From positions 434,001 through 498,000 of the forward strand of contig NZ_JQNJ01000001.1 of NCBI RefSeq assembly GCF_000745185.1: a DNA stretch of 64,000 bases, read 5' to 3'. Every line of letters starts with the position of its first letter. The stretch's first letter is position 1. Source of the DNA: Muricauda sp. MAR_2010_75. Its GTDB lineage: Bacteria > Bacteroidota > Bacteroidia > Flavobacteriales > Flavobacteriaceae. Below the pieces are notes generated by a model. It was not told the origin of the DNA. It worked only from the letters and a program-made list of their open reading frames with translations, and made no database searches. Shown in pieces: positions 1-64,000 of the stretch. Position numbers and translations under genes: made by a program.

Positions 1-132
1 TTGATCCAATTGCGCAACGAAGCACGGGCCAATAAGGATTTTGCCACTTCAGATAAGATTCGGGACGAGCTTACTGCTCTGGGAATTCAACTCAAAGATG
101 GTAAGGACGGAACTACGTTCAGTATAAATTAA
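1..132 (+). CDS. cysS: cysteine--tRNA ligase, C-terminal end (partial)
   Basis: Only the last 43 codons are in the window; the gene begins to the left. The visible stretch contains [17 protein letters not shown] followed by an [12 protein letters not shown] ending, which is the usual helical C-terminal tail of bacterial cysteinyl-tRNA synthetase (residues after the anticodon-binding DALR-like domain). The enzyme charges tRNA-Cys in the cytosol. It is followed after 19 bases by yidD on the same strand, so the two may share a transcript. The catalytic domain is not visible, so the call rests on the tail motif alone. Confidence 0.8.
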
Positions 133-151
133 ACAGCATAATTGGGGAATT

Positions 152-379
152 ATGACATTAAAAAAGATTCTAATTGCCCCTTTTGTATTCTTGGTCAGAG
201 GGTACCAACTGCTTATCTCCCCTTATCTTCCGGCTACCTGCAGATATACCCCTACGTGCTCAGCCTATACTTTGGAAGCTTTAAAAAAGCATGGTCTTTT
301 TAAAGGAGGCTGGCTTTCCATAAAACGAATTGTAAGTTGTAATCCTTGGGGTGGTAGTGGGTATGATCCTGTGCCTTAA
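152..379 (+). CDS. yidD: membrane protein insertion efficiency factor YidD
   Basis: A 75-residue protein with the full YidD signature: an N-terminal amphipathic segment ([18 protein letters not shown]), three conserved cysteines at about residues 30, 36 and 63 ([11 protein letters not shown] and SCNPWGGSG), and the terminal GYDPVP. The family assists YidC-dependent insertion of inner-membrane proteins and acts at the cytoplasmic face of the membrane. Length is normal for the family. It sits between cysS and lgt, on the same strand as both. It is followed by about 140 bases holding short TCAAGTTCA-type tandem words and no gene. Confidence 0.93.
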
Positions 380-450
380 TAAGTTCAAGCACCAAGTGCA
401 AGAATCAAGTTCAGGCATAAGTTCAAAAAGGTTTCAAAAAGGTTAATAGT
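380..450. repeat. short imperfect AAGTTCAAG-type repeats
   Basis: The gap between yidD and lgt holds several near-copies of the word AAGTTCA (taagttcaagcacc, atcaagttcagg, ataagttcaaaa). The same words recur in the gaps at 24.6 and 25.6 kb next to TCATTTCGAC-type repeats, so this looks like part of the same dispersed intergenic repeat family. No coding potential is seen. Confidence 0.4.
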
Positions 451-518
451 GACCAAAAATTAAACAATCCAACTGCCCAACCGCACAAAGTAGTTATATT
501 AGTCCAAAATTTATATCG

Positions 519-1481
519 ATGTATTTCCTAGGCTTTAACTGGAACCCCGAAGGCACCCTATTCAAACTGGGTTTTATTCAGATAAAATACTACAATCTAC
601 TTTGGATTGCCGCTTTTGTAGTGGGCTGGTTTATTATGAAACGAATCTTCCAGAACGAGAAAAAGTCAATGGAAAAGTTGGACTCCCTCTTCATTTACAC
701 CGTGGTTTCCATTATGCTCGGGGCACGTTTGGGGCACGTTTTCTTTTACGACTGGGATTACTACAAAAACCATTTGGCAGAAATTTTGCTGCCCATCAGG
801 GAAAATGCCAATGAATCCTTGTTTGGCATCATAAACGGGTATGAATTTACCGGATTTACCGGATTGGCCAGCCACGGTGCTACCATTGCGGCTATTCTTG
901 GTGTTTGGCTGTATACCCGAAAATGGAAAGATATCAATATGCTTTGGTTGTTGGACCGCTTGGTGATCCCTTCGGCCATTGGAGCTTGTTTTGTTCGATT
1001 GGGAAACTTTTTTAATTCAGAAATCAATGGAAAAGTGGTGGACGAGTCCTTCTTTATGGCCACACGATTTATCAGGGATTCCGATGATATGCCTGCCTAT
1101 AAGGCTATGGGCTATACCAATGAACAAAGTGCCAATGCAGCCTACAAAGCCATTGAGCACAATCCGGATTTTGCCAATATTTTGGAGTCTATTCCTTTTC
1201 GGCACCCGGCACAGTTATATGAGGCCATTTGTTATGTTTTTGTCTTCATTGCCCTATACTTGTTGTATTGGAAAACGGATAAAAAAGACAAGACCGGTTA
1301 TCTTTTCGGCCTGTTTATGGTGCTCCTTTTTGTCGTTCGATTTATTGTGGAATTCTTCAAGAAAAGTCAAGGTGGGTTTGAGGAATCTTTGGGTCTCCTC
1401 TCCACTGGACAATGGTTGAGCATTCCCATGATCATTATTGGACTGTACTTCATGTTCAGGCCAATACAATCAAAAGCATAA
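519..1481 (+). CDS. lgt: prolipoprotein diacylglyceryl transferase
   Basis: This 320-residue polytopic inner-membrane enzyme transfers a diacylglyceryl group from phosphatidylglycerol to the lipobox cysteine of prelipoproteins. The Lgt signature is visible as FVRLGNFFNSEINGKV (about residues 160-175), with the upstream ASHGATI segment carrying the conserved histidine and a C-terminal RHPAQLYE segment (catalytic-face His and Arg). About seven hydrophobic segments are present, as expected. The protein is slightly longer than the E. coli enzyme because of an insertion after NGKVV. The next gene, a lipoprotein, starts 4 bases after the stop, so this is an operon. Confidence 0.96.
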   Translation: MYFLGFNWNPEGTLFKLGFIQIKYYNLLWIAAFVVGWFIMKRIFQNEKKSMEKLDSLFIYTVVSIMLGARLGHVFFYDWDYYKNHLAEILLPIRENANESLFGIINGYEFTGFTGLASHGATIAAILGVWLYTRKWKDINMLWLLDRLVIPSAIGACFVRLGNFFNSEINGKVVDESFFMATRFIRDSDDMPAYKAMGYTNEQSANAAYKAIEHNPDFANILESIPFRHPAQLYEAICYVFVFIALYLLYWKTDKKDKTGYLFGLFMVLLFVVRFIVEFFKKSQGGFEESLGLLSTGQWLSIPMIIIGLYFMFRPIQSKA

Positions 1482-1485
1482 TACC

Positions 1486-1968
1486 ATGCGAAACATTTTT
1501 CTTCTTGTTTCCGTTTCATTTTTTGTGTTGATTTCGTGCAAAACCGAATCAAAACGTGAAATCAAGACTGAGACCATTGCCTTCAAAAAAGAAGGTGACC
1601 TGTCTATTTTTAAAGTAGGTACGGATTCCATCGTATCAAATTTTGATATTGAAATTGCTGATACGGACTATGAAACCCAGACCGGCCTTATGTATCGGGC
1701 TTCCATGGAAGAAAATCAGGGTATGTTGTTTATTTTTCCAAAAGAGGCCATGCATTCCTTTTACATGAAAAATACAGAATTTCCGTTGGACATCATTTAT
1801 ATTGATGGCAACCAAAAAATTGCCAGCTTTCAGAAGAATGCCCAACCGTACAATGAAAGTAGCCTACCTTCAAAAGTTCCTGTCCAATACGTCCTCGAGG
1901 TCAATGCCGGGGTATCTGACCAATTGGGGCTTCAGGTGGGCGATAGTATTTCCTTTACCCGAAACTAG
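1486..1968 (+). CDS. DUF192 family lipoprotein
   Basis: A 160-residue protein. I chose the ATG at 1486 because it gives a clean lipoprotein signal (MRNIFLLVSVSFFVLISC, lipobox LISC at residue 18), whereas an upstream start inside lgt would bury it. The mature part has the DUF192 core: an ADTDYETQTGLMYRASMEENQGMLF-like segment, then the HSFYMKNTEFPLDIIYID segment and a C-terminal VQYVLEVNAG. DUF192 proteins are small all-beta proteins of unknown activity found in many bacteria and archaea. The gene is 4 bases from lgt and abuts the next gene directly, so lgt, DUF192 and GNAT form one transcript. Confidence 0.88.
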   Translation: MRNIFLLVSVSFFVLISCKTESKREIKTETIAFKKEGDLSIFKVGTDSIVSNFDIEIADTDYETQTGLMYRASMEENQGMLFIFPKEAMHSFYMKNTEFPLDIIYIDGNQKIASFQKNAQPYNESSLPSKVPVQYVLEVNAGVSDQLGLQVGDSISFTRN

Positions 1969-2493
1969 ATGCCAAAATATCTATTGGAAAACCAAAGTTC
2001 GGAACGTTTGCTGTTCCGAAAGATATCATCTTCGGATTTTGAGGATTGGCTCCCCTTTTACCATAACCCCAAATCAACCCAATTTTGGGAAGGGCTCCCC
2101 TCCGACCCTGTTGAAGCGTGCCAAATCCAATTTAACCGAATCTTTGAACGCTACGAGAACGATTTGGGCGGCATGAACGCCTTGATTTTGAAAGAAACAA
2201 ATGAGCTGGTTGGCATTTGTGGCCTTTTGGTGCAGGTGGTTGATGATGTGGAAGAGCTGGAAATAGGCTACTCGGTGTTACCTAAATTTTGGCTTCAGGG
2301 TTTTGCCATTGAAGCCGCCCAAAAATGCAAGGATTTTGCCTTTGCCAATGACTTTTCAGATTCCTTGATCTCCATTGTCCATGTGGACAATGTTCCCTCC
2401 CAAAAAGTGGCTTTAAAAAATGGGATGCATTTGGATAAAACCACTACGTACAAGGATAATCCCGTCCATATTTTTAGAGTTACCAAAGGATAA
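1969..2493 (+). CDS. GNAT family N-acetyltransferase (RimJ/RimL type)
   Basis: A 174-residue cytosolic acetyltransferase of the RimJ/RimL (Acetyltransf_3) subtype. Features are an N-terminal SERLLFRKISSSDFEDWLPFY segment, the beta-strand pair with NELVGICGLLVQ, the YSVLPKFWLQGFAIEAA acetyl-CoA binding region, and HVDNVPSQKVALKNGM near the end, all typical of the fold. The substrate cannot be read from sequence; family members modify ribosomal protein N-termini, spermidine or other amines. The start codon follows the DUF192 stop with no gap, so translation is probably coupled. Confidence 0.88.
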   Translation: MPKYLLENQSSERLLFRKISSSDFEDWLPFYHNPKSTQFWEGLPSDPVEACQIQFNRIFERYENDLGGMNALILKETNELVGICGLLVQVVDDVEELEIGYSVLPKFWLQGFAIEAAQKCKDFAFANDFSDSLISIVHVDNVPSQKVALKNGMHLDKTTTYKDNPVHIFRVTKG

Positions 2494-2522
2494 TCGTAAT
2501 TTTGAGGGAGATTTCTCTTCGC

Positions 2523-3773
2523 ATGAGCCAACCGAAAAACTACGCAATTCTTACCAACAACACATCGCGGACCAAGGAATTGGTCGCCAAATTGCTGGGC
2601 AACACCGCCATAAACCAACTGGAGTCCCTAAAAAATATGAGAGGGCTTCTTTTTTCCAGATCTGAAATAGAGCGGTTTATGGATGAGGAAGAGCGTCACG
2701 ATATTAAAATCCTGACTAAGGACACCGACCAATCCTTAAAAACAATGAGCAGTGGTGAACAGAAAAAAGCCCTGTTGAGCCATTTGTTGAAGCAAGAACC
2801 TGATTTTTTGGTGCTCGTCAACCCGTTTGATAATTTGGATGTGGACACACAGGCCAATTTAAAGGAACGGTTGTGCACCATTTCAACTTCAAGGACTTTG
2901 GTACAATTGGTCAGCCGATTGGTTGACATTCTTCCTGTAACCACCGATTTTTTCTCGCTGAATGGTAGTGAATTGGAAAAATATCCGTCCCCAGAGGCTT
3001 TTTGGGAAGCAAACAAACGGAATGCACATCAATTTACGGGAACAATCCCCGCTCCCATCAATCCCATTAAAGTAGAAAATACTGAATTGGTCAATTTCAC
3101 CAATGTTTCCGTGAGTTTTGATGGTCGTCAAGTCTTGAAGAACATCAATTGGTCTGTAAAGCGGGGCGAGTTTTGGCAATTGATTGGCCCCAACGGTAGT
3201 GGAAAAACCACAATGTTGTCCATGATCACGGGGGATAGCCATAAAGGTTATGGACAAAACCTGACCTTATTTGGTCAAAAGAAAGGCAGTGGTGAAAGCG
3301 TATGGGACCTAAAGCAAAAGATTGGCTACTTTACCCCTTCGGTGACCGATAAGTTTAGAGGATACCACAGTTTGGAGAACATGATCATATCGGGCCTACA
3401 TGATTCCATTGGTTTGTACGTTCTCCCAACCGAAACGGAAAAACGACTTGCCGGACAATGGTTAAAATTATTGGGACTTTACGATAAACGAGATACACAT
3501 TTCCGTGAGCTTACCCCAGGTGAAAAACGATTGGTCATGACCTCCAGGGCCATGGTGAAACATCCTCCACTTCTTATTTTGGACGAACCCACCGCTGGTC
3601 TGGATGATAAAAGCGCAGCTTTGTTCGTAGCCTTGGTGAACAAAATTGCAAAGGAAAGTGATTCGGCCATCTTATTTGTTTCCCACAGAAAGGAACCTTA
3701 TCTTGATCCCCAATTTATTTTTGAACTTCTTCCTTCACCCGAAGGGTCTGTTGGCAAACAAACTTCGCATTGA
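2523..3773 (+). CDS. ModF-like tandem ABC ATPase with a degenerate N-terminal half
   Basis: A 416-residue cytosolic protein with two ABC-type halves. The C-terminal half is complete: Walker A GPNGSGKTT (about residues 222-230), a signature-like LTPGEKRLVM (about 330) and Walker B LLILDEPTAGLDD (about 350). The N-terminal half retains a signature-like SSGEQKKALL (about 75) and a Walker-B-like strand ending NPFDNLD (about 95), but has no Walker A and lacks the Walker B Asp-Glu pair, so it should not hydrolyse ATP. The arrangement resembles ModF/PhrA-type proteins; no permease is adjacent and its role is unknown. I prefer the ATG at 2523 over an upstream TTG at 2502. Confidence 0.85.
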   Translation: MSQPKNYAILTNNTSRTKELVAKLLGNTAINQLESLKNMRGLLFSRSEIERFMDEEERHDIKILTKDTDQSLKTMSSGEQKKALLSHLLKQEPDFLVLVNPFDNLDVDTQANLKERLCTISTSRTLVQLVSRLVDILPVTTDFFSLNGSELEKYPSPEAFWEANKRNAHQFTGTIPAPINPIKVENTELVNFTNVSVSFDGRQVLKNINWSVKRGEFWQLIGPNGSGKTTMLSMITGDSHKGYGQNLTLFGQKKGSGESVWDLKQKIGYFTPSVTDKFRGYHSLENMIISGLHDSIGLYVLPTETEKRLAGQWLKLLGLYDKRDTHFRELTPGEKRLVMTSRAMVKHPPLLILDEPTAGLDDKSAALFVALVNKIAKESDSAILFVSHRKEPYLDPQFIFELLPSPEGSVGKQTSH

Positions 3774-3853
3774 CCACCTTCTCCAATCCTTGCTGTAAGG
3801 TTCGTATTATTTTTTTTATCTTATAAAGATTTCAAAAACTAACCTTCCTTCCC

Positions 3854-5317
3854 ATGCAAAAAATCAATGTAAAGCCAGGGGCCAAAATAGAAGATTATAA
3901 GGCCTATGGCTCTCTCTATTCTTCCGTTCTGGACTTCTTGGAACAGGCCAAGAAACCAACCAAAACCCTTAAAGGAACAACTGTTTGGATGATCAACTCT
4001 ACGGCAATTGGCGGTGGGGTTGCCGAAATGCTCCCAAGTCAAATGCGGATTCTGAGAGAACTCGGTGTCTCTATAGAATGGTTGGTCATTGAGGCAAAGG
4101 AGAAGGCCTTTTTTGATATCACCAAGCGTATCCACAATGCCATTCATGGCAGTGGTGATGGCATTTTTACTGAGAAAGACCGTACAATATTTGAAGAAGT
4201 GAACCGTCAGAACCTTTCAAAGGCACTGGAACTTATCAATGAAGGTGATATTGTGGTGGTACACGACCCCCAGCCCATGCCCTTGGCCGCCATGATCAAA
4301 AAAGAAAAAAAAGTTTCCATTATTTGGCGTTGCCATATTGGTCTAGAGGAAGATACCGAAGTAACCGATGCGGTCTGGAATTTTTTAAAACCGTACACCA
4401 ATGACTACGATCATTTTATCTTTAGTTTGCCTTCATACGTGCCCAAAGGGCTAAAAAAGAAAACTACCATTATCCCTCCTGCCATAGACCCTTTAAGCCA
4501 TAAGAATAGAGAGTTGCAATTGCACAAATGCATCGGGATTCTTTACCAATCCGGGGTTTTGGATGACCACAAGGCCATGTTGTACCACCGATATGAGCAC
4601 AAAGTACGGAAAGTTATGCCCGATGGCACTTTTGATTTTCTGGATGCTGATGAAAACCTAGATCTAATCTATCGGCCCATTGTCACAGAAATATCGCGTT
4701 GGGACCGCCTTAAAGGTTTTAAGGAACTTATGCAGGCCTTCATTAAAATGAAACAGGATAACCGAAAAAATGGGGATCCCAAGAGTTTGGAATATAAACG
4801 CATTGAAATGACCCTTTTGGTCATGGCTGGACCAGATCCTGCATTTGTTTCGGACGATCCAGAAGGTGAAGCGGTATTGAAGGAACTTACAGAGGCCTAT
4901 AAAGCTGTAGATGATGATATGAAAAATGATATTGCCATCCTACTTCTACCCCTGGACAATCCTAAAGAAAATGCACTGATCGTAAATGCTCTACAAAGGA
5001 CTTCCAGTATCATTGTTCAGAATTCCATCCAAGAAGGGTTCGGACTTACGGCAACAGAGGCCATGTGGAAGCGAAAACCCGTTTTGGTGTCAGGTGCTGC
5101 TGGGCTTAAGTTGCAGGTAGAGCACAATAAAACTGGGATGATCAATGAAGATCCTACTGATATTGAAAGTCTGACCAAAACACTCACCTTTATGCTCAAT
5201 CACCCAAAAGACAGGGACAAATGGGGGTTTAATGGGCAGTTAAGGGTCATACAAAACTTCACCCTTTTTAGCCAATTGATTTCATGGTTGGAAGTATTGT
5301 CCCTTAACAAAAAATAG
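3854..5317 (+). CDS. TreT-like trehalose synthase / GT4 glycosyltransferase
   Basis: A 487-residue GT-B fold retaining glycosyltransferase. The N-terminal half has the TreT-type opening VWMINSTAIGGGVAEML, then VVVHDPQPMPLA and IIWRCHIGL. The C-terminal Rossmann half has EISRWDRLKG and the nucleotide-sugar E-x7-E motif in QEGFGLTATEA (about residues 393-401). Archaeal and bacterial TreT enzymes make trehalose from NDP-glucose and glucose; glucosylglycerate-type phosphorylase/synthase homologs look similar, so the exact sugar product is not certain. It is a stand-alone gene ending in a strong bidirectional terminator. Confidence 0.82.
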   Translation: MQKINVKPGAKIEDYKAYGSLYSSVLDFLEQAKKPTKTLKGTTVWMINSTAIGGGVAEMLPSQMRILRELGVSIEWLVIEAKEKAFFDITKRIHNAIHGSGDGIFTEKDRTIFEEVNRQNLSKALELINEGDIVVVHDPQPMPLAAMIKKEKKVSIIWRCHIGLEEDTEVTDAVWNFLKPYTNDYDHFIFSLPSYVPKGLKKKTTIIPPAIDPLSHKNRELQLHKCIGILYQSGVLDDHKAMLYHRYEHKVRKVMPDGTFDFLDADENLDLIYRPIVTEISRWDRLKGFKELMQAFIKMKQDNRKNGDPKSLEYKRIEMTLLVMAGPDPAFVSDDPEGEAVLKELTEAYKAVDDDMKNDIAILLLPLDNPKENALIVNALQRTSSIIVQNSIQEGFGLTATEAMWKRKPVLVSGAAGLKLQVEHNKTGMINEDPTDIESLTKTLTFMLNHPKDRDKWGFNGQLRVIQNFTLFSQLISWLEVLSLNKK

Positions 5318-5340
5318 TGCTGTTTGATTCCAAAAAATAA

Positions 5341-5370
5341 AAGGCCGTTCTATTAGGAAAGAACGGCCTT
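5341..5370. terminator. bidirectional intrinsic terminator
   Basis: A perfect 10-bp stem (AAGGCCGTTC / GAACGGCCTT) with a 10-base loop. It is preceded by an A-rich run and followed by TT on the plus strand, so it can end both the converging glycosyltransferase (plus) and secDF (minus) transcripts. Confidence 0.88.
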
Positions 5371-5394
5371 TTAAGGTGTAATCCAAAACTATTG

Positions 5395-8364
5395 CTATGC
5401 TTTATCAGCAGGAGCAACTTTCTTTTTTAATGAATCGAACATGACGGGCGTTGCAATGAATACCGAAGAATAGGTACCCACAATAACACCTACGATCATA
5501 GCGAACATAAATCCTCTTAAGCTTTCACCTCCGAATACGAAGATGGCCAACAGTACGATCAAAGTGGTCAATGACGTATTCAACGTACGGCTCAAGGTGC
5601 TGTTCAAGGCTTCATTGATATTTTCACCGGCCTTCCAACCTTTCAGTCCAACAATCTCGCGAATACGGTCAAACACCACTACGGTATCGTTCAAGGAATA
5701 CCCAATTACCGTAAGGATTGCCGCAATAAAAGCTTGGTCAATCTCCATATTAAATGGCATGATGCTTCCGGTAAGGGAGAAAATTCCCAAAACTACCATT
5801 ACATCGTGGAAAACCGCAACAACGGCCCCCAAAGAGAACTGCCATTTTCTAAATCGCAATAAGATATAAAGGAACACAACCGCCAAAGACCCCAAAATGG
5901 CCAAAAAGGCGTTCTTTTTAATGTCATCGGCAATGGTTGGTCCAACCTTTACCGATTGCAATATTCCTATTGATTTTTCAGAGGCTCCTACGGTGAAATC
6001 ATCAAAAGAGGTGCCATCTGGCAAATATTTTTGCAGTGATGTATAAAGTTTGTTTTGAATTTCGGTATCGACTTCAATACCTTCTTCATCCACTTTATAA
6101 GGTGTAGTCACTTTTATCTGATTGGCATCACCAAACGTTTTTACATTGGTACCACTACCAAATACCTCGTTCAGCTCCGTGGCAATTTCAGAAGGGCTCA
6201 CCGCTTTCTCAAAACGAATTTGGTACGAACGTCCTCCGATAAAATCCACTCCTTGATTAAGACCAGTCGTAACCAAAGAAAAAATACTTACAGCCACTAA
6301 AATTCCAGAAACCACATAAGCAATCCTACGCTTCACCAAGAAATCAATGTTCATTTTACTGAACAAGTTTTTAGTGATTCCAGTAGAGAAATCCAATCGT
6401 CTGCCTTTTTTGGCTGAGTACGCATCGACCATTAAACGGGTCACAAAAATAGCTGTGAACAGCGATGTCACGATACCAATCAATAAGGTTGTGGCAAATC
6501 CTTTAATGGGGCCAGAACCAAAGATGAACAGTATAATCGCGGTCAAACCTGTGGTAATGTTGGCATCCAAGATGGAAGACAAAGCGTTACCAAAACCATC
6601 GGCAATGGCTTGTGCCTTTCCTTTACCACGAGCCAATTCTTCTTTTACTCGTTCAAAAATAAGTACGTTGGCATCCACCGACATTCCTATGGTCAAAACG
6701 ATACCGGCAATACCGGGAAGTGTCAATACCGCTCCCAAACTGGTCAACACTCCAAAAATCAACAGGATGTTGAACACCAAGGCAATATCGGCAAAAATAC
6801 CGGCCTTACCGTAGTAGAAGATCATCCATACCAATACAAATAGCATGGCAATGACGAAGGACATAAACCCACTGTCAATAGCCTCTTGACCCAAAGATGG
6901 TCCCACTACTTCAGATTGAATGATTTCTGCAGATGCCGGTAATTTACCAGCGCGCAATACATTGGCAATATCTTTGGTTTCGTTTACGGTAAAGGTTCCC
7001 GTAATTTCGGAACGTCCACCTGAAATTGGACCTGAAGAAACCCCAGGTGCAGTGTATACTTTGTTGTCCAATACAATGGCAATACCGGTCTGGTTGTTGT
7101 AGGCATCCCCTGTCAGTTCCTCCCATTCTTTGGCACCACGGGTGTTCATGGTCATATTCACCGACGGTTTGTTGAACTGATCAAAAGTGTCCTGTGCATC
7201 GGAAACTACATCACCACTGATTCGTGGAGTTCCATCCCTATTGGATTTTAGGGCATACAATTCAACAACTTCAGAATCTTGAGAAGGCCTTTCCCATAAA
7301 AATTTGGTGAACTGTACATCATTGGGCAACAACCGCTTAATCTCGGGCATTCTTAAATACCCGCCAATTTCAGCCGTATCGGTCACCATCGCCCGGGCAA
7401 TGGCGTGACTTCCGGGGTCTGCTGGAATCAATTTTCCCAACAATGGATTGGTCTGGGGAGCCATATCCAAAGAATCCTGTGCTACATCAGATAACAAGGA
7501 ATCTATTTCAGATTCTGGTTTGGAAAGCTCATCTTGATTAGACTCGACTGGTTCCAAAATTTCTTTCAACCTTTCATTGGCGTTTACAAAAAACGTTCCC
7601 AAGCTTTGGTTGCCTTGGGTATAGGTTTCCCAAAATTCCAATTGGGCGGTGCTGGACAACAATTCCTGAGCTCTGGCAATATCCCTTGCGCCTGGAAGCT
7701 CTACCAAAATACGACCAGAATTTCCTTCTCGCTGAATGTTGGGCTGGGTCACCCCAAAACCATCAATACGTTCACGAAGTACCTCAAATGCAGAAACAAT
7801 GGATTCATCAATCTTTCTTCTGATGACGGGTTTAACCTCATCATCCGTCATTTGAAAATTGATGTCATCACTCAATCCTTTGTTGGCAAAGATATCGGGA
7901 GAAGCCAATTTGGTATCTCCTTTAATATTGTCAAACGCTTCAAAGAACAGCTCCAAATAGGTAGCATCACTACTTTTGGAGGCATTATCGGCATCTGCCA
8001 ATGCTTTGTTGAAAACGGGGTTTTTGGTATTGTTGGCCAATCCTTTTAAAATATCCTTTACGGAAATCTGTAGGGTAACATTGATTCCCCCTTTAAGGTC
8101 AAGACCTTTGTTCAACTCTTTTGTCTTGGCATCTTCATAGCTGGTAAAACCTAAAACGGAATTATCGCTGATGGAATCTAAATACGATGCCTCTAAAGCT
8201 TCACGCTTAGCCACATAATCTTCCTCTGCCTCCGAAATTTGGCTAACTGCGTAAGCCTCAGCATCCTTTTCCAACTTACTTGTTATGAAAGTAAAGGATA
8301 GCTGATAGATACTCACCAAGCCAAAAAGGATAGCGAAAAGCCTTATTAGTCCTTTATTTTGCAT
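5395..8364 (-). CDS. secDF: protein translocase subunit SecDF (fused)
   Basis: A 989-residue fusion of SecD and SecF, the proton-driven accessory subunit of the Sec translocon that pulls exported proteins across the inner membrane. SecD part: one N-terminal membrane helix, the LNKGLDLKGGINVTL motif, a large periplasmic P1 region (about residues 90-480), then a membrane block containing DANVLIFERVKEE. SecF part: second half with GVDFIGGRSYQIRF and the repeated DTVVVFDRIREI motif in its membrane block. Fused SecDF is usual in Bacteroidota. It is a monocistronic gene with a well-formed promoter upstream and a terminator downstream. Confidence 0.96.
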   Translation of the reverse strand: MQNKGLIRLFAILFGLVSIYQLSFTFITSKLEKDAEAYAVSQISEAEEDYVAKREALEASYLDSISDNSVLGFTSYEDAKTKELNKGLDLKGGINVTLQISVKDILKGLANNTKNPVFNKALADADNASKSSDATYLELFFEAFDNIKGDTKLASPDIFANKGLSDDINFQMTDDEVKPVIRRKIDESIVSAFEVLRERIDGFGVTQPNIQREGNSGRILVELPGARDIARAQELLSSTAQLEFWETYTQGNQSLGTFFVNANERLKEILEPVESNQDELSKPESEIDSLLSDVAQDSLDMAPQTNPLLGKLIPADPGSHAIARAMVTDTAEIGGYLRMPEIKRLLPNDVQFTKFLWERPSQDSEVVELYALKSNRDGTPRISGDVVSDAQDTFDQFNKPSVNMTMNTRGAKEWEELTGDAYNNQTGIAIVLDNKVYTAPGVSSGPISGGRSEITGTFTVNETKDIANVLRAGKLPASAEIIQSEVVGPSLGQEAIDSGFMSFVIAMLFVLVWMIFYYGKAGIFADIALVFNILLIFGVLTSLGAVLTLPGIAGIVLTIGMSVDANVLIFERVKEELARGKGKAQAIADGFGNALSSILDANITTGLTAIILFIFGSGPIKGFATTLLIGIVTSLFTAIFVTRLMVDAYSAKKGRRLDFSTGITKNLFSKMNIDFLVKRRIAYVVSGILVAVSIFSLVTTGLNQGVDFIGGRSYQIRFEKAVSPSEIATELNEVFGSGTNVKTFGDANQIKVTTPYKVDEEGIEVDTEIQNKLYTSLQKYLPDGTSFDDFTVGASEKSIGILQSVKVGPTIADDIKKNAFLAILGSLAVVFLYILLRFRKWQFSLGAVVAVFHDVMVVLGIFSLTGSIMPFNMEIDQAFIAAILTVIGYSLNDTVVVFDRIREIVGLKGWKAGENINEALNSTLSRTLNTSLTTLIVLLAIFVFGGESLRGFMFAMIVGVIVGTYSSVFIATPVMFDSLKKKVAPADKA

Positions 8365-8402
8365 TGATTATTAAATTTTTAGAAGTTTTCTTAAACAGCG
8401 TG

Positions 8403-8433
8403 CAAATATATCATTTCCCATAAGATTTGCCAA
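8403..8433 (-). promoter_or_regulatory. promoter of secDF, TTG-N20-TATATTTG
   Basis: On the minus strand a perfect Bacteroidota -7 element TATATTTG (8403-8410) is preceded by exactly 20 bases and a TTG (-33 element, 8431-8433). The predicted start lies about 30 bases upstream of the secDF ATG. Confidence 0.7.
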
Positions 8434-8486
8434 TAGAAATTGATGTAATTGCAATTTGATCCCATGGTCATGCCCAAAAATAAAAT

Positions 8487-8584
8487 TGCCATTTCGAACC
8501 AAGGGGCAAAAAATCTCCAATTGTATTATGGGATTTCTCGCTTTTCCCTCAACTTTACTCAGGGTCCCAGCTCGAAATGACAAT
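8487..8584. repeat. dispersed intergenic repeat with inverted CATTTCGA/TCGAAATG ends
   Basis: The gap between mdh and secDF holds a ~95-base element bounded by inverted ends (CCATTTCGA near 8490 and TCGAAATGA near 8573-8582). Inside it is the degenerate word TTTACTCAGGGTCCC, resembling the TTCGACTTCGCTCAGG words at 38.1 kb. No credible gene is present; short open frames here are translations of the repeat. Confidence 0.5.
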
Positions 8585-8608
8585 TCCTATTAATGTGGTT
8601 CGTTGCTA

Positions 8609-9535
8609 TTAAACGTCTAGCAGACCATTGGTCTTTTTAACGCCGGCAGCACTTTCCTGCATTTTTGCCTTTTCGGCATCGGTCAGTTCAATTTCAACGA
8701 TTTTTTCAATACCATTTTTACCCAAAATTACGGGCACCCCGATACAGATATCGTCAAGGTCGTACTCTCCTTCCAAGAATGTGGAACATGGGAACATCTT
8801 CTTTTGGTCGCACGCAATGGCCTGCACCAAGCCTGAAACTGCGGCTCCGGGAGCGTACCAAGCACTGGTGCCCAACAATTTGGTCAAGGTGGCACCCCCT
8901 ACTTTGGTTTCTTCCACTACCCATTGCATTTTTTCTTCGGAAAGGAACTCTGATACTTTTATGCTATTTCTGGTGGCATGGGCAATCAATGGCACCATTC
9001 CCGTATCGCTGTGTCCTCCGATTACCATTCCGTCCACATCAGAGATGGGCGCGCCCAAGGCTTCGGCCAATCTGTATTTAAAACGGGCACTGTCCAAAGC
9101 ACCGCCCATTCCTATAATCTTGTTCTTTGGCAAACCAGTGGCCTTGTGCACCAAATAGGTCATGGTGTCCATTGGGTTACTCACCACAATGATCGTTGCA
9201 TTCGGAGAATGTTCCAAAAGATTGGTGGCCACGGTTTTTACAATTCCTGCATTGATCCCTATAAGTTCCTCACGGGTCATTCCCGGTTTACGTGGAATCC
9301 CCGAGGTAATTACCGCAATATCGCTATTGGCTGTTTTGGAATAATCATTGGTGCTTCCGGTGATCTTGGTATCAAAACCATTCAGGGATGCGGTTTGCAT
9401 CAAATCCATGGCCTTTCCTTCGGCATATCCTTCCTTAATATCCAACAAAACAACTTCTGCTGCAAAATCCTTTATCGCTATATACTCTGCACAGCTTGCT
9501 CCCACTGCGCCTGCTCCAACTACGGTAACTTTCAT
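8609..9535 (-). CDS. mdh: malate dehydrogenase
   Basis: A 308-residue NAD-dependent malate dehydrogenase of the LDH-like (MDH type 3) group, oxidising malate to oxaloacetate in the TCA cycle. N-terminal dinucleotide-binding loop VGAGAVGASCA, adenine-binding Asp in VVLLDIKEG, substrate-loop GIPRKPGMTREEL, NPMDTMTYL, and the catalytic GGHSDTGMVPL His are all present. Glycine spacing (GxGxxG) and length fit the family. It is transcribed alone; a -7 element (TATTTTTG) is seen at 9562-9569 on the minus strand. Confidence 0.96.
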   Translation of the reverse strand: MKVTVVGAGAVGASCAEYIAIKDFAAEVVLLDIKEGYAEGKAMDLMQTASLNGFDTKITGSTNDYSKTANSDIAVITSGIPRKPGMTREELIGINAGIVKTVATNLLEHSPNATIIVVSNPMDTMTYLVHKATGLPKNKIIGMGGALDSARFKYRLAEALGAPISDVDGMVIGGHSDTGMVPLIAHATRNSIKVSEFLSEEKMQWVVEETKVGGATLTKLLGTSAWYAPGAAVSGLVQAIACDQKKMFPCSTFLEGEYDLDDICIGVPVILGKNGIEKIVEIELTDAEKAKMQESAAGVKKTNGLLDV

Positions 9536-9561
9536 TTTTATGGGTTTAAATTTTAATCGCT

Positions 9562-9569
9562 CAAAAATA
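9562..9569 (-). promoter_or_regulatory. candidate -7 element for mdh (TATTTTTG)
   Basis: A perfect TAnnTTTG match on the minus strand, about 27 bases upstream of the mdh start. No good TTG is seen at the expected -33 spacing, so this rests on the -7 element only. Confidence 0.4.
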
Positions 9570-9776
9570 AGGCATTTAGGTCAGAAAAAAGCTGACTTCC
9601 GCCAGTTTTAAGGAAGGATTTTGACCCTTAACACAATTCGCTGAAATCTATGGGCATGTTAACAAAATGTACCGTTTATCGAAGAATTTGATTTCAATGA
9701 AATCTTTTGCAATGCTTTAGCAATAATTTCTTACAAACTTACGTTCTATTAGTCCCAAATTAAACCTACTTGACCT

Positions 9777-10148
9777 ATGAAAAAGCTCTTTTCATTGTTG
9801 TCCATTATTGGCATAATCGCCATAAGCAACTGTACCCGTGTGCCTGAAAACAATGATCCCATTTTGGGTATCTGGGCCAAAACCGAATCTTCTTCAATAG
9901 ATGGTAAAGGTACCGACTCCACTCGGGAGGAATGGATTTTCAACGATGTTTATTTGGGCAGATACCAAAGTTATTCCAACAACAAACTGGTTTTTTATAC
10001 CGATTTTAAATGGTCCGAAGAAAAAGGGACGTATACCATTATATACGGTGATCCCCAAGTTGAGGACATTACGGTAAGTCTGGAACAAAGCAGCGACCCT
10101 GAAATTTTAGCCCTGGAGAACGGTTCGGTCTTCGCCACCAGGGAATAG
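9777..10148 (+). CDS. hypothetical lipoprotein, lipocalin-like
   Basis: A 123-residue protein with a lipoprotein signal (MKKLFSLLSIIGIIAISNC, cysteine at residue 19). The mature part has a short linker, a single GIWAKTES strand start and alternating polar/hydrophobic strands (YLGRYQSYSNNKLVFYTDFKWSEE...), like small beta-barrel lipocalin-type lipoproteins of Bacteroidota. I do not recognise a named family and assign no function. It is followed by a strong terminator shared with the converging downstream gene. Confidence 0.7.
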   Translation: MKKLFSLLSIIGIIAISNCTRVPENNDPILGIWAKTESSSIDGKGTDSTREEWIFNDVYLGRYQSYSNNKLVFYTDFKWSEEKGTYTIIYGDPQVEDITVSLEQSSDPEILALENGSVFATRE

Positions 10149-10176
10149 ACAGGAAGACTACTTATATGAAAATAGA

Positions 10177-10206
10177 AGGCCCCAACGTGATTGTTGGGGC
10201 CTTTTT
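10177..10206. terminator. intrinsic terminator
   Basis: A perfect 10-bp stem (AGGCCCCAAC / GTTGGGGCCT), 6-base loop, followed by TTTT on the plus strand. It ends the small lipoprotein gene and may also serve the converging minus-strand gene. Confidence 0.88.
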
Positions 10207-10230
10207 AATGGCTGATTATTTGGTTTGATA

Positions 10231-11241
10231 CTATCTGAATCCGAAGTTTATACCAAAGGTAAAGGTACTGAACTCGGAAAAATTGTAATCTGCATTGAGC
10301 CTAAAGAAGCCCAGTTTTATTTTGGTACCCAGTGTAGCTGCTACGCCACTGGCTTTTTTAGATACCGTAAAAGGATCTTCAATGGTTTCCGTAAAGAAAG
10401 GTCCGTTGGCCTCATAGGTTCCCAACAAATCAATGTCCGATTTACCCGTAATATACCCCAGTCCACCATAAAAATTGATTACAGGGATATTTTTAGTGGA
10501 AACCACTGCACTGAAGTTCCATGTTTTAACCTTGGCATCAATACGCTGATCACTTCCGGCAATCACTCCAGTATCCGTAAAATCATACTCGCCTGAAAGT
10601 CCTGTATATCCAATTACCGCAGAAACGGCAACAGGCAATACTTTATCGGCGGGAAGTAATTTGGTAAAATCATATTGGATACCAGCACCGAAAAGTCCGA
10701 TTTTGGCATCGTCATCAAATTTTATCTTTGGTAAAAAACGGGCTTTTACCTCCAGTCCTTTTACCAATCCCACACTTGCTTGGATATATCCTGATGGGAT
10801 AAAGTTGAAATTCTCGGAAGCCAATCCGGAAGGCAATTCAAACTCTTCCCGGAACAGTCCGCTTTCATCTTCTACAAAAACTTCTATCCCTTGAATATCT
10901 CCCAATGCCGTTGACACTGGTCTGGCCTGCCCCGGATTGTCCACAAAATCCAAGTTTTCATACTCATTGGGGTCCAAAATAAAGGCCTTTTTGTCATCCT
11001 TGTTCTTAAACCCTGTCATATTTCCCACAATGGATATTTCAAAGCCGCCCAGCGGCTTGGCATCGGCGGTATTGTACCATCCATTGGAGATACTGTAAAT
11101 TGTTGCTTCTGAAACGGGAGCCAAATAGGAATTGGCATAACGTTCGGCATCATTGACACCGGCAACAAAGAGGTCATTCAAATCTTGCGCTTTAGAAACG
11201 GTCACAATTGAGAGTGCAACCAACAAAAGAATTCTTTTCAT
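10231..11241 (-). CDS. DUF6588-like outer-membrane beta-barrel protein
   Basis: A 336-residue secreted protein with a cleavable signal (MKRILLLVALSIVTVSKAQ). After it, NDLFVAGVNDAERYANSYLAPVSEA and the long run of amphipathic beta strands, ending in an aromatic strand (FGINFGFR), indicate an outer-membrane barrel. The opening matches what I know as the DUF6588 family of Bacteroidota; function is unknown. It stands alone, between the gyrB terminator and the lipoprotein terminator. Confidence 0.75.
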   Translation of the reverse strand: MKRILLLVALSIVTVSKAQDLNDLFVAGVNDAERYANSYLAPVSEATIYSISNGWYNTADAKPLGGFEISIVGNMTGFKNKDDKKAFILDPNEYENLDFVDNPGQARPVSTALGDIQGIEVFVEDESGLFREEFELPSGLASENFNFIPSGYIQASVGLVKGLEVKARFLPKIKFDDDAKIGLFGAGIQYDFTKLLPADKVLPVAVSAVIGYTGLSGEYDFTDTGVIAGSDQRIDAKVKTWNFSAVVSTKNIPVINFYGGLGYITGKSDIDLLGTYEANGPFFTETIEDPFTVSKKASGVAATLGTKIKLGFFRLNADYNFSEFSTFTFGINFGFR

Positions 11242-11265
11242 TTTGTAAAATTTTTCCTAAAACTA

Positions 11266-11297
11266 AAAAACTCGCTTTGTAAGAGCGAGTTTTTGTT
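11266..11297 (-). terminator. terminator of gyrB
   Basis: On the minus strand: a 7-bp stem ACTCGCT / AGCGAGT with a 7-base loop, followed by a T-run (TTTTTTAG). It lies 17-50 bases after the gyrB stop. Confidence 0.82.
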
Positions 11298-11313
11298 GTG
11301 AAACAACCGTTAT

Positions 11314-13254
11314 CTATACATCTATGTTGGCATAGACGGCATTTTTCTCTATAAATTCACGTCTTGGTGGCACTTCATCTCCCATTAACATGGAGAAGAT
11401 TCGGTCAGATTCCGTAGCATTGTCTATGCTAACTTGGCGCAAAGTCCTAAATTCCGGGTTCATCGTGGTATCCCACAATTGTTCCGCATTCATCTCACCG
11501 AGACCTTTGTAACGTTGGATACTTGCCCCTCCATTCATCTCTGCCATAATAGCATCACGTTCCTTATCATTCCATGCATATCGTTTCTTTGCCCCTTTCT
11601 TAACCAAATACAAGGGTGGAGTGGCGATATACACGTGACCTCCCTCTATCAACTCCCTCATATAACGGAAAAAGAAGGTAAGGATCAAAGTTTCAATGTG
11701 GCTACCATCAACATCGGCATCACACATAATCACGACTTTATGGTAACGCAACTTGTCCAAATTCAAGGCCTTGCTGTCCTCTTCGGTACCGATGGTCACA
11801 CCCAATGCGGTATAAATGTTCTTGATTTCCTCGTTTTCAAAAACTTTATGCTGCATGGCTTTTTCCACATTCAAAATTTTACCCCGAAGTGGCAAAATCG
11901 CCTGAAAGTTTCTATCGCGGCCTTGCTTTGCGGTACCACCCGCAGAATCCCCCTCAACCAAGAACACTTCACATTTGGTTGGATCTTGTTCGGAGCAATC
12001 TGATAATTTCCCGGGCAATCCCCCAACGCTCATTGGGTTTTTACGCTGAACCATTTCGCGAGCCTTGGCAGCGGCATGTCTGGCCTGAGCGGCCAATTTT
12101 ACTTTTTCAACGATTTGCTTGGCGTCCTCTGGATGCTCTTCCAAGTAATCGGTCAACATTTCTGATACTGCCTGGCTCACCGCACTGGTCACCTCACGGT
12201 TCCCGAGTTTGGTCTTGGTCTGACCTTCAAATTGGGGTTCTGCGACTTTGACGGACACAATAGCCGTAAGTCCTTCCCTAAAATCATCCCCTGCAATTTC
12301 AAACTTCAACTTGTCCAACATACCAGAGTTGTCGGCATATTTTTTCAAGGTAGTGGTCAATCCTCTTCTAAAGCCAGAGAGATGTGTCCCACCTTCATGG
12401 GTGTTGATATTGTTCACATAGGAATGGAGGTTTTCGGTATATCCGGTATTGTAGACCATGGCCACTTCAACAGGAATGCCATTTTTCTCGCCTTCCATAG
12501 CAATGACACTTTGAATCAATGGCTCACGGTTTCCATCCAAAAATCGGATGAATTCTTTAAGGCCCTCTTCTGAATGAAAGGTTTCAGAAATAAACTCTCC
12601 TTTATCGTCCTTATGACGCTTATCGGTAAGGGTTATGGTGACACCTTTGTTCAAATAGGACAGCTCACGCATCCTGTTGGACAAGGTTTCATAACTATAT
12701 TCAATGGTTTGGGTAAAGATGGTGTCGTCCGGCTTGAAGGTGACCACCGTACCGGTCTCCTTGCTTTCCCCAACACTTTTTACCGGGTAAAGGGTCTTGC
12801 CCCTTTCATATTCCTGTTCCCAAATCTTTCCATCCCTATAAACAGTTGCTTTTAAATGGACAGAAAGCGCGTTGACCACGGAGACCCCTACACCATGAAG
12901 CCCCCCGGAAACTTTATAAGAGTCTTTATCAAATTTACCTCCTGCCCCAATTTTGGTCATTACAACCTCAAGAGCGGAAACACCCTCTTTTTTGTGAAGG
13001 TCAACAGGGATACCCCGTCCATTATCTTTTGTAGTAATGGAATTGTCCTCATTGATGATTACCTGAATGGAGTCACAGTGCCCTCCCATGGCTTCATCAA
13101 TGGAGTTATCAACGACTTCATATACCAAATGGTGAAGTCCACGTACCCCAACATCGCCAATGTACATGGAAGGCCTCATACGCACGTGTTCCATACCTTC
13201 AAGGGCCTGGATACTGTCCGCTGAGTACATTTTTTTATTCGCTTCTTCGCTCAT
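11314..13254 (-). CDS. gyrB: DNA gyrase subunit B
   Basis: The 646-residue ATPase subunit of DNA gyrase, which introduces negative supercoils. The GHKL ATPase part has DNSIDEAMGG and DNGRGIP, with GGLHGVGVSVVNAL; the transducer and TOPRIM part has LVEGDSAGGTAKQGR and DADVDGSHIETL; the GyrB C-terminal segment has RYKGLGEMNAEQLW. The length is that of the compact GyrB type, lacking the ~165-residue insert of E. coli GyrB. A perfect -7 element (TATATTTG) is present on the minus strand at 13292-13299. It is monocistronic with its own terminator. Confidence 0.97.
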   Translation of the reverse strand: MSEEANKKMYSADSIQALEGMEHVRMRPSMYIGDVGVRGLHHLVYEVVDNSIDEAMGGHCDSIQVIINEDNSITTKDNGRGIPVDLHKKEGVSALEVVMTKIGAGGKFDKDSYKVSGGLHGVGVSVVNALSVHLKATVYRDGKIWEQEYERGKTLYPVKSVGESKETGTVVTFKPDDTIFTQTIEYSYETLSNRMRELSYLNKGVTITLTDKRHKDDKGEFISETFHSEEGLKEFIRFLDGNREPLIQSVIAMEGEKNGIPVEVAMVYNTGYTENLHSYVNNINTHEGGTHLSGFRRGLTTTLKKYADNSGMLDKLKFEIAGDDFREGLTAIVSVKVAEPQFEGQTKTKLGNREVTSAVSQAVSEMLTDYLEEHPEDAKQIVEKVKLAAQARHAAAKAREMVQRKNPMSVGGLPGKLSDCSEQDPTKCEVFLVEGDSAGGTAKQGRDRNFQAILPLRGKILNVEKAMQHKVFENEEIKNIYTALGVTIGTEEDSKALNLDKLRYHKVVIMCDADVDGSHIETLILTFFFRYMRELIEGGHVYIATPPLYLVKKGAKKRYAWNDKERDAIMAEMNGGASIQRYKGLGEMNAEQLWDTTMNPEFRTLRQVSIDNATESDRIFSMLMGDEVPPRREFIEKNAVYANIDV

Positions 13255-13291
13255 ATATTCTTCGTATTTGCCTTGAATTTTTCAAATCTTA

Positions 13292-13299
13292 CAAATATA
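13292..13299 (-). promoter_or_regulatory. candidate -7 element for gyrB (TATATTTG)
   Basis: A perfect TAnnTTTG match on the minus strand 38 bases upstream of the gyrB start. The -33 position has no clear TTG, so confidence is moderate. Confidence 0.4.
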
Positions 13300-13416
13300 A
13301 AGAATACCCCTCGAAATAAGGTCGTTGAAGCCCTTTGCACACCCTAAGTTATCAACAAAAACCTGTGGAAAACAAAGCATTTTCAGGATGTCTTGCAGAT
13401 CTATCGATGAAATGCA

Positions 13417-13442
13417 AAAAGCCCCTTGTGCAAGGGGCTTTT
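13417..13442 (-). terminator. terminator of asnB
   Basis: A 12-bp stem (AAAAGCCCCTTG / CAAGGGGCTTTT) with a 2-base nominal loop, so effectively 10-11 bp, followed by T residues on the minus strand. It lies about 60 bases after the asnB stop. Confidence 0.85.
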
Positions 13443-13504
13443 CCGACTAATTGAAAATGAAACAAAACAGCATCTTCACACTACATTTTCTTATAAAGGA
13501 TTGG

Positions 13505-15175
13505 TTATTTTACGTAGGCATCAGAGTGAACCTTGGCCACCGCCCTTCCTGATGGGTCGTTCATGTTTTTAAACGCTTCATCCCACTCCAAAGCTATTTT
13601 GGTACTGCACGCTACGGAAGGCTCCTGTGGAACGCTCAGTGCAGCAGCATCGGATGGAAAATGACTTTCAAAAATGGAACGGTAGTAATACTCTTCTTTA
13701 GAGGTAGGGGTCTGAATTGGGAATTTAAAATGTGCGTTTTCCAATTGCTCATCGGTAATTTCCTCGGCCACTACAGCTTTTAAGGTATCTATCCAGCTAT
13801 ATCCCACCCCATCCGAAAACTGTTCTTTTTGTCTCCAAGCAACACTTTCGGGCAAATAGGACTCAAAAGCCTTTCGTACCACCCACTTTTCCATACGTTC
13901 CCCGTTGATCATCTTGTCTTTTGGGTTGATGCTCATGGCCACGTCCATAAACTCTTTGTCCAAGAATGGAACACGACCTTCAATTCCCCAAGCGGCCAAA
14001 GATTTGTTGGCACGAAGACAATCGTACATGTGCAACTTGCTCAGTTTTCGCACCGTCTCTTCATGGAAGTCTTTTGGACTCGGTGCCTTGTGGAAGTACA
14101 GATATCCCCCAAATAGCTCATCAGCTCCTTCTCCGGAAAGTACCATTTTAATCCCCATGGATTTAATGACCCTCGCCATTAAGTACATTGGAGTGGATGC
14201 TCTCACAGTGGTGATATCATAGGTTTCCAAGTTGTAGATGACATCTTTGATGGCATCCAGACCTTCTTGGATGGTAAATTTTATCTCATGGTGCACCGTA
14301 CCGATGTGGTCCGCCACTTTTTGTGCCGCAGCCAAATCCGGAGAACCTTCCAGTCCAACTGAAAACGAATGTAACTGTGGCCACCATGCATCAACGGTAT
14401 CGCCAGATTCAATTCGTTTTTGCGAATATCTTTTTGCAATGGCGGAGGTTACGGAAGAATCCAAACCACCGGACAACAATACTCCGTAAGGTACGTCGGA
14501 CATCAATTGACGGTGCACCGCAGCTTCCAAGGCATCTTTGATGGCCTGAATACTGGTTTCGTTCTCTTTTACGGCATCATACTCCATCCAATCGCGCTGG
14601 TACCATCTTACAAACTCACCGGTGGAGCTGTGTAAATAATGTCCGGGAGGGAACAATTCAATTTTGGAACAAGTACCCTCCAAAGCTTTCAACTCGGAAG
14701 CCACATAAAACGTTCCGTTTTTGTCCCAACCAATATATAGGGGGATAATGCCCATGTGGTCACGGGCAATAAAATATTCGTCTTTTTCACTATCGTAGAT
14801 GGCAAATCCAAAAATGCCGTTCATTTCATCCACAAACTCAGGTCCTTTTTCCTGGTAGAGCGCCAAAATCACCTCACAGTCGGATTGTGTTTTGAACTCG
14901 TATTTCCCATCAAACTGTTTTCTGAGTTCTTGATGATTATATATTTCGCCATTTGCGGCCAATACCAACTTGCCATCGGCACTGAACAAAGGTTGCTTTC
15001 CTGATGCTGGATCTACAATAGCCAATCTTTCATGGGCCAAAATGGCCTTGTCGTCCGAATAAATACCGCTCCAATCTGGACCTCTGTGCCTAACCTTCTT
15101 GGACATCTCCAATAATTGGGGGCGTAACACTTCCGTGCTTTCCTTCACATCAAACGCGCATACAATTCCACACAT
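13505..15175 (-). CDS. asnB: asparagine synthase B (glutamine-hydrolysing)
   Basis: A 556-residue class-II glutamine amidotransferase plus synthetase, making asparagine from aspartate, ATP and glutamine. The N-terminal nucleophile Cys2 is in MCGIVCAF; RHRGPDWSG and AANGEIYNHQELR belong to the glutaminase domain; the synthetase pyrophosphate loop is LSGGLDSSVTSA (about residue 235), with LSGEGADELFGGY further on. Length matches E. coli AsnB (554). An AT-rich 220-base gap separates it from the divergent DUF2911 gene; this gap must hold both promoters. Confidence 0.96.
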   Translation of the reverse strand: MCGIVCAFDVKESTEVLRPQLLEMSKKVRHRGPDWSGIYSDDKAILAHERLAIVDPASGKQPLFSADGKLVLAANGEIYNHQELRKQFDGKYEFKTQSDCEVILALYQEKGPEFVDEMNGIFGFAIYDSEKDEYFIARDHMGIIPLYIGWDKNGTFYVASELKALEGTCSKIELFPPGHYLHSSTGEFVRWYQRDWMEYDAVKENETSIQAIKDALEAAVHRQLMSDVPYGVLLSGGLDSSVTSAIAKRYSQKRIESGDTVDAWWPQLHSFSVGLEGSPDLAAAQKVADHIGTVHHEIKFTIQEGLDAIKDVIYNLETYDITTVRASTPMYLMARVIKSMGIKMVLSGEGADELFGGYLYFHKAPSPKDFHEETVRKLSKLHMYDCLRANKSLAAWGIEGRVPFLDKEFMDVAMSINPKDKMINGERMEKWVVRKAFESYLPESVAWRQKEQFSDGVGYSWIDTLKAVVAEEITDEQLENAHFKFPIQTPTSKEEYYYRSIFESHFPSDAAALSVPQEPSVACSTKIALEWDEAFKNMNDPSGRAVAKVHSDAYVK

Positions 15176-15417
15176 ATCAAAATATTTTTATAACAATTTT
15201 GATGCAAATATTGACCTTATCCTTTTTAAATAAAAGCTTAAAATCAATATAAGTTATAAAATGAAATATAAAAACACTTTTATATATTACATTGTAATTG
15301 AATTATTGGGCATTGGCATAAAATTGATCGTTTTGTAAGGTTCATAAATTTTAACGTCTTTTTATAAAAACACCATTTAATTACATCCTAGTTTTGAGAA
15401 CAACTAAAATCGCAATC

Positions 15418-15948
15418 ATGAAGAATGTACTATTATTTACTTTTTTAACCCTTGCTATGGTTTTCACCACTGAAGCCACAGCACAGAAATTCAGTGGTTT
15501 GGACAAAAGTCCAGCAGATATTGCCTATTACCCATCCAGTTCCAGGGAAATGGACAAAGCAGCCCGAATCATCTATAGTCGTCCGCAATTAAAAGGACGT
15601 AGCTTGGATGAACTGGCCCCTAAGGGAAAGGTTTGGAGAACCGGAGCCAATGAGGCCACCGAAATCACATTTTACAAAGATGCCACAGTGGGAGGCCAAG
15701 CCGTGAAAGCGGGAACATATTCCTTGTTCACCATTCCTGGTGATGATGAATGGACCGTTATCCTGAACAACAATTTGCACCAATGGGGCGCTTATTCCTA
15801 TGACAGCGCTGCTGATGTTGCAAGGGTAACTGCCAAAACCAGCACCGATGATGAGGAATTGGAAGCGTTTTCAATTGCTTTTGATGACAATGGTGATATG
15901 GTCATGGGATGGGGCACCACTAGAGCTACATTACCGATGAGCTTCTAA
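15418..15948 (+). CDS. DUF2911 domain periplasmic protein
   Basis: A 176-residue secreted protein. The ATG at 15418 is preferred over a TTG eight codons upstream because it gives a clean signal peptide (MKNVLLFTFLTLAMVFTTEATAQ). The mature protein has the DUF2911 layout: SPADIAYYPSSSREMDKAARIIYSRPQLKGR, the WRTGANEATEITFYKD segment, GTYSLFTIP and WTVILN. DUF2911 proteins are common in Bacteroidota, often near proteases or metal-related genes, with no established function. It is a single gene with a strong terminator 20 bases downstream. Confidence 0.88.
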   Translation: MKNVLLFTFLTLAMVFTTEATAQKFSGLDKSPADIAYYPSSSREMDKAARIIYSRPQLKGRSLDELAPKGKVWRTGANEATEITFYKDATVGGQAVKAGTYSLFTIPGDDEWTVILNNNLHQWGAYSYDSAADVARVTAKTSTDDEELEAFSIAFDDNGDMVMGWGTTRATLPMSF

Positions 15949-15968
15949 AAAAGCTATACAACTTATGG

Positions 15969-15996
15969 AAAAGCGGGCCTTGTGTCCGCTTTTTTA
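15969..15996 (+). terminator. intrinsic terminator after the DUF2911 gene
   Basis: An 8-bp stem (AAAAGCGG / CCGCTTTT) with a 9-base loop, followed by TTT on the plus strand. The hairpin overlaps the last codons of the converging amidohydrolase gene. Confidence 0.82.
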
Positions 15997-17613
15997 TTTC
16001 ATGGAAACACCCCCCACAAAAACCTGCTCCGCTTTTAGGTTGGGAACGCTATCAATGGGCATGGTCATGATGTCATCGCTTAAAATGACAAAGTCTGCAA
16101 ATTTCCCGGGCTCGATACTTCCTTTCTCATTTTCTTCAAAATTGGAGTACGCCGCCCAAATGGTCATTCCCTTTAAAGTTTCCTCTCGGGACAGTGCATT
16201 CTCCATTTGGTACCCGCCTTCGGGATAGTTCTCCAAATCTTGACGTGCCACGGCTGCGTAAAATGTTAAAAATGGACTGACTTGCTCCACCGGAAAATCG
16301 GTTCCCAATGCCACAAGTCCTGCTTTGTCCAATAATTGTTTGTACGCATAGGCACCTTTGACACGTTCTGGCCCCAAACGGTCCTCGGCCCAGTACATAT
16401 CACTGGTGGCATGGGTAGGCTGCACGGAAGGGATTATCCCATTTTCAAAATAATCAAAGTCCGATTGTGGAATGACCTGTGCATGTTCCACTTTCCAACG
16501 ACGGTCTTCCTTGCCTTCCAAGGCTTTTTGATAGGCGCGTAATACCACAATATTGGCAGAATCACCAATGGCATGGGTGTTCATTTGATAGTCTGAAGCT
16601 GCAATCCGTTCCGCCAAAGCTCCAATTTGGTCTACAGGGGTGACCATGGCACCATAATGCCCTGGTTGGTCAGCATATGGTGCACGCAATGCAGCTCCCC
16701 TAGAACCTAGAGCACCATCGCCATATACTTTTACCGAGCGGACATTCAATTGGTCCGTTTTGATTATTCCCTTACTGAGAAAATAATCAAGATTATCCGG
16801 GGAATTGCTCACCATGGCATAGACACGGATAGACAATTCGCCCGACTGTTGAAGACTGTCAATCAGTTCGATGGTTTTCCTGTCCAGACCGGCATCATTT
16901 ACAGTGGTCAAGCCATAATCCAAGCACATTTTTTCAGCATCTTTTAGGGCCTGAATCTGGGTTTCCCTGCTGGATTGTGGCATCACGGCATAGATCAGTC
17001 CCATAGGATTGTCTACCAATACACCCGTTATTTTACCGTCTCTTTTAACAATTTCACCACCTTCGACCTCTGTTTCAGCAGTAATTTCTGCTAAGTCCAA
17101 TGCCTTTTGGTTCACAATTAGGGCATGGCCATCAATACGCTCCAAGGCAACCGGGATATCTGGAAAAAGCTCATCCAACTTTTCCTTGGTTGGAAATTCC
17201 TTCACTTCCCAATCATTTTGATCCCAACCACTACCCATGATAAAATTGGAAGGGCGCTCTTTTTGAAAAGCCACCACTTTCTCCAAAATCTCCTCAAAAC
17301 TGGTAGTCCCCACCAAATCCACAACCTGTTGGTTCAACCCCAATCCATAGAAATGACAGTGGGCATCCATTAAGCCGGGTACAATGGTCTTGCCTTCGGC
17401 ATCCAGTTCTTCTAAGGCGGTGTACTTTTTATAGATGTCCGCAGTTTCGGCAACCGCCACGAACTTTCCATCTTTTATGGCCACACAACTGGCCTTGGAA
17501 AAGTCTTTATCAACTGTATAGATATTGGCATTGTAAACGATAAGGTCCACTTCTTCCTTGGAAGTACAAGCAAAAAAGAACAAAACGGAACAAAAAAGAA
17601 GCAACTTTTTCAT
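15994..17613 (-). CDS. YtcJ-like amidohydrolase lipoprotein
   Basis: A 539-residue member of the YtcJ/NfdA metal-dependent amidohydrolase group. It carries a lipoprotein signal (MKKLLLFCSVLFFFAC), then the small beta-sandwich part (VDLIVYNANIYTVD), the metal-binding HCH in PGLMDAHCHFYGLG (about residue 85), ERIDGHALIVN, YGDGALGSRGAAL, EHAQVIPQSD and the terminal ALGTDFPVE with the catalytic Asp. Family members hydrolyse N-substituted formamides or other amides; the substrate cannot be read here. The lipobox means it works outside the cytoplasm, in the periplasm or on the outer membrane. Confidence 0.88.
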   Translation of the reverse strand: MKKLLLFCSVLFFFACTSKEEVDLIVYNANIYTVDKDFSKASCVAIKDGKFVAVAETADIYKKYTALEELDAEGKTIVPGLMDAHCHFYGLGLNQQVVDLVGTTSFEEILEKVVAFQKERPSNFIMGSGWDQNDWEVKEFPTKEKLDELFPDIPVALERIDGHALIVNQKALDLAEITAETEVEGGEIVKRDGKITGVLVDNPMGLIYAVMPQSSRETQIQALKDAEKMCLDYGLTTVNDAGLDRKTIELIDSLQQSGELSIRVYAMVSNSPDNLDYFLSKGIIKTDQLNVRSVKVYGDGALGSRGAALRAPYADQPGHYGAMVTPVDQIGALAERIAASDYQMNTHAIGDSANIVVLRAYQKALEGKEDRRWKVEHAQVIPQSDFDYFENGIIPSVQPTHATSDMYWAEDRLGPERVKGAYAYKQLLDKAGLVALGTDFPVEQVSPFLTFYAAVARQDLENYPEGGYQMENALSREETLKGMTIWAAYSNFEENEKGSIEPGKFADFVILSDDIMTMPIDSVPNLKAEQVFVGGVSMK

Positions 17614-17660
17614 GGAGAGCTGGTTTCTCCAAAAATAGAAAATGCTAGTGAATGGACAAC

Positions 17661-18749
17661 CTATTGATCCACAAACTCGGTCATTACAAATTCCACCCTG
17701 CGATTTTTTCGTCGAGCTTGGTCGGTTTGTGCACTGTCCAGTGGCACTTTATCCCCATATCCTTTTGAAGTGATGCGATTTTTCTCCAGCCCCAATGCCA
17801 TAAGGTATTTTGCAACGGTATTGGCCCTTTCTCGAGAAAGCACATCGTTATAGTCATCTGAACCCAAGTCATCTGTATGACCACTAATGGAAACCTTTAA
17901 ATTGGGATTCTTTATGAGATAATCAAAAACATCTTTGAGGCTTTGCTTGGCCTTTGGCTGTAAATCGAACCTATCAAAATTAAAATTTACATGGTCCAAC
18001 ACGTAAACTTCATTGGGCTTGTAATCCGGTCCCAAATAGGTTAGGGAAATATCATCAATATAATAGTAAGAATAGCCTTCTGCCCTAGGGGATGAATCTT
18101 TGAAATCCATATAATGCGTGCCGGCATTGCTCATAAAATTACCCAAGATCAAGTAGTTTTCAAAACCTTTGGCCACAATATCGAGACTCAATTGCATCCA
18201 TTTTTCTTTATTGTCATAGAATCCCTCGGCTGAAAATTGTTTCATGTGTGTGGTCTGAATGCTCTGTGAGGTCAATGCGGCATGGGAGAGGTGCCTTTTG
18301 GTATGGATAGACAATGGTTTTTCCGAAAGCACGGCTCCAATATCCATCACGGCTCCATCTGATTTTTCGGAGAGACTCAAGGAAAGTTTCAATCTGTACC
18401 TATGTCCTTTTTCCAAAGTCTCGGTCAAAGGCACTTGAATATATTCTCGGTAATCATCCGGAGCAAACAAGTAAAGTCCGGCATAGGCCGAACCTTCAAA
18501 AGCTTCTTGTTTTCCCTTAAAGTTCATGGGGATTCCCAACTTAGTCCTGCTGCATTCGTTAAAATAATCGGTTGTCCCTAAACTTGGGGCACTCCAATGT
18601 TTTGCGTCTTTGTTCAGATTACTCATTTTGGTAGGACATTGAAGGTAATCCTCAAACCCTCCGTTCTTTACCAAATTTTGGGATTGAAGTTCTGCACAAA
18701 ACAATGCGGCCACTAAGCCGAACACTATGTAAAAGAATCGCAACAACAT
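17661..18749 (-). CDS. OmpA family protein
   Basis: A 362-residue secreted protein. The ATG at 18749 gives a clean signal peptide (MLLRFFYIVFGLVAALFCAELQSQ); an upstream TTG is unlikely. The N-terminal two thirds (from LVKNGGFEDYLQCP) is a carbohydrate-binding-module-like jelly-roll commonly fused to OmpA domains in Bacteroidota. The C-terminal OmpA peptidoglycan-binding domain starts with VNFNFDRFDLQPKAKQSL and contains SGHTDDLGSDDYN, LSRERANTVAKYL and the terminal RRKNRRVEF. It probably tethers the outer membrane to peptidoglycan. Confidence 0.9.
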   Translation of the reverse strand: MLLRFFYIVFGLVAALFCAELQSQNLVKNGGFEDYLQCPTKMSNLNKDAKHWSAPSLGTTDYFNECSRTKLGIPMNFKGKQEAFEGSAYAGLYLFAPDDYREYIQVPLTETLEKGHRYRLKLSLSLSEKSDGAVMDIGAVLSEKPLSIHTKRHLSHAALTSQSIQTTHMKQFSAEGFYDNKEKWMQLSLDIVAKGFENYLILGNFMSNAGTHYMDFKDSSPRAEGYSYYYIDDISLTYLGPDYKPNEVYVLDHVNFNFDRFDLQPKAKQSLKDVFDYLIKNPNLKVSISGHTDDLGSDDYNDVLSRERANTVAKYLMALGLEKNRITSKGYGDKVPLDSAQTDQARRKNRRVEFVMTEFVDQ

Positions 18750-18853
18750 GATTTCCAATTGATTTGGAACTGCCAATACGAATTAAAAAAACATACTGGC
18801 AGAGGGGTTAAAACGCCCTTTTTAACATTTTATTGCGTAATATCCTACAGGAT

Positions 18854-20605
18854 TTAGAAGTCAAACTTATAGGAGACCCCTGCTAAAGCCTGAAAACCTT
18901 GTACCCTAAAATTGGCCCAACGCTGATAATCGCTGTTGGCAATGTTGCTTGCTTTTACAAAAATGGAAAGCTGTTCATTGAAGTGATAGCCCAAGTGGGC
19001 ATTGGCATCAAAATAGCCGTCTAAGGTAACTATGGCTGCGGGAAATTCGGATGGTGTGGCATTTTCCTGGGCCACGGCCAACAAATCATCACGTTCACCT
19101 ACGTAAAACAGGTTGGCGCCCATATACCATTGGTCGTTTATTTGATAATCCATAAACACGGACCCTTTTATGGAGGGTAAGTTCCAAGCAGGATTATCGG
19201 TTTCCGTGTCATAGTCATAAAATTCGGCGTTGATACCCAGAGTAAAATTTCGGTTGACATCCACGTTCAATTCTCCAAAAATCCCCAAGGTTTTTACATC
19301 ATCATAAAAAACTTGAAAAGAGTTTCCATAATAATAGCTGCTTTCATCATTTCGAAAGAGGTTCTCTGGATTCAACAGGAACAAAGGCTTTCTGTTCTCG
19401 GCGGTATACGAGCCTTTGATGTTATACCCCACATTGGATAGCAACTGTCCCTTCAACCCCACATAGCCGATGTATTGTTGGTCGGTGGGCAAGATGGTCA
19501 AGGTTGGTGATACGTATGGGTTTTCATTCACAAAATCGTGATAGGAATTTTGCTTTAAATCGCCTTCTATTCCTCCGTAAGCGATTACGTTTTCATCCAA
19601 TAGACGGTACGAAGCGGTAATGGCCGGATAGATATAAAAGTCACTGTCGCTGTTTTCAGTATCCATTCCATAAACAAAATTGGCACCAAGATTTACGGTC
19701 AAATCATCCCGAAGAATCAATAAACTGGGATTTACTCCCGCTTGAAAAAGACTGTAATTGATTTCACCGTCATTGGCTGTGTTGCTGAGCGAGGCATTCT
19801 TAAAATTTCCACCCACATAGTCCAGTTTTGCCCCGATGGTGATCAATTCTTCAGTGATCGGCAACTCTATGGTCGGGGTTACCACAACCCTATTCTCTGC
19901 AGATTCCGTGGCATCCCAAAAACGACGAAGCAAAACATTTCCTTTTTTAAAGAAGGAATCTTCCATGTTCAAATGGGCCTTTGCCTCGGCATTGAAGTAA
20001 TTCTGTTGCTCATCCATATCGGCTACCGTGGTTTCGGCAAATTCACCGTTTTCAATTCCGTACCAATTGTAGAGTTGGTGTTGAAGCCCAAGACTAGCTC
20101 CCCAATCCATATAACGATCCTTTTTGGCATAGGAAGCATCGAGTTTGGTGTTGTAGAACTCGGTATCCAACGGGGTTGAATCCATATCTCCCCGTGAGGA
20201 ATGATGAATCAAACCAAAATCCAACAAGTCCTCTCCTCGATTAAACTCTCTGCTGGTATAAAAATCCACCAACGCATTGTTATAATTACCAAGTCCTACC
20301 GAAGCATATGAATTATACAATGTGGGCGGCGGGGTCTTCTCCACACCGGAGGCCTTACCCTTGGCTGGGGTAAAAGTTGATGCCACGGGAACAGAAAATA
20401 TGTTGTAGTTGATATCCTTTTTTTGAAGCACGATGGAGTCATTGAGACTCGGCGCCGATTTTATCTTAAAGGCATCCGAAACGGTAGGGGAATACGGTTT
20501 TACCACCGTTACCGTTTCAGTACCAATATTGTCGGTTTCCTGTGCCACCAAGGCTCCAAAAAGGCTCAAAAAAAGTGTTGAAAATATATAGGTTCTCTTT
20601 TGCAT
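18854..20605 (-). CDS. outer-membrane beta-barrel (TonB-receptor-like, plugless), partner of the TPR protein
   Basis: About 583 residues with a signal peptide (MQKRTYIFSTLFLSLFGALVAQ); an in-frame ATG at 20629 overlapping the upstream gene is also possible. The early EYSPTV-like VVKPYSPTVSDAFKIKS segment and the long series of amphipathic strands ending FQALAGVSYKFDF are typical of TonB-dependent-receptor barrels, but no plug domain is visible. This barrel follows a giant TPR protein directly, a gene pair conserved in Flavobacteria to my knowledge. It probably acts in outer-membrane assembly or gliding/secretion-related transport, but no function is demonstrated by sequence. Confidence 0.75.
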   Translation of the reverse strand: MQKRTYIFSTLFLSLFGALVAQETDNIGTETVTVVKPYSPTVSDAFKIKSAPSLNDSIVLQKKDINYNIFSVPVASTFTPAKGKASGVEKTPPPTLYNSYASVGLGNYNNALVDFYTSREFNRGEDLLDFGLIHHSSRGDMDSTPLDTEFYNTKLDASYAKKDRYMDWGASLGLQHQLYNWYGIENGEFAETTVADMDEQQNYFNAEAKAHLNMEDSFFKKGNVLLRRFWDATESAENRVVVTPTIELPITEELITIGAKLDYVGGNFKNASLSNTANDGEINYSLFQAGVNPSLLILRDDLTVNLGANFVYGMDTENSDSDFYIYPAITASYRLLDENVIAYGGIEGDLKQNSYHDFVNENPYVSPTLTILPTDQQYIGYVGLKGQLLSNVGYNIKGSYTAENRKPLFLLNPENLFRNDESSYYYGNSFQVFYDDVKTLGIFGELNVDVNRNFTLGINAEFYDYDTETDNPAWNLPSIKGSVFMDYQINDQWYMGANLFYVGERDDLLAVAQENATPSEFPAAIVTLDGYFDANAHLGYHFNEQLSIFVKASNIANSDYQRWANFRVQGFQALAGVSYKFDF

Positions 20606-20618
20606 GCTGTGTCTCGAT

Positions 20619-23600
20619 TTAGTTTTCATCCGGGTTAACCGATGAATTGCTCTCCGCTTCCTTGGCCTTTATCCGCGTCAGTTCTTCTTTTGCCTCCGTC
20701 ACAATCCCATCAAACTCGGAAAAGTTGGAAACCACGCTTTCCAAAATGTAGGTGGCTTGGAAGGCATCGCCTAAATTGTAAAAGTTTTTGGCCATGATCA
20801 CGAGTCCCTTTCCGCCCCATTTCTTGTAGGCCGAATAATCCTTCGCCAATTTTTGAACGGATTCGTTGGAAGCTTCGTAATTCCCATCTTGATTTTTAAA
20901 ATAGGCATCATAATACCAAGCTTCAGCGGCCAGTTCTCCCGTGGCAATCTGCTTTACATCCTGATAAGCCGTTTTTGCCAAGGCTTCATTCTTGGTGGCG
21001 ATGGCCGAACGTGCAATCATAATCTGGGCATCACTTTTAATGCGGTCATCAATTTTTGGCGCGTTCAACACTTTTTCGGCATAGGCAATGGTCTGGCCAT
21101 ACTCTTTTTGACCATAATATCCTTTCATCAAATTAGATTGGGCGAATGTGCGGTTCTCTGAAATATCCGCTGTGCTTTCCAATTTTTTCAAATAGGGAAT
21201 GGCACTTTGATAATCCTGTTTTTCCACATAAATTTCACAGACACGGGTCAACGCCTGCTCCGTGTATTCTCCAGTACCTCCATTGGCCACGGCTTGATAC
21301 TTAGGCAAAGCCTTATCCTTTTCCCCTTTGGAAAAATAGAGCTGAGCTAAAGAAAAGTTGGCATTTTGGGCATGCAACCCATTGGGAAATTCCTTGAGGT
21401 AATCCTCGTAGCCCTTTATGGCGGCTTCGGTTTTCCCTTCCACGTATTTTCGGTCCGCAGATTCAAAACTGGCGTTGTCCAGTTCAGTATCAGTGACCTC
21501 AACAAAATCGAGATTTCGGGCCCAAGCGGCATATTCGCTCACGCGACCTTCATCCACATAGACCAGTTTGGCCGTTGCCACAGCTTGCTTTGCTTCTTGG
21601 GTGTTGGGGTATTTTTGGACTACCAATTTTAGCTTATCTAATGCCTCGTTATTTCGGCTGGCATTGTAGTGTACTAATCCTTGACGAAGCATTCCGCGCG
21701 GTGCAAACTTGCTGGTGGGATATTCCTCAATCAAGCGATCATAAGTTTGCAATCCCATGGCTTCTTGGCCTCCTGTGACGTATGAATTTCCCAGTTCAAA
21801 TAGCGCATCATCACGCAGTGATGAGGTGGGGTACATGGTCAAAAATTCATTTAAGCCCTCAATTTTGGCGGAACTGTTTCCCAAAAATCCGTTACACAAT
21901 GTTTTTTGGAATGCAGCATAATCCCGCTCCGGACCGTTCATTTTGGACGATTCATCATAGGCCCGCATGGCCAATTGATAGTTGCTCGTCACAAAATAAC
22001 TATCCCCCAATCGCAAATAGCCATCGTTTTTCCGTTGGTCATCCAAAGCATTGGAATTGACCACGTTTTTGAAATAGGCTATTGCATTATTATAGTCCTT
22101 CAACTTAAAATAACAATAGCCCAAGCTGTAATCCAGCTCTTCGTATTCTGTCATGGAACGGGCCGAGGGAAGTTGCTGAAATTTCACAAAATCCACCAAG
22201 GCCTCTTCAAATCGGTTTAATCGATACTCCGCTTCTCCTTTCCAATATAAAGCTCTAGCCTTAAAGGCATTGTTCTCGGCACTTTTTAATGATTTGGAAA
22301 AGCGCTCAACGGCCGCCTCGTAATCGCCATCAATAAAAAGTTCAATGCCCCGATAGTAGGCTACTTTTTGATAGGTTTCCTTGCTCGCATAGTTTTTGTT
22401 TTCTTCCAACAATTGCATGGCTCCCTCAAAATTCTTGGAGGTGATATAGGAATCCACCAAAAGTTCCTGGATTTCCAGTTGGTGCCCATCCTTTGGATAT
22501 TTCTCAAGATAGGAGGTCAATACCTGCGGAACGGGTTCGTAGGCATTCCCGATTTCATAGCTCAATCGGGCATAGTTCAGCCAAGCATCTTTTTGAATTT
22601 CGGGGCTGAAATCCATCTGGGATGCATTTCGGAACGCATTGAGCGCCTCGGATTTTTTATCCAACTTTAAATAACACTCCGCCAAATGGTAATAAGCGTT
22701 TTGGGAAACGCTGTTGGTCTCCCCGATAATTTTGTTGAATTGCTGAATGGCCGCCTGGTAATCACCCTGTTTGTAATGGCTGTACCCCAACAGATAATAA
22801 TCCGTGTTGTTCATTCTACCGCGTTTGCCACGATATTTTTCCAAATACGGGATGGCCTTGTCGTACTGTTCTAGATTGAAATAGCTTTCGCCAATAATTT
22901 TATTAAGTTCGGATTGCTCGTTGCGATTCGATTTTCCCATTTGCTTTTCTGCCATAGCGATGGCTTCCTCAAAATTGCCCAGCTTAAAATTCAGGTCGGC
23001 TTGATAGTAGGATAGCTTTTCATTGAGCAGGTTGGGATCGGTAATTTGGTCGAACCGGGCACTTGCTTGGTCATAGTCGTCCTGTTCGTAAGCGATATAT
23101 CCCAAATAATATTTGGCCTGCGAACCATATTTTTGGGAAGTGCTCACCTTGTTCAAATAACGCTCCGCCTCCTTGGGCCTTTTGGAAGCGTAAAGGGCAT
23201 ATCCATTGTTAAAATTAAACCGCTGCTGATCGGAATAGGACATGGCGGACTCATCCACCTTTTTGTACCATTTTAGGGCATAGGGATATTTTCCGGTCTC
23301 AAAATAGTAATCGGCCACATCCAAAAAAGCGGAGTTTCGCTTGGTGGAGGTGGGATATCGCTCCACAAAATCCTCCATCATTTTATCAGCACCACGTTGG
23401 TTCAACCGAATGGCGGCATTGGCAGCATAATAAGCGCTGTTGGCCTCGGTTTCATAATCTGTTGTGGAAGACTTTACGTTTTCAAAAATGGTTTGGGCCG
23501 CCTGGTACTGCTCATTGTTGTAAAGGGCCAAAGCATCTTGGTACGCTTTATTTTCGTGGGTATATATCTTGGTTTCCTGTGCGGAAAGCACAAAAAAAGT

Positions 23601-23642
23601 TCCCAAAAGAATGGGAAACAAAAGGAGGTTTTTTCGATTCAT
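20619..23642 (-). CDS. large periplasmic tetratricopeptide-repeat protein
   Basis: A 1007-residue exported protein (signal MNRKNLLLFPILLGTFFVLSAQ) that is almost entirely TPR/outer-membrane-lipoprotein-type helical repeats from about residue 30 to 970. There are many copies of the pattern A.Y.LG..Y...G.Y..AI..F.K, for example YYLGYIAYEQDDYDQAS and YYLLGYSHYKQGDYQAAIQQF, ending in an acidic/coil tail. It should act as a protein-protein scaffold in the periplasm. The downstream barrel gene overlaps or nearly abuts it, so the two are one transcript and probably one complex. The C-terminus (VNPDEN) is not anchored. Confidence 0.88.
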   Translation of the reverse strand: MNRKNLLLFPILLGTFFVLSAQETKIYTHENKAYQDALALYNNEQYQAAQTIFENVKSSTTDYETEANSAYYAANAAIRLNQRGADKMMEDFVERYPTSTKRNSAFLDVADYYFETGKYPYALKWYKKVDESAMSYSDQQRFNFNNGYALYASKRPKEAERYLNKVSTSQKYGSQAKYYLGYIAYEQDDYDQASARFDQITDPNLLNEKLSYYQADLNFKLGNFEEAIAMAEKQMGKSNRNEQSELNKIIGESYFNLEQYDKAIPYLEKYRGKRGRMNNTDYYLLGYSHYKQGDYQAAIQQFNKIIGETNSVSQNAYYHLAECYLKLDKKSEALNAFRNASQMDFSPEIQKDAWLNYARLSYEIGNAYEPVPQVLTSYLEKYPKDGHQLEIQELLVDSYITSKNFEGAMQLLEENKNYASKETYQKVAYYRGIELFIDGDYEAAVERFSKSLKSAENNAFKARALYWKGEAEYRLNRFEEALVDFVKFQQLPSARSMTEYEELDYSLGYCYFKLKDYNNAIAYFKNVVNSNALDDQRKNDGYLRLGDSYFVTSNYQLAMRAYDESSKMNGPERDYAAFQKTLCNGFLGNSSAKIEGLNEFLTMYPTSSLRDDALFELGNSYVTGGQEAMGLQTYDRLIEEYPTSKFAPRGMLRQGLVHYNASRNNEALDKLKLVVQKYPNTQEAKQAVATAKLVYVDEGRVSEYAAWARNLDFVEVTDTELDNASFESADRKYVEGKTEAAIKGYEDYLKEFPNGLHAQNANFSLAQLYFSKGEKDKALPKYQAVANGGTGEYTEQALTRVCEIYVEKQDYQSAIPYLKKLESTADISENRTFAQSNLMKGYYGQKEYGQTIAYAEKVLNAPKIDDRIKSDAQIMIARSAIATKNEALAKTAYQDVKQIATGELAAEAWYYDAYFKNQDGNYEASNESVQKLAKDYSAYKKWGGKGLVIMAKNFYNLGDAFQATYILESVVSNFSEFDGIVTEAKEELTRIKAKEAESNSSVNPDEN

Positions 23643-23787
23643 AGTGTTCTACGCTGTTCTCGACTGACTTTTACCATAACGTCAAAATTTGAGCCAAAGT
23701 ATATTTAAAAACGAAGATGTGATAATTATGCTCGAAAATCATACATTATTTCAGAACTTAGTACTTTTATTCACTCAAAGTGATATT

Positions 23788-24471
23788 ATGTCCGAGACAA
23801 TCGTAAAATTACAGGATGTTGCCGTATTTCAAAATGAGAACCTTGTTTTAAAGGATGTAAATCTGGAAGTAAAGCAGGGGGAATTTGTCTATGTCATTGG
23901 AAAGACCGGCAGTGGAAAAAGTAGTTTTATGAAAACCCTTTATGCCGATATCCCCTTAAAACAGGGTAATGCCATGGTGGTCGATTTCGATTTGAAAAAA
24001 CTTCAAGAAAAGGATATTCCCTTTTTGAGAAGGAAACTGGGCATCGTATTCCAGGATTTTAAATTGCTGCCAGACCGAAACGTCAATAACAATCTTCGTT
24101 TTGTACTCAAGGCCACGGGGTGGACGGATGATTCCAAAATGGACTCTAAAATCGAGGAGGTATTGACAAAGGTGGGCATGAAAACCAAAGGCTTTAAATT
24201 TCCCCACGAACTTTCAGGAGGGGAGCAACAGCGCATTGCCATTGCACGGGCACTTTTGAACGATCCAGAACTCATTCTCGCCGATGAACCGACAGGAAAC
24301 TTGGACCCACAGACCAGTGTTGAGGTTATGAAGGTATTGCAGGACATTAATCAAAATGGACGTACCATTGTAATGGCCACCCATGATTATGCGCTTATTC
24401 TTAAATATCCCCACAAAACCTTAAAATGCGACGATAGTAAAATGTTTGAGGTGATACAAAAAGCAATGTGA
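23788..24471 (+). CDS. ftsE: cell division ATP-binding protein FtsE
   Basis: A 227-residue ABC ATPase; the ATG at 23788 ([14 protein letters not shown]) is chosen since upstream in-frame codons encode no conserved sequence. Walker A is GKTGSGKSS (about residues 36-44), the Q-loop [13 protein letters not shown], the signature [15 protein letters not shown] and Walker [13 protein letters not shown], all with the FtsE-type wording. FtsE with FtsX controls septal peptidoglycan hydrolysis at the divisome. No ftsX is adjacent; in Bacteroidota it is commonly elsewhere. It is divergent from the TPR gene. Confidence 0.92.
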
Positions 24472-24817
24472 TACCAATAATAAACAATTAACAATATCCA
24501 ATTTACAGTTCTGATCTAGATAAAACTTTAGGCTACTTTGGGTCTAATTCGTGACCATTCGTGTGATTGGTGTCAAATATCAAGCGTCACGAAACAAGAA
24601 GCAAGACTGGTCATTTCGACAGAACAAAGAATGAGCGACGAGAAGTCTCTTTCCAAGAGCACGTGTCAAGTTCAAGAGCAAGAATCAAAAGTACACTCAA
24701 GAAACAGATTACCCTTTCAACCTTCTCCCTTTACCCATCAATTTGAATGATTTACCTCACATATCTAGGAACCGCAAAACTTTTTGTTTCTTTGCCTAAA
24801 TAAATTTTCTTTCCTAT
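24472..24817. repeat. gene-free gap with dispersed intergenic repeat
   Basis: A 346-base gap with no gene. Bases 24590-24690 hold a repeat unit: AGCAAGACTGGTCATTTCGA, then CAGAACAAAGAATGAGCGACG, AGAAGTCTCTTT and CAAGTTCAAGAGCAAGAATC. Nearly the same string of words recurs at 25.6 kb in the same order and orientation. The promoter of the next gene should lie in the last 80 bases. Confidence 0.55.
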
Positions 24818-25579
24818 ATGGATATTCTTGGAATTGACATTGGCGGATCGGGTATAAAAGGTGCCTTGGTCAACGCCGAAACTGGTGAAATGTTGACGGA
24901 ACGCTACCGAATCCCAACCCCAAAATCCAGAAAACCTGACGAAATGGCCCAAGTAGTAGCCAAAATTGTAGAGCACTTTGACTACAAAGGCCCTGTTGGT
25001 TGCGGCTTTCCATCCATCGTAAAAAATGGGGTCTGTCTTTCTCAAGGAAACCTTCACCCGAGTTGGGTAGGTGTTAATGTTGATGAACTATTTACCGAAG
25101 TCACTGGACAGGAATTTACTGTACTGAACGATGCAGATGCGGCCGGATATGCTTCCATGAACTACGGTGCTGGAAAAGGAAAGGATGGCTTGGTAATCAT
25201 GATCACCATTGGAACCGGATTGGGTAGTGGTGCCTTTTTCAACGGAAAACTCATTCCTAATTTTGAACTAGGCCAGATTCCTTATAAAAAGCACAAGAAG
25301 ATTGAAAAATGGGCAGCTGCCTCAGCCAAAGAGCGGGAAGGCCTTAGCTACAAAAAGTGGGGAAAACGTTTCAATAAGTTTTTGACATTGGTGGAGCTCA
25401 TCGTTTCCCCAGATTTGATCATCATCGGTGGGGGCACCTCAAAGGATTGGGAAGAGTTCAGTCACCATATTGACATTGAAACCCATGTAATCAAGGCCGA
25501 ATTGATGAACCATGCCGGGATTATTGGCGCGGCCGTGGCATGTCTTCGCGAACAACACCACGGGCACTTAAGTTCTTAG
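24818..25579 (+). CDS. ppgK: polyphosphate glucokinase-like ROK family kinase
   Basis: A 253-residue sugar kinase of the ROK superfamily. The phosphate-1 loop DILGIDIGGSGIKGALV opens the protein. The catalytic Asp is in VLNDADAAGYASM; the phosphate-2 loop is MITIGTGLGSGAFF; IPNFELGQIP carries the sugar-binding Glu; and LIIIGGGTSKDW is the adenosine segment. The wording matches bacterial polyphosphate glucokinases, which phosphorylate glucose with polyphosphate or ATP, and it lacks the zinc-binding CxCGxxGC of classical ROK repressors. In this window it could feed glucose from trehalose, glucan or mannosylglucose breakdown into glycolysis. Confidence 0.85.
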   Translation: MDILGIDIGGSGIKGALVNAETGEMLTERYRIPTPKSRKPDEMAQVVAKIVEHFDYKGPVGCGFPSIVKNGVCLSQGNLHPSWVGVNVDELFTEVTGQEFTVLNDADAAGYASMNYGAGKGKDGLVIMITIGTGLGSGAFFNGKLIPNFELGQIPYKKHKKIEKWAAASAKEREGLSYKKWGKRFNKFLTLVELIVSPDLIIIGGGTSKDWEEFSHHIDIETHVIKAELMNHAGIIGAAVACLREQHHGHLSS

Positions 25580-25584
25580 GACTT

Positions 25585-25800
25585 AAAAAAACAAGCACAA
25601 AGGGTAAAGTTCAAGAACCAGGAAACAAGACTGGTCATCATTTCGACGGAGCAAAGAGAAATCTCTTTACAAGTTCAAGTGTAAAATTCAGGTTCAATAA
25701 CAAAAACAAGAGTATCTGCAATAATCAATTTACAATGGTCAGTTCGAGCGAAGTCGAGAACCAACGGTAGAGATTTTTCGCGAAACTCAAAATGACACTG
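25585..25800. repeat. dispersed intergenic repeats (two types)
   Basis: The 226-base gap between ppgK and typA is almost filled by repeats. Bases 25600-25690 repeat the 24.6-kb element (GGAAACAAGACTGGTCAT, TTTCGACGGAGCAAAGAGAA, ATCTCTTTACAAGTTCAAG). Bases 25740-25795 hold a TTCGAGCGAAGTCGAGAA element with an inverted-type end (TCAAAATGACAC). No gene is seen. Confidence 0.6.
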
Positions 25801-25805
25801 ACTCC

Positions 25806-27605
25806 CTAGTCAATCTTGTTTCTTTTCCGATCTACTTCCTTCAAGTAAATCTTTCGAAGTCGTATGTGATTTGGTGTTACCTCAACGTACTCATCTTTTT
25901 GGATGTATTCCAAGGCTTCTTCCAATGAAAATTTGATGGCCGGTACAATTTTGGCCTTTTCATCAGCACCTGAAGAGCGAACGTTTGACAATTTTTTCGT
26001 CTTGGTCACATTCACCGTCATATCATCTCCACGTGAGTTTTCACCAATGACCTGTCCTTCGTAAATATCCTCTCCCGGGTCAATGAAAAACTTACCGCGT
26101 TCCTGCAATTTGTCAATGGAATATGGAATGGCGGTACCATTCTCCATGGAAACCAAAGAACCGTTCTGCCGCTGTGCAATTTCTCCTTTTAAGGGTTGGT
26201 ATTCCTTAAATCTGTGGGACATGATGGCTTCTCCTGCCGTTGCGGTCAACAATTGGTTTCGCAAACCAATGATTCCACGGGATGGAATAATAAATTCACA
26301 GATCATACGGGAACCCTTGGCCTCCATACTGGTCATCTCCCCTTTTCGGATGGATACCATTTCCACAGCCTTTCCAGAAACCTCCTCAGGTAAATCGATG
26401 GTGAGGTGCTCCACAGGCTCACATTTTACGCCATCAATCTCTTTAATGATAACTTGGGGCTGACCAATTTGAAGTTCATATCCCTCTCGGCGCATGGTCT
26501 CGATCAACACGGAAAGGTGCAATACCCCACGTCCAAAAACCATGAATTTATCGGCACTGTCCGTTGGCTGTACCCTAAGGGCCAAGTTCTTCTCCAACTC
26601 TTTCTCCAAACGCTCCTTGATATGCCTAGAGGTCACAAACTTACCATCCTTTCCAAAAAATGGGCTGTCATTGATGGTAAACAACATGCTCATGGTAGGC
26701 TCATCAATGGCGATGGTTTTCAATTTTTCGGGATTTTCAAAATCGGCAACGGTATCACCAATTTCAAAACCCTCAACACCCACAATAGCACAAATATCTC
26801 CAGCTCTTACTTCCTGCACTTTAATTCTTCCCAAACCTTCAAAAGTGTACAGCTCCTTGATTCGTGATTTCACGACTCTGCCGTCTCTTTTCACCAAGGA
26901 AATCTGCTGGCCTTCCTTCAAAGTTCCACGTTGCAAACGACCAATGGCAATTCGACCTGTAAAAGAAGAAAAGTCCAAGGAAGTGATCAACATTTGGGTA
27001 GAACCTTGCTCCGGTTTAAATTCGGGAACATGTTCCAATACCATATCCAAAAGCGGTTCTATATTGTCTGTTGGTTTTTGCCAATCCTCACTCATCCAGT
27101 TCTGCTTGGCAGAGCCGTAAACGGTTGGGAAATCCAACTGCCATTCTTCGGCACCCAACTCAAACATCAAATCGAACACTTTCTCGTGTACTTCTTCCGG
27201 TGTGCAGTTCTCCTTATCAACTTTATTGATGACCACACAAGGCTTCAAACCTAAATCAATAGCCTTTTGCAACACAAAACGGGTCTGTGGCATGGGTCCT
27301 TCAAAAGCATCCACCAACAACAACACCCCATCGGCCATGTTGAGAACACGTTCTACCTCCCCACCAAAATCGGCGTGTCCAGGAGTATCAATGATATTGA
27401 TTTTAGTGTCTTTGTAGACTACGGAAACGTTCTTGGAAACAATGGTGATTCCACGCTCCCGTTCCAAATCGTTGTTGTCCAAAATTAAATCGCCCTTGTT
27501 CTCGTTATCTCGAAACAACTGGCAGTGGTACATAATTTTATCAACCAAGGTGGTCTTGCCGTGGTCAACGTGCGCAATGATAGCAATGTTTTTAATCTTG
27601 GACAT
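25806..27605 (-). CDS. typA: translational GTPase TypA/BipA
   Basis: A 599-residue ribosome-associated GTPase of the elongation-factor family that assists 50S assembly and stress adaptation. G1 is AHVDHGKTTLVDK, G3 DTPGHADFGGEVER, G4 NKVDKENC, G5 YGSAKQNW; domain II begins near residue 205 (MLITSLDFSSFTGRIAIGRL). The BipA-specific C-terminal part has EPVEHLTIDLPEEVSGKA, RGIIGLRNQLLTATAGEAI and the terminal KIYLKEVDRKR. Length is typical (about 600). It is monocistronic; a perfect -7 element lies just upstream. Confidence 0.97.
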   Translation of the reverse strand: MSKIKNIAIIAHVDHGKTTLVDKIMYHCQLFRDNENKGDLILDNNDLERERGITIVSKNVSVVYKDTKINIIDTPGHADFGGEVERVLNMADGVLLLVDAFEGPMPQTRFVLQKAIDLGLKPCVVINKVDKENCTPEEVHEKVFDLMFELGAEEWQLDFPTVYGSAKQNWMSEDWQKPTDNIEPLLDMVLEHVPEFKPEQGSTQMLITSLDFSSFTGRIAIGRLQRGTLKEGQQISLVKRDGRVVKSRIKELYTFEGLGRIKVQEVRAGDICAIVGVEGFEIGDTVADFENPEKLKTIAIDEPTMSMLFTINDSPFFGKDGKFVTSRHIKERLEKELEKNLALRVQPTDSADKFMVFGRGVLHLSVLIETMRREGYELQIGQPQVIIKEIDGVKCEPVEHLTIDLPEEVSGKAVEMVSIRKGEMTSMEAKGSRMICEFIIPSRGIIGLRNQLLTATAGEAIMSHRFKEYQPLKGEIAQRQNGSLVSMENGTAIPYSIDKLQERGKFFIDPGEDIYEGQVIGENSRGDDMTVNVTKTKKLSNVRSSGADEKAKIVPAIKFSLEEALEYIQKDEYVEVTPNHIRLRKIYLKEVDRKRNKID

Positions 27606-27624
27606 AACCTGATTTTTAAGCCCG

Positions 27625-27632
27625 CAAAGATA
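27625..27632 (-). promoter_or_regulatory. candidate -7 element for typA (TATCTTTG)
   Basis: A perfect TAnnTTTG match on the minus strand, 20 bases upstream of the typA start. At the -33 spacing GTG rather than TTG is found. Confidence 0.45.
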
Positions 27633-27702
27633 CTGCTATTTTTTTCTAGCACACACAACGAAATGTTATTTTTATCTTATTGATTTTGAGGGGTTTCAAA
27701 AC

Positions 27703-28260
27703 TTAGAGACCCACACACCATCTTTTTTCACTGATGATCCAGCCAATACTTAGGTTCACTACGGGAAGAATGGTTCCTTTAAACGGTCCCACATAATATC
27801 CCGCACCGGCATCAATGGAGAAACTTAAACCCGAGTTATAGCTACGCTGAATACCATAGACCAATCCGCCATAACCGTGTACACCTTTTACCAAATTGCC
27901 ATCCACAATACGATCTTCCGGTGAAAAAATAGCAGCCGATGGAGCTATGTAGTTCCCTGAATTCCCATAAATGGACCGTCTTCTGTGGTATCGCCCATTA
28001 AAATTGTGGTAATAGCGGTATTGGGCCGTAATGGCAGGAAAGAAATCCAAAGTATCATAGGGTTCTGAACTGGTAGGTTCCAGTGCCACCTGCCAAGCTA
28101 CCCGAATATCTAAAGTACTGTTGACCCCTACGCCCATTTCGTATTCAATCCCAGGATTGAAAATGTTTAGCTTCAACTGACGTATTTCGCAGTTTTTGCC
28201 ATACTGTGCGTTGATTCCAAGGCAGTAGAATAGAAAGCCAATGAAAAGAAAACGATGCAT
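27703..28260 (-). CDS. hypothetical secreted beta-rich protein
   Basis: A 185-residue exported protein (signal MHRFLFIGFLFYCLGINAQ). The mature part consists of alternating strands with many Tyr/Gly (GIEYEMGVGVNSTLDIRVAW, ITAQYRYYHNFNGRYHRR, VNLSIGWIISEKRWC), like a small outer-membrane barrel of about 8 strands. I do not recognise a named family. It is divergent from kdsA across 70 bases. Confidence 0.7.
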   Translation of the reverse strand: MHRFLFIGFLFYCLGINAQYGKNCEIRQLKLNIFNPGIEYEMGVGVNSTLDIRVAWQVALEPTSSEPYDTLDFFPAITAQYRYYHNFNGRYHRRRSIYGNSGNYIAPSAAIFSPEDRIVDGNLVKGVHGYGGLVYGIQRSYNSGLSFSIDAGAGYYVGPFKGTILPVVNLSIGWIISEKRWCVGL

Positions 28261-28306
28261 TGTAGGTTAATTTGGTACTAGTATAACATATAGATCATCA
28301 AAATAG

Positions 28307-28314
28307 TATTTTTG
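28307..28314 (+). promoter_or_regulatory. candidate -7 element for kdsA (TATTTTTG)
   Basis: A perfect TAnnTTTG match 16 bases before the kdsA ATG, implying a very short leader. No TTG at the -33 spacing. Confidence 0.4.
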
Positions 28315-28330
28315 TGGAAAATTTAAGTTG

Positions 28331-29149
28331 ATGCGACTAGAAGCCATTCCCCAGATAAAACATGTAGACAGCAACAATTTCTTCCTTTTGGCCGGTCCCT
28401 GCGCCATTGAAGGTGAAGAAATGGCGCTACGGATTGCTGAAAAAGTGGTTTCCATTACGGACAAACTCGAAATTCCTTATGTGTTTAAAGGGAGTTTTAA
28501 AAAGGCTAACCGCAGTCGTATTGATTCTTTCACTGGGATTGGAGATGAAAAAGCATTGAAAATTTTGAAAAAGGTTTCAGAAACCTTTAAGGTTCCTACC
28601 ATTACTGACATCCATGAGATTTCCGATGCTTCCATGGCCGCGGAGTATGTGGACGTGCTCCAAATCCCTGCCTTTTTGGTCCGCCAGACCGATTTGGTGG
28701 TGGCTGCTGCTGAAACTGGAAAGGTTGTCAACTTAAAGAAAGGGCAGTTCATGAGCCCCGAAAGCATGAAACATGCCGTGACCAAAGTAACCGAAACCGG
28801 CAACGAACAGGCCATCATCACCGATCGTGGCACTATGTTCGGTTATCAGGACATGATTGTGGATTTTCGTGGCATCCCCACTATGAAGCAATACGCCCCT
28901 GTAGTTCTGGATGTTACCCATTCCCTACAACAACCCAATCAATCTTCTGGGGTTACTGGGGGTCGACCTGCTTTAATTGGTACCATGGCACGCGCTGGAA
29001 TCGCAGCCGGGGTTGATGGGCTTTTTATGGAGACTCATTTTGACCCGGCCAATGCCAAAAGTGATGGCGCCAATATGTTGGATTTAAGTTTATTGGAAAA
29101 ATTATTGACGGATTTAACGGCTATTAGAAAGACTGTTAATTCGCTCTAA
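28331..29149 (+). CDS. kdsA: 3-deoxy-8-phosphooctulonate synthase
   Basis: A 272-residue enzyme condensing phosphoenolpyruvate with arabinose 5-phosphate to KDO-8-phosphate for lipopolysaccharide core synthesis. Diagnostic segments are FLLAGPCAIEGEE, YVFKGSFKKANRSR, VPTITDIHE, QIPAFLVRQTDL, NLKKGQFMSP, ITDRGTMFGYQDM, DVTHSLQQP and the terminal METHFDPANAKSDGANML. No cysteine occupies the metal-site position in the early loop pattern I can judge, so metal dependence is left open. The start at 28331 (ATG) is preferred to the overlapping TTG at 28328. Confidence 0.95.
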   Translation: MRLEAIPQIKHVDSNNFFLLAGPCAIEGEEMALRIAEKVVSITDKLEIPYVFKGSFKKANRSRIDSFTGIGDEKALKILKKVSETFKVPTITDIHEISDASMAAEYVDVLQIPAFLVRQTDLVVAAAETGKVVNLKKGQFMSPESMKHAVTKVTETGNEQAIITDRGTMFGYQDMIVDFRGIPTMKQYAPVVLDVTHSLQQPNQSSGVTGGRPALIGTMARAGIAAGVDGLFMETHFDPANAKSDGANMLDLSLLEKLLTDLTAIRKTVNSL

Positions 29150-29220
29150 CCCCACTTCATTTGTTAAAATTTATACAGTAATTTACTGTTTTTCAGTAAT
29201 ATAACAAACTTTCTTGATTC

Positions 29221-29242
29221 TTATTTATAATTAGTCTAAATA
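29221..29242 (-). promoter_or_regulatory. Fur-like operator box 1 (inverted copy)
   Basis: Read on the minus strand this is TATTTAGACTAATT followed by ATAAATAA. It is a partial palindrome (TATTTA...TAAATA) and matches box 2 at 20 of 22 positions. It lies just upstream of the -33 element of the siderophore receptor promoter. Confidence 0.55.
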
Positions 29243-29246
29243 TTCT

Positions 29247-29277
29247 TTGGAGGAATACGTGTTGGGATATACATTTG
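29247..29277 (+). promoter_or_regulatory. promoter of the siderophore-receptor operon, TTG-N20-TACATTTG
   Basis: TTG at 29247-29249, 20-base spacer, then a perfect Bacteroidota -7 element TACATTTG at 29270-29277. The predicted transcription start is near 29284, so the leader is about 30 bases. Confidence 0.7.
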
Positions 29278-29288
29278 CAATCAAAATT

Positions 29289-29310
29289 TATTTAGACCAA
29301 TTACAAATAA
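29289..29310 (+). promoter_or_regulatory. Fur-like operator box 2
   Basis: TATTTAGACCAATT followed by ACAAATAA, immediately upstream of the receptor ATG and downstream of the predicted transcription start. It matches box 1 (opposite strand) at 20 of 22 positions. Binding here would block initiation or early elongation. Confidence 0.55.
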
Positions 29311-29313
29311 CAA

Positions 29314-31653
29314 ATGAAAAATATACTACTTATCCTAAGCTTGATTGTCATATACACTTCGCAAGCGCAAACCGGAAACTTAAAAGGAAAAGTGACCGAC
29401 CAATGGAACAACCCACTAAACAATGTAAATATTGCCATTTCCCATACCAGCCTTGGCACATCAACAAACGCTTCCGGAAATTATATAATTCAGGATCTGG
29501 CCCCTGGCGCCTATACCCTTACTTTTTCCATGATCGGGTATGAAACACAAACCGTTTCCGCCAATGTATCGGCCAACCAGACCACAACGGTTACCACAGT
29601 CATCCTTGCCGAACGACAAGAACAATTGAACGAAGTGGTCGTAGAAGGACATCAGAACAAATACGTTGAGAATCAGCCTTCAACTTCATTACGACTAAAG
29701 ACCGAGCTGGTGAAATTACCCCAAAATGTGCAGGTAATCAGCAGTGAACTGTTACAAGACCAGCAGGTAACCACCATTATGGACGGGTTGACCCGTAATG
29801 TAAGTGGCGTGACCATGTTGGAACACTGGGGACAATTTGCCCGAATCAATATGCGTGGTTTTCGTTTGCCCGCTTTCCGAAATGGTGTAAACGTCCAGGA
29901 TAGCTGGGGTCCTCTTGCCGAGGATATGAATACGGTGGAACGTGTTGAGTTCGTTAAAGGACCTGCAGGATTTATGATGTCCGCCGGAGAACCCGGTGGT
30001 TTCTACAATGTGGTTACCAAAAAACCTACTGAACAATTCATTGCCAATGCTTCTTTTACCGCAGGTAGCTTTGATTTTTATCGTGGTACGGTGGATGTTG
30101 GTGGAAAAGCATCCAACGATGGTAAATTGCTCTATCGTTTTAATGCCATGTACCAGACCACAGACAGCCATCGAGGCAACGAGCAGACCGATAGATTTGG
30201 CATTGCCCCTACCCTGACCTATAAATTTTCAGACAAAACATCCATCACTGCCGAAATGAACCTTCAAGATGCGGAATCGTTCTTGGGATCGGCCTACATC
30301 TTTGCTTCCGTGGCCGATGGATACGCAAGTTTACCTCGCGACTTCAATTTTGTGGATAGCAACTACCCCAAAACCGATATTCAGGAGGTTACCTTTTTCC
30401 TGAATGCCAAACATGAATTTTCAGATAACTGGAGTGTTGAAGGTCAGCTAGCCTATCTACGTTACGACCAAGAAGGAAATTCTGCCTGGTTGGGTCAATT
30501 GGATTCCGACACAGGGGATGCCGTAAGGACCATTACTCAATGGGATGCACTATCCGCTGGCAAATATGCCCAACTGTACATTAATGGAGCTTTCCAAACC
30601 GGTGGTGTATCACACAAAATTCTTGGTGGATTGGATTTTAGTGAGAAAAACTATTGGGCAGACTTCTACAACACCTTTATTGTTGACACAGAAGTGCCTT
30701 TCAACATATATAATCCTGTATATGGCGAAGTGGCCATGCCCAATTTTGACCGATCTACAAAAGTGCAATACCGAAGAGGCGGTCAACCTTACAGCGCCAA
30801 CACCCTTAGAGGTTATTATTTGCAAGATGAAATTGGATTTTTGGAAGACAAAATCCGATTGACCTTGGCCGGAAGGTATACAAATCTCTATACCCAAGGT
30901 AAAGAAGAAAATGACGATGTGGTGACCCCTCGTGTTGGTCTTAGCATTGATCTATTACCTGATTTGGCAATTTATGGATTGTATGACCAATCCTTCTTGC
31001 CACAAGCTGGAATCAGTGCTGACTTAGAGCCGCTAAACGACCCAGTGGACGCCAATGACATTGAAGGAGGAGTCAAGAAAACATTTTTTGATGGACGTCT
31101 ACGGACTTCCTTGGGAGCCTTCCAAATTACCAAGGAGAACATCTTAACGTCATATCCAGAAAATCCCAACTATTCCATGTATTTGGGTGAGGTTCAATCC
31201 AAGGGTATTGAGTTTGACCTGCAAGGACAGATTACACCTGAGTTCAATGTTATTCTGAACTATGCCAACACCAAAGTGGAGGTAACCGAAGATCCCAACC
31301 CAGATATAGTGGGCACAAGGGTAGCAGGGCATGCCAAGCACGTGACCAACGGTTGGTTCAACTATAACTTTTCCGAATTTTCCAGTTTGAATGGATTTGG
31401 CGTATCGCTCGGCTATCAATATCAAGTAGATCGCTCTACTTGGGCCTGGGCTGCCGACAATCAATCGGATTTGCCGAATTATTTTAGAATGGACGGTGCT
31501 TTGTCCTGGAGAAACAGTCATTTTAGAGTTCAGTTCAACATCAACAATATTCTGGACGAATACCTGTACTCCGGAGCCAACTATGGATCATACCTGTATT
31601 GGCAGTCCGAGCCGGGAATCAATGGCCGACTAACCGTAGCCTATACTTTTTAA
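29314..31653 (+). CDS. TonB-dependent siderophore receptor
   Basis: A 779-residue outer-membrane receptor. Order: signal peptide (MKNILLILSLIVIYTSQAQ); a carboxypeptidase-D-regulatory-like domain (GNLKGKVTDQWNNPLNNVNI to about residue 100); a TonB-box-like LNEVVVEG; a FhuA/FoxA-type plug with VKLPQNVQVISSELLQDQQ, INMRGFR and VERVEFVKGPAGFMMSAGEPGGFYNVVTKKP; then a 22-strand barrel ending in the aromatic GRLTVAYTF. Plug wording is that of ferric hydroxamate / ferrioxamine-type receptors, though the ligand is a guess. It heads an operon with a DUF4198 protein and a PepSY reductase-like protein. Confidence 0.93.
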   Translation: MKNILLILSLIVIYTSQAQTGNLKGKVTDQWNNPLNNVNIAISHTSLGTSTNASGNYIIQDLAPGAYTLTFSMIGYETQTVSANVSANQTTTVTTVILAERQEQLNEVVVEGHQNKYVENQPSTSLRLKTELVKLPQNVQVISSELLQDQQVTTIMDGLTRNVSGVTMLEHWGQFARINMRGFRLPAFRNGVNVQDSWGPLAEDMNTVERVEFVKGPAGFMMSAGEPGGFYNVVTKKPTEQFIANASFTAGSFDFYRGTVDVGGKASNDGKLLYRFNAMYQTTDSHRGNEQTDRFGIAPTLTYKFSDKTSITAEMNLQDAESFLGSAYIFASVADGYASLPRDFNFVDSNYPKTDIQEVTFFLNAKHEFSDNWSVEGQLAYLRYDQEGNSAWLGQLDSDTGDAVRTITQWDALSAGKYAQLYINGAFQTGGVSHKILGGLDFSEKNYWADFYNTFIVDTEVPFNIYNPVYGEVAMPNFDRSTKVQYRRGGQPYSANTLRGYYLQDEIGFLEDKIRLTLAGRYTNLYTQGKEENDDVVTPRVGLSIDLLPDLAIYGLYDQSFLPQAGISADLEPLNDPVDANDIEGGVKKTFFDGRLRTSLGAFQITKENILTSYPENPNYSMYLGEVQSKGIEFDLQGQITPEFNVILNYANTKVEVTEDPNPDIVGTRVAGHAKHVTNGWFNYNFSEFSSLNGFGVSLGYQYQVDRSTWAWAADNQSDLPNYFRMDGALSWRNSHFRVQFNINNILDEYLYSGANYGSYLYWQSEPGINGRLTVAYTF

Positions 31654-31668
31654 TCAGAAAAATTTAAC

Positions 31669-31693
31669 AAGGCCCATGTTTTCCGTGGGCCTT
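31669..31693 (+). other. intercistronic stem-loop without U-tract
   Basis: An 8-bp stem (AAGGCCCA / TGGGCCTT), 9-base loop, followed by AAAACC rather than T residues. Between the receptor and DUF4198 genes it more likely stabilises the 3' end of the receptor message or gives partial read-through than acts as a full terminator. Confidence 0.5.
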
Positions 31694-31706
31694 AAAACCT
31701 TGACAC

Positions 31707-32423
31707 ATGAAAAACACATTTTTACCCTTATTACTTTTCTTTTTTGGAATGATTTCAGCCAATGCCCACTACCTATGGTTGGAAACCAAGGGTTCCGGTG
31801 AATCCGGCGAAAAACATGAAGTACGCGTGCACTACGGTGAATATACCTACGGTGTTATTGAAAAAGTGGAGGGCGAGGCATTTCCCCTGGTGGCAAAATT
31901 CAAACTGTGGGTCATTGCTCCCGATGGCTCAAAGGCCGAACTCAGTACCATTGCCAAGGAAGACCATTATGCAGCCTATTTTACGCCTAACCAAAATGGA
32001 GTGTATACCATCGCACTGAACAACAATGAGATTGATGTGATTGATTACACCCAGTACGATTTCGGTATTTTTAAAACCCATTATCACTCTACAGCCAAAG
32101 TACAGGTAGGCAATTCGGATGCCGATACCAAAACCATCAACCCCGAAGGAATTGTGGTAAAACAACTGGCCAATGATGGGGATGAAGTCAAACTCCAAGT
32201 ACTTTATAAAGGAAAACCATTGGCCCAAAACGAACTTCAAGTGTATGTGGCAGACCTTTGGTCCAAGATCCTGCATACCGATGATAATGGTGAAGTTTCC
32301 TTTGCTCTGCCCTGGGATACCAAATACATTGTGGAGACCACTACCAAGGAAGAAGTTCCCGGCACCTACAACGGGGAGGATTACGAATTTATCTGGCACT
32401 GCGCCACGTATTGCATCAAATAA
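31707..32423 (+). CDS. DUF4198 domain periplasmic protein
   Basis: A 238-residue exported protein (signal MKNTFLPLLLFFFGMISANA, mature start HYLWLE). The HYLWLETKGS opening, a KLWVIAPDGSKAEL strand and a C-terminal Ig-like ELQVYVADLWSKILHTDDNGEVSFALP domain match DUF4198, proteins found next to TonB receptors and metal uptake genes and suggested to bind metal ligands. The mature N-terminal His and the WHCATYCIK tail with two cysteines are potential ligands. It lies within the iron-uptake operon, so a role in iron or siderophore handling is inferred. Confidence 0.82.
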   Translation: MKNTFLPLLLFFFGMISANAHYLWLETKGSGESGEKHEVRVHYGEYTYGVIEKVEGEAFPLVAKFKLWVIAPDGSKAELSTIAKEDHYAAYFTPNQNGVYTIALNNNEIDVIDYTQYDFGIFKTHYHSTAKVQVGNSDADTKTINPEGIVVKQLANDGDEVKLQVLYKGKPLAQNELQVYVADLWSKILHTDDNGEVSFALPWDTKYIVETTTKEEVPGTYNGEDYEFIWHCATYCIK

Positions 32424-32438
32424 TCGAGAGAAAGAACT

Positions 32439-32771
32439 ATGGTCACTGGTATTTCACTTTTGGTTTTCGTTGCTTTTTATCTCCTATATAGCACCTCCAA
32501 GAAAATGACGGGGTCAGGGGTACTGGGTTTTGAAAAATGGGTAGCTGACCATCGCTCTGCAGTACAATATTCTAGCTTGGCCCTTTTGATAATTTCATTG
32601 GGGCTAAGTATTTGGTTATGGGGATTCGGCGCAGGTGTCTTTACTTTTTTCATCCTTTTGATGACGGTTGCCAGTTTGATTGTTTTACTGGCCCCTTTAC
32701 AATTGTTATCCTATAAATCCCTTGTGATGGTCCTCATCCTTTTTCTCATTTGTGAAATTGTTTTGTTTTAG
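32439..32771 (+). CDS. small membrane protein (DUF3325-like) of the iron operon
   Basis: 110 residues with four hydrophobic segments (LLVFVAFYLLYST, YSSLALLIISLGLSIWLW, FTFFILLMTVASLIVLLA, LVMVLILFLICEIVLF). Size, topology and its place just before a small membrane protein and a PepSY protein resemble the DUF3325-DUF3649-PepSY set seen next to siderophore receptors in proteobacteria; sequence identity to DUF3325 cannot be judged here. It starts 15 bases after the DUF4198 gene. Confidence 0.72.
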   Translation: MVTGISLLVFVAFYLLYSTSKKMTGSGVLGFEKWVADHRSAVQYSSLALLIISLGLSIWLWGFGAGVFTFFILLMTVASLIVLLAPLQLLSYKSLVMVLILFLICEIVLF

Positions 32772-32775
32772 TCGT

Positions 32776-33075
32776 ATGCCAGCCAACAAAAAATACTTGA
32801 CCCAATCTACTTGGCAACGCTTTGCCAAAATATCTGCAGCCATTTTGGGTGGATTGATCGTAGCCGTACTATTCCACATGGCCGTAGCCAGTTGGTTTAA
32901 CCATGTGGCCGTGATCATCACCAGCACATTTTCCGCCTTTATTCTCTGGGCTGTATTGATGGTTGCGGCCTTTTTGGGCAAAAACGGCTGGAAAATATGG
33001 GGCATCTATCTATTGACCAGCTTAGTCCTCTTTGTCATATTCTATTTTGGAATCCAAACCAACCCTATCGTTTAA
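32776..33075 (+). CDS. small membrane protein (DUF3649-like) of the iron operon
   Basis: 99 residues from the ATG at 32776 (MPANKKYLTQSTWQRFAK); the start directly follows the upstream stop by 4 bases. Three hydrophobic helices (ISAAILGGLIVAVLFHMAVA, VAVIITSTFSAFILWAVLMVAAFL, IWGIYLLTSLVLFVIFYFGI). The RFAKISAAILGGL opening and context point to the DUF3649 type of proteins preceding PepSY genes. The function is probably as partner of the PepSY protein in the inner membrane. Confidence 0.72.
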   Translation: MPANKKYLTQSTWQRFAKISAAILGGLIVAVLFHMAVASWFNHVAVIITSTFSAFILWAVLMVAAFLGKNGWKIWGIYLLTSLVLFVIFYFGIQTNPIV

Positions 33076-33078
33076 ACT

Positions 33079-34650
33079 ATGGGAAACCGTATCTACAATA
33101 TTTTATTTCATACCCATACTATTAGTGGTATCGTCATCAGTGTGGCTCTTTATGTAATTTTCTTTACAGGCTCTTTTTCATTTTTTAGGGATGAAATTGC
33201 CAATTGGCAACGCGGTCACCAAACTTCAGAACAAGATGCCATTGTGGGGAGTATGGATGAATATTTGAGTGATATTTCCAAAGACCACAATCTGCAAGGT
33301 AGAGACGTGGAAATCAGCCATTATTTCAATGAGCGTCGTGTTAATATAAATCTTGGCGCATCCAAGGATTCGTTGACACAGGAAGAAGATAAGACCAGGA
33401 CCTTTTTCTATCTGGATACCGAGGACAAAACCACGGGAACCTATGTAGACTCCTACCATTTGGGCGAATTTTTGTACCGACTGCACTTTTTGGACCAAAT
33501 CCCCTACCCGTATGGACGCTATTTATCTGGATTGGTGGCTTTCTTTTTCCTCTTTGCAATCTTCACAGGAATCTTGGTACATTGGACCAAAATTGTTTCC
33601 AATTTTTATGTATTTCGGCCTTGGGCCAAAATCAAAACCATTTGGACCGACGCCCACACCGCTTTAGGTGTTATAGGGTTTCCTTTCCAATTTGTATATG
33701 CCGTTACCGGAGCTTTCTTTTTGTTGAAGGGTGTTTTGGTGGCACCATTGGTATTAGGTTTGTATGGAGGTGACCAGAACAAATTGTTTGAAGATTTGGA
33801 ATACAACCATCCCATCTATGCCTATCAGCATGAAACATTAAATAAGGATATTGCCATTGATCCTTTCATCAAGGAGACCAAAAAAGATTGGCCCGATTTT
33901 AGGTTGAAAGAAGCCCATATTTTCAACTATGGGGATGCCAATATGCATGTGGCCATCAGCGGATACTTGGGTTATTCCTCAAAATTGAACGGTTTGGGAC
34001 ATCGTATTTATAAAATGGCGGACGGTTCCATTGTGGAAGAAAAAGTGCCCATGACCAATAATTCGTATTTGGATGGCGTCAAGAATATGATGTTTCGCCT
34101 TCATTTTGGCGATTATGCCGGGGATGGCCTTCGGATTATCTCCTTTATCCTTGGATTGGTGTCCTGTTTCGTTATTCTATCGGGAATTATGATCTGGCTG
34201 GTAGCTCGCGATAAAAAGAACATCCCCGAAAAGCGGCGCAAGTTCAATTATCAGGTTGCCAACATTTATATGGCCGTTTGTCTGGCTCTCTATCCCGTAA
34301 CGGCATTGCAATTTATAATAGTGCAATTTGCAGAACAGGTGGATAGACCTTTTCTCTATCGTACCTACTTTCCAATTTGGTTGGTAGTATCGCTCTTTTT
34401 CATTTTTAAAAAGAACATTGGCTTCACCAACAAATGGACTTTGATTTCAGGGAGCATATTGGCAATGTTCATTCCAATTGCAAATGGTATCTCATCTGGA
34501 AATTGGATGTGGGTTGCTCTTGATACAGGGCTAAAACAGGTTTTATTGATAGACCTTTTATGGCTTGTTTTGGGGTTGGTGACATTATGGGTGGCCCTAT
34601 TTAAATTGAAAAGTGGGAAAACAGAAATCGCACCTTCAACAAAGGCGTAG
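33079..34650 (+). CDS. PepSY-associated membrane protein, putative ferric-siderophore reductase
   Basis: A 523-residue inner-membrane protein. The N-terminal HTHTISGIVISVALYVIFFTGSFSFF helix carries the histidines typical of PepSY_TM proteins; a periplasmic loop follows; HWTKIVSNFYVFRPWAKIKTIWTDAHTALGVIGFPFQF contains the second His-rich helix pair; another periplasmic PepSY-like stretch and four C-terminal helices complete it. PepSY_TM proteins such as FpvG and FsqB reduce ferric siderophores in the periplasm. The gene is last in the operon headed by the TonB receptor, consistent with iron release after uptake. Confidence 0.85.
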   Translation: MGNRIYNILFHTHTISGIVISVALYVIFFTGSFSFFRDEIANWQRGHQTSEQDAIVGSMDEYLSDISKDHNLQGRDVEISHYFNERRVNINLGASKDSLTQEEDKTRTFFYLDTEDKTTGTYVDSYHLGEFLYRLHFLDQIPYPYGRYLSGLVAFFFLFAIFTGILVHWTKIVSNFYVFRPWAKIKTIWTDAHTALGVIGFPFQFVYAVTGAFFLLKGVLVAPLVLGLYGGDQNKLFEDLEYNHPIYAYQHETLNKDIAIDPFIKETKKDWPDFRLKEAHIFNYGDANMHVAISGYLGYSSKLNGLGHRIYKMADGSIVEEKVPMTNNSYLDGVKNMMFRLHFGDYAGDGLRIISFILGLVSCFVILSGIMIWLVARDKKNIPEKRRKFNYQVANIYMAVCLALYPVTALQFIIVQFAEQVDRPFLYRTYFPIWLVVSLFFIFKKNIGFTNKWTLISGSILAMFIPIANGISSGNWMWVALDTGLKQVLLIDLLWLVLGLVTLWVALFKLKSGKTEIAPSTKA

Positions 34651-34653
34651 TAC

Positions 34654-35022
34654 TTATCTTTTGTAAAAGCCCTTGTGCTTGAGTGAATAGGCTTCCCGCA
34701 GCACCTCAATAAGAATGGCATCGTCAATTTCTTCCAAGGTAAAGTAGCGTAACGACTTAACCACCTTTCTGTTTTCAGTGATCATTTTGTCAAGGTGCAG
34801 CGTCAAATGGGCCGAATTCCAAAATGCAATATCCACATACCTCTTTTTTTGGGAAACATTTAAATAGCAGATGGGCTGTTTCTCAATGTAAAAACAGGGA
34901 ATGCCCCACTTGAATTTCATATCGGCACCAGGAATCACATGTTCAATAACACTCTTCAAATACAATAAGATGCTTCTAAAAGGTTCATTTTGACTAAGAA
35001 TGTAGGTTTCAGCTGGATTCAT
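34654..35022 (-). CDS. DUF1801 domain protein
   Basis: A 122-residue cytosolic protein with the DUF1801 (YdhG-like) features: an LLYLKSVIEHVIPGADMKFKWGIPCFYIEKQPICYL core and a terminal helical segment with EIDDAILIEVLREAY. The fold is SRPBCC-unrelated alpha/beta, with no known activity. It converges on the PepSY gene with only 3 bases between stops. Confidence 0.85.
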   Translation of the reverse strand: MNPAETYILSQNEPFRSILLYLKSVIEHVIPGADMKFKWGIPCFYIEKQPICYLNVSQKKRYVDIAFWNSAHLTLHLDKMITENRKVVKSLRYFTLEEIDDAILIEVLREAYSLKHKGFYKR

Positions 35023-35130
35023 TCGGTAAAAATCGAAAATTGAGTTCAGTTAACCGTTTCTTAACTAAAAATATTTTTTGAACAAATCCATGGCATGCAT
35101 TGGTTTATTACATTTGAAAAAACCACGACC

Positions 35131-36243
35131 ATGAAATTCCAACCGTTTTTACTGCTGTTTTTTGCCTCAACTCTTATTTTTGCCCAAGAGCATTCCCATA
35201 TCAGTTCCAGGGCCATAACCTTTCCCGATGTTCCCGGTTACAAAACGCTAAAGACCGATTTACACCAACACACCGTTTTTTCGGACGGAAATGTTTGGCC
35301 CACCATTCGGGTGATGGAAGCGTTACGGGACAATTTGGATGTGATTTCGCTTACCGAACATTTGGAATATCAGCCCCATGCAGCGGATATCCCCCACCCA
35401 GATAGAAATCGTTCTTTTAATTTGGCCTTGGCCGAAGCCAAAGACCATGACCTATTGATTGTCCATGGTTCCGAAATAACACGGAGTGCCCCCATGGGCC
35501 ATAATAATGCAGTTTTTATTCAGGATGCCAACAAATTATTGAACGAAAAAGCGGAACCCGTTTTTGCCGAAGCCAAAAAACAAGGCGGTTTTATTTTTTG
35601 GAACCATCCTGCTTGGTATGCCCAATCGCCCAAGGGAACTCCTATTTTGAGTGATTTTCAAAAGGAGCGCATTAAAAATGGGGAACTGCATGGCATTGAG
35701 GTCATCAATACAGGGGATTATGCGGAAGAATCGCTGGCCATTGCCTTGGAAAACAACCTCACCATTATGGGTACCAGTGACATTCATGGATTAATTGATT
35801 GGGACTATGTGGAGAAAGGACATGACCGGCCCATTACCTTGGTCTTTGCCAAAGAAAAAACCGAAGCAAGCCTAAAGGAAGCTTTGTTCGCTGGGCGAAC
35901 CGTGGCTGTTTTCAACTCGCTTTTAGTGGGGAAAGAAGAAAATATATTGCCCTTGATCAAAGCCTGCATAGAAATTGAAGACGTATCGTATATTGACAGA
36001 ACCTCCATTTTAAAAATAACACTCAAAAATGTATCGAGCAGTGATTTGATCTTTGAGAACCAGATGCCCTACACTTTCTATTCCAGTTCCCCTGTTTTTA
36101 CGGTCCCTGCCGAAGGCACAAAAACGCTACAAATAAAAACTTTGGAATCTGTAACATCGTTCAACCTAACCCTAAAGGCATTGGGTGCTTATGTTGCTCC
36201 AAAGGTCCACCCCATTGTTTCATGGGAAATTGCAATTGAATAA
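35131..36243 (+). CDS. PHP domain phosphoesterase, Sb-PDE-like, exported
   Basis: A 370-residue exported protein; the ATG at 35131 gives a signal peptide (MKFQPFLLLFFASTLIFAQ). The PHP metal-binding motifs are clear: TDLHQHTVFSDG (about residue 50), SLTEHLEYQPH, IVHGSEITR, FWNHPAWYAQ and GTSDIHGLIDW. Bacteroidota members of this group are annotated Sb-PDE phosphodiesterases. The C-terminal 90 residues form a beta-sandwich-like tail. Periplasmic hydrolysis of phosphodiesters for phosphate acquisition is plausible; the substrate is not known. Confidence 0.85.
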   Translation: MKFQPFLLLFFASTLIFAQEHSHISSRAITFPDVPGYKTLKTDLHQHTVFSDGNVWPTIRVMEALRDNLDVISLTEHLEYQPHAADIPHPDRNRSFNLALAEAKDHDLLIVHGSEITRSAPMGHNNAVFIQDANKLLNEKAEPVFAEAKKQGGFIFWNHPAWYAQSPKGTPILSDFQKERIKNGELHGIEVINTGDYAEESLAIALENNLTIMGTSDIHGLIDWDYVEKGHDRPITLVFAKEKTEASLKEALFAGRTVAVFNSLLVGKEENILPLIKACIEIEDVSYIDRTSILKITLKNVSSSDLIFENQMPYTFYSSSPVFTVPAEGTKTLQIKTLESVTSFNLTLKALGAYVAPKVHPIVSWEIAIE

Positions 36244-36247
36244 AAAA

Positions 36248-36526
36248 TTAAGCCACTGAAAACAAGGTTGACCCACCATTGATTTCTTGGTCGAAATCGG
36301 CCTTGATTTTTTCGATAAAACGTTGCGGGGTTTTGTTTGAAATCCAAACCCAATGGTTTTTCATGTCAACATCGAAATGGAAGCAGGAAAAGTCACCTGA
36401 AAAATCGCCATCCAATTTTTTGAGAAGAAACTTGGTGATTTTGGGACGCAATCGATATTCCATATCAATGCAGGCCTTTTTGACAGCCTGGTCATTTTCT
36501 CCAGAAATCACCCAATTGAATTTCAC
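36248..36526 (-). CDS. hypothetical 92-residue protein
   Basis: A short protein (MKFNWVISGENDQAVKKACI...) ending in GGSTLFSVA, converging on the PHP gene with a 4-base gap. Composition is balanced and protein-like (alternating strands, Trp/Phe-rich core FHFDVDMKNHWVWISN), and it has a better start context than the overlapping plus-strand frame. Unknown family. I judge it real mainly from composition. Confidence 0.55.
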   Translation of the reverse strand: MKFNWVISGENDQAVKKACIDMEYRLRPKITKFLLKKLDGDFSGDFSCFHFDVDMKNHWVWISNKTPQRFIEKIKADFDQEINGGSTLFSVA

Positions 36527-36607
36527 GTTCTCGTTACACTAGGACGAACAATATACTAAAAAATAACATATCGTTAACCCTCAAATGGAATACATCGACA
36601 AAAGGTA

Positions 36608-37813
36608 TTATTCCTCGCCGTCCACATACTTTTGAAGGTAGGCGAAACGCTGTATCAACTTGCCATTTTTTGTCATTCTTGCACGCTGTAAGATACCATC
36701 CGCGTCATTGTCAAAAAAGGCAGGGATCACATGTTTGGTGAAGGCTTCGCCAAAGCCAACACTGGCATCGCGGGGCAGCTCGCAAGGAAGATTGTCCACG
36801 GCCATTACGGCAATTGCCTTTTCATTCTTGAAATCAGTTTCTTTTTCGGTAGCAGGATCATACCCATAAATGGGGTCAGCAATGGTAGATGGGCGAATGG
36901 TGGAAGCTACTGGGCCATCAATGTCGCAACTGATGTCGGCCACTACTTTTATGTTGAAATCGGGCCGCTTGGCATCCTCGCGAGTGTATAAATAGGGTGC
37001 TCCGTCCCCATAAAAGTGTCCTGCAATGTAGAAATCCGTTACTTCTGCAAACCGGAAAAAATTGGATATGTACTGGTGGGGGTTCTGAAAGAAATCAGAT
37101 TTGTTGCCCCGTATCCCATCTTTGCGTTTGTTGTACTCGGAAGCATCTATTTGGCAATACACCGGTTCTGAATAATCCTCTTTCAGATAATCTGCTACAT
37201 TGACTTTTTTAAGTCCCATGGCATCCAACATTTCTTTGGCCCCATTGCCTACTCTGCCTTTTCCTGTGAGGAGTACTTTAATGTTTGGGAGTTTTATTTT
37301 TTTGAGCTCCTTGATCAATGCCTTTTGGTCTTTTAGGGTTTCGGCCTTGGGCAGTTGGAACAGGTCATATTTTAGTCCATAGGTTCGCATGCCGTTGTAG
37401 GCTCCCACAATTCCTGCATATCTACCGAAGGCCACCAAGCGCTGTCCGTTGGGACCTGTGATAACCTCGTGGTCGTACAGTTCAATGTTCTTGGCCAAAA
37501 TGGCACGTAACAAATCACGATTATAGGGCTGTTTTTTTATGGTGTGTGAAAAGAAGAAATACTTTTTATTTGGAATCAGGGCATCAATAGGGACTTCTTT
37601 AACCCCGAGAAGTATGTCGCAACTTTCCATATTTTCCACCACTGGAATACCTTTTTCTTTGTATTCTTCATCCAAAAACACCCGAATGGGTGAAGTTTCG
37701 ACCAAAATTTCTGCTTTGGGGAATGTGGAAAGGACATTTTGACACTCTGCTGGGGACAGGACCACTCTGCGGTCTGGCGGATTTTTGCGCTCCCTGATGA
37801 TTCCGAATTTCAT
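36608..37813 (-). CDS. saccharopine dehydrogenase-like NAD(P)-dependent oxidoreductase
   Basis: A 401-residue protein of the alanine dehydrogenase / LYS1 fold. The N-terminal MKFGIIRERKNPPDRRVVLSP matches AlaDh_PNT_N (the RxRR/K substrate region), with SHTIKKQPYNRDLLRAIL and DHEVITGPNGQRLVAFGRYAGIVGAYNG following. The Rossmann loop is KVLLTGKGRVGNGA (about residue 180). The terminal part has VADISCDIDGPVASTIRPSTIADPIYGYDP. It is the Bacteroidota type often annotated saccharopine dehydrogenase (lysine-forming), but these organisms make lysine by the DAP pathway, so the true substrate is uncertain. Confidence 0.82.
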   Translation of the reverse strand: MKFGIIRERKNPPDRRVVLSPAECQNVLSTFPKAEILVETSPIRVFLDEEYKEKGIPVVENMESCDILLGVKEVPIDALIPNKKYFFFSHTIKKQPYNRDLLRAILAKNIELYDHEVITGPNGQRLVAFGRYAGIVGAYNGMRTYGLKYDLFQLPKAETLKDQKALIKELKKIKLPNIKVLLTGKGRVGNGAKEMLDAMGLKKVNVADYLKEDYSEPVYCQIDASEYNKRKDGIRGNKSDFFQNPHQYISNFFRFAEVTDFYIAGHFYGDGAPYLYTREDAKRPDFNIKVVADISCDIDGPVASTIRPSTIADPIYGYDPATEKETDFKNEKAIAVMAVDNLPCELPRDASVGFGEAFTKHVIPAFFDNDADGILQRARMTKNGKLIQRFAYLQKYVDGEE

Positions 37814-37908
37814 AAAACCGATTTGGTATAATTGTTGACCAAAATAAGGGTATTGGGCAGATGGCGCAAACTTTTTATCTTTTGAAGATATAAGTTACCT
37901 TTGCCGCC

Positions 37909-38030
37909 CGCGTTAGGGATAGAGGCGATATCCTTTTTCTGTTATTTAGAGCGAAGTCGAGAAACAGAAAAAGATAAAGCCGAAAGCCCGGCCGAAATGT
38001 TGCGAAGCAATATTTTGGTAACGCCCACAC
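37909..38030 (+). ncRNA. candidate structured small RNA upstream of tmRNA
   Basis: A perfect -7 element (TACCTTTG, 37896-37903) lies just before a ladder of nested helices: GGG 37916-37918 with CCC 37987-37989, GGC 37924-37926 with GCC 37979-37981, and an 11-bp helix CTTTTTCTGTT 37933-37943 with AACAGAAAAAG 37963-37973. These are separated by symmetric 5-base internal loops. GCGTTA near 37910 can pair with TAACGC near 38020. The apical loop holds the repeat word GAGCGAAGTCGAGA. A rod with internal loops recalls 6S-type RNA (the Rfam 6S-Flavo family is worth testing), but I cannot assign it. Confidence 0.45.
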
Positions 38031-38135
38031 TTCGACAGAGTTCATACTGAAAGTAGTCGAAGTACATAGTGCAGGACAAGTTCTTTGATAAAAAAATGAG
38101 TATTCGTTTAGGCCCTTCGACTTCGCTCAGGGCAT
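38031..38135. repeat. TTCGAC-type dispersed repeats
   Basis: Two units: TTCGACAGAGTTCATACTGA followed by AAGTAGTCGAAG (inverted TTCGAC/GTCGAA ends, 38031-38062) and the palindromic GGCCCTTCGACTTCGCTCAGGGC-like element at 38111-38133. The words match those at 8.5, 25.7 and 37.95 kb. Confidence 0.6.
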
Positions 38136-38175
38136 AATTCGTTTACGGTAAGCAAAGCTTACCTAACTCATTATG

Positions 38176-38571
38176 GGGCCGACCGGTTTTGACAGCAAGA
38201 CCAATGGCGATGTAAGCATGCCGAGCGCTGGGATACAGCTCGTTAATCTCATGTTTCACACTTTTAATTGGCGATAATAATTACGCTCTTGCCGCATAAT
38301 CTGAATTATAGTAGGATTAGCCTCGTCCCTACAAGGTAGGGAAGCGAGATGTCCCTTGGTAGCCCTTGTTGACGGCGACCTTTTTAGGGGCACCAAAAAA
38401 GTCAACACAAGGGTGTCCGTTTGCTTTGGCGGTACCACTAAAACCTAAAGAAGCTAAGTGTATATTGGGCCGTATCTGGTCAGGTATGCATCGAAAATGA
38501 AGCAGATACTAAGCATGTAGAAAGCATGGTTATTGCTTGTTTGGACGAGGGTTCGAATCCCTCCGGCTCCA
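38176..38571 (+). ncRNA. ssrA: transfer-messenger RNA (tmRNA)
   Basis: A single-piece tmRNA of about 396 bases rescuing stalled ribosomes. The acceptor stem pairs GGGGCCG (38176-38182) with CGGCTCC (38564-38570); GACCGGTTTTGACA starts the D-like region, and the T arm is GAGGGTTCGAATCCCTC. The resume codon and tag ORF (38270-38299) read GDNNYALAA-stop, preceded by the alanine from the charged tmRNA. The CCA end is not fully encoded. A T-rich terminator follows directly. The gene is on the plus strand and is followed by integrase remnants. Confidence 0.97.
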
Positions 38572-38576
38572 CATTG

Positions 38577-38600
38577 AAAACCACCTTCGGGTGGTTTTTT
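38577..38600 (+). terminator. tmRNA terminator
   Basis: ACCACC / GGTGGT stem with a TTCG tetraloop and a run of six T residues, beginning 6 bases after the mature tmRNA end. Confidence 0.92.
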
Positions 38601-38905
38601 GTATTTCAAAAATCTATCAACTTGGATAGCTTTACCCCCAAGGCGGTTGCAACTGGTTTTTCACTAAGGAATACACTAAGTAGTTCCACAGGTACTTCTG
38701 CCATTTTGCAAAAGGTTTTGCTTTCAGTCATGAGACTCCATCGAGTCAAGCTCTGGCCAAATCAGATTGGTTCCGCTCTTTTTGAGCACTTAGCCCAAGA
38801 ATGCTTCCCAATATTTTAGTAAGAAAACAAGTGTCAACTTGTTGTATGACATCTTTTTCAACATTATGCATTTCCTTTGGAAAAATAAAACCCAAATCAT
38901 CTTGT
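38601..38905. other. gap after tmRNA, possible gene remnant
   Basis: About 305 bases without a convincing gene. On the minus strand, 38612-38737 encodes a protein-like 41-residue stretch (from MTESKTFCKMAEVPVELL to GVKLSKLIDF) with no recognisable family and a stop shortly upstream. It could be the 3' remnant of a disrupted gene. Confidence 0.3.
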
Positions 38906-39232
38906 ATGGAAAAAGTAAAAACCATTGCTCTAGAAAACCTAGACCTCTCTTTGGAAACTTATTTTGGTTCGTTGACACCCCAGAAAAAGGATTTTAGTGC
39001 CACCCATTTACGGGTCAAAGGCTATTGCGACCCGCTTTTTAAAGTGGAGTCACTACTTAACGTCTGTATTTTGGCCTTGGACAATCCCAATTCCGGAAAC
39101 CATACTGCCATTGTGGAACCGGATGTCTATATTCTATCTGTTTTGGAAATGGCAGCGCAATTGATTCCGTTTGAAGAGGCTGAGTTTTTGGATGAGGTCC
39201 GAGAGCATGTTTGGTCGGAAAAGGAACGATAA
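38906..39232 (+). CDS. hypothetical 108-residue protein
   Basis: The ATG at 38906 (MEKVKTIALENLDLSLETYFG) is preferred to an upstream in-frame ATG whose extension has no protein character. The protein is acidic, helical and without signal peptide or membrane helix: FSATHLRVKGYCDPLFKVESLLNVCILALDN, then VYILSVLEMAAQLIPFEEAEFLDEVREH. Family unknown. It lies between tmRNA and an integrase fragment, so it may be a resident or an island gene. The next (pseudo)gene begins before or at its stop. Confidence 0.6.
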   Translation: MEKVKTIALENLDLSLETYFGSLTPQKKDFSATHLRVKGYCDPLFKVESLLNVCILALDNPNSGNHTAIVEPDVYILSVLEMAAQLIPFEEAEFLDEVREHVWSEKER

Positions 39233-39417
39233 ACTTGCATTTGACCTGACATACTTTTGCCATTACCATAATGCTTTCCAATGGAGTTCCCATTGAAACC
39301 GTTGGGCAGATGCTGGGACATAAAAACCTTCGTACGACTCAACATTATGCCAAGATTATTGATAGGAAAGTGAGTGAGGACATGGCTGTTTTGAAAAATA
39401 AGTTAGAAGCATTCTAG
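39226..39417 (+). pseudogene. tyrosine recombinase (integrase) C-terminal fragment, catalytic Arg codon mutated to stop
   Basis: Reading from 39226, the frame gives [47 protein letters not shown] and ends KNKLEAF at 39417. This is the C-terminal catalytic part of a phage-type integrase: HLxRHTFA (box II), LGHKN, and the nucleophile Tyr in TQHYAK. The Arg codon of H-x-x-R is TGA here (39247-39249), and everything upstream of box II is gone, so it cannot be active. It lies 650 bases from tmRNA, a classical integration target. Confidence 0.85.
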
Positions 39418-39856
39418 CAATCGCGAATAAGGAACATGGACACCTAACAATAACTGATATAAACCAGATGTTTATATTTTGGTCTATGATTAGGTCATTC
39501 TTAAAACATTTCCATGCATGACTTGAGTCTTCCCTTCATCGTATTTACACTAGGTTAAAGTAACCAAATTCAATTATTTTCAGATTAAGTGTATTGTCAA
39601 GTTCCAACCCGTCCAATTTTTGCGAAGTATACAGAATGGAGGGGGTCAAGTGAAGTATAACAAGGCTGTTTATGTACTCTACAAAAGTAAGTAAGAAATT
39701 GATTTATTATAGTATTAGTTCATAGTTCATAGTAAGAGTGAAGGAGTAAGCTATTGGTGATAAAACGAAATATGTTTATCGTTTTATTTAATTTTTTATT
39801 GTTTTATTTAATAAATTTATATTAATATTACACTGTGAAGAACAAATAAAAAGGCA
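39418..39856. other. AT-rich gap, no gene
   Basis: 439 bases with no open frame of interest. The last 80 bases are very AT-rich with a near-repeat (GTTTTATTTAATTTTTTATT and GTTTTATTTAATAAATTTAT, 39777-39825), likely the promoter region of the DUF2975 gene. No clear TAnnTTTG is seen. Confidence 0.5.
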
Positions 39857-40492
39857 ATGGAAACATTAAAGCACGGGCAATTAATCAAGCTATTCTATAG
39901 GTTTCTGAGAGTCATTTGGAGTATTCAGTGGATTGTATTGGGACTTACCATCATCTATTCCCTTTTTGGCCTAAATTTTAACACATTCTTTTCTTTCAAC
40001 TATTCATTGGCTATTTCTGATGTGCCCCTTTATTTGGATCAGCCTGGATGGTTAGAGTTAAGTGATGGTTCTAGGTATGAGTTTCTAATGACCAGTGCTT
40101 TGGGCAAGATGCATTTTCTAAATGATCCTGGAGGACTAATAAGATTATTTGCATTCAGGGAAATCCTATTCCAGTCAGTAGGGCTGTTTATTGTTCTATT
40201 GGTGATCCGAATTTGTAAGTCGCTTTTGGAAAAGGCACCCTTTACCACTTCCAATGCAAGTCGGCTGAGGATCATCGCATTGTTCACTTTAGGGGCATCT
40301 ATTTTCAATAGCATTTTTATTTTTCAATTGGGTCGGTTTTTAAATGGAAAAATAGATGCAGGAATGCTAAAAGCGAACATCAATACCCATTTGGATTATC
40401 CGGTATTATTATTTGGCCTATTGCTATTGGTGATATCGGAAGTCTTTAGGATTGGGGTGAAAATCCAGGAAGAACAGCGTCTAATCATCTGA
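39857..40492 (+). CDS. DUF2975 membrane protein
   Basis: A 211-residue protein with four membrane helices (VIWSIQWIVLGLTIIYSLFGL; ILFQSVGLFIVLLVIRICKSLLEKAPF; LRIIALFTLGASIFNSIFIFQ; LDYPVLLFGLLLLVISEVFRIG). The ICKSLLEKAPFTTSNASRLR loop and the terminal EVFRIGVKIQEEQRLII are the DUF2975 hallmarks. These proteins are nearly always followed by a small Cro/C1-type regulator, as here (10-base gap). The pair is thought to form a membrane-linked regulator; the signal is unknown. Confidence 0.85.
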   Translation: METLKHGQLIKLFYRFLRVIWSIQWIVLGLTIIYSLFGLNFNTFFSFNYSLAISDVPLYLDQPGWLELSDGSRYEFLMTSALGKMHFLNDPGGLIRLFAFREILFQSVGLFIVLLVIRICKSLLEKAPFTTSNASRLRIIALFTLGASIFNSIFIFQLGRFLNGKIDAGMLKANINTHLDYPVLLFGLLLLVISEVFRIGVKIQEEQRLII

Positions 40493-40502
40493 ACCCATCA
40501 TT

Positions 40503-40709
40503 ATGCGCATAGTAGTAAACCTTGATGTAATGATGGCCAAACGAAAAATGAGTTTGACCGAACTATCCGATAAAGTAGGAGTAACAATGGCAAATCTCTC
40601 CATGCTTAAGACTGAGAAAGCAAAGGGGGTCCGGTTCAGCACCCTAAGTGCCATTTGTAAAGCCCTGGATTGTCAACCTGGGGACATATTAGAATATATA
40701 GAAGAATAA
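40503..40709 (+). CDS. small Cro/C1-type helix-turn-helix regulator (YozG-like)
   Basis: 68 residues, entirely an HTH_26/Xre domain: MAKRKMSLTELSDKVGVTMANLSMLKTEKAKGVRFSTLSAICKALDCQPGDILEYIEE. It binds DNA and is the usual partner of DUF2975 proteins. It sits 11 bases upstream of the ABC ATPase gene, so it may regulate this operon itself. Confidence 0.9.
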   Translation: MRIVVNLDVMMAKRKMSLTELSDKVGVTMANLSMLKTEKAKGVRFSTLSAICKALDCQPGDILEYIEE

Positions 40710-40720
40710 AACAATATTTA

Positions 40721-41581
40721 ATGTTACTGGAAATTAAGAACCTATCAAAACGGTACTCGGGAGGAGTATGTGCTTTGGATAACATCAACCTATCCATTTC
40801 CATGGGCATGTTTGGTTTGTTGGGGGCGAACGGTGCAGGAAAATCAACGCTCATGAGAACGTTGGCAACCCTTCAAGAAGCAGATACTGGAGAAATAAAT
40901 TTGGATAACCTAGATGTAATACGTGACAAAGATGGGGTACGAAAAATACTCGGATATCTTCCACAGGATTTTGGACTATATCCACAATCCACTCCTCTTA
41001 GTTTACTGCGACAGATAGCATTTCTTAAAGGAATTAAGAAAAAAAAAGAAAGGGATGAAGCTGTTTCATACTATCTCGATAAGGTGAATCTTTATAAAGT
41101 AAAAAACCAGAAACTAGGTACATTTTCTGGTGGGATGACCAGAAGGTTCGGCATAGCCCAAGCACTTATTGGAAATCCCAAGCTGATCATTGTTGACGAA
41201 CCTACGGCAGGTCTTGACCCTCAGGAAAAGAGCAACTTTTACAATATACTATCCGAAGTAAGTGAAAAGGCAATAGTATTACTTTCCACCCACATAGTGG
41301 AGGACATTCAGCGGCTCTGTAACAATATGGCCCTGATTAGCAGAGGAAAGGTAATAGAACAGGGGAAACCTGTCCAATTACTTCATTCCTTATCAGGAAA
41401 AATTTGGAAGAAAAAAGTGGAACGATCAGAATTTAAAGATTTACAATCCACTCAAAACGTGATTCGGCATGAACTGATTTCAGGGAAAATCATTGCCTAT
41501 GTTCACTCAGAAAGTAGTCCCGATGCTTCTTTTGAAAGCACCGAACCAGTGTTGGAAGATTTATTTTTTATCAGGAAGTAG
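40721..41581 (+). CDS. ABC transporter ATP-binding protein, partner of the permease-peptidase
   Basis: A 286-residue ATPase; the ATG at 40721 (MLLEIKNLSKRYSGG) is chosen. Walker A LLGANGAGKSTLMR (about residues 32-42), Q-loop LPQDFGLYPQST, signature GTFSGGMTRRFGIAQAL, Walker B LIIVDEPTAGLDP, then the H-loop STHIVEDI. The FSGGMTRR wording and a C-terminal ~70-residue extension are typical of ABC-2 exporters of the bacitracin/gliding type. Its stop overlaps by proximity with the permease-peptidase start (1-base gap), so they form one transporter. Confidence 0.9.
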   Translation: MLLEIKNLSKRYSGGVCALDNINLSISMGMFGLLGANGAGKSTLMRTLATLQEADTGEINLDNLDVIRDKDGVRKILGYLPQDFGLYPQSTPLSLLRQIAFLKGIKKKKERDEAVSYYLDKVNLYKVKNQKLGTFSGGMTRRFGIAQALIGNPKLIIVDEPTAGLDPQEKSNFYNILSEVSEKAIVLLSTHIVEDIQRLCNNMALISRGKVIEQGKPVQLLHSLSGKIWKKKVERSEFKDLQSTQNVIRHELISGKIIAYVHSESSPDASFESTEPVLEDLFFIRK

Positions 41582-41582
41582 A

Positions 41583-44500
41583 ATGGATACTTTTTTCCGA
41601 ATTTTTAGACAGGAAGTGTCATCTTGGTTTAAAAAACCAAGTACTTATCTCTATTTTGTTGTTCTTCTTCTCTTAGCCGTTCAGGATATTTACGAACCTT
41701 CAGGAAAAGGAGGTCCATCGGGAGAAATTTACAGAAATGCCCCGATAATTATTTACAGCCTTCTAAATCGATATTCCCTTTGGCTTACTTTTTTGGTAAT
41801 TGGAATCAGTGCCAATGCTGTGAACAAGGATGTGGAATTGGGAGTCGATAAATTTTATTACGCGCTACCTCTTTCAAAGACATCCTATCTTCTTGGAAGA
41901 TTTCTTGGTGCTTTCACGGTATTGGTATTTCTGAGTTCAGCCATTGGTCTAGGGGCTTTGCTTACCCATCTTTATTTGTTTCATAATCAAGTATTGACAG
42001 GATCCTTAAATATACTGACCTATCTAAAAGGTTATGGGTTGATGGTCATCCCTAACCTCTTTTTTATTAGTGCCATATCTTTTTCTCTGGTCACACTTAC
42101 ACGTAGTATTATCCCGGCTTATGGCATAGCCATATTGTCCTTTATGGGCTTTTTGATTAGTGGTGAGTTTATGGATTCACAATCCATTGTTCCTGAACTG
42201 ATAGACCCTTTTGGCACAATTCATTTGTACCAAATCACACAATATTGGAATATAAATGACAAGAATACTTTAGCTATTCCAATCAATCATTTAATGGTGA
42301 TCAACAGAATCATTTGGATGGTCTTGGGAACGGCAATTTTAGGATTTACCATTTGGAAATTCCGCTTCGAATATTCTAATAAAGGCAAGTCAAAGGACGA
42401 TAAAGAAGCCGCATTTTCAGAAGCTGTTGAACACCCTGTTCTAACCACTGAATTCACTTTTAAACAACATTTAGTGCAAACATTGTGTTTAGGTTGGTTT
42501 GAATTCACAAGCACTGTAAAAAGCAAATATGGTTTATTATTGGGGCTAGGTGTAGTTTTCCTAATGGCACTTACCATTTCCTTTGTTCCTTCGGATCAAA
42601 TTCCAACTACTTTCCCATTGATCGATAGGACCAACCAAGTTTTCAAATTCTTCATGTATATACTATTGACCGTCATTTCTGCCGAAATGATTTGGAAGCG
42701 CAAAGCATTGAGAGTCTCGGATCTTTTCGACTCATTGCCTATTCCAAACTGGACATTTATGAATGCCATCATAGTGGCCATGTTCTTGATATGCCTTGCC
42801 CTTTTATGCGCTTTTTTACTCATTGGAGTATCGGTACAAACATTTCTTGGATATTACAACTATCAATTGGATGTTTATTTAAAGCAATTATTTCTTGTCC
42901 TACTCCCCGACTACCTTCTTTTTGGGTTCCTAAGCCTATTTTTTCATATTCTCGTCAAAAACAAATTTTTAAGCATCTTCATAGCCATTCTCTACTGGTC
43001 CGTGATGACACTTATTCGGAATGCAGGATTGGATTTTCCTTTGTACCATTTCAAGTACTTACCAGCTGTGCCATATTCCAACCTAAATGGATATGGCCAT
43101 TTTTGGGAAGGTTATTTATGGTTTTTGCTTTTTTGGATTTTAGTGGCGGGAATCCTGGCCACAATAGGCAGTGTATTATGGAGTCGAGGAACGGGCTTAC
43201 CCAACTTGGCCACTATTAAAAACAATGTAAAATATAGTCTGGGTACTTTGACCTTCAGCACCTTGCTGGTTGGTGCCTTTATCTATTTGAACATTAATGT
43301 TTGGGAAGAATTTCCGTCAGAAAACAAATTGAATGTAACGAGGGCCAATTATGAAAAAAGATATAAAAAATTTGAAAACACCCCGCAGCCCGAGATTACA
43401 GATATTCAAATAGAGTCCAATATTTTTCCCTCCAAACAATCAATAGCGGTAAAGGGCAGGTACATACTAAAAAACCGTACAACAAGAAACATTGACACGC
43501 TTCATGTTACAATAGACTCTAATGTTGACCTTGAACAGGTTAAAATCAACAAACAACTTACAGCCCCCATTTTGGTCGATAAAGCATCCAGACGCTATAT
43601 GTACGCTTTCAACCCTTCTTTGAAACCGGAAGACTCAGCTTCGTTTCAATTCAAACTGCGAAAAAGTAGAACTGGGTTTGGGTTGCACTATCAAGATATA
43701 GTGAACAATGGAACCTTTATAGATAGAGGTGACCTGATGCCCAGTATTATCAGCTATTCCTCACAAGCTGAGTTGACTGATAATGAACTGAGAAAAGAGT
43801 TTGGCTTAGCACCTAAAAATGGAATATATCCCAGCATCAACCCTGAATCAGAACTTGAAAAAGTGACAGATACCAATATATCGTTTGAAGCGGTTTTAAG
43901 CACTTCGAAAGGTCAGACAGCCGTAACAAAAGGCCAATTGATCAATGCATGGAATGAGGGTGATAGAAGCTACTATCACTATAAAACCGATACACCTACA
44001 TCAAAAGAATATGCTTTGTTCTCAGGAAAATATGCCGTTAAAAAGTCTCACATTCAACTGGATAGTGCCCATCAAGTCCTGGTTGAGATTTTTTATCATG
44101 CATCTCACCATAGAAATATTGATATGATGTTGGATGTCATTAAGGCAACACTTTCATACTGCCATCAAAACTTTGGAAACTATCACTCCAATAATTTTAA
44201 ACTTATTGAAGTACCAGGTTTCAGACATGGTGCAAGATCTTATCCACAGACTATAGCTGTGTATGAAAACAGTGGTTTTTTAGCTGTCCCAAAAGAAGGA
44301 ACAAAAAGCATTCCCGTGTTCGCCATTGCTCACGAAACAGCACATCAATGGTTTGGTTCACAAATGTTGGTGAGACAGCAGGTGAAAGGTAACCGAATGG
44401 TCAATGAAACCCTTGCCCAGTATGCGGCCCTGATGGTCATCAAAAATAAGTATGGCATAGATCAGGTTAGGCAATGGTTTGATTATAGTATGCGCCGGTA

Positions 44501-45089
44501 TTTAAAAGGCCGTGTGAATGATATAAATGAAGTGCCGCTAAAGGATGTTGAAAATCAAAGCTACATCTACTATGATAAAGGTGCCTTGGTCATGTACGCA
44601 CTACAAGAGTACATTGGCGAAGCGAATTTAAACAAGGCAATAGCTCAATGTATACAAAAAAATGACGGTTATCTCACCAACACATCACATTTGCTTGGAT
44701 ATTTCAAATCTCATGCGCCTGATTCGGCACAGTATCGGATATCTGACCTTTTCGAGAAAGTGATTATATATGATAATATTCTAAAAAGCGCTACTTATCG
44801 TTCTATAGGTGACAATAAATATGAGCTCAACCTAAAAGTAGAAGTACATAAATATTCCAAGGACAAGTCAGAAATTCCTTGTTCGGAATGGATAACCCTT
44901 GAAGTGGAAACAGAGGCAATGACCGAGTCGAAAAAAGTCCAGGTTGCGAGCGGCCAAAATAGTTTTTCTCTTATAGTCAATTCAAAACCCATAAAATCTG
45001 TAATCGACCCAAGTTTTAATTTTTTGGATAAAATTTCAGACGATAATATGCTTACCCCAATTGATGTTACAGAGCAACACAAAAAATAA
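41583..45089 (+). CDS. ABC-2 type permease fused to M1 family aminopeptidase
   Basis: An 1168-residue two-part membrane protein. Residues 1 to about 600 hold two blocks of about six helices each (starting FRIFRQEVSSWFKKPSTYLYF and ending with FSTLLVGAFIYLNINVW), like an internally duplicated ABC-2 permease. The remainder is an M1 gluzincin peptidase: zinc motif HETAH (His917, Glu918, His921), followed 20 residues on by Glu942 in NETLAQYAALM, and YYDKGALVMYAL near the end. All three zinc ligands and the general base are present. This fused family is known in Bacteroidota but uncharacterised as far as I know; it would face the periplasm and process peptides tied to export. Confidence 0.88.
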   Translation: MDTFFRIFRQEVSSWFKKPSTYLYFVVLLLLAVQDIYEPSGKGGPSGEIYRNAPIIIYSLLNRYSLWLTFLVIGISANAVNKDVELGVDKFYYALPLSKTSYLLGRFLGAFTVLVFLSSAIGLGALLTHLYLFHNQVLTGSLNILTYLKGYGLMVIPNLFFISAISFSLVTLTRSIIPAYGIAILSFMGFLISGEFMDSQSIVPELIDPFGTIHLYQITQYWNINDKNTLAIPINHLMVINRIIWMVLGTAILGFTIWKFRFEYSNKGKSKDDKEAAFSEAVEHPVLTTEFTFKQHLVQTLCLGWFEFTSTVKSKYGLLLGLGVVFLMALTISFVPSDQIPTTFPLIDRTNQVFKFFMYILLTVISAEMIWKRKALRVSDLFDSLPIPNWTFMNAIIVAMFLICLALLCAFLLIGVSVQTFLGYYNYQLDVYLKQLFLVLLPDYLLFGFLSLFFHILVKNKFLSIFIAILYWSVMTLIRNAGLDFPLYHFKYLPAVPYSNLNGYGHFWEGYLWFLLFWILVAGILATIGSVLWSRGTGLPNLATIKNNVKYSLGTLTFSTLLVGAFIYLNINVWEEFPSENKLNVTRANYEKRYKKFENTPQPEITDIQIESNIFPSKQSIAVKGRYILKNRTTRNIDTLHVTIDSNVDLEQVKINKQLTAPILVDKASRRYMYAFNPSLKPEDSASFQFKLRKSRTGFGLHYQDIVNNGTFIDRGDLMPSIISYSSQAELTDNELRKEFGLAPKNGIYPSINPESELEKVTDTNISFEAVLSTSKGQTAVTKGQLINAWNEGDRSYYHYKTDTPTSKEYALFSGKYAVKKSHIQLDSAHQVLVEIFYHASHHRNIDMMLDVIKATLSYCHQNFGNYHSNNFKLIEVPGFRHGARSYPQTIAVYENSGFLAVPKEGTKSIPVFAIAHETAHQWFGSQMLVRQQVKGNRMVNETLAQYAALMVIKNKYGIDQVRQWFDYSMRRYLKGRVNDINEVPLKDVENQSYIYYDKGALVMYALQEYIGEANLNKAIAQCIQKNDGYLTNTSHLLGYFKSHAPDSAQYRISDLFEKVIIYDNILKSATYRSIGDNKYELNLKVEVHKYSKDKSEIPCSEWITLEVETEAMTESKKVQVASGQNSFSLIVNSKPIKSVIDPSFNFLDKISDDNMLTPIDVTEQHKK

Positions 45090-45374
45090 AATTCATATAG
45101 CTATTCAACTTATTAAGATGTCGGGTATATTAAAATGGGAAAATTGATTTATGGAACAAATTTTTAAAGTTTATCTGCCACAGATAATCTTGAATTGGTG
45201 AAGTGGGAGTTCAGAACAATGGTGATGTCGGACATCCCTGAAATTGGCAATAACGTACATTCATTATCGAGATCAAAAAAAGCCATTGCCTTTCTCCAAT
45301 ATAGTGATTTTCCCAATGGACAAAGCAATTCAATAAATTAACCAGCACATTTGTGCATAAATCAATAGATCATC
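45090..45374. other. gap between ABC-peptidase and PQQ-propeller genes
   Basis: 285 bases. A 52-codon open stretch (45185-45341, ending FPNGQSNSIN) looks protein-like but has no recognisable family or good start. No promoter or terminator that I trust. Confidence 0.3.
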
Positions 45375-47129
45375 ATGAAAAATATGTTTTTGTATTTGAT
45401 TTTCATCTCAGTACAGTGTTTTTCTCAAGAAATCAACTATCGAGCCAAATGGAAATTTAAGACATTGGCTCCTATTCGTTCCACTGCCGTGATCGCAGGG
45501 GAACGAATATTTTTTGCCAACTCTGCTGGCGAGGTATTTGGTCTCAACAAAAATACCGGTGAGATGATTTGGAAATTCCAAGTAGAAGGAGCGATCAATG
45601 GGCCTTTGGCTGTGGATGGGCTGAATCTTTATGCCATCAGCCGCGCAGAGCATGCCTATGCCCTCAACATTTCAAATGGGCAAATGATTTGGGAAACTAA
45701 ATTTAATCCTACCATTGTAGAAAATATCGGTGGCTGGAAAAACAACACTGCCGGACCAGTGGTAAAAAATGAAATGGTCCTAATGCCATCCGGTGATGGC
45801 CATTTGTATGCCCTGAACAAAAAGAACGGCAAAGAAATCTGGGTCTTTGATGCCGGAAAAAGACTTAGGGCCACTCCTTTGGTACAGCATCAGACCATCT
45901 ACCAACCTGCCAATAATGGAAATTTATATGCTCTAAATCTTAAGGATGGAAAAGAACGTTGGAGTTTTATGACAGAAGGGGCCGCCAACGCCCCTGAAGA
46001 CCCTTTTAAAGAGATTCGTCGTGGCAATTTTGACACGCCAAGCATCAAGGACGGCATCCTTGTATTCGGTTCACGTGATGGTAAAATGTATGGTGTGGAT
46101 TTGGCTACCCATCGGGAAAAATGGCGGTACACAACGGGAAGTACGTGGGCTATGGCGAATACTGTGGACAGTAATACAGTTTACATGGGTTGGTCAACAA
46201 ATAATTTGGTTTCTGCCCATGATCTACAAACGGGAAAAGAACTTTGGAATCATCCAAATAATGGCCATGTCTATACTAAGCCCCTAATTGTAGGTAACAG
46301 TCTGTTTTATGGCTGTTCCAGTGGGCAATTGTACGAAATTGATAAAAATACAGGAAAAGATATAAGTACATTCCAATCCGGTGGGGATATCTACTCAGCA
46401 CCCCAATACGATGGCCAAACTATCTTTTTTGGTTCAGATGACAGTTATTTTTATGCGGTAGACAAAACTATTAAGCCACATTTCACGGTTTATCAACCAG
46501 ATACTTTCGAACCACCATTTACGCAAGGTGTTATAGCCGAATTTCAAATGTTGGATTATTTGAAATCAAAGGGTTTTGATCACCTGAACTCATCCGAAAC
46601 ACTAATTCAATTCCTCAGGCAAAGAATAAATGATGAAGAACCTTCCGTGATAGTTTTTGCTTATCCGGTTATACCACCTGAAGGGGTACAAGCTCCACTC
46701 AAGACCAGTTTAATAAGGCAGTATTTAGAAAAAGGTGGGAAAATCTTATGGTTTGGTTCAATGGTCAATTTTTTCACGGTTATACCAAATCGGGGGTATT
46801 CTCGGGACATAGAAACCGGTCCTGAGCTTCTGGGGGTGGAATTTATCAGTCCGTATGAAAGTGGAAATTATTATGCCCAGGCCACACAAATTGGAACGAA
46901 CATGGGAATTCCATTACATACCAAGGCCACCGGAGCGGTAGTGAAAGTTACAGGAGATATAGTTCCTCTCTCGAAAGATGAATTTGGCAACGTCACCTGT
47001 TGGATGAAAAAATATAACTCCCGTCCAGGATCTGGCTTCATCTCCAATCGCAGTTGGGGTTGGAATGTGGGTGGCACTGCGGCAGATTTACAACTCGTTT
47101 ATGACTTAGCTGTCTACGGATTGAAATAA
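45375..47129 (+). CDS. PQQ-type beta-propeller protein with C-terminal GATase-like domain
   Basis: A 584-residue exported protein (signal MKNMFLYLIFISVQCFSQ). Residues about 25 to 370 contain about eight PQQ-like propeller blades, each ending in the W/Y-structural pattern (GLNKNTGEMIWKF, ALNISNGQMIWET, ALNKKNGKEIWVFD, ALNLKDGKERWSF, GVDLATHREKWRY, HDLQTGKELWN). The final ~190 residues (TLIQFLRQRIND, VIVFAYPVIPPEG, YLEKGGKILWFGS, ETGPELLGVEF) resemble a ThuA/class-I-GATase-like fold. No PQQ-binding quinoprotein cysteines are seen, so a binding rather than dehydrogenase role is likely. It stands alone. Confidence 0.78.
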   Translation: MKNMFLYLIFISVQCFSQEINYRAKWKFKTLAPIRSTAVIAGERIFFANSAGEVFGLNKNTGEMIWKFQVEGAINGPLAVDGLNLYAISRAEHAYALNISNGQMIWETKFNPTIVENIGGWKNNTAGPVVKNEMVLMPSGDGHLYALNKKNGKEIWVFDAGKRLRATPLVQHQTIYQPANNGNLYALNLKDGKERWSFMTEGAANAPEDPFKEIRRGNFDTPSIKDGILVFGSRDGKMYGVDLATHREKWRYTTGSTWAMANTVDSNTVYMGWSTNNLVSAHDLQTGKELWNHPNNGHVYTKPLIVGNSLFYGCSSGQLYEIDKNTGKDISTFQSGGDIYSAPQYDGQTIFFGSDDSYFYAVDKTIKPHFTVYQPDTFEPPFTQGVIAEFQMLDYLKSKGFDHLNSSETLIQFLRQRINDEEPSVIVFAYPVIPPEGVQAPLKTSLIRQYLEKGGKILWFGSMVNFFTVIPNRGYSRDIETGPELLGVEFISPYESGNYYAQATQIGTNMGIPLHTKATGAVVKVTGDIVPLSKDEFGNVTCWMKKYNSRPGSGFISNRSWGWNVGGTAADLQLVYDLAVYGLK

Positions 47130-47271
47130 CGATTCAACTTCCTTATAAAATGCCATAGCTCTCATTACTTCATTAAGCACGCAATAAAACTGTTCGAAAT
47201 ATATTATTTATTGGAACAGAGTGGATTTTGACATTGATTAAGGCTATAGGGACTTGGTACAAAGAATCATC

Positions 47272-47478
47272 CTACCTTTGTAATTCTGATAAAAAATTTG
47301 CAGGAGTGATGGTTAAATTTAGGGGGCTGCCGATCAAATTTGAAAATTCCTTTGCACTTTTAAAAATCTCAGTTACCAGGTGAAATGTTCCGTGGGTCGA
47401 GGTGTTAAGGCCTCGATAATTGACAAACACATTAAGACAAGGCTTCCATTTACCCTGATATGAAAACTTAAATTTCAT
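47272..47478 (-). CDS. hypothetical 68-residue protein, doubtful
   Basis: Frame starting MKFKFSYQGKWKPCLNVFV and ending ANFLSELQR, preceded by a weak purine-rich site (AAAAGAAAAGACTA). It is basic and has no recognised family. It lies in a region where an upstream frame looks decayed, so it may be part of a broken gene rather than an independent one. Confidence 0.3.
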   Translation of the reverse strand: MKFKFSYQGKWKPCLNVFVNYRGLNTSTHGTFHLVTEIFKSAKEFSNLIGSPLNLTITPANFLSELQR

Positions 47479-47529
47479 TAGTCTTTTCTTTTTGCAATCT
47501 GATCATTAAGGGAAACACCCAATTTTGAG

Positions 47530-47745
47530 CTATGAACCCAAGACCTTGTAGGCATACAAATCTACATTGGAAATGAATTCCAGAGCGTGAAACAAGAGAT
47601 TCTTGTCTAAAAACGGAGCGTTGACCAATAAGTTATTCCAATTTGGAGAAAAGTAAAAAAGATATTGATTTGGAAAAGAAATGAAAAGGCCGTAAGCTTT
47701 TTCATAATCGTAAAGGACACGGAAACCTATAATGGCAGAACACCT
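47530..47745 (-). pseudogene. possible gene remnant without start codon
   Basis: A 71-codon open stretch with strongly protein-like composition (GFRVLYDYEKAYGLFISF, NQYLFYFSPNWNNLLVN, FHALEFISNVDLYAYKVLG) but a stop just upstream and no ATG/GTG/TTG. It looks like the 3' end of a gene whose 5' part has been lost. I cannot name the family. Confidence 0.35.
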
Positions 47746-47818
47746 TTATGAGATACTTAATAGTCTCTTTTGGTCCACGAGGTCTGAAATTCGACATTAT
47801 CAAATAATTTGAGAGCAA

Positions 47819-48670
47819 TTATCTTAAATGCTTTTTGGGCAACTCCTTTAAAGACCTGATTCGTATATTCTTAAAATAAATTTCAGCACCTTCCGACTGT
47901 AATTGGATTTTTCCTTTCACCAACGGCATTTCATTGCCCACGGTATTGATTTGGGAAGAATTGTAGAGTACCATGTTTTTCTTTCCATTGATTACATGAA
48001 TGGCAGTCCCTTCAAAACAAAACAAATCGATAGTGTTCCACTCACCTGAAGGTTTTTCAGCATCAGTAGACTTTACCACATGTCTTCCACGTTCATTGTC
48101 AGGTGAAAAATGTAGCAACTCCCCCACTGGGTCATAGATGAAATTATTTTCTTCAACCCTTACCGGTACATCGAAAGTTGCACCTGCACACCCCCAATAA
48201 TCTCCGGTATCCCCTTCCTGTATTTGAAATTCTTGGGAACGCATCCAAAATCCACTATCTGCACCATGTTCTCCAACGGCATGGTAAAGTAGCCCACTGT
48301 CCCTGGGAGCATTTTCCTTGGGAGGGTATGTATGCCCACCCCATTTGAACTCCAATTGTAAATGGTAATTTTTGAATTCCCGATGGGTTGAAAGTCCTCC
48401 AAAACGTTTTCCTGATATGTGAATAACAGGTTCTCCATCCAAAATATCCGCTTTGAACACTTTATCCGGGTCATTATTGAGACCCAATCTTTCCCCTTTT
48501 GTCCAATCTTCCCAATCACCTCCTGAAAATTCTGCCCCAATATAGGTGTCCCAACCCGATAGATCCGTACCATTAAAAAGATTCTCCCAATTGTTTTCGT
48601 ACTTTTTTGATTTACATCCCATTATAACGATCATCGATAATACACCGATCCAAAAAGTCAATTTATGCAT
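47819..48670 (-). CDS. DUF1080 (3-keto-disaccharide hydrolase-like) lipoprotein
   Basis: A 283-residue lipoprotein; the ATG at 48670 gives MHKLTFWIGVLSMIVIMGC with a lipobox at residue 19. The mature part is the DUF1080 jelly-roll: LFNGTDLSGWDTYIG, THREFKNYHLQLEFKWGG, the APRDSGLLYHAVGEHG stretch, WMRSQEFQIQEGDTGDYWG, and the terminal GKIQLQSEGAEIYFKNIRIR. DUF1080 members hydrolyse 3-keto-glycosides or bind sugars outside the cell. It follows the cytochrome gene (50-base gap) on the same strand. The link to sugar oxidation near a mannan locus is an inference. Confidence 0.88.
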   Translation of the reverse strand: MHKLTFWIGVLSMIVIMGCKSKKYENNWENLFNGTDLSGWDTYIGAEFSGGDWEDWTKGERLGLNNDPDKVFKADILDGEPVIHISGKRFGGLSTHREFKNYHLQLEFKWGGHTYPPKENAPRDSGLLYHAVGEHGADSGFWMRSQEFQIQEGDTGDYWGCAGATFDVPVRVEENNFIYDPVGELLHFSPDNERGRHVVKSTDAEKPSGEWNTIDLFCFEGTAIHVINGKKNMVLYNSSQINTVGNEMPLVKGKIQLQSEGAEIYFKNIRIRSLKELPKKHLR

Positions 48671-48720
48671 AGTCTTGTTTAAATTTGAGTTCATATTTCT
48701 ATTAGCGTAACTGCTCTTTG

Positions 48721-49947
48721 TCATTTGTAAATTCCTATTAAATGTGTCCTGATCTCTACGGGAACGAGCATGGAATCCTTTGAATCGTAAATCGACATAG
48801 ATTTGGATGGTGTTAGTGGCATATGGCACTCCACACAATTGTTGTCCTTGGATTTTCTCAAGTCCACTCCCAAACTGCAGGAGATTTCCCCACCCGTTCC
48901 GGTCCCTTGGTGACAGGCAATACATTTGGCATTGAACCCCTTAAAATCGCCCCGTTGATTTTTGTGAGGGTCATGGCAACTGGTACAGTCCATGCTCTTG
49001 CTTCCCTTAAAACATGAACTTGCCAAAAGCAGGCCATATTGGTTTCCATGCACATCCAACGACTCCAAACTGCTCCTGTCATATTCAGGATTGGGAAAAT
49101 CCATTAGGGTATCACCGGTCATAAATGAAAAGGGGATCTCTTCCCTGTGCCTGTGGGTTCCTGAGTGACAAAGGGCACAGGATTGCAGTTTTTGTTTTTG
49201 TGTTAAATCGGAATACGATAATATAAATTGGGCTTCCGTCTCATTGGGATTGGACAGGTGGTGGTTTACATGTTCGTTCGCAGGCCCGTGGCAACGTTCG
49301 CAATCAATGCCGTATATGAGTTGTGACCTGTCGTAGGAATGGGGTTTGTTGAACGTGTTCCTGCTTTTTGCAAAAGTGACATGACATTCAAGGCAACGCT
49401 GCAGAATGGGTCTATTCGGTGCAAAAATACCATTTGGATAGTTTGGACTGTTGACCCAACTTTCGGAAGGTTTAAAATAGGACACCTGCAATTGGTAAAG
49501 CTCATCTCCCTGCCAGTTAAGATAAGATTGCCCTTTGGTACTGGATCCAATCACTATATCCATTTTTTTGGAATCAATCAAGGTACTATCCGATCTGGAA
49601 TAGGCTTCCTGATAGAACCCATCCTCCTTTGATCTCATAAGGAAAATGATCTCATCATTGAGCAAATAGCTATTGTTTTGGGCAAAGCTTCCCTCTATTG
49701 ATGCGCTATCAGCCACTCGGGATGTTAAAAAATGTGCTGTCTCCATATGGGATTGGTAAATATCCTTGTGGCAGCCAATGCACCTATTTGATCCGGCAAA
49801 CCCCTTACCACTGCCATGAACAGCAATGGGTTCTATGGAAATATAGGGGCTAACGTATATCGAATTATAAAACTTCACGACAAGCAATACCGCCCCAATA
49901 GCCATTACCACAAAAAAGAGATATATAAAACGTTTTCGGAATTTCAT
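48721..49947 (-). CDS. membrane-anchored multiheme cytochrome c (seven CxxCH)
   Basis: A 408-residue protein with one N-terminal membrane anchor (YLFFVVMAIGAVLLVVKFY) and a periplasmic part holding seven c-type heme motifs: CIGCH, CLECH, CERCH, CALCH, CTSCH, CIACH and CVECH. The pattern resembles the multiheme cytochrome families found with formate/nitrite-type or sugar-oxidising systems of Bacteroidota. It should carry electrons in the periplasm and needs a cytochrome c maturation system. Its downstream gene is the DUF1080 lipoprotein, and a plausible pair would oxidise a sugar and pass on the electrons. No substrate can be assigned. Confidence 0.88.
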   Translation of the reverse strand: MKFRKRFIYLFFVVMAIGAVLLVVKFYNSIYVSPYISIEPIAVHGSGKGFAGSNRCIGCHKDIYQSHMETAHFLTSRVADSASIEGSFAQNNSYLLNDEIIFLMRSKEDGFYQEAYSRSDSTLIDSKKMDIVIGSSTKGQSYLNWQGDELYQLQVSYFKPSESWVNSPNYPNGIFAPNRPILQRCLECHVTFAKSRNTFNKPHSYDRSQLIYGIDCERCHGPANEHVNHHLSNPNETEAQFILSYSDLTQKQKLQSCALCHSGTHRHREEIPFSFMTGDTLMDFPNPEYDRSSLESLDVHGNQYGLLLASSCFKGSKSMDCTSCHDPHKNQRGDFKGFNAKCIACHQGTGTGGEISCSLGVDLRKSKDNNCVECHMPLTPSKSMSIYDSKDSMLVPVEIRTHLIGIYK

Positions 49948-50079
49948 GATATTACATTACCATGATCTTAATATTTATTGAAACCATCACGCGACAAAGA
50001 CCATGAAAGTTTAACCAAAATACCTTTTTTGGCCGACATTGTTTTTCTCCAGTTCAATAAACTATCTATTCTACGGGAA

Positions 50080-50126
50080 ATTGACAAAAACGTATTGAAA
50101 ATTGAAGGTTTTTTTGAATATTTTAA
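50080..50126 (+). promoter_or_regulatory. GH5 promoter with shared 19-bp box
   Basis: The box ATTGACAAAAACGTATTGA (50080-50098) ends in the -33 TTG (50095-50097); 21 bases later is TATTTTAA (50119-50126, 4 of 6 consensus positions). The same box and spacing occur before GH27 and GH9. It ends 46 bases before the GH5 ATG. Confidence 0.6.
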
Positions 50127-50144
50127 TCGCTCAAACATAAGGTC

Positions 50145-51158
50145 ATGGTAAATTTTATTGGAAAGTATTTTTTCATTTTTTTGGTGCATTGTACATTCAT
50201 AAATGCTCAACAACCAATGGGGCGTATATCAGTCGATGGCAACAATTTTGTAACAGAAGATGGCAAGACCATTGTTTTCAGGGGCATGAGCTCAAGTGAT
50301 CCGGATAAACTGGAAAAGGATGGTTTATGGAACAAAAGTTACTTTCAGGAAATTAAGAGATGGGGTGCAAACCTCGTTCGATTTCCAATACATCCGGCGC
50401 GAGTCAGGGAAAGGGGGGAGGAAGAATATTTACAGCTTTTGGATGAAGGAATCCGATGGGCGAGTGAAGAAGGGCTTTATGTAATTATAGACTGGCACAG
50501 TATAGGCAACCTTAAAACAGGCATTTATTTGGCCGATATGTACGATACCGATATGAAAGAAACCTTCAATTTTTGGAGGACCATTGCAGTACGTTATGGG
50601 GAAAATCCCATAGTTGCATTTTATGAGCTTTACAATGAGCCTACGACATTTAACAATAGGTTTGGGACAGTGACCTGGGAAGAATGGAAAAAAATCAACA
50701 AAGAAATCATTACTATCATCAGGGCCAATGGTGGCAAGGGCATCCCCCTTATGGCAGGCTTTAATTGGGCCTATGACCTTACACCTGTAAAATTCTCTCC
50801 TTTGGATGTTGAAGGAATTGGCTATGTAAGCCATCCTTATCCCCAAAAAAGAGAAAAGCCTTGGGAGGAAAAATGGACGATGGATTGGGGCTTTGTCAAG
50901 AAAAACTATCCAGTAATACTGACCGAAATGGGTTTTTCTGGCCCAGAGGATCCTGGAGCCCATATTCCAGTGATAAGCGATGAATCCTATGGGGACGCCA
51001 TTACAAACTATTGCGATGAAAGAGGGATTTCATATGTGGTCTGGGTATTTGACAAACAATGGGCCCCACGACTCTATACCGATGACAGCTATACGCCTTC
51101 AAGGCAAGGAAAATACTTCAAAAAGAAATTGCAGAGCTATGACAAGGGCAATAAGTGA
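50145..51158 (+). CDS. glycoside hydrolase family 5 (endo-beta-mannanase/glucanase)
   Basis: A 337-residue secreted enzyme (signal MVNFIGKYFFIFLVHCTFINAQ). The (beta/alpha)8 fold shows SVDGNNFVTEDGKTIVFRGMS, NLVRFPIHPARV, VIIDWHSIG, the acid/base Glu in FYELYNEPT (about residue 165), YVSHPYP and the nucleophile Glu in VILTEMGFSG (about residue 262). These are the standard GH5 (clan A) catalytic positions. Activity on glucan or mannan backbone cannot be separated by sequence; the locus suggests mannan or glucomannan. It converges with the GH27 gene, with 9 bases between stops. Confidence 0.9.
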   Translation: MVNFIGKYFFIFLVHCTFINAQQPMGRISVDGNNFVTEDGKTIVFRGMSSSDPDKLEKDGLWNKSYFQEIKRWGANLVRFPIHPARVRERGEEEYLQLLDEGIRWASEEGLYVIIDWHSIGNLKTGIYLADMYDTDMKETFNFWRTIAVRYGENPIVAFYELYNEPTTFNNRFGTVTWEEWKKINKEIITIIRANGGKGIPLMAGFNWAYDLTPVKFSPLDVEGIGYVSHPYPQKREKPWEEKWTMDWGFVKKNYPVILTEMGFSGPEDPGAHIPVISDESYGDAITNYCDERGISYVVWVFDKQWAPRLYTDDSYTPSRQGKYFKKKLQSYDKGNK

Positions 51159-51167
51159 TGTATTTTT

Positions 51168-52415
51168 TCAAAATCTATTCTTTTTCTCAAGCAACACCAT
51201 TAACACATCGTGGCTATCCAGAGCAGCATTTAATTTTCTTGAAGTATCACCTAGTTTTTTATGTTGGAACAAGTCCTCTATGGTGTAGTGATATGTGTCA
51301 ATTTTAAGTCTAAGTTCATTCAGCTTATCTTCAATACTCCCCAGATGCCAGTCATATTGCAATTCGAAAACTTGGTCCGTCATGTTCACAAAAACCACCG
51401 CCCAAGCATCATTGGATAAAGGTTTTGCCCAAATTTCAATGCCATCATCATCTGATACCTTAAACCCTTGTATTCCCAAAGGATCCTGATTGACTCCTAT
51501 TACTTGGTCATTTGTCAATATTTCAATGGTCTTGGGTTTGACTTTTCTAAGATCATTGCCCAAAATCAAGGGAGATGCCATAATACTCCACATGGCTAAA
51601 TGGCTTTTATCCTCTGCATCTGTCATACCATTGCCCACCTCCATCATATCCAAATCGTTCCAGTGACCGGGTCCAGCTGCATGTCGAATATTTTTTCGCA
51701 TATTGATAATTTTCCATACCCCCCAAGATGACCAACCACCATGATCCACCTCACAATCCCAACAATTTGTAATATCTCCAGACACCCGCCACATGTGCCC
51801 CACATTTTCCGCCCAGTCCCATGGTCGATTGTTGCCCCATTCACAAATGCTAAAAAGAATTGGGCGGCCGGATTTGGCCAAAGCGTCTCTCATGGTTTCA
51901 TAAGCACCTTGTGCGTTCAGATTTTCAGTATTGCACCAGTCATATTTTAAGAAATCCACTCCCCATGCCGCAAAAGAACGCGCATCTTGGTATTCATGTC
52001 CCCTATTCCCTGGAAATCCTGCACATGTTTTTGAGCCTGCACAACCATAAAGCCCAAATTTGAGGCCCTTGCCATGAACATAGTCGGCCAATGCCTTCAT
52101 ACCGTTTGGAAATTTTTGTGGATCTGCTACCAAATCACCATTTTCATCACGCTCTTTGGACATCCATCCATCATCCAAAACAATATACTCATAACCCGCA
52201 TCTTTTAGGCCAAGGGTGACAAATAAATCCGCTGTGTCCATTACAAGACTTTCATCGATATCTGTGGCAAAAGTGTTCCAACTGTTCCAACCCATAGGAG
52301 GGGTTTTGGCAAGCCCATTAAATTTTTGACCACAAGAGAATGTGACAGTCAAAAAAAGACCAATAATGAAAATGCTTCTTAATTTTCGATAAAAAATAGA
52401 CTTGAAATTGTTCAT
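51168..52415 (-). CDS. GH27 alpha-galactosidase lipoprotein
   Basis: A 415-residue lipoprotein (signal ending LTVTFSC). Clear GH27 motifs: KTPPMGWNSWNTF, YIVLDDGWM, KFGLYGCAGSKTCAGFPG, nucleophile Asp in FLKYDWCN (about residue 157), and acid/base Asp in WRVSGDI (about residue 213), with a C-terminal beta-sandwich. It removes alpha-1,6-galactosyl side groups, here presumably from galactomannan. The lipobox places it on an outer membrane leaf. Its transcript has a long leader, starting near 52580 with a terminator-like hairpin just before the start codon. Confidence 0.93.
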   Translation of the reverse strand: MNNFKSIFYRKLRSIFIIGLFLTVTFSCGQKFNGLAKTPPMGWNSWNTFATDIDESLVMDTADLFVTLGLKDAGYEYIVLDDGWMSKERDENGDLVADPQKFPNGMKALADYVHGKGLKFGLYGCAGSKTCAGFPGNRGHEYQDARSFAAWGVDFLKYDWCNTENLNAQGAYETMRDALAKSGRPILFSICEWGNNRPWDWAENVGHMWRVSGDITNCWDCEVDHGGWSSWGVWKIINMRKNIRHAAGPGHWNDLDMMEVGNGMTDAEDKSHLAMWSIMASPLILGNDLRKVKPKTIEILTNDQVIGVNQDPLGIQGFKVSDDDGIEIWAKPLSNDAWAVVFVNMTDQVFELQYDWHLGSIEDKLNELRLKIDTYHYTIEDLFQHKKLGDTSRKLNAALDSHDVLMVLLEKKNRF

Positions 52416-52436
52416 GTTGAATGTTTTGTAAAGAAA

Positions 52437-52460
52437 AAAACCCCGATTTCACGGGGTTTT
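52437..52460 (-). terminator. terminator-like hairpin in the GH27 leader
   Basis: On the minus strand: AAACCCCG / CGGGGTTT stem (8 bp), 6-base loop, followed by seven T residues and CTTT. It stands 22-45 bases upstream of the GH27 ATG, inside the predicted leader, so it would prematurely end transcription of its own gene unless prevented. Confidence 0.7.
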
Positions 52461-52587
52461 CTCTTGAATAAAAAAAACTAACTCAAAAAAGATTAAACTA
52501 ACTTGAAGGTTTGCTGTTCTTGTGTCCTCCCTATTTAGAACTCATTACAATTACTGTCCAAGCCATATTTATCATTTCTCTCAATAT

Positions 52588-52634
52588 CAAAAGTATTGTA
52601 CCGATGTTGGTTTTTCTAATATTATTTTGTCAAT
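52588..52634 (-). promoter_or_regulatory. GH27 promoter with shared 19-bp box
   Basis: On the minus strand: box ATTGACAAAATAATATTAG (52634 to 52616) whose TTA sits at the -33 position, 21-base spacer, then a perfect -7 element TACTTTTG (52595 to 52588). Transcription would start near 52580, giving a leader of about 165 bases that includes the terminator-like hairpin. Confidence 0.65.
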
Positions 52635-52643
52635 TACCCATTA

Positions 52644-52674
52644 AATCTTGATATTTTTGGAAATTATCAAGATT
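52644..52674. promoter_or_regulatory. 10-bp inverted repeat, candidate operator
   Basis: AATCTTGATA (52644-52653) and TATCAAGATT (52665-52674), an exact inverted repeat with an 11-base spacer, 10 bases upstream of the GH27 box on its far side. Its spacing fits a dimeric repressor or activator site. No other copy was seen. Confidence 0.45.
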
Positions 52675-52935
52675 ATTTATATCATTTTTTCAATTTTTCT
52701 TATACGCTACCTCAGCCCCCTTTTGAATTGGGAGAAATCAGGATGCCATAATACTATCCTAGTATGACAAATTAGTATCAACAGTTCTGCATTCCAATAA
52801 TTATTTTTGGATTATAAATCTCACTTTTTTTAATTCTTTTCAGTGATAAATAAACAATAATTGGCCGTTTTAAGTTTAGAATACATAAAAGGTGTAAGTT
52901 TTTAAAGGTGTTATTGTAGTAAACCTGGTGACCCC

Positions 52936-52967
52936 TTGACAAAATCGATTTAGCTAAAATAATTTCT
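52936..52967 (+). promoter_or_regulatory. weak candidate promoter of the symporter operon
   Basis: TTG at 52936-52938 (within CTTGACAAAAT), 21-base spacer, then TAATTTCT at 52960-52967 (4 of 6 consensus positions). The TTGACAAAA word resembles the first half of the 19-bp box but its second half is not conserved. Confidence 0.35.
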
Positions 52968-53042
52968 CAGGAAGGCTTGGACCGCATAGTATAAAAGTCA
53001 AATTCATAGGTATGGAATACCCTTTAACCAAGATTTACAGGA

Positions 53043-54875
53043 ATGCTTAGGACCATAGATGTCGTAATCATTGCAACATATCTGCTAGCGACCATTTTCA
53101 TTGGATTAATTCTAAGAAGAAGGGCCCAAAGGAGCAAGGAAGACTATTTGTTGGCCGGGAACTCCATACCATGGTACATGTTAGGCCTTTCCAATGCTTC
53201 GGGCATGTTTGATATATCTGGAACCATTTGGCTGGTGACCCTCATGTTCGTATATGGGATTAAAAGTGCATGGATTCCGTGGCTATGGCCTATCTTCAAC
53301 CAAGTTTTTTTAATGGTGTATTTGTCCAAATGGCTGAGAAGGTCCAATGTGACCACCGGGGCTGAATGGATTAGGACACGTTTTGGAAACGGGAAAGGTG
53401 GAAAACTGTCACATACCATTGTGGTGGTCTTTGCCCTTTTGAGCTGTCTCGGTTTTTTGGCGTATGGGTTTATTGGATTGGGAAAATTCATGGAGATTTT
53501 TATTCCATGGGAAGTTTTGGCAAATTATGTTCCATTTGACGTCCCGGCTGCATATGTGCCCCACTTTTATGGTGTTGTGTTTACCTTGTTCGCCGTTTTT
53601 TATTCACTTTTAGGAGGGATGTCCGGAATTGTCTGGGCCGATGTGCTGCAATTCGGTATCATGACAATTTCTGCAATAGTCATCGGTTACTTGGGGTTTG
53701 TAGCCATAGGAAACAACCCCTTGAACGTTCCCGATGGATGGGGAACTCCCTTTTTCGGTTGGGAACTGGACCTTGATTGGTCCAATATCATTCCTCAGGT
53801 AAATGAAAAAATAAGGTCCGATGGTTATGGCCTCTTTACCATATTTTTTATGATGATGATTTTCAAGGGAATCTTGGTGAGTTTGGCTGGCCCAGCCCCC
53901 AATTATGACATGCAGAAGATTCTTTCTGCCAAAAACCCCAAGGAAGCTTCCAAAATGAGCGGTTTTGTATCCGTCATTCTCATGCCCATTCGCTACTTGA
54001 TGATTGCCGGATTTGCAGCCCTTGCTTTGATCTATTATGAAAAACTGGATTTGATCACCGCCACGGGTGAGGTCGATTTTGAATTGATCCTGCCCTCAGC
54101 CATAAAGGAATTTGCGCCTGTGGGCTTAATGGGGCTTCTCTTGGCCGGACTTTTGGCGGCTTTCATGTCCACTTTCGCAGGAACCTTGAATGCGGCGCAG
54201 GCCTATCTGATCAATGACATATACCTTAACCATAAAAAAACGGAAGTGACCCCAAAACAAGTAAAGGTCATGAACTATGGCTCTGGGATCTTGGTTGTCC
54301 TGGTGAGTATCTTCCTAGGTTTCTTCGTCGAAGACGTCAATTCGGTCTTACAATGGTTGGTTTCCGCTCTTTTTGGAAGTTATGTGGTGGCCAACATTTT
54401 AAAATGGCATTGGTGGCGTTTCAATGGCCATGGTTTCTTTTGGGGAATGGTTGCGGGTATGGTACCAGCATTGATACTTCCCTATGTCTTTTCGGCAACC
54501 CTAGACCTGTATTACTTTCCGATTTTGCTGATAACTTCCATACTGGGATGTGTGATTGGAACCTATTCCGCACCGCCCACTGAAGAAAAGGTTTTGCGCT
54601 CGTTTTATACCAATGTTAGGCCTTGGGGCTTCTGGAAACCCATAAGCGACAATATTCGCATGGAAAACCCAGGCTTCAAGAAAAACACCCATTTTAAAAG
54701 GGATATGTTCAACGTACTTACAGGTATTGTGGCACAAACGGTCTTGGTAATGCTTCCCATGTATTTGATATTCAGACAAAACATTCCGGTACTGATTCTT
54801 TTGGCCGTATTGATCTTGTGCATCCTTTTGCTCAAAAAATTCTGGTGGGACACCCTTGGGGAACAACTTGATTAG
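53043..54875 (+). CDS. Na+/sugar symporter (SSS family)
   Basis: A 610-residue inner-membrane transporter with about 13-14 helices. The start is MLRTIDVVIIATYLLATIFIGLILRRR, followed by SKEDYLLAGNSIPWYMLGLSNASGMFD (the SSS TM1 sodium-site region), GMSGIVWADVLQFGIM and LLAGLLAAFMSTFAGTLNAAQAYLINDIY, all standard for solute:sodium symporters. In Bacteroides fragilis a similar symporter (ManB) imports mannobiose beside a GH26 mannanase and an epimerase, as in this operon. It starts an operon with the epimerase (32-base gap) and the GH26 gene. Confidence 0.88.
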   Translation: MLRTIDVVIIATYLLATIFIGLILRRRAQRSKEDYLLAGNSIPWYMLGLSNASGMFDISGTIWLVTLMFVYGIKSAWIPWLWPIFNQVFLMVYLSKWLRRSNVTTGAEWIRTRFGNGKGGKLSHTIVVVFALLSCLGFLAYGFIGLGKFMEIFIPWEVLANYVPFDVPAAYVPHFYGVVFTLFAVFYSLLGGMSGIVWADVLQFGIMTISAIVIGYLGFVAIGNNPLNVPDGWGTPFFGWELDLDWSNIIPQVNEKIRSDGYGLFTIFFMMMIFKGILVSLAGPAPNYDMQKILSAKNPKEASKMSGFVSVILMPIRYLMIAGFAALALIYYEKLDLITATGEVDFELILPSAIKEFAPVGLMGLLLAGLLAAFMSTFAGTLNAAQAYLINDIYLNHKKTEVTPKQVKVMNYGSGILVVLVSIFLGFFVEDVNSVLQWLVSALFGSYVVANILKWHWWRFNGHGFFWGMVAGMVPALILPYVFSATLDLYYFPILLITSILGCVIGTYSAPPTEEKVLRSFYTNVRPWGFWKPISDNIRMENPGFKKNTHFKRDMFNVLTGIVAQTVLVMLPMYLIFRQNIPVLILLAVLILCILLLKKFWWDTLGEQLD

Positions 54876-54907
54876 AAACAGGAAATGTTTAAAGTTTAAA
54901 TCGTCCC

Positions 54908-56089
54908 ATGTCCAAAGATTACAAAGAACTTAAAGATGAATTGCGCAGTGAATTGGACAATATTTTGACGTATTGGTCAACTTTTGGCATTGATGATCAA
55001 TACGGAGGCTTTGTAGGGCAACGTGATTTTTACAACCAGCTTGTGCCGAAAGCATCCAAGGGAATCATTCTGAATACCCGTATCCTCTGGTCCTTTTCAG
55101 CTGCGTCCAATTACCTGAAATCAAAAAAACACGAATCTATTTGTAATAGGGCCTACACCTATTTAAAGACCTATTTCAAAGATAAAGGCCATAAAGGTGT
55201 TTTTTGGGAAGTAGATCATAACGGAAATCCTCTCAATACAAGAAAGCAAGTGTATGCCCAGGCCTTTGCCATTTATGCGCTCTCCGAGTATTACCTGTTT
55301 TCCCAAAAGGAAGAAGCAAAGGATTGGGCCGTTTCCCTTTTTGAAAATTTGGAAACCTATGCAAGGGACAGGCATAATTTGGGATATTATGAAGCTTTTT
55401 ACGAGGATTGGACCCCCATACCCGATATGCGTTTGAGCGATAAGGATATGAACGCTGCCAAGACCATGAACACTCATCTGCATGTTTTGGAAGCTTACAC
55501 CAGTTTATTGAAAGTGTATGACCATCAAAAGCTTAGAGATGCACTGCGGGAGTTGATTGTCCTTTTTCAATTTAAGTTTTTGAATAAGTCAAACCACTAT
55601 GATCTTTTTTTTGATAAAGAATGGAGCCTCCTGAGCACTACCATTTCCTTTGGGCACGATATAGAAACGGCCTGGCTGGTCATTGAGGCGGCCAAAGCAT
55701 TAAACGATGAAAGCTTGGTTCAACAGACCCAAGAAACGGCCATTAAAGTAATCGACACTTTTTTGTTGGAAGCTTTGGATCATGATGGGGCCGTAATGAA
55801 TGAAAGGGACACAGCATCAAACCATTTGGACACCGATAGACATTGGTGGCCCCAAGTGGAGGCTCTTATCGGGTTGAAATATGGCCATTCCCTGACCCAA
55901 AATCCTGATTATATTGAAAAATCCATTGGTATATGGGAATTCACAAAACAGTTCTTGATCGATAAAGCGCATGGAGAATGGCATTTTAGGGTCGATTCTG
56001 AAGGACGGCCCTATAAAGAAGAGGACAAGGTGAGTATGTGGAAAGCCCCCTACCATACTACCCGTGCCTGTATTTTAATGAGCCAATGA
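54908..56089 (+). CDS. cellobiose/mannobiose 2-epimerase
   Basis: A 393-residue AGE-superfamily (alpha/alpha)6-barrel enzyme, cytosolic. Markers of the cellobiose 2-epimerase type: KGIILNTRILWSFSAA, AKTMNTHLHVLEAYT, SFGHDIETAWL, RHWWPQVEALIG and SMWKAPYHTTRAC, holding the catalytic His residues. It interconverts mannobiose and mannosylglucose (or cellobiose and glucosylmannose). With the symporter upstream and GH26 mannanase immediately downstream (7-base gap), the mannan route of B. fragilis is the best model, in which the product is split by a GH130 phosphorylase not found here. Confidence 0.9.
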   Translation: MSKDYKELKDELRSELDNILTYWSTFGIDDQYGGFVGQRDFYNQLVPKASKGIILNTRILWSFSAASNYLKSKKHESICNRAYTYLKTYFKDKGHKGVFWEVDHNGNPLNTRKQVYAQAFAIYALSEYYLFSQKEEAKDWAVSLFENLETYARDRHNLGYYEAFYEDWTPIPDMRLSDKDMNAAKTMNTHLHVLEAYTSLLKVYDHQKLRDALRELIVLFQFKFLNKSNHYDLFFDKEWSLLSTTISFGHDIETAWLVIEAAKALNDESLVQQTQETAIKVIDTFLLEALDHDGAVMNERDTASNHLDTDRHWWPQVEALIGLKYGHSLTQNPDYIEKSIGIWEFTKQFLIDKAHGEWHFRVDSEGRPYKEEDKVSMWKAPYHTTRACILMSQ

Positions 56090-56096
56090 TCGGACC

Positions 56097-57362
56097 ATGA
56101 CTAAACAATACTTTCTTATTTTGGTTACAATTATTTTGCTGACAATGAGCGGTTGTTCCAAAGATTCGGATTCCGGTTTTTATGAACCTGAACCCATTGA
56201 AGAAGACCCAACCCCGGAAAATCCACTTCCACCCGGTGAACTTGACTTTGAACCCGAGGAGACCAGAAGTTTCATGGTAAACCCGGATGCCACAGAAGAG
56301 ACTGTTGCGCTCTTTTACAATTTAAAATTGCTTTCACAAAATAGTTTTATTGTAGGTCAGCAAGATGCATTCAGCAGCTTCTATCAAGATAATGCCGGGG
56401 ATTCTGACATCAAAAAAATGACCGGAAGTGATCCCGGACTATTGGGGTCGGACTTCATGTTCATTACAGACGACCTTAACGATGGAACCCCTTCCAATTG
56501 GTTTTTCCAACAAGAAAACCAGATCAGGGATGACGTCCTCAGGGCTTTTGATATGGGTTTGGTCAATGTTTTCTGTTGGCACTTTCGTGAACCTTTTGAG
56601 GGCGAACATTTCTATACAAGTGAAATGACCCAATTTCAAAGGGAAAATGCCCTGAAAAGTATCTTGCCGGGAGGTGAAAACCATGACTACTATAAGCAAA
56701 AGCTTGAAAAAATAGCATCGTTCACCAAGAGCTTGGTGGGTTCCAATGGTGCATTGGTCCCCATCATCTTCAGGCCTTTCCATGAATTTGATGGTGATTG
56801 GTTTTGGTGGGGGCAATCCTTTTGCACCATCGAAGAATATATACAGCTTTGGCAGTTTACGGTAACATACCTTAAAAACACCTTGTCTGTGAACAACATG
56901 CTCTTTGCGTTTTCACCAGATAACCGATTTTTTTCAGAAAGCGAATACTTGGCACGGTATCCCGGGGATGACTTTGTGGATATCATGGGAATGGACAATT
57001 ATGGGGATTTCAATAATCAAGGCCAAGCCGGTGTTGAAAGGGCGAACCAAAAACTAAAGATTGTGTCCGACTTGGCAGAGGAAAGGGTTAAAATAGCTTC
57101 ACTTACCGAGACAGGGTATTTTGTCACTTTAAGCGAAAACGGGGCCATTCCAGGTTTTTTTACCAATAACCTCTTTGAAGCCTTGACACATAACGATGTT
57201 AAGATTGGTTTTACCATGTTTTGGTATAATTATCAAGACACGTATTGCACACCTGTACCCGGTTTGCCCAGTGCCAATGATTTTATGGAGTTTGTGTCCA
57301 AACCAGAGGTGATTCTTGCAGATGACCTGCCAGAAATGTACCGGCTACCGCCCAATTCTTAA
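56097..57362 (+). CDS. GH26 endo-beta-1,4-mannanase, surface lipoprotein
   Basis: A 421-residue lipoprotein (MTKQYFLILVTIILLTMSGC) with an acidic/proline linker (SKDSDSG... EEDPTPENPLPPGEL), typical of Bacteroidota surface lipoproteins. The GH26 module follows: FIVGQQDAFSSF, NVFCWHFREP, the acid/base Glu in FRPFHEFDGDWFWWG (Glu230) and the nucleophile Glu in IASLTETGYF (Glu338), plus MGMDNYGDF. GH26 enzymes cut beta-1,4-mannan, releasing mannobiose. It is last in the symporter-epimerase operon. Confidence 0.93.
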   Translation: MTKQYFLILVTIILLTMSGCSKDSDSGFYEPEPIEEDPTPENPLPPGELDFEPEETRSFMVNPDATEETVALFYNLKLLSQNSFIVGQQDAFSSFYQDNAGDSDIKKMTGSDPGLLGSDFMFITDDLNDGTPSNWFFQQENQIRDDVLRAFDMGLVNVFCWHFREPFEGEHFYTSEMTQFQRENALKSILPGGENHDYYKQKLEKIASFTKSLVGSNGALVPIIFRPFHEFDGDWFWWGQSFCTIEEYIQLWQFTVTYLKNTLSVNNMLFAFSPDNRFFSESEYLARYPGDDFVDIMGMDNYGDFNNQGQAGVERANQKLKIVSDLAEERVKIASLTETGYFVTLSENGAIPGFFTNNLFEALTHNDVKIGFTMFWYNYQDTYCTPVPGLPSANDFMEFVSKPEVILADDLPEMYRLPPNS

Positions 57363-57501
57363 CTATAGTAAGGCGCCCCTCATTAAATTGGAGCAATCTT
57401 AGCTATTGTCTATGAATCTCAAGAAAAGTTGTTCGAAATAAATCAATGTATACGTACTATAGAAAAATCAAAGAACGGAACTTCATTTTTTTTGGGTTTC
57501 T

Positions 57502-58494
57502 TTACTTCAAGATTGTCTCTATTTTTTCCAGTTCATCATTGGTAAAGTGCAAGTTTTGTAAAGCGCCCAAATTGTCTATCAGTTGTTTTGTGCTGCTCAC
57601 ACCTACCAGTACCGAGGTCACTCTCTCATCTTTTAACAGCCAAGAAATTGCCATTTGTGCTAAACTCTGCCCCCTGTTGCCGGCCAATTGGTTCAGTTTT
57701 TTCACTTTCGTAAGCACTTTATCGGTGATTGTGTCTTTCTGCAAAAAACCTGTGCTTTTGGCTGCCCTGGAATTTTTAGGGATTGATTTTAAGTATTTGT
57801 CCGTGAGAATTCCTTGTTCCAGGGGTGAAAATGGAATGCACCCAATACCTTCATCGCCCAGAACATCCATAAGACCATCCTCTACCCAGCGGTCCATCAT
57901 GCTGTAACGGGGTTGGTGGATCAGGCAAGGAGTGCCCAAACTTTTTAAAATTTTTGAAGCCTTCAAAGTATCGTGGTGGTTATAGGACGAAATCCCCACA
58001 TAAAGTGCTTTTCCTTGCCGCACTATAAGGTCCAATGCAGTCATAGTCTCTTCCAAAGGGGTTTTCGGGTCTGGTCTGTGATGATAAAATATGTCCACAT
58101 ACTCCAAACCCATGCGTTTTAGGCTTTGATCTAAACTTGCTACCAAGTACTTTTTGGATCCCCAATCACCATAGGGACCTGGCCACATTCCCCATCCAGC
58201 TTTGCTGGAGATAATCATCTCATCCCTGTAAGGCAAGAAGCTTTGCTTCATGACCTTTCCAAAGTTTTCTTCTGCAGATCCTGGCGGGGGACCATAGTTG
58301 TTGGCTAGATCAAAGTGGGTCACACCTTTGTCAAATGCGGCATGGAGTATCTTTTTACCCTCTTCAAATAAATCTACATATCCGAAATTATGCCAAAGCC
58401 CCAAAGATATTGCGGGGAGCATCAAACCGCTTTTTCCGCATCTTCTGTACGGCATGGTGTCATAACGTTTACTATCAGCTAAATAAGGTTCCAT
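57502..58494 (-). CDS. aldo/keto reductase, YghZ-type
   Basis: A 330-residue cytosolic NADPH-dependent AKR. Opening MPYRRCGKSGLMLPAISLGLW; catalytic tetrad readable as Asp and Tyr in THFDLANNYGPPPGSAE, Lys in IISSKAGWGM, and His in IFYHHRPDP; cofactor region FSPLEQGILTDKY and VLVGVSSTKQL. Length and wording fit YghZ (L-glyceraldehyde 3-phosphate reductase) homologs, which also act on other aldehydes. It is the last gene of the AGE-araC-esterase-AKR operon (3-base gap from the esterase). Its role in mannan use is not obvious. Confidence 0.87.
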   Translation of the reverse strand: MEPYLADSKRYDTMPYRRCGKSGLMLPAISLGLWHNFGYVDLFEEGKKILHAAFDKGVTHFDLANNYGPPPGSAEENFGKVMKQSFLPYRDEMIISSKAGWGMWPGPYGDWGSKKYLVASLDQSLKRMGLEYVDIFYHHRPDPKTPLEETMTALDLIVRQGKALYVGISSYNHHDTLKASKILKSLGTPCLIHQPRYSMMDRWVEDGLMDVLGDEGIGCIPFSPLEQGILTDKYLKSIPKNSRAAKSTGFLQKDTITDKVLTKVKKLNQLAGNRGQSLAQMAISWLLKDERVTSVLVGVSSTKQLIDNLGALQNLHFTNDELEKIETILK

Positions 58495-58497
58495 AAA

Positions 58498-59619
58498 TTA
58501 TTCCAGTATTTTTTTTAAAAAGGGTTCCAATTGATCTGCCATTGTTTTGTGATCTTCTAAATCAGGATGGGAGGTGCACCCATTCGGCTGCATTTCCTCA
58601 AATTGAAAAATAGATATTTTTGGGTCGTTCCCAAAATGGTCTTTGACTTCTTTAAGGGATTCCAAAAGTATTTTTCCCTTGTCGCCTGAAACCATTGGGG
58701 ATGTGAGCAGTACCATTTTTGCCTCTGGATTCTTCCCAAACAGATGCTCTACGAATTTTGTGTAATTCTGTACAAATTTTTCCTTGTTGAAGGGCAATCT
58801 GGGCTTTGTGCCATCACCTTCAGACATATCATTGGTGCCCAGGCAAATACAAATGATGTCCGGCTTATCATCAAAGGAATACTTATGGGAAGTATCAGTG
58901 TTCAAAAAAAGATTGTCATAGACCTCGGGCATAATGGGTTCTGCAAGGTTCTCGTCATTCCAATTCCTGTACATCCCAATGCCTGAAACAGAGCTTAGTA
59001 AATAATCAGAATTGAGTGCTCTCGCAACTCTTGGCCCAAAGGCAAGATAGGCATTGTGCTGATCGAACCATTCCCCTTCCCCACAGGGCACAGTTGACAA
59101 ATCTGCACCCATACCACAAGTAATGGAATTTCCTATAAACTCCATTTTGGTCGACCTTCTTATTGTGGCCACACCTATTTTTTTTGATTTTGCTCCGTAA
59201 AAAAGAATGGAACCATTGGATGCTTCCGTTGCCTTATAAAGGCCTACTCCATGAGGTTCTGGTCCAACAGTAGGCAATGCTATGGCTATTCTATTTATGG
59301 AGTCGCTACCAATTTGGTACCTATCCTTGTATTTTCCGTCAATGGACAGTGTAAAATAGTTATGCGAGTCGTTATTCGATTTGAGAAACAGTTCTAAGGT
59401 ATCCCCTTCAGCATTGAACTCAACACCGGAAGCGGAGCTTATTAGAGTGGTATGTGAATCTTTTTTTAAAACCCTGCCTTGATAGTAAAAAATGGTATCT
59501 CCGGACCTGTAAAGATATCTTTCATCCTTGTTGTCCACGTCACACCCCAATAGATTCAATGTCAGCAGAATGGCGAAAACCAATGAAGTGGCCCTATTAT
59601 GGCCGCGTAATGCTATCAT
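58498..59619 (-). CDS. CE2-like SGNH acetyl-xylan/mannan esterase lipoprotein
   Basis: A 373-residue lipoprotein (signal ending LTLNLLGC). N-terminal ~120 residues form a jelly-roll (YLYRSGDTIFYYQGRVL) followed by an SGNH/GDSL hydrolase: block I GNSITCGMGAD with the Ser nucleophile, block III CLGTNDMSEGD with Asn, and block V HPDLEDHKTMA with Asp-His. The two-domain layout matches carbohydrate esterase family 2, which removes acetyl groups from plant mannan/xylan. Its start overlaps the araC stop by four bases (ATGA), showing coupled translation. Confidence 0.85.
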   Translation of the reverse strand: MIALRGHNRATSLVFAILLTLNLLGCDVDNKDERYLYRSGDTIFYYQGRVLKKDSHTTLISSASGVEFNAEGDTLELFLKSNNDSHNYFTLSIDGKYKDRYQIGSDSINRIAIALPTVGPEPHGVGLYKATEASNGSILFYGAKSKKIGVATIRRSTKMEFIGNSITCGMGADLSTVPCGEGEWFDQHNAYLAFGPRVARALNSDYLLSSVSGIGMYRNWNDENLAEPIMPEVYDNLFLNTDTSHKYSFDDKPDIICICLGTNDMSEGDGTKPRLPFNKEKFVQNYTKFVEHLFGKNPEAKMVLLTSPMVSGDKGKILLESLKEVKDHFGNDPKISIFQFEEMQPNGCTSHPDLEDHKTMADQLEPFLKKILE

Positions 59620-60503
59620 AACACTCTTCTTATACCTATGAATTCTGCTCTATAGGAGCTTGGGGTTGTACCTTTTACCTTCTTAAAGACCCTGTTGAAG
59701 TTCGCCATATTGTTGAAACCGCACTTGTAGCCAATTTCACCGATGCTCAGATCGGTTTCTATCAACCACCGGGAAGCATAACTGATACGGGTATCGTTGA
59801 TATATTCAATAAATGTCTTTCCGGTTCTTTTCTTGATGAACCTATTGAAGGAAACTACGCTCATATTTACCAATTCCGAAATTTCACCAAGGGAAATTTT
59901 TCGGTCAAAGTTCTCTTGGATATACTCATATACCTTTTTTATTTTTTTACTGTTCTCAAAATCATTCAACTGTGATACATTGGTGGAGAGCAATCTTTGG
60001 TTTCTAGAATTGGCCAGGTCGTGTAAAATGGAGATGAGTTCAAGGAAATAGTCAATATTTGCGGTTTTGGAAAGGCGTATGATCCTGGGCATTGTGTCCG
60101 TTGAAATCTTTTTGGAAAAAAGAATTCCGTGATTTGCACGATAGAACATGTCCCTTATAGGTTTAAAAATGGCCCTTGAAAGCAACTTATCATCAAAAAG
60201 ATCCTCATGGAACTGGATGGTTATTTCATGGATTTCCCTTGATGTGCACCTATGCATTTCCCACCCGTGCACCAAGTTGGGGCCCACCAGGACCAGTTCA
60301 ATGTCATCAATCTCCTCAAGGTTGTCCCCAACAATCCGCCTCACCCCTTTTCCATTGCTTATAAAATTGAGTTCAAATTCAGGATGAAAATGAATCGGAA
60401 AATCAAAATCTTGCTTCAACCGATCAAATACCAAAAAACTGTCCTCGGGCGCAAGGGGGGTTATCTCCCTGTGTACATTTTTCAAAAGATGCTCATTTTC
60501 CAT
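59616..60503 (-). CDS. AraC family transcriptional regulator
   Basis: A 295-residue regulator; the ATG at 60503 (MENEHLLKNVHREI) is preferred to a GTG at 60557. The N-terminal cupin-like sensor has FPIHFHPEFELNFISNGKGVRRIVGDN; the C-terminal double-HTH has KISLGEISELVNMSVVSFNRFIKKRTGKTFIEYINDTRI and LSIGEIGYKCGFNNMANFNRVFKKVKGTTPSSYR. It is the only regulator in the mannan locus and so the best candidate to bind the shared 19-bp box. It is followed by the esterase (ATGA overlap) and preceded by the AGE-family gene. Confidence 0.92.
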   Translation of the reverse strand: MENEHLLKNVHREITPLAPEDSFLVFDRLKQDFDFPIHFHPEFELNFISNGKGVRRIVGDNLEEIDDIELVLVGPNLVHGWEMHRCTSREIHEITIQFHEDLFDDKLLSRAIFKPIRDMFYRANHGILFSKKISTDTMPRIIRLSKTANIDYFLELISILHDLANSRNQRLLSTNVSQLNDFENSKKIKKVYEYIQENFDRKISLGEISELVNMSVVSFNRFIKKRTGKTFIEYINDTRISYASRWLIETDLSIGEIGYKCGFNNMANFNRVFKKVKGTTPSSYRAEFIGIRRVL

Positions 60504-60564
60504 TTTTAGTTGAAAGTTAATGGTGGATCCCAGTGTTGGACAACCGTGGCCGGTCACTTAAATA

Positions 60565-61926
60565 TCAATCCATATTGTTTTGTTCAAGTCGGCCTGCACA
60601 ATTGACCAGTGCCCTATAATTGTGGTAAGCCCCTTTCCAAATATGGCCTTTGGGCTGAAATTTGGTTTCAGGTCTGGTATCAATTCCCCACTCATACCAC
60701 CCTCCATGATCGGGATCCATGATATACGTATTGGTATACTGCCATAATTTGTCAAAATATGCTCTATAATTTATTGAATCTTTTGGAAAGTAAGTGTCCA
60801 TCATCAAGAGGCTGTTCAAGCCTTCTGCTTGCGACCACCAATTTTTATCATAATTTACGATGCTCAGTTTTTCATCCCCTGCATAATAATATCCTCCATC
60901 ATAGAAGCCCCCATGTTTGTTGTCCCAACCATTCGTAATGGCATGGTCCACCATTATTTTTCCCTTTTTTAAAGTTTGGTCGAATTGTAGACCGCCAAGT
61001 GCCTCGGAAGCTTCCAGCATAAGATAGGCGGTCTCAACATCATGGCCAAAGGAAACATGGTCAAGGTAATAATGTTTTTGAATGGTATCCTTGGGTGTAT
61101 CAACAAAAGTTACGGGCGTCCAATCCGCCTCGAAGAACAAGTTCATGTACCCCTTATTGGTAGTAATGGAGTCGCGTATCAAAACAAGGAGTTCCCCGAC
61201 CCGTTCCCCCACCAATGGATCAGGCCATACTTTGTAAAGGGCCGTCAACGCCTCCAAGAGATGTATTGAACTGTTTTGGTCCTTATACCCGATATCCGAA
61301 GTCGATGGAAAATCTCCAGTTCGTACAATAGGTGTTCCATTTATGTCCATGGATTGATAATATCCTTTATATATGCTGTCATGGCTATGCTCTTCCAACC
61401 AGCGAAAAGCCTGTTTGGCCAAATCCAATGCCTCCCCATTTTTTGAAACGGCATAATAAACCGCCAACCCATAAATTGCAAATGAGTTTCCATATGCTGT
61501 TTTGGCTTCACCTGGACGGACTATGGGCTTTCCTTTTTTGGTCACCAAATTATGGAACCCGCCATTTTTTCCGTCCCACATGTGATCGCGCAAAAACTTG
61601 AATCCGTGTTCCGCATAGGAAAGATATTCCTTTTCCTTATCACCATCATGCATTGCTGCGGTAGCAGTGGTCCAGATATGCCGGGCCTGGGTAACGATCA
61701 TCTTGTCATGCCGTTCCCCTAACTTAAAATCAAAGGTCACTTCACTATAATAGCCACCATCCACTGTGTCCAGCACCAGAGGATACCACTTATCCAGTAA
61801 TTGATCGTTGGCAGCGGTTTGGAATTCCAATACCATATCGTCATTGACAGGGGTGTTTCTTTTCTCGGTGGTACAGCCCAAAACAAATATTATGGCAAAA
61901 AAAGATAGGGTCCGAATAGTTTTCAT
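60565..61926 (-). CDS. AGE-superfamily epimerase-like lipoprotein
   Basis: A 453-residue protein; the ATG at 61926 gives a lipoprotein signal (MKTIRTLSFFAIIFVLGC). The mature part is an AGE-type (alpha/alpha)6 barrel: VTQARHIWTTATAAMHD, YGNSFAIYGLAVYYA, SIHLLEALTALYK, SFGHDVETAYLML, NWWSQAEGLNSL and WKGAYHNYRALV, so the catalytic His motifs of the family are present. Known 2-epimerases are cytosolic; the lipobox here places the enzyme outside the cytoplasm. Its substrate (mannose, cellobiose or another saccharide) is not known. It heads the operon with araC, esterase and AKR. Confidence 0.85.
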   Translation of the reverse strand: MKTIRTLSFFAIIFVLGCTTEKRNTPVNDDMVLEFQTAANDQLLDKWYPLVLDTVDGGYYSEVTFDFKLGERHDKMIVTQARHIWTTATAAMHDGDKEKEYLSYAEHGFKFLRDHMWDGKNGGFHNLVTKKGKPIVRPGEAKTAYGNSFAIYGLAVYYAVSKNGEALDLAKQAFRWLEEHSHDSIYKGYYQSMDINGTPIVRTGDFPSTSDIGYKDQNSSIHLLEALTALYKVWPDPLVGERVGELLVLIRDSITTNKGYMNLFFEADWTPVTFVDTPKDTIQKHYYLDHVSFGHDVETAYLMLEASEALGGLQFDQTLKKGKIMVDHAITNGWDNKHGGFYDGGYYYAGDEKLSIVNYDKNWWSQAEGLNSLLMMDTYFPKDSINYRAYFDKLWQYTNTYIMDPDHGGWYEWGIDTRPETKFQPKGHIWKGAYHNYRALVNCAGRLEQNNMD

Positions 61927-61998
61927 ATAGAAGATTATTGACAATAAAGATATAATAATCCTCATATTTTAAATATTATTGAAAATATCATACTCTAT

Positions 61999-62045
61999 AT
62001 TGACAAAATAATATTGATAGTTGGATGGCGTATCCCATAATTTTA
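61999..62045 (+). promoter_or_regulatory. GH9 promoter with shared 19-bp box
   Basis: The box ATTGACAAAATAATATTGA (61999-62017) includes the -33 TTG (62014-62016); 21 bases later is TAATTTTA (62038-62045, 5 of 6 consensus positions). The box ends 47 bases before the GH9 ATG, almost the same distance as in the GH5 gene. Confidence 0.65.
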
Positions 62046-62064
62046 CCTGAATTATTGGCCAACC

Positions 62065-64000
62065 ATGAAGTTTTTCCCACTTGTTTTTCTATTTTTCACC
62101 ATTGCAATGGTGCATGCCCAGAAATCCAATGACCTCCAAAACCAAGATTTTATCATCAACGATTTGGAATACCTGGAGCGTAGGGGCGCCAATGTGATGC
62201 TTGCCCATGATTTTTACCCAGAAAGCCATCAAGGGGGTGTTGGCATCATCCAAAATGGCATTCGGGTGGCCACCAATGGTGACCTTAGACTTGAAGCCGC
62301 ACCTGGACAATGGCAACCCGTTCCTAAAGTGGGTGAGCGGAACGTAGATCGTGAAAAACAGGAAATCAGCGTTAGGATGGCATATCCCGACGAATCCAAG
62401 GACAAAAAAGGGTTTAACCCCATTGATTACCCTGACCTGAATTTCGCATACACCTTAAAAGTGGTGCCATCCGGTAAATCCTTTAAAATAATTGTTGATC
62501 TTGAAGAACCCCTGCCCGAAGAATGGATTGGAAGGGTAGGGATGAATCTGGAACTGTTTCCCGGGGTCCTCTTCGGTAAGTCGTATTATATGGACCGATC
62601 TTTTGGATTGTTCAATCGCCAGGCCAATGGTCCAGGATCAAAAAATGCACATGGCATTTATGAACTCGAACCCATGGCCATGGGCAAGAAATTGGTCATC
62701 GCACCTGAAGAACCGGGTCAGACCCTGGTCATTAAAAACATGAACGGATCTCCGCTCCAACTTTTGGATGGGCGTGCCCAACACAGCAATGGATGGTTCA
62801 TTGTACGTTCACTGATCGCTCCCGGAGCCACAAAAAATGCCGTGCAGTGGTTGGTTACACCCAAAACATTGGAAAATTTCACTTATAGTCCTGTTGTACA
62901 GGTATCCCAAGTGGGGTACCATCCTTCACAGCAAAAAATTGCCGTGATCGAAACGGACAAAAACGATGAAACCGTTGAGAAAGCCCATTTGTTCCAGGTT
63001 GGAGAAAATGGGGAGCTCAACGAGGTCCTGTCCAAGACCCCAAAGTCTTGGGGCGGTTTTTTAAGATATCGGTATTACCAATTTGATTTTTCGGAGATCA
63101 AAGAACCCGGAATGTACCAAATTGGTTACGGACAATATACTAGTCATCCGTTTCAAATAAGCAGCACCGTTTATCAGCGCCATGTTTGGCAGCCCACCTT
63201 GGAGTACTTTTTACCGGTACAGATGTGCCACATGCGGGTAAATGACCGATATAAGGTTTGGCATGGACTCTGTCACATGGACGATGCCCGGATGGCCCCC
63301 ATCAATACCAATCATTTCGATGGGTATCTCCAAGGGCCTGAGACCCTGACCCAATACCTATCGGGAGAGCATGTCCCTGGGATCAATATAGGGGGTTGGC
63401 ATGATGCGGGGGATTATGACCTCCGGGTAGAATCCCAGGCCTCCACCATCCATGGGCTTTCCCAGATTTACGAGATCTTTGCCGTCGATTATGACAACAC
63501 TGCCATAAATCAGTCCAATAGGACCGTGGATTTATTGACCCCTGATGGGAAGCCGGATATTTTGCAGCAAATTGAACACGGGGCATTGTCCATCGTTGGG
63601 GGATACAAGAGCATGGGCCGATTCTACCGAGGTATCATCGTACCCACCTTGGGTCAATATGTACTGCTTGGGGACCCCGTGAACCACAGTGACAACAAAA
63701 TATTTTCAAATGAGGAGGAAGACAATAAAATTGCCCTGGGTCAGTCCGGAGCTCCCGATGATCGATGGGTGTTCACGGAAAAGAACCCGTTCAGGGAGTT
63801 GGGAACCGCTGCAGCCTTGGCCGCGACTGCAAGGGCCCTAAAGGGGTACAACGATACTTTGGCAGAGGATTGTTCATCCATAGCACTTGAGGTATGGAAT
63901 TTGACCAAAGTGGAAAACCCCCTTTTGAAAGTCGGACTGGCCGCCGAACTTTTACAGACCACAGAGGATAAAAAATATGCTGATTATTTGGTGGAACACG
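62065..64000 (+). CDS. GH9 endo-glucanase-like glycoside hydrolase (partial)
   Basis: At least 645 residues, open to the right edge. Signal peptide MKFFPLVFLFFTIAMVHAQ. Residues about 20 to 270 form a beta-rich N-terminal part. The CelD-type Ig-like domain begins with VVQVSQVGYHPSQQKIAV. The (alpha/alpha)6 catalytic domain holds NIGGWHDAGDYDLRVE with the catalytic Asp pair (about residues 445-451), the GH9 signature. The C-terminal catalytic Glu lies beyond the window. It cuts beta-1,4-glucan or mixed glucan/glucomannan chains. It is transcribed away from the AGE gene from its own box-containing promoter. Confidence 0.9.
   Translation, partial: MKFFPLVFLFFTIAMVHAQKSNDLQNQDFIINDLEYLERRGANVMLAHDFYPESHQGGVGIIQNGIRVATNGDLRLEAAPGQWQPVPKVGERNVDREKQEISVRMAYPDESKDKKGFNPIDYPDLNFAYTLKVVPSGKSFKIIVDLEEPLPEEWIGRVGMNLELFPGVLFGKSYYMDRSFGLFNRQANGPGSKNAHGIYELEPMAMGKKLVIAPEEPGQTLVIKNMNGSPLQLLDGRAQHSNGWFIVRSLIAPGATKNAVQWLVTPKTLENFTYSPVVQVSQVGYHPSQQKIAVIETDKNDETVEKAHLFQVGENGELNEVLSKTPKSWGGFLRYRYYQFDFSEIKEPGMYQIGYGQYTSHPFQISSTVYQRHVWQPTLEYFLPVQMCHMRVNDRYKVWHGLCHMDDARMAPINTNHFDGYLQGPETLTQYLSGEHVPGINIGGWHDAGDYDLRVESQASTIHGLSQIYEIFAVDYDNTAINQSNRTVDLLTPDGKPDILQQIEHGALSIVGGYKSMGRFYRGIIVPTLGQYVLLGDPVNHSDNKIFSNEEEDNKIALGQSGAPDDRWVFTEKNPFRELGTAAALAATARALKGYNDTLAEDCSSIALEVWNLTKVENPLLKVGLAAELLQTTEDKKYADYLVEH

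Follow-up and report, generated by a model that had tools for sequence, protein, structure and literature searches.

In class II sites of AraC/XylS regulators, such as E. coli araI1-I2, tandem half-sites lie 21 bp apart with the proximal one over the -35 region, and such a position over the -33/-35 region is typical of activators. RhaR, the AraC-family regulator of the Bacteroides rhamnose regulon, has a predicted direct-repeat motif with 21-bp periodicity (PMC3870299). HTCS operators in Bacteroides, including those of the alpha-mannan HTCS_Man group of Bacteroides thetaiotaomicron, are likewise predicted to be direct repeats with a mean distance of 21 bp, read by a DNA-binding domain of the AraC type (PMC3878776). 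In a marine flavobacterial polysaccharide locus, deletion of CgrA, the AraC regulator of the Zobellia carrageenan locus, slowed growth on carrageenan; the passages cited here describe no operator (PMC5698469). The proteins of the beta-mannan PUL of Muricauda sp. MAR_2010_75, HTCS excepted, are reported to be upregulated on galactomannan; the main text of that report does not use the word “promoter” and gives no operator (PMC9860051).

The locus in the window (the whole stretch of 64,000 nucleotides analyzed), which continues outside it, resembles the PUL of that report in its GH5, GH27, GH26, GH130, symporter, AraC and HTCS genes (PMC9860051). Pfam searches assigned the GH5 gene (50145-51158, plus strand; Cellulase), the GH27 gene (51168-52415, minus strand; Melibiase_2), the SSF symporter gene (53043-54875, plus strand; SSF) and the GH9 gene (62065-63999, plus strand; Glyco_hydro_9), which continues past the window and encodes 829 aa. 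The window also holds two GlcNAc-2-epimerase-family proteins, a GH26, an aldo-keto reductase and a CE2-type esterase. Outside it lie a GH26, a 706-aa frame that matched no Pfam family, a GH130, a further GH26, an FG-GAP protein, SusD, SusC and an HTCS that is divergent from SusC (L144:1128-5147). The AraC-family regulator (59616-60503, minus strand) matches HTH_18 (7e-22), HTH_AraC (7e-16) and the DNA-binding domain of E. coli AraC (2k9s, 2e-9), and thus has the C-terminal double helix-turn-helix domain of AraC/XylS regulators; in its N-terminal ~200 residues, the place of the sugar-binding (cupin) domain in such regulators, Pfam gave no match. Another Muricauda genome (L056) has the same locus with an AraC protein that is 97% identical.

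The preliminary description of this DNA had reported a 19-base box at three glycoside-hydrolase promoters, and the sequence confirmed its placement: before GH5 (50080-50098, plus strand), on the GH27 side (52634-52616, minus strand) and before GH9 (61999-62017, plus strand). The GH5 and GH27 copies are identical to the GH9 copy at 16 and 17 of 19 bases, respectively, and the GH27 and GH9 copies have a 17-base core in common. The box lies 46 bases (GH5) and 47 bases (GH9) from the ATG, as had been claimed, versus 200 bases for GH27. The last TTG/TTA of each box is indeed 21 bases 5' of a -7 element, which is TACTTTTG on the GH27 side (52595-52588, minus strand) and TAATTTTA before GH9 (62038-62045, plus strand); the form TAnnTTT, however, does not extend to GH5, where the -7-like element TATTTTA (50119-50125, plus strand), 20 bases 3' of the box, lacks the last T.

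Exact matches to the literal consensus ATTGACAAAANNNTATTRR occur three times in the own genome (both strands of one contig of 4,424,696 bases); these are the three boxes, all in the mannan locus, and the two matches with one mismatch both fall within other open reading frames. At up to two mismatches, the own genome gave 41 matches versus 34 for a reversed-pattern control, which is background. The pattern of the preliminary description, at up to three mismatches, matched the window 7 times where 2.67 were expected, and at least 7 matches were reached in 2 of 100 shuffles. The check proposed there, a search of other genomes for the box followed by 20 bases and TAnnTT, was also at background (up to two mismatches; 21 matches in 38 other genomes versus 20 for the reversed control). 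One of these 21 literal-pattern matches (G012:C49:11668) adjoins an araC ortholog. Since the literal consensus is at background both at two mismatches and, with the -7 constraint, in the 38 other genomes, it is particular to the own genome, and the conserved part is a looser motif. The literal pattern was picked after the sites had been seen; the independent test is a profile trained on relatives.

The de novo search that yielded such a motif drew on 17 relatives' loci (L057-L063, L134-L143), which supplied 134 upstream regions; the window and its 97% sister L056 were excluded. A zero-or-one-site EM search with a 40-base motif and random seeds converged on the tandem repeat tgaAAAaATt.TAT.AttAaa|TGAtAAAATA.TATTA, with a log-likelihood of 298-313 versus at most 129 across 10 dinucleotide-shuffled sets. 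Column similarity within the motif, compared at lags 14-27, was maximal at lag 21, so that it consists of two direct half-sites ~21 bp apart, as in an AraC-type tandem operator. The forward-oriented solution was used (the top scorer, 297.7 versus 295.3, represents this same motif, several of its sites being read on the opposite strand), and it comprises 29 relatives' sites, among them one L063 stretch entered on both strands. TAnnTTT, which was outside the motif that EM searched, stands 18 bases 3' of the motif in 19 of the 29 sites, with 3 more at a distance of 19 bases, against a background of 0.0067 per position. A similar motif with a core of about GnTAAAAaAGTATTA emerged de novo from other Bacteroidota, represented by 36 loci of Chitinophagaceae, Pedobacter, Mucilaginibacter, Larkinella and further groups, some of these loci being close kin of each other. 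When that run was seeded with the first motif, TAnnTTT was placed at 18 bases in 24 of 45 sites, at 19 in 5 and at 17 in 2. The fixed distance from box to promoter recurs in distant Bacteroidota relatives.

The consensus of the Bacteroidota sigma-A -33 element is TTTG/TTG. At the sites described here, TTG was found at -33 in just 1 of 19 relatives' sites and 1 of 20 sites of other Bacteroidota, which indicates that the conserved letters of this region belong to the operator and not to a -33 element. The earlier view of the box as a -33 element plus an upstream activator site is therefore not tenable. Judged by its sequence, the box makes up the half nearer the promoter in a tandem repeat of 21-bp period that covers the -33 region; at GH9, the distal half-site lies at 61978-61996 (plus strand), 21 bp 5' of the box. 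The -7 elements agree with the Bacteroidota sigma-A form TAnnTTTG, imperfectly so at GH5, and the position of the proximal half over the -33 region, at a fixed distance from the -7 element, is class-II-like.

For a first profile (R1), training was restricted to relatives' sites whose -7 element stands at offset 18, which is the case in 19 of the 29. In the whole own genome, with E-values that are rough for models of this type, its four best matches were GH9 (61978-62044; 1.2e-7), the GH27 side (52651-52585; 6e-5), the SSF symporter (52749-52812; 2.2e-4) and SusC (G000:C1:512470-512537, minus strand; 3.4e-4). The GH26/GH130 promoter (GH26c; G000:C1:504063-504122, minus strand; 0.08) and GH5 (50058-50124; 0.27) ranked 7 and 8, and ranks 5 and 6 were two matches outside the mannan locus. 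The proposal of a mannan-locus operator thus stands, but its restriction to three promoters does not: the profile marks six sites, two of them weakly. The SSF, SusC and GH26/GH130 sites, the latter two outside the window, were absent from the preliminary description. The SSF promoter has its proximal half-site at 52763-52781 and the -7 element TATTTTTG at 52802-52809 (both plus strand). The GH5 site is weak, combining its E-value with an imperfect -7 element and a poor distal half. A second profile (R2), built from 20 of the 45 sites of other Bacteroidota (24 at offset 18, less 4 near-duplicates), recovered the own sites weakly (E 0.15-2), with GH9 at rank 2 (0.15), GH5 at 8, SSF at 9 and GH27 at 13 among 23 matches.

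The AraC protein had been named as the probable reader of the box, and the distribution of the sites supports this. An AraC ortholog (at least 55% identity) is present in 10 of 71 genus genomes; 9 of the 10, versus 0 of the 61 others, had an R1 match at E<=1e-4, a comparison that is partly in-sample in that several of its sites were in R1 training. In those 9 genomes, none of the 28 R1 matches at E<=0.01 is more than 22 kb away from an ortholog. Seven further matches (7.6e-4 to 8.6e-3) are scattered across 6 other genomes, including the AraC-bearing G021, which has no match below 1e-3.

Because several of the genus sites had been in the training set, the test was repeated family-wide in 397 genomes, 65 with an AraC ortholog (E<=1e-90) and 332 without. 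R1 matched at E<=1e-3 in 39 of the 65 versus 7 of the 332 (38 of 64 with the own genome removed; Fisher 1e-28), and at E<=1e-4 in 27 of the 65 versus 0 of the 332. None of 49 loci from these genomes was identical in sequence to an extra-genus training locus; G386 carries one closely related (89-93%) to training locus L059. Within AraC-bearing genomes, 55 of 60 R1 matches lie within 25 kb of araC. No match at E<=1e-3 was found in 26 of the 65 AraC-bearing genomes, in a search with stricter filters. In the 7 genomes with a match and no AraC ortholog, tblastn placed none of 17 locus proteins beside it (L270-L276). The co-occurrence fits AraC as the reader, though it cannot fully part AraC from the rest of the conserved mannan locus.

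Gene context was examined in 20 of the 74 AraC loci, which gave 35 R1 matches at E<=0.1; among the best 27 of these (E<=0.005), 24 precede relatives of SusC, GH26, SSF, GH9 or GH27 and 3 do not. In G194, a pair of R1 sites lies on a different contig from araC, with SusC/SusD on one side and a GH26-SSF-GH130-epimerase operon on the other (L267), so that the motif on its own located what is, by its gene content, a mannan locus. Other remote R1 matches in AraC genomes lie 5' of a protein with carbohydrate-binding modules (L266), 5' of a SusC-like gene (L269) and in L268.

The likeness of the repeat to predicted HTCS operators raises the serious alternative that the HTCS of the locus, encoded beside SusC, is the reader. 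We nevertheless consider this very unlikely. A close HTCS ortholog occurs in only two of the 71 genus genomes, the own genome (G000) and G070 (93% identity), the best elsewhere being 33% identical, and of the nine genus genomes that carry the motif, seven have none; 55 relatives' loci, each of up to ~20 kb so that an HTCS may lie elsewhere, gave partial HTCS matches of 24-34% identity in 5. An HTCS reader is accordingly disfavored by the lack of co-occurrence between the sites and an HTCS ortholog, as judged from whole genomes within the genus. The box is also A+T-rich, overlaps the -33 region and, when matched loosely, is at background in the own genome and in the 38 others, as would be expected of a generic A+T-rich promoter element (-33 or UP-like) recurring by chance or in strong promoters. 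This explanation is extremely improbable and was rejected: exact copies of the box are confined to the mannan locus, the -33 TTG is not conserved, and the sites co-occur with AraC in the genus and in the family, where no genome without an AraC ortholog had an R1 match at E<=1e-4.

A further alternative grants that AraC is the reader and holds that it represses in the absence of mannan, so that induction is derepression, or that it acts in both ways like E. coli AraC. In several relatives (e.g., L140 and L139) the operator adjoins the start of araC, where autorepression is possible. However, a promoter whose -33 place is taken by the proximal half is expected to be weak unaided, and we regard repression as very unlikely. 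Since the sites follow AraC orthologs and the HTCS does not track them in the genus, the AraC protein is the best candidate reader, probably as a class-II-like activator.

Taken together, it is highly probable that a tandem AraC-type operator activates the genes of the beta-mannan locus. The operator would consist of two direct half-sites with a consensus of about wTGAyAAAATAnTATTA, two helical turns (21 bp) apart. In the presence of beta-mannan breakdown products, the AraC protein encoded at 59616-60503 would occupy both halves, cover the would-be -33 position and keep RNA polymerase on the TAnnTTTG element 20 bp 3' of the box. Six transcription units would thereby be turned on: GH5, GH27, symporter-epimerase-GH26, GH9-GH26, SusC/D and GH26-GH130. 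In this scheme we infer the binding by this AraC protein, activation over repression, the inducer and the operon limits. In Flavobacterium, the TAnnTTTG -7 element is placed at -12 to -5 in the cited account (PMC9723704); on this basis, transcription starts are expected near 50131, 52583, 52814 and 62050, with leaders of ~14 (GH5), ~168 (GH27), ~229 (SSF) and ~15 nt (GH9).

This arrangement is like the RhaR regulon in that a one-component AraC regulator of Bacteroidota is paired with 21-bp direct repeats; the inducer and genes differ, and the likeness is to the published description of the motif, in which the passages cited give no promoter spacing (PMC3870299). The HTCS regulons of B. thetaiotaomicron have in common with it an AraC-type DNA-binding domain and repeats of ~21 bp (PMC3878776). 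In those regulons, unlike here, the sensor is a fused two-component protein and the HTCS_Man substrate is alpha-mannan, with other genes, whereas the sites of the mannan locus follow a one-component AraC. CgrA is a similar AraC regulator that differs in its substrate, carrageenan (PMC5698469). The tandem half-sites 21 bp apart, with the proximal half in the upstream promoter-element region, resemble E. coli araI1-I2, which serves a sigma-70 -35/-10 promoter, in contrast to the Bacteroidota -33/-7 promoter here. No earlier description of the operator was found in the titles and abstract beginnings of the open-licence full-text matches listed.

On the GH27 side, the long leader ends in a terminator-like intrinsic hairpin (AACCCCG-N6-CGGGGTT followed by a T run; 52460-52434, minus strand), which lies just 18 nt 5' of the GH27 ATG and so leaves no space for another promoter. 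The preliminary description did not mention this hairpin. The promoter is predicted to yield a leader or small RNA of ~150 nt (52583-52434, minus strand), its start being placed 12 nt past the first base of the -7 element. In 25-base windows compared with L056, identity is 96-100% over the operator (52662-52614) and over the hairpin-bearing end of the leader (52507-52424), 88% at the -7 region, 60-92% in the mid-leader and 52-68% in the DNA 5' of the operator; it is 92-100% at the GH27 gene start, so that gene proximity may explain part of this conservation. L063 retains the box and TACTTTTG, the latter identical in all three loci; next comes AACCTCG-N6-CGAGGTT with a T run after it, a hairpin of equal loop length with one compensatory pair change. 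No GH27 lies at that place, and a single search, run without a positive control, found none in the 3.6-Mb assembly, whose completeness is not given. Promoter and hairpin are thus both present in the window, L056 and L063, although the L063 hairpin could instead end a convergent GH5 transcript.

The leader had no Rfam match at the gathering threshold, and a strict terminator-hairpin pattern was found in 0 of 29 leaders at relatives' sites and 0 of 5 at the other own sites; the GH27 leader of L265 (GH27 62% identical) has no such terminator. Among the 71 genus genomes, G070 alone has a full-length counterpart of the DNA at 52433-52590, so that no RNA family could be built; the other 18 matches listed span 24-48 bases, chiefly within its T-rich stretch. 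A 14-codon leader reading frame is common to the window and L056, with no clear sign of selection. From these features, attenuator and small RNA both remain as readings of the leader. Tentatively, the operator might drive a separate mannan-induced small regulatory RNA of ~110-150 nt with its own terminator, GH27 being expressed only by read-through, or, in a variant, through a conditional attenuator; we hold this to be possible but doubtful. If it is true, a small regulatory RNA would belong to the mannan regulon.

Our analysis suggests which regulator, binding motif and promoter architecture may govern beta-mannan use across Bacteroidota, and the motif can locate mannan operons distant from araC. 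An activator half-site that replaces the -33 element and is locked to the -7 element would be a testable rule for promoter activation in Bacteroidota.

Our operator profile, R1, matched a site in a relative's locus, L266 (6939–7006, minus strand; approximate E-value 1.8e-6), which lies remote from araC in an AraC-bearing genome and precedes the gene of a protein with CBM60, CBM10 and CBM5/12 modules, adjoined by a GH10 gene. A second araC ortholog (70%) was found in the genus member G070 at locus L135 (G070:C1), accompanied by its own GH26-SSF-GH130-epimerase genes and predicted operator sites.

The SSF symporter leader holds a further conserved TTGACAAAATCGATTTAGCTA copy (52935–52956, plus strand). 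In the comparison with L056, the same locus in a named Muricauda genome, identity reached up to 96% in this copy, whereas in the flanks it dropped as low as 64%. No -7 element was present at the usual spacing from the copy, which may be an extra half-site or a downstream operator. In the GH27 leader, a 14-codon reading frame (52527–52574, minus strand) retains its start and stop in L056. Rfam placed a Flavo-1 RNA (37898–37997, plus strand) directly upstream of the tmRNA gene (38175–38574, plus strand).

The epimerase may start at 61926 instead of 61965, since its relative in L056 aligns from residue 14 onward. The divergent region between GH9 and the epimerase-araC-CE2-AKR genes (61927–62064) is occupied by the predicted GH9 operator. 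Because this operator fills the region common to these genes, autoregulation of araC could also occur through predicted binding there.
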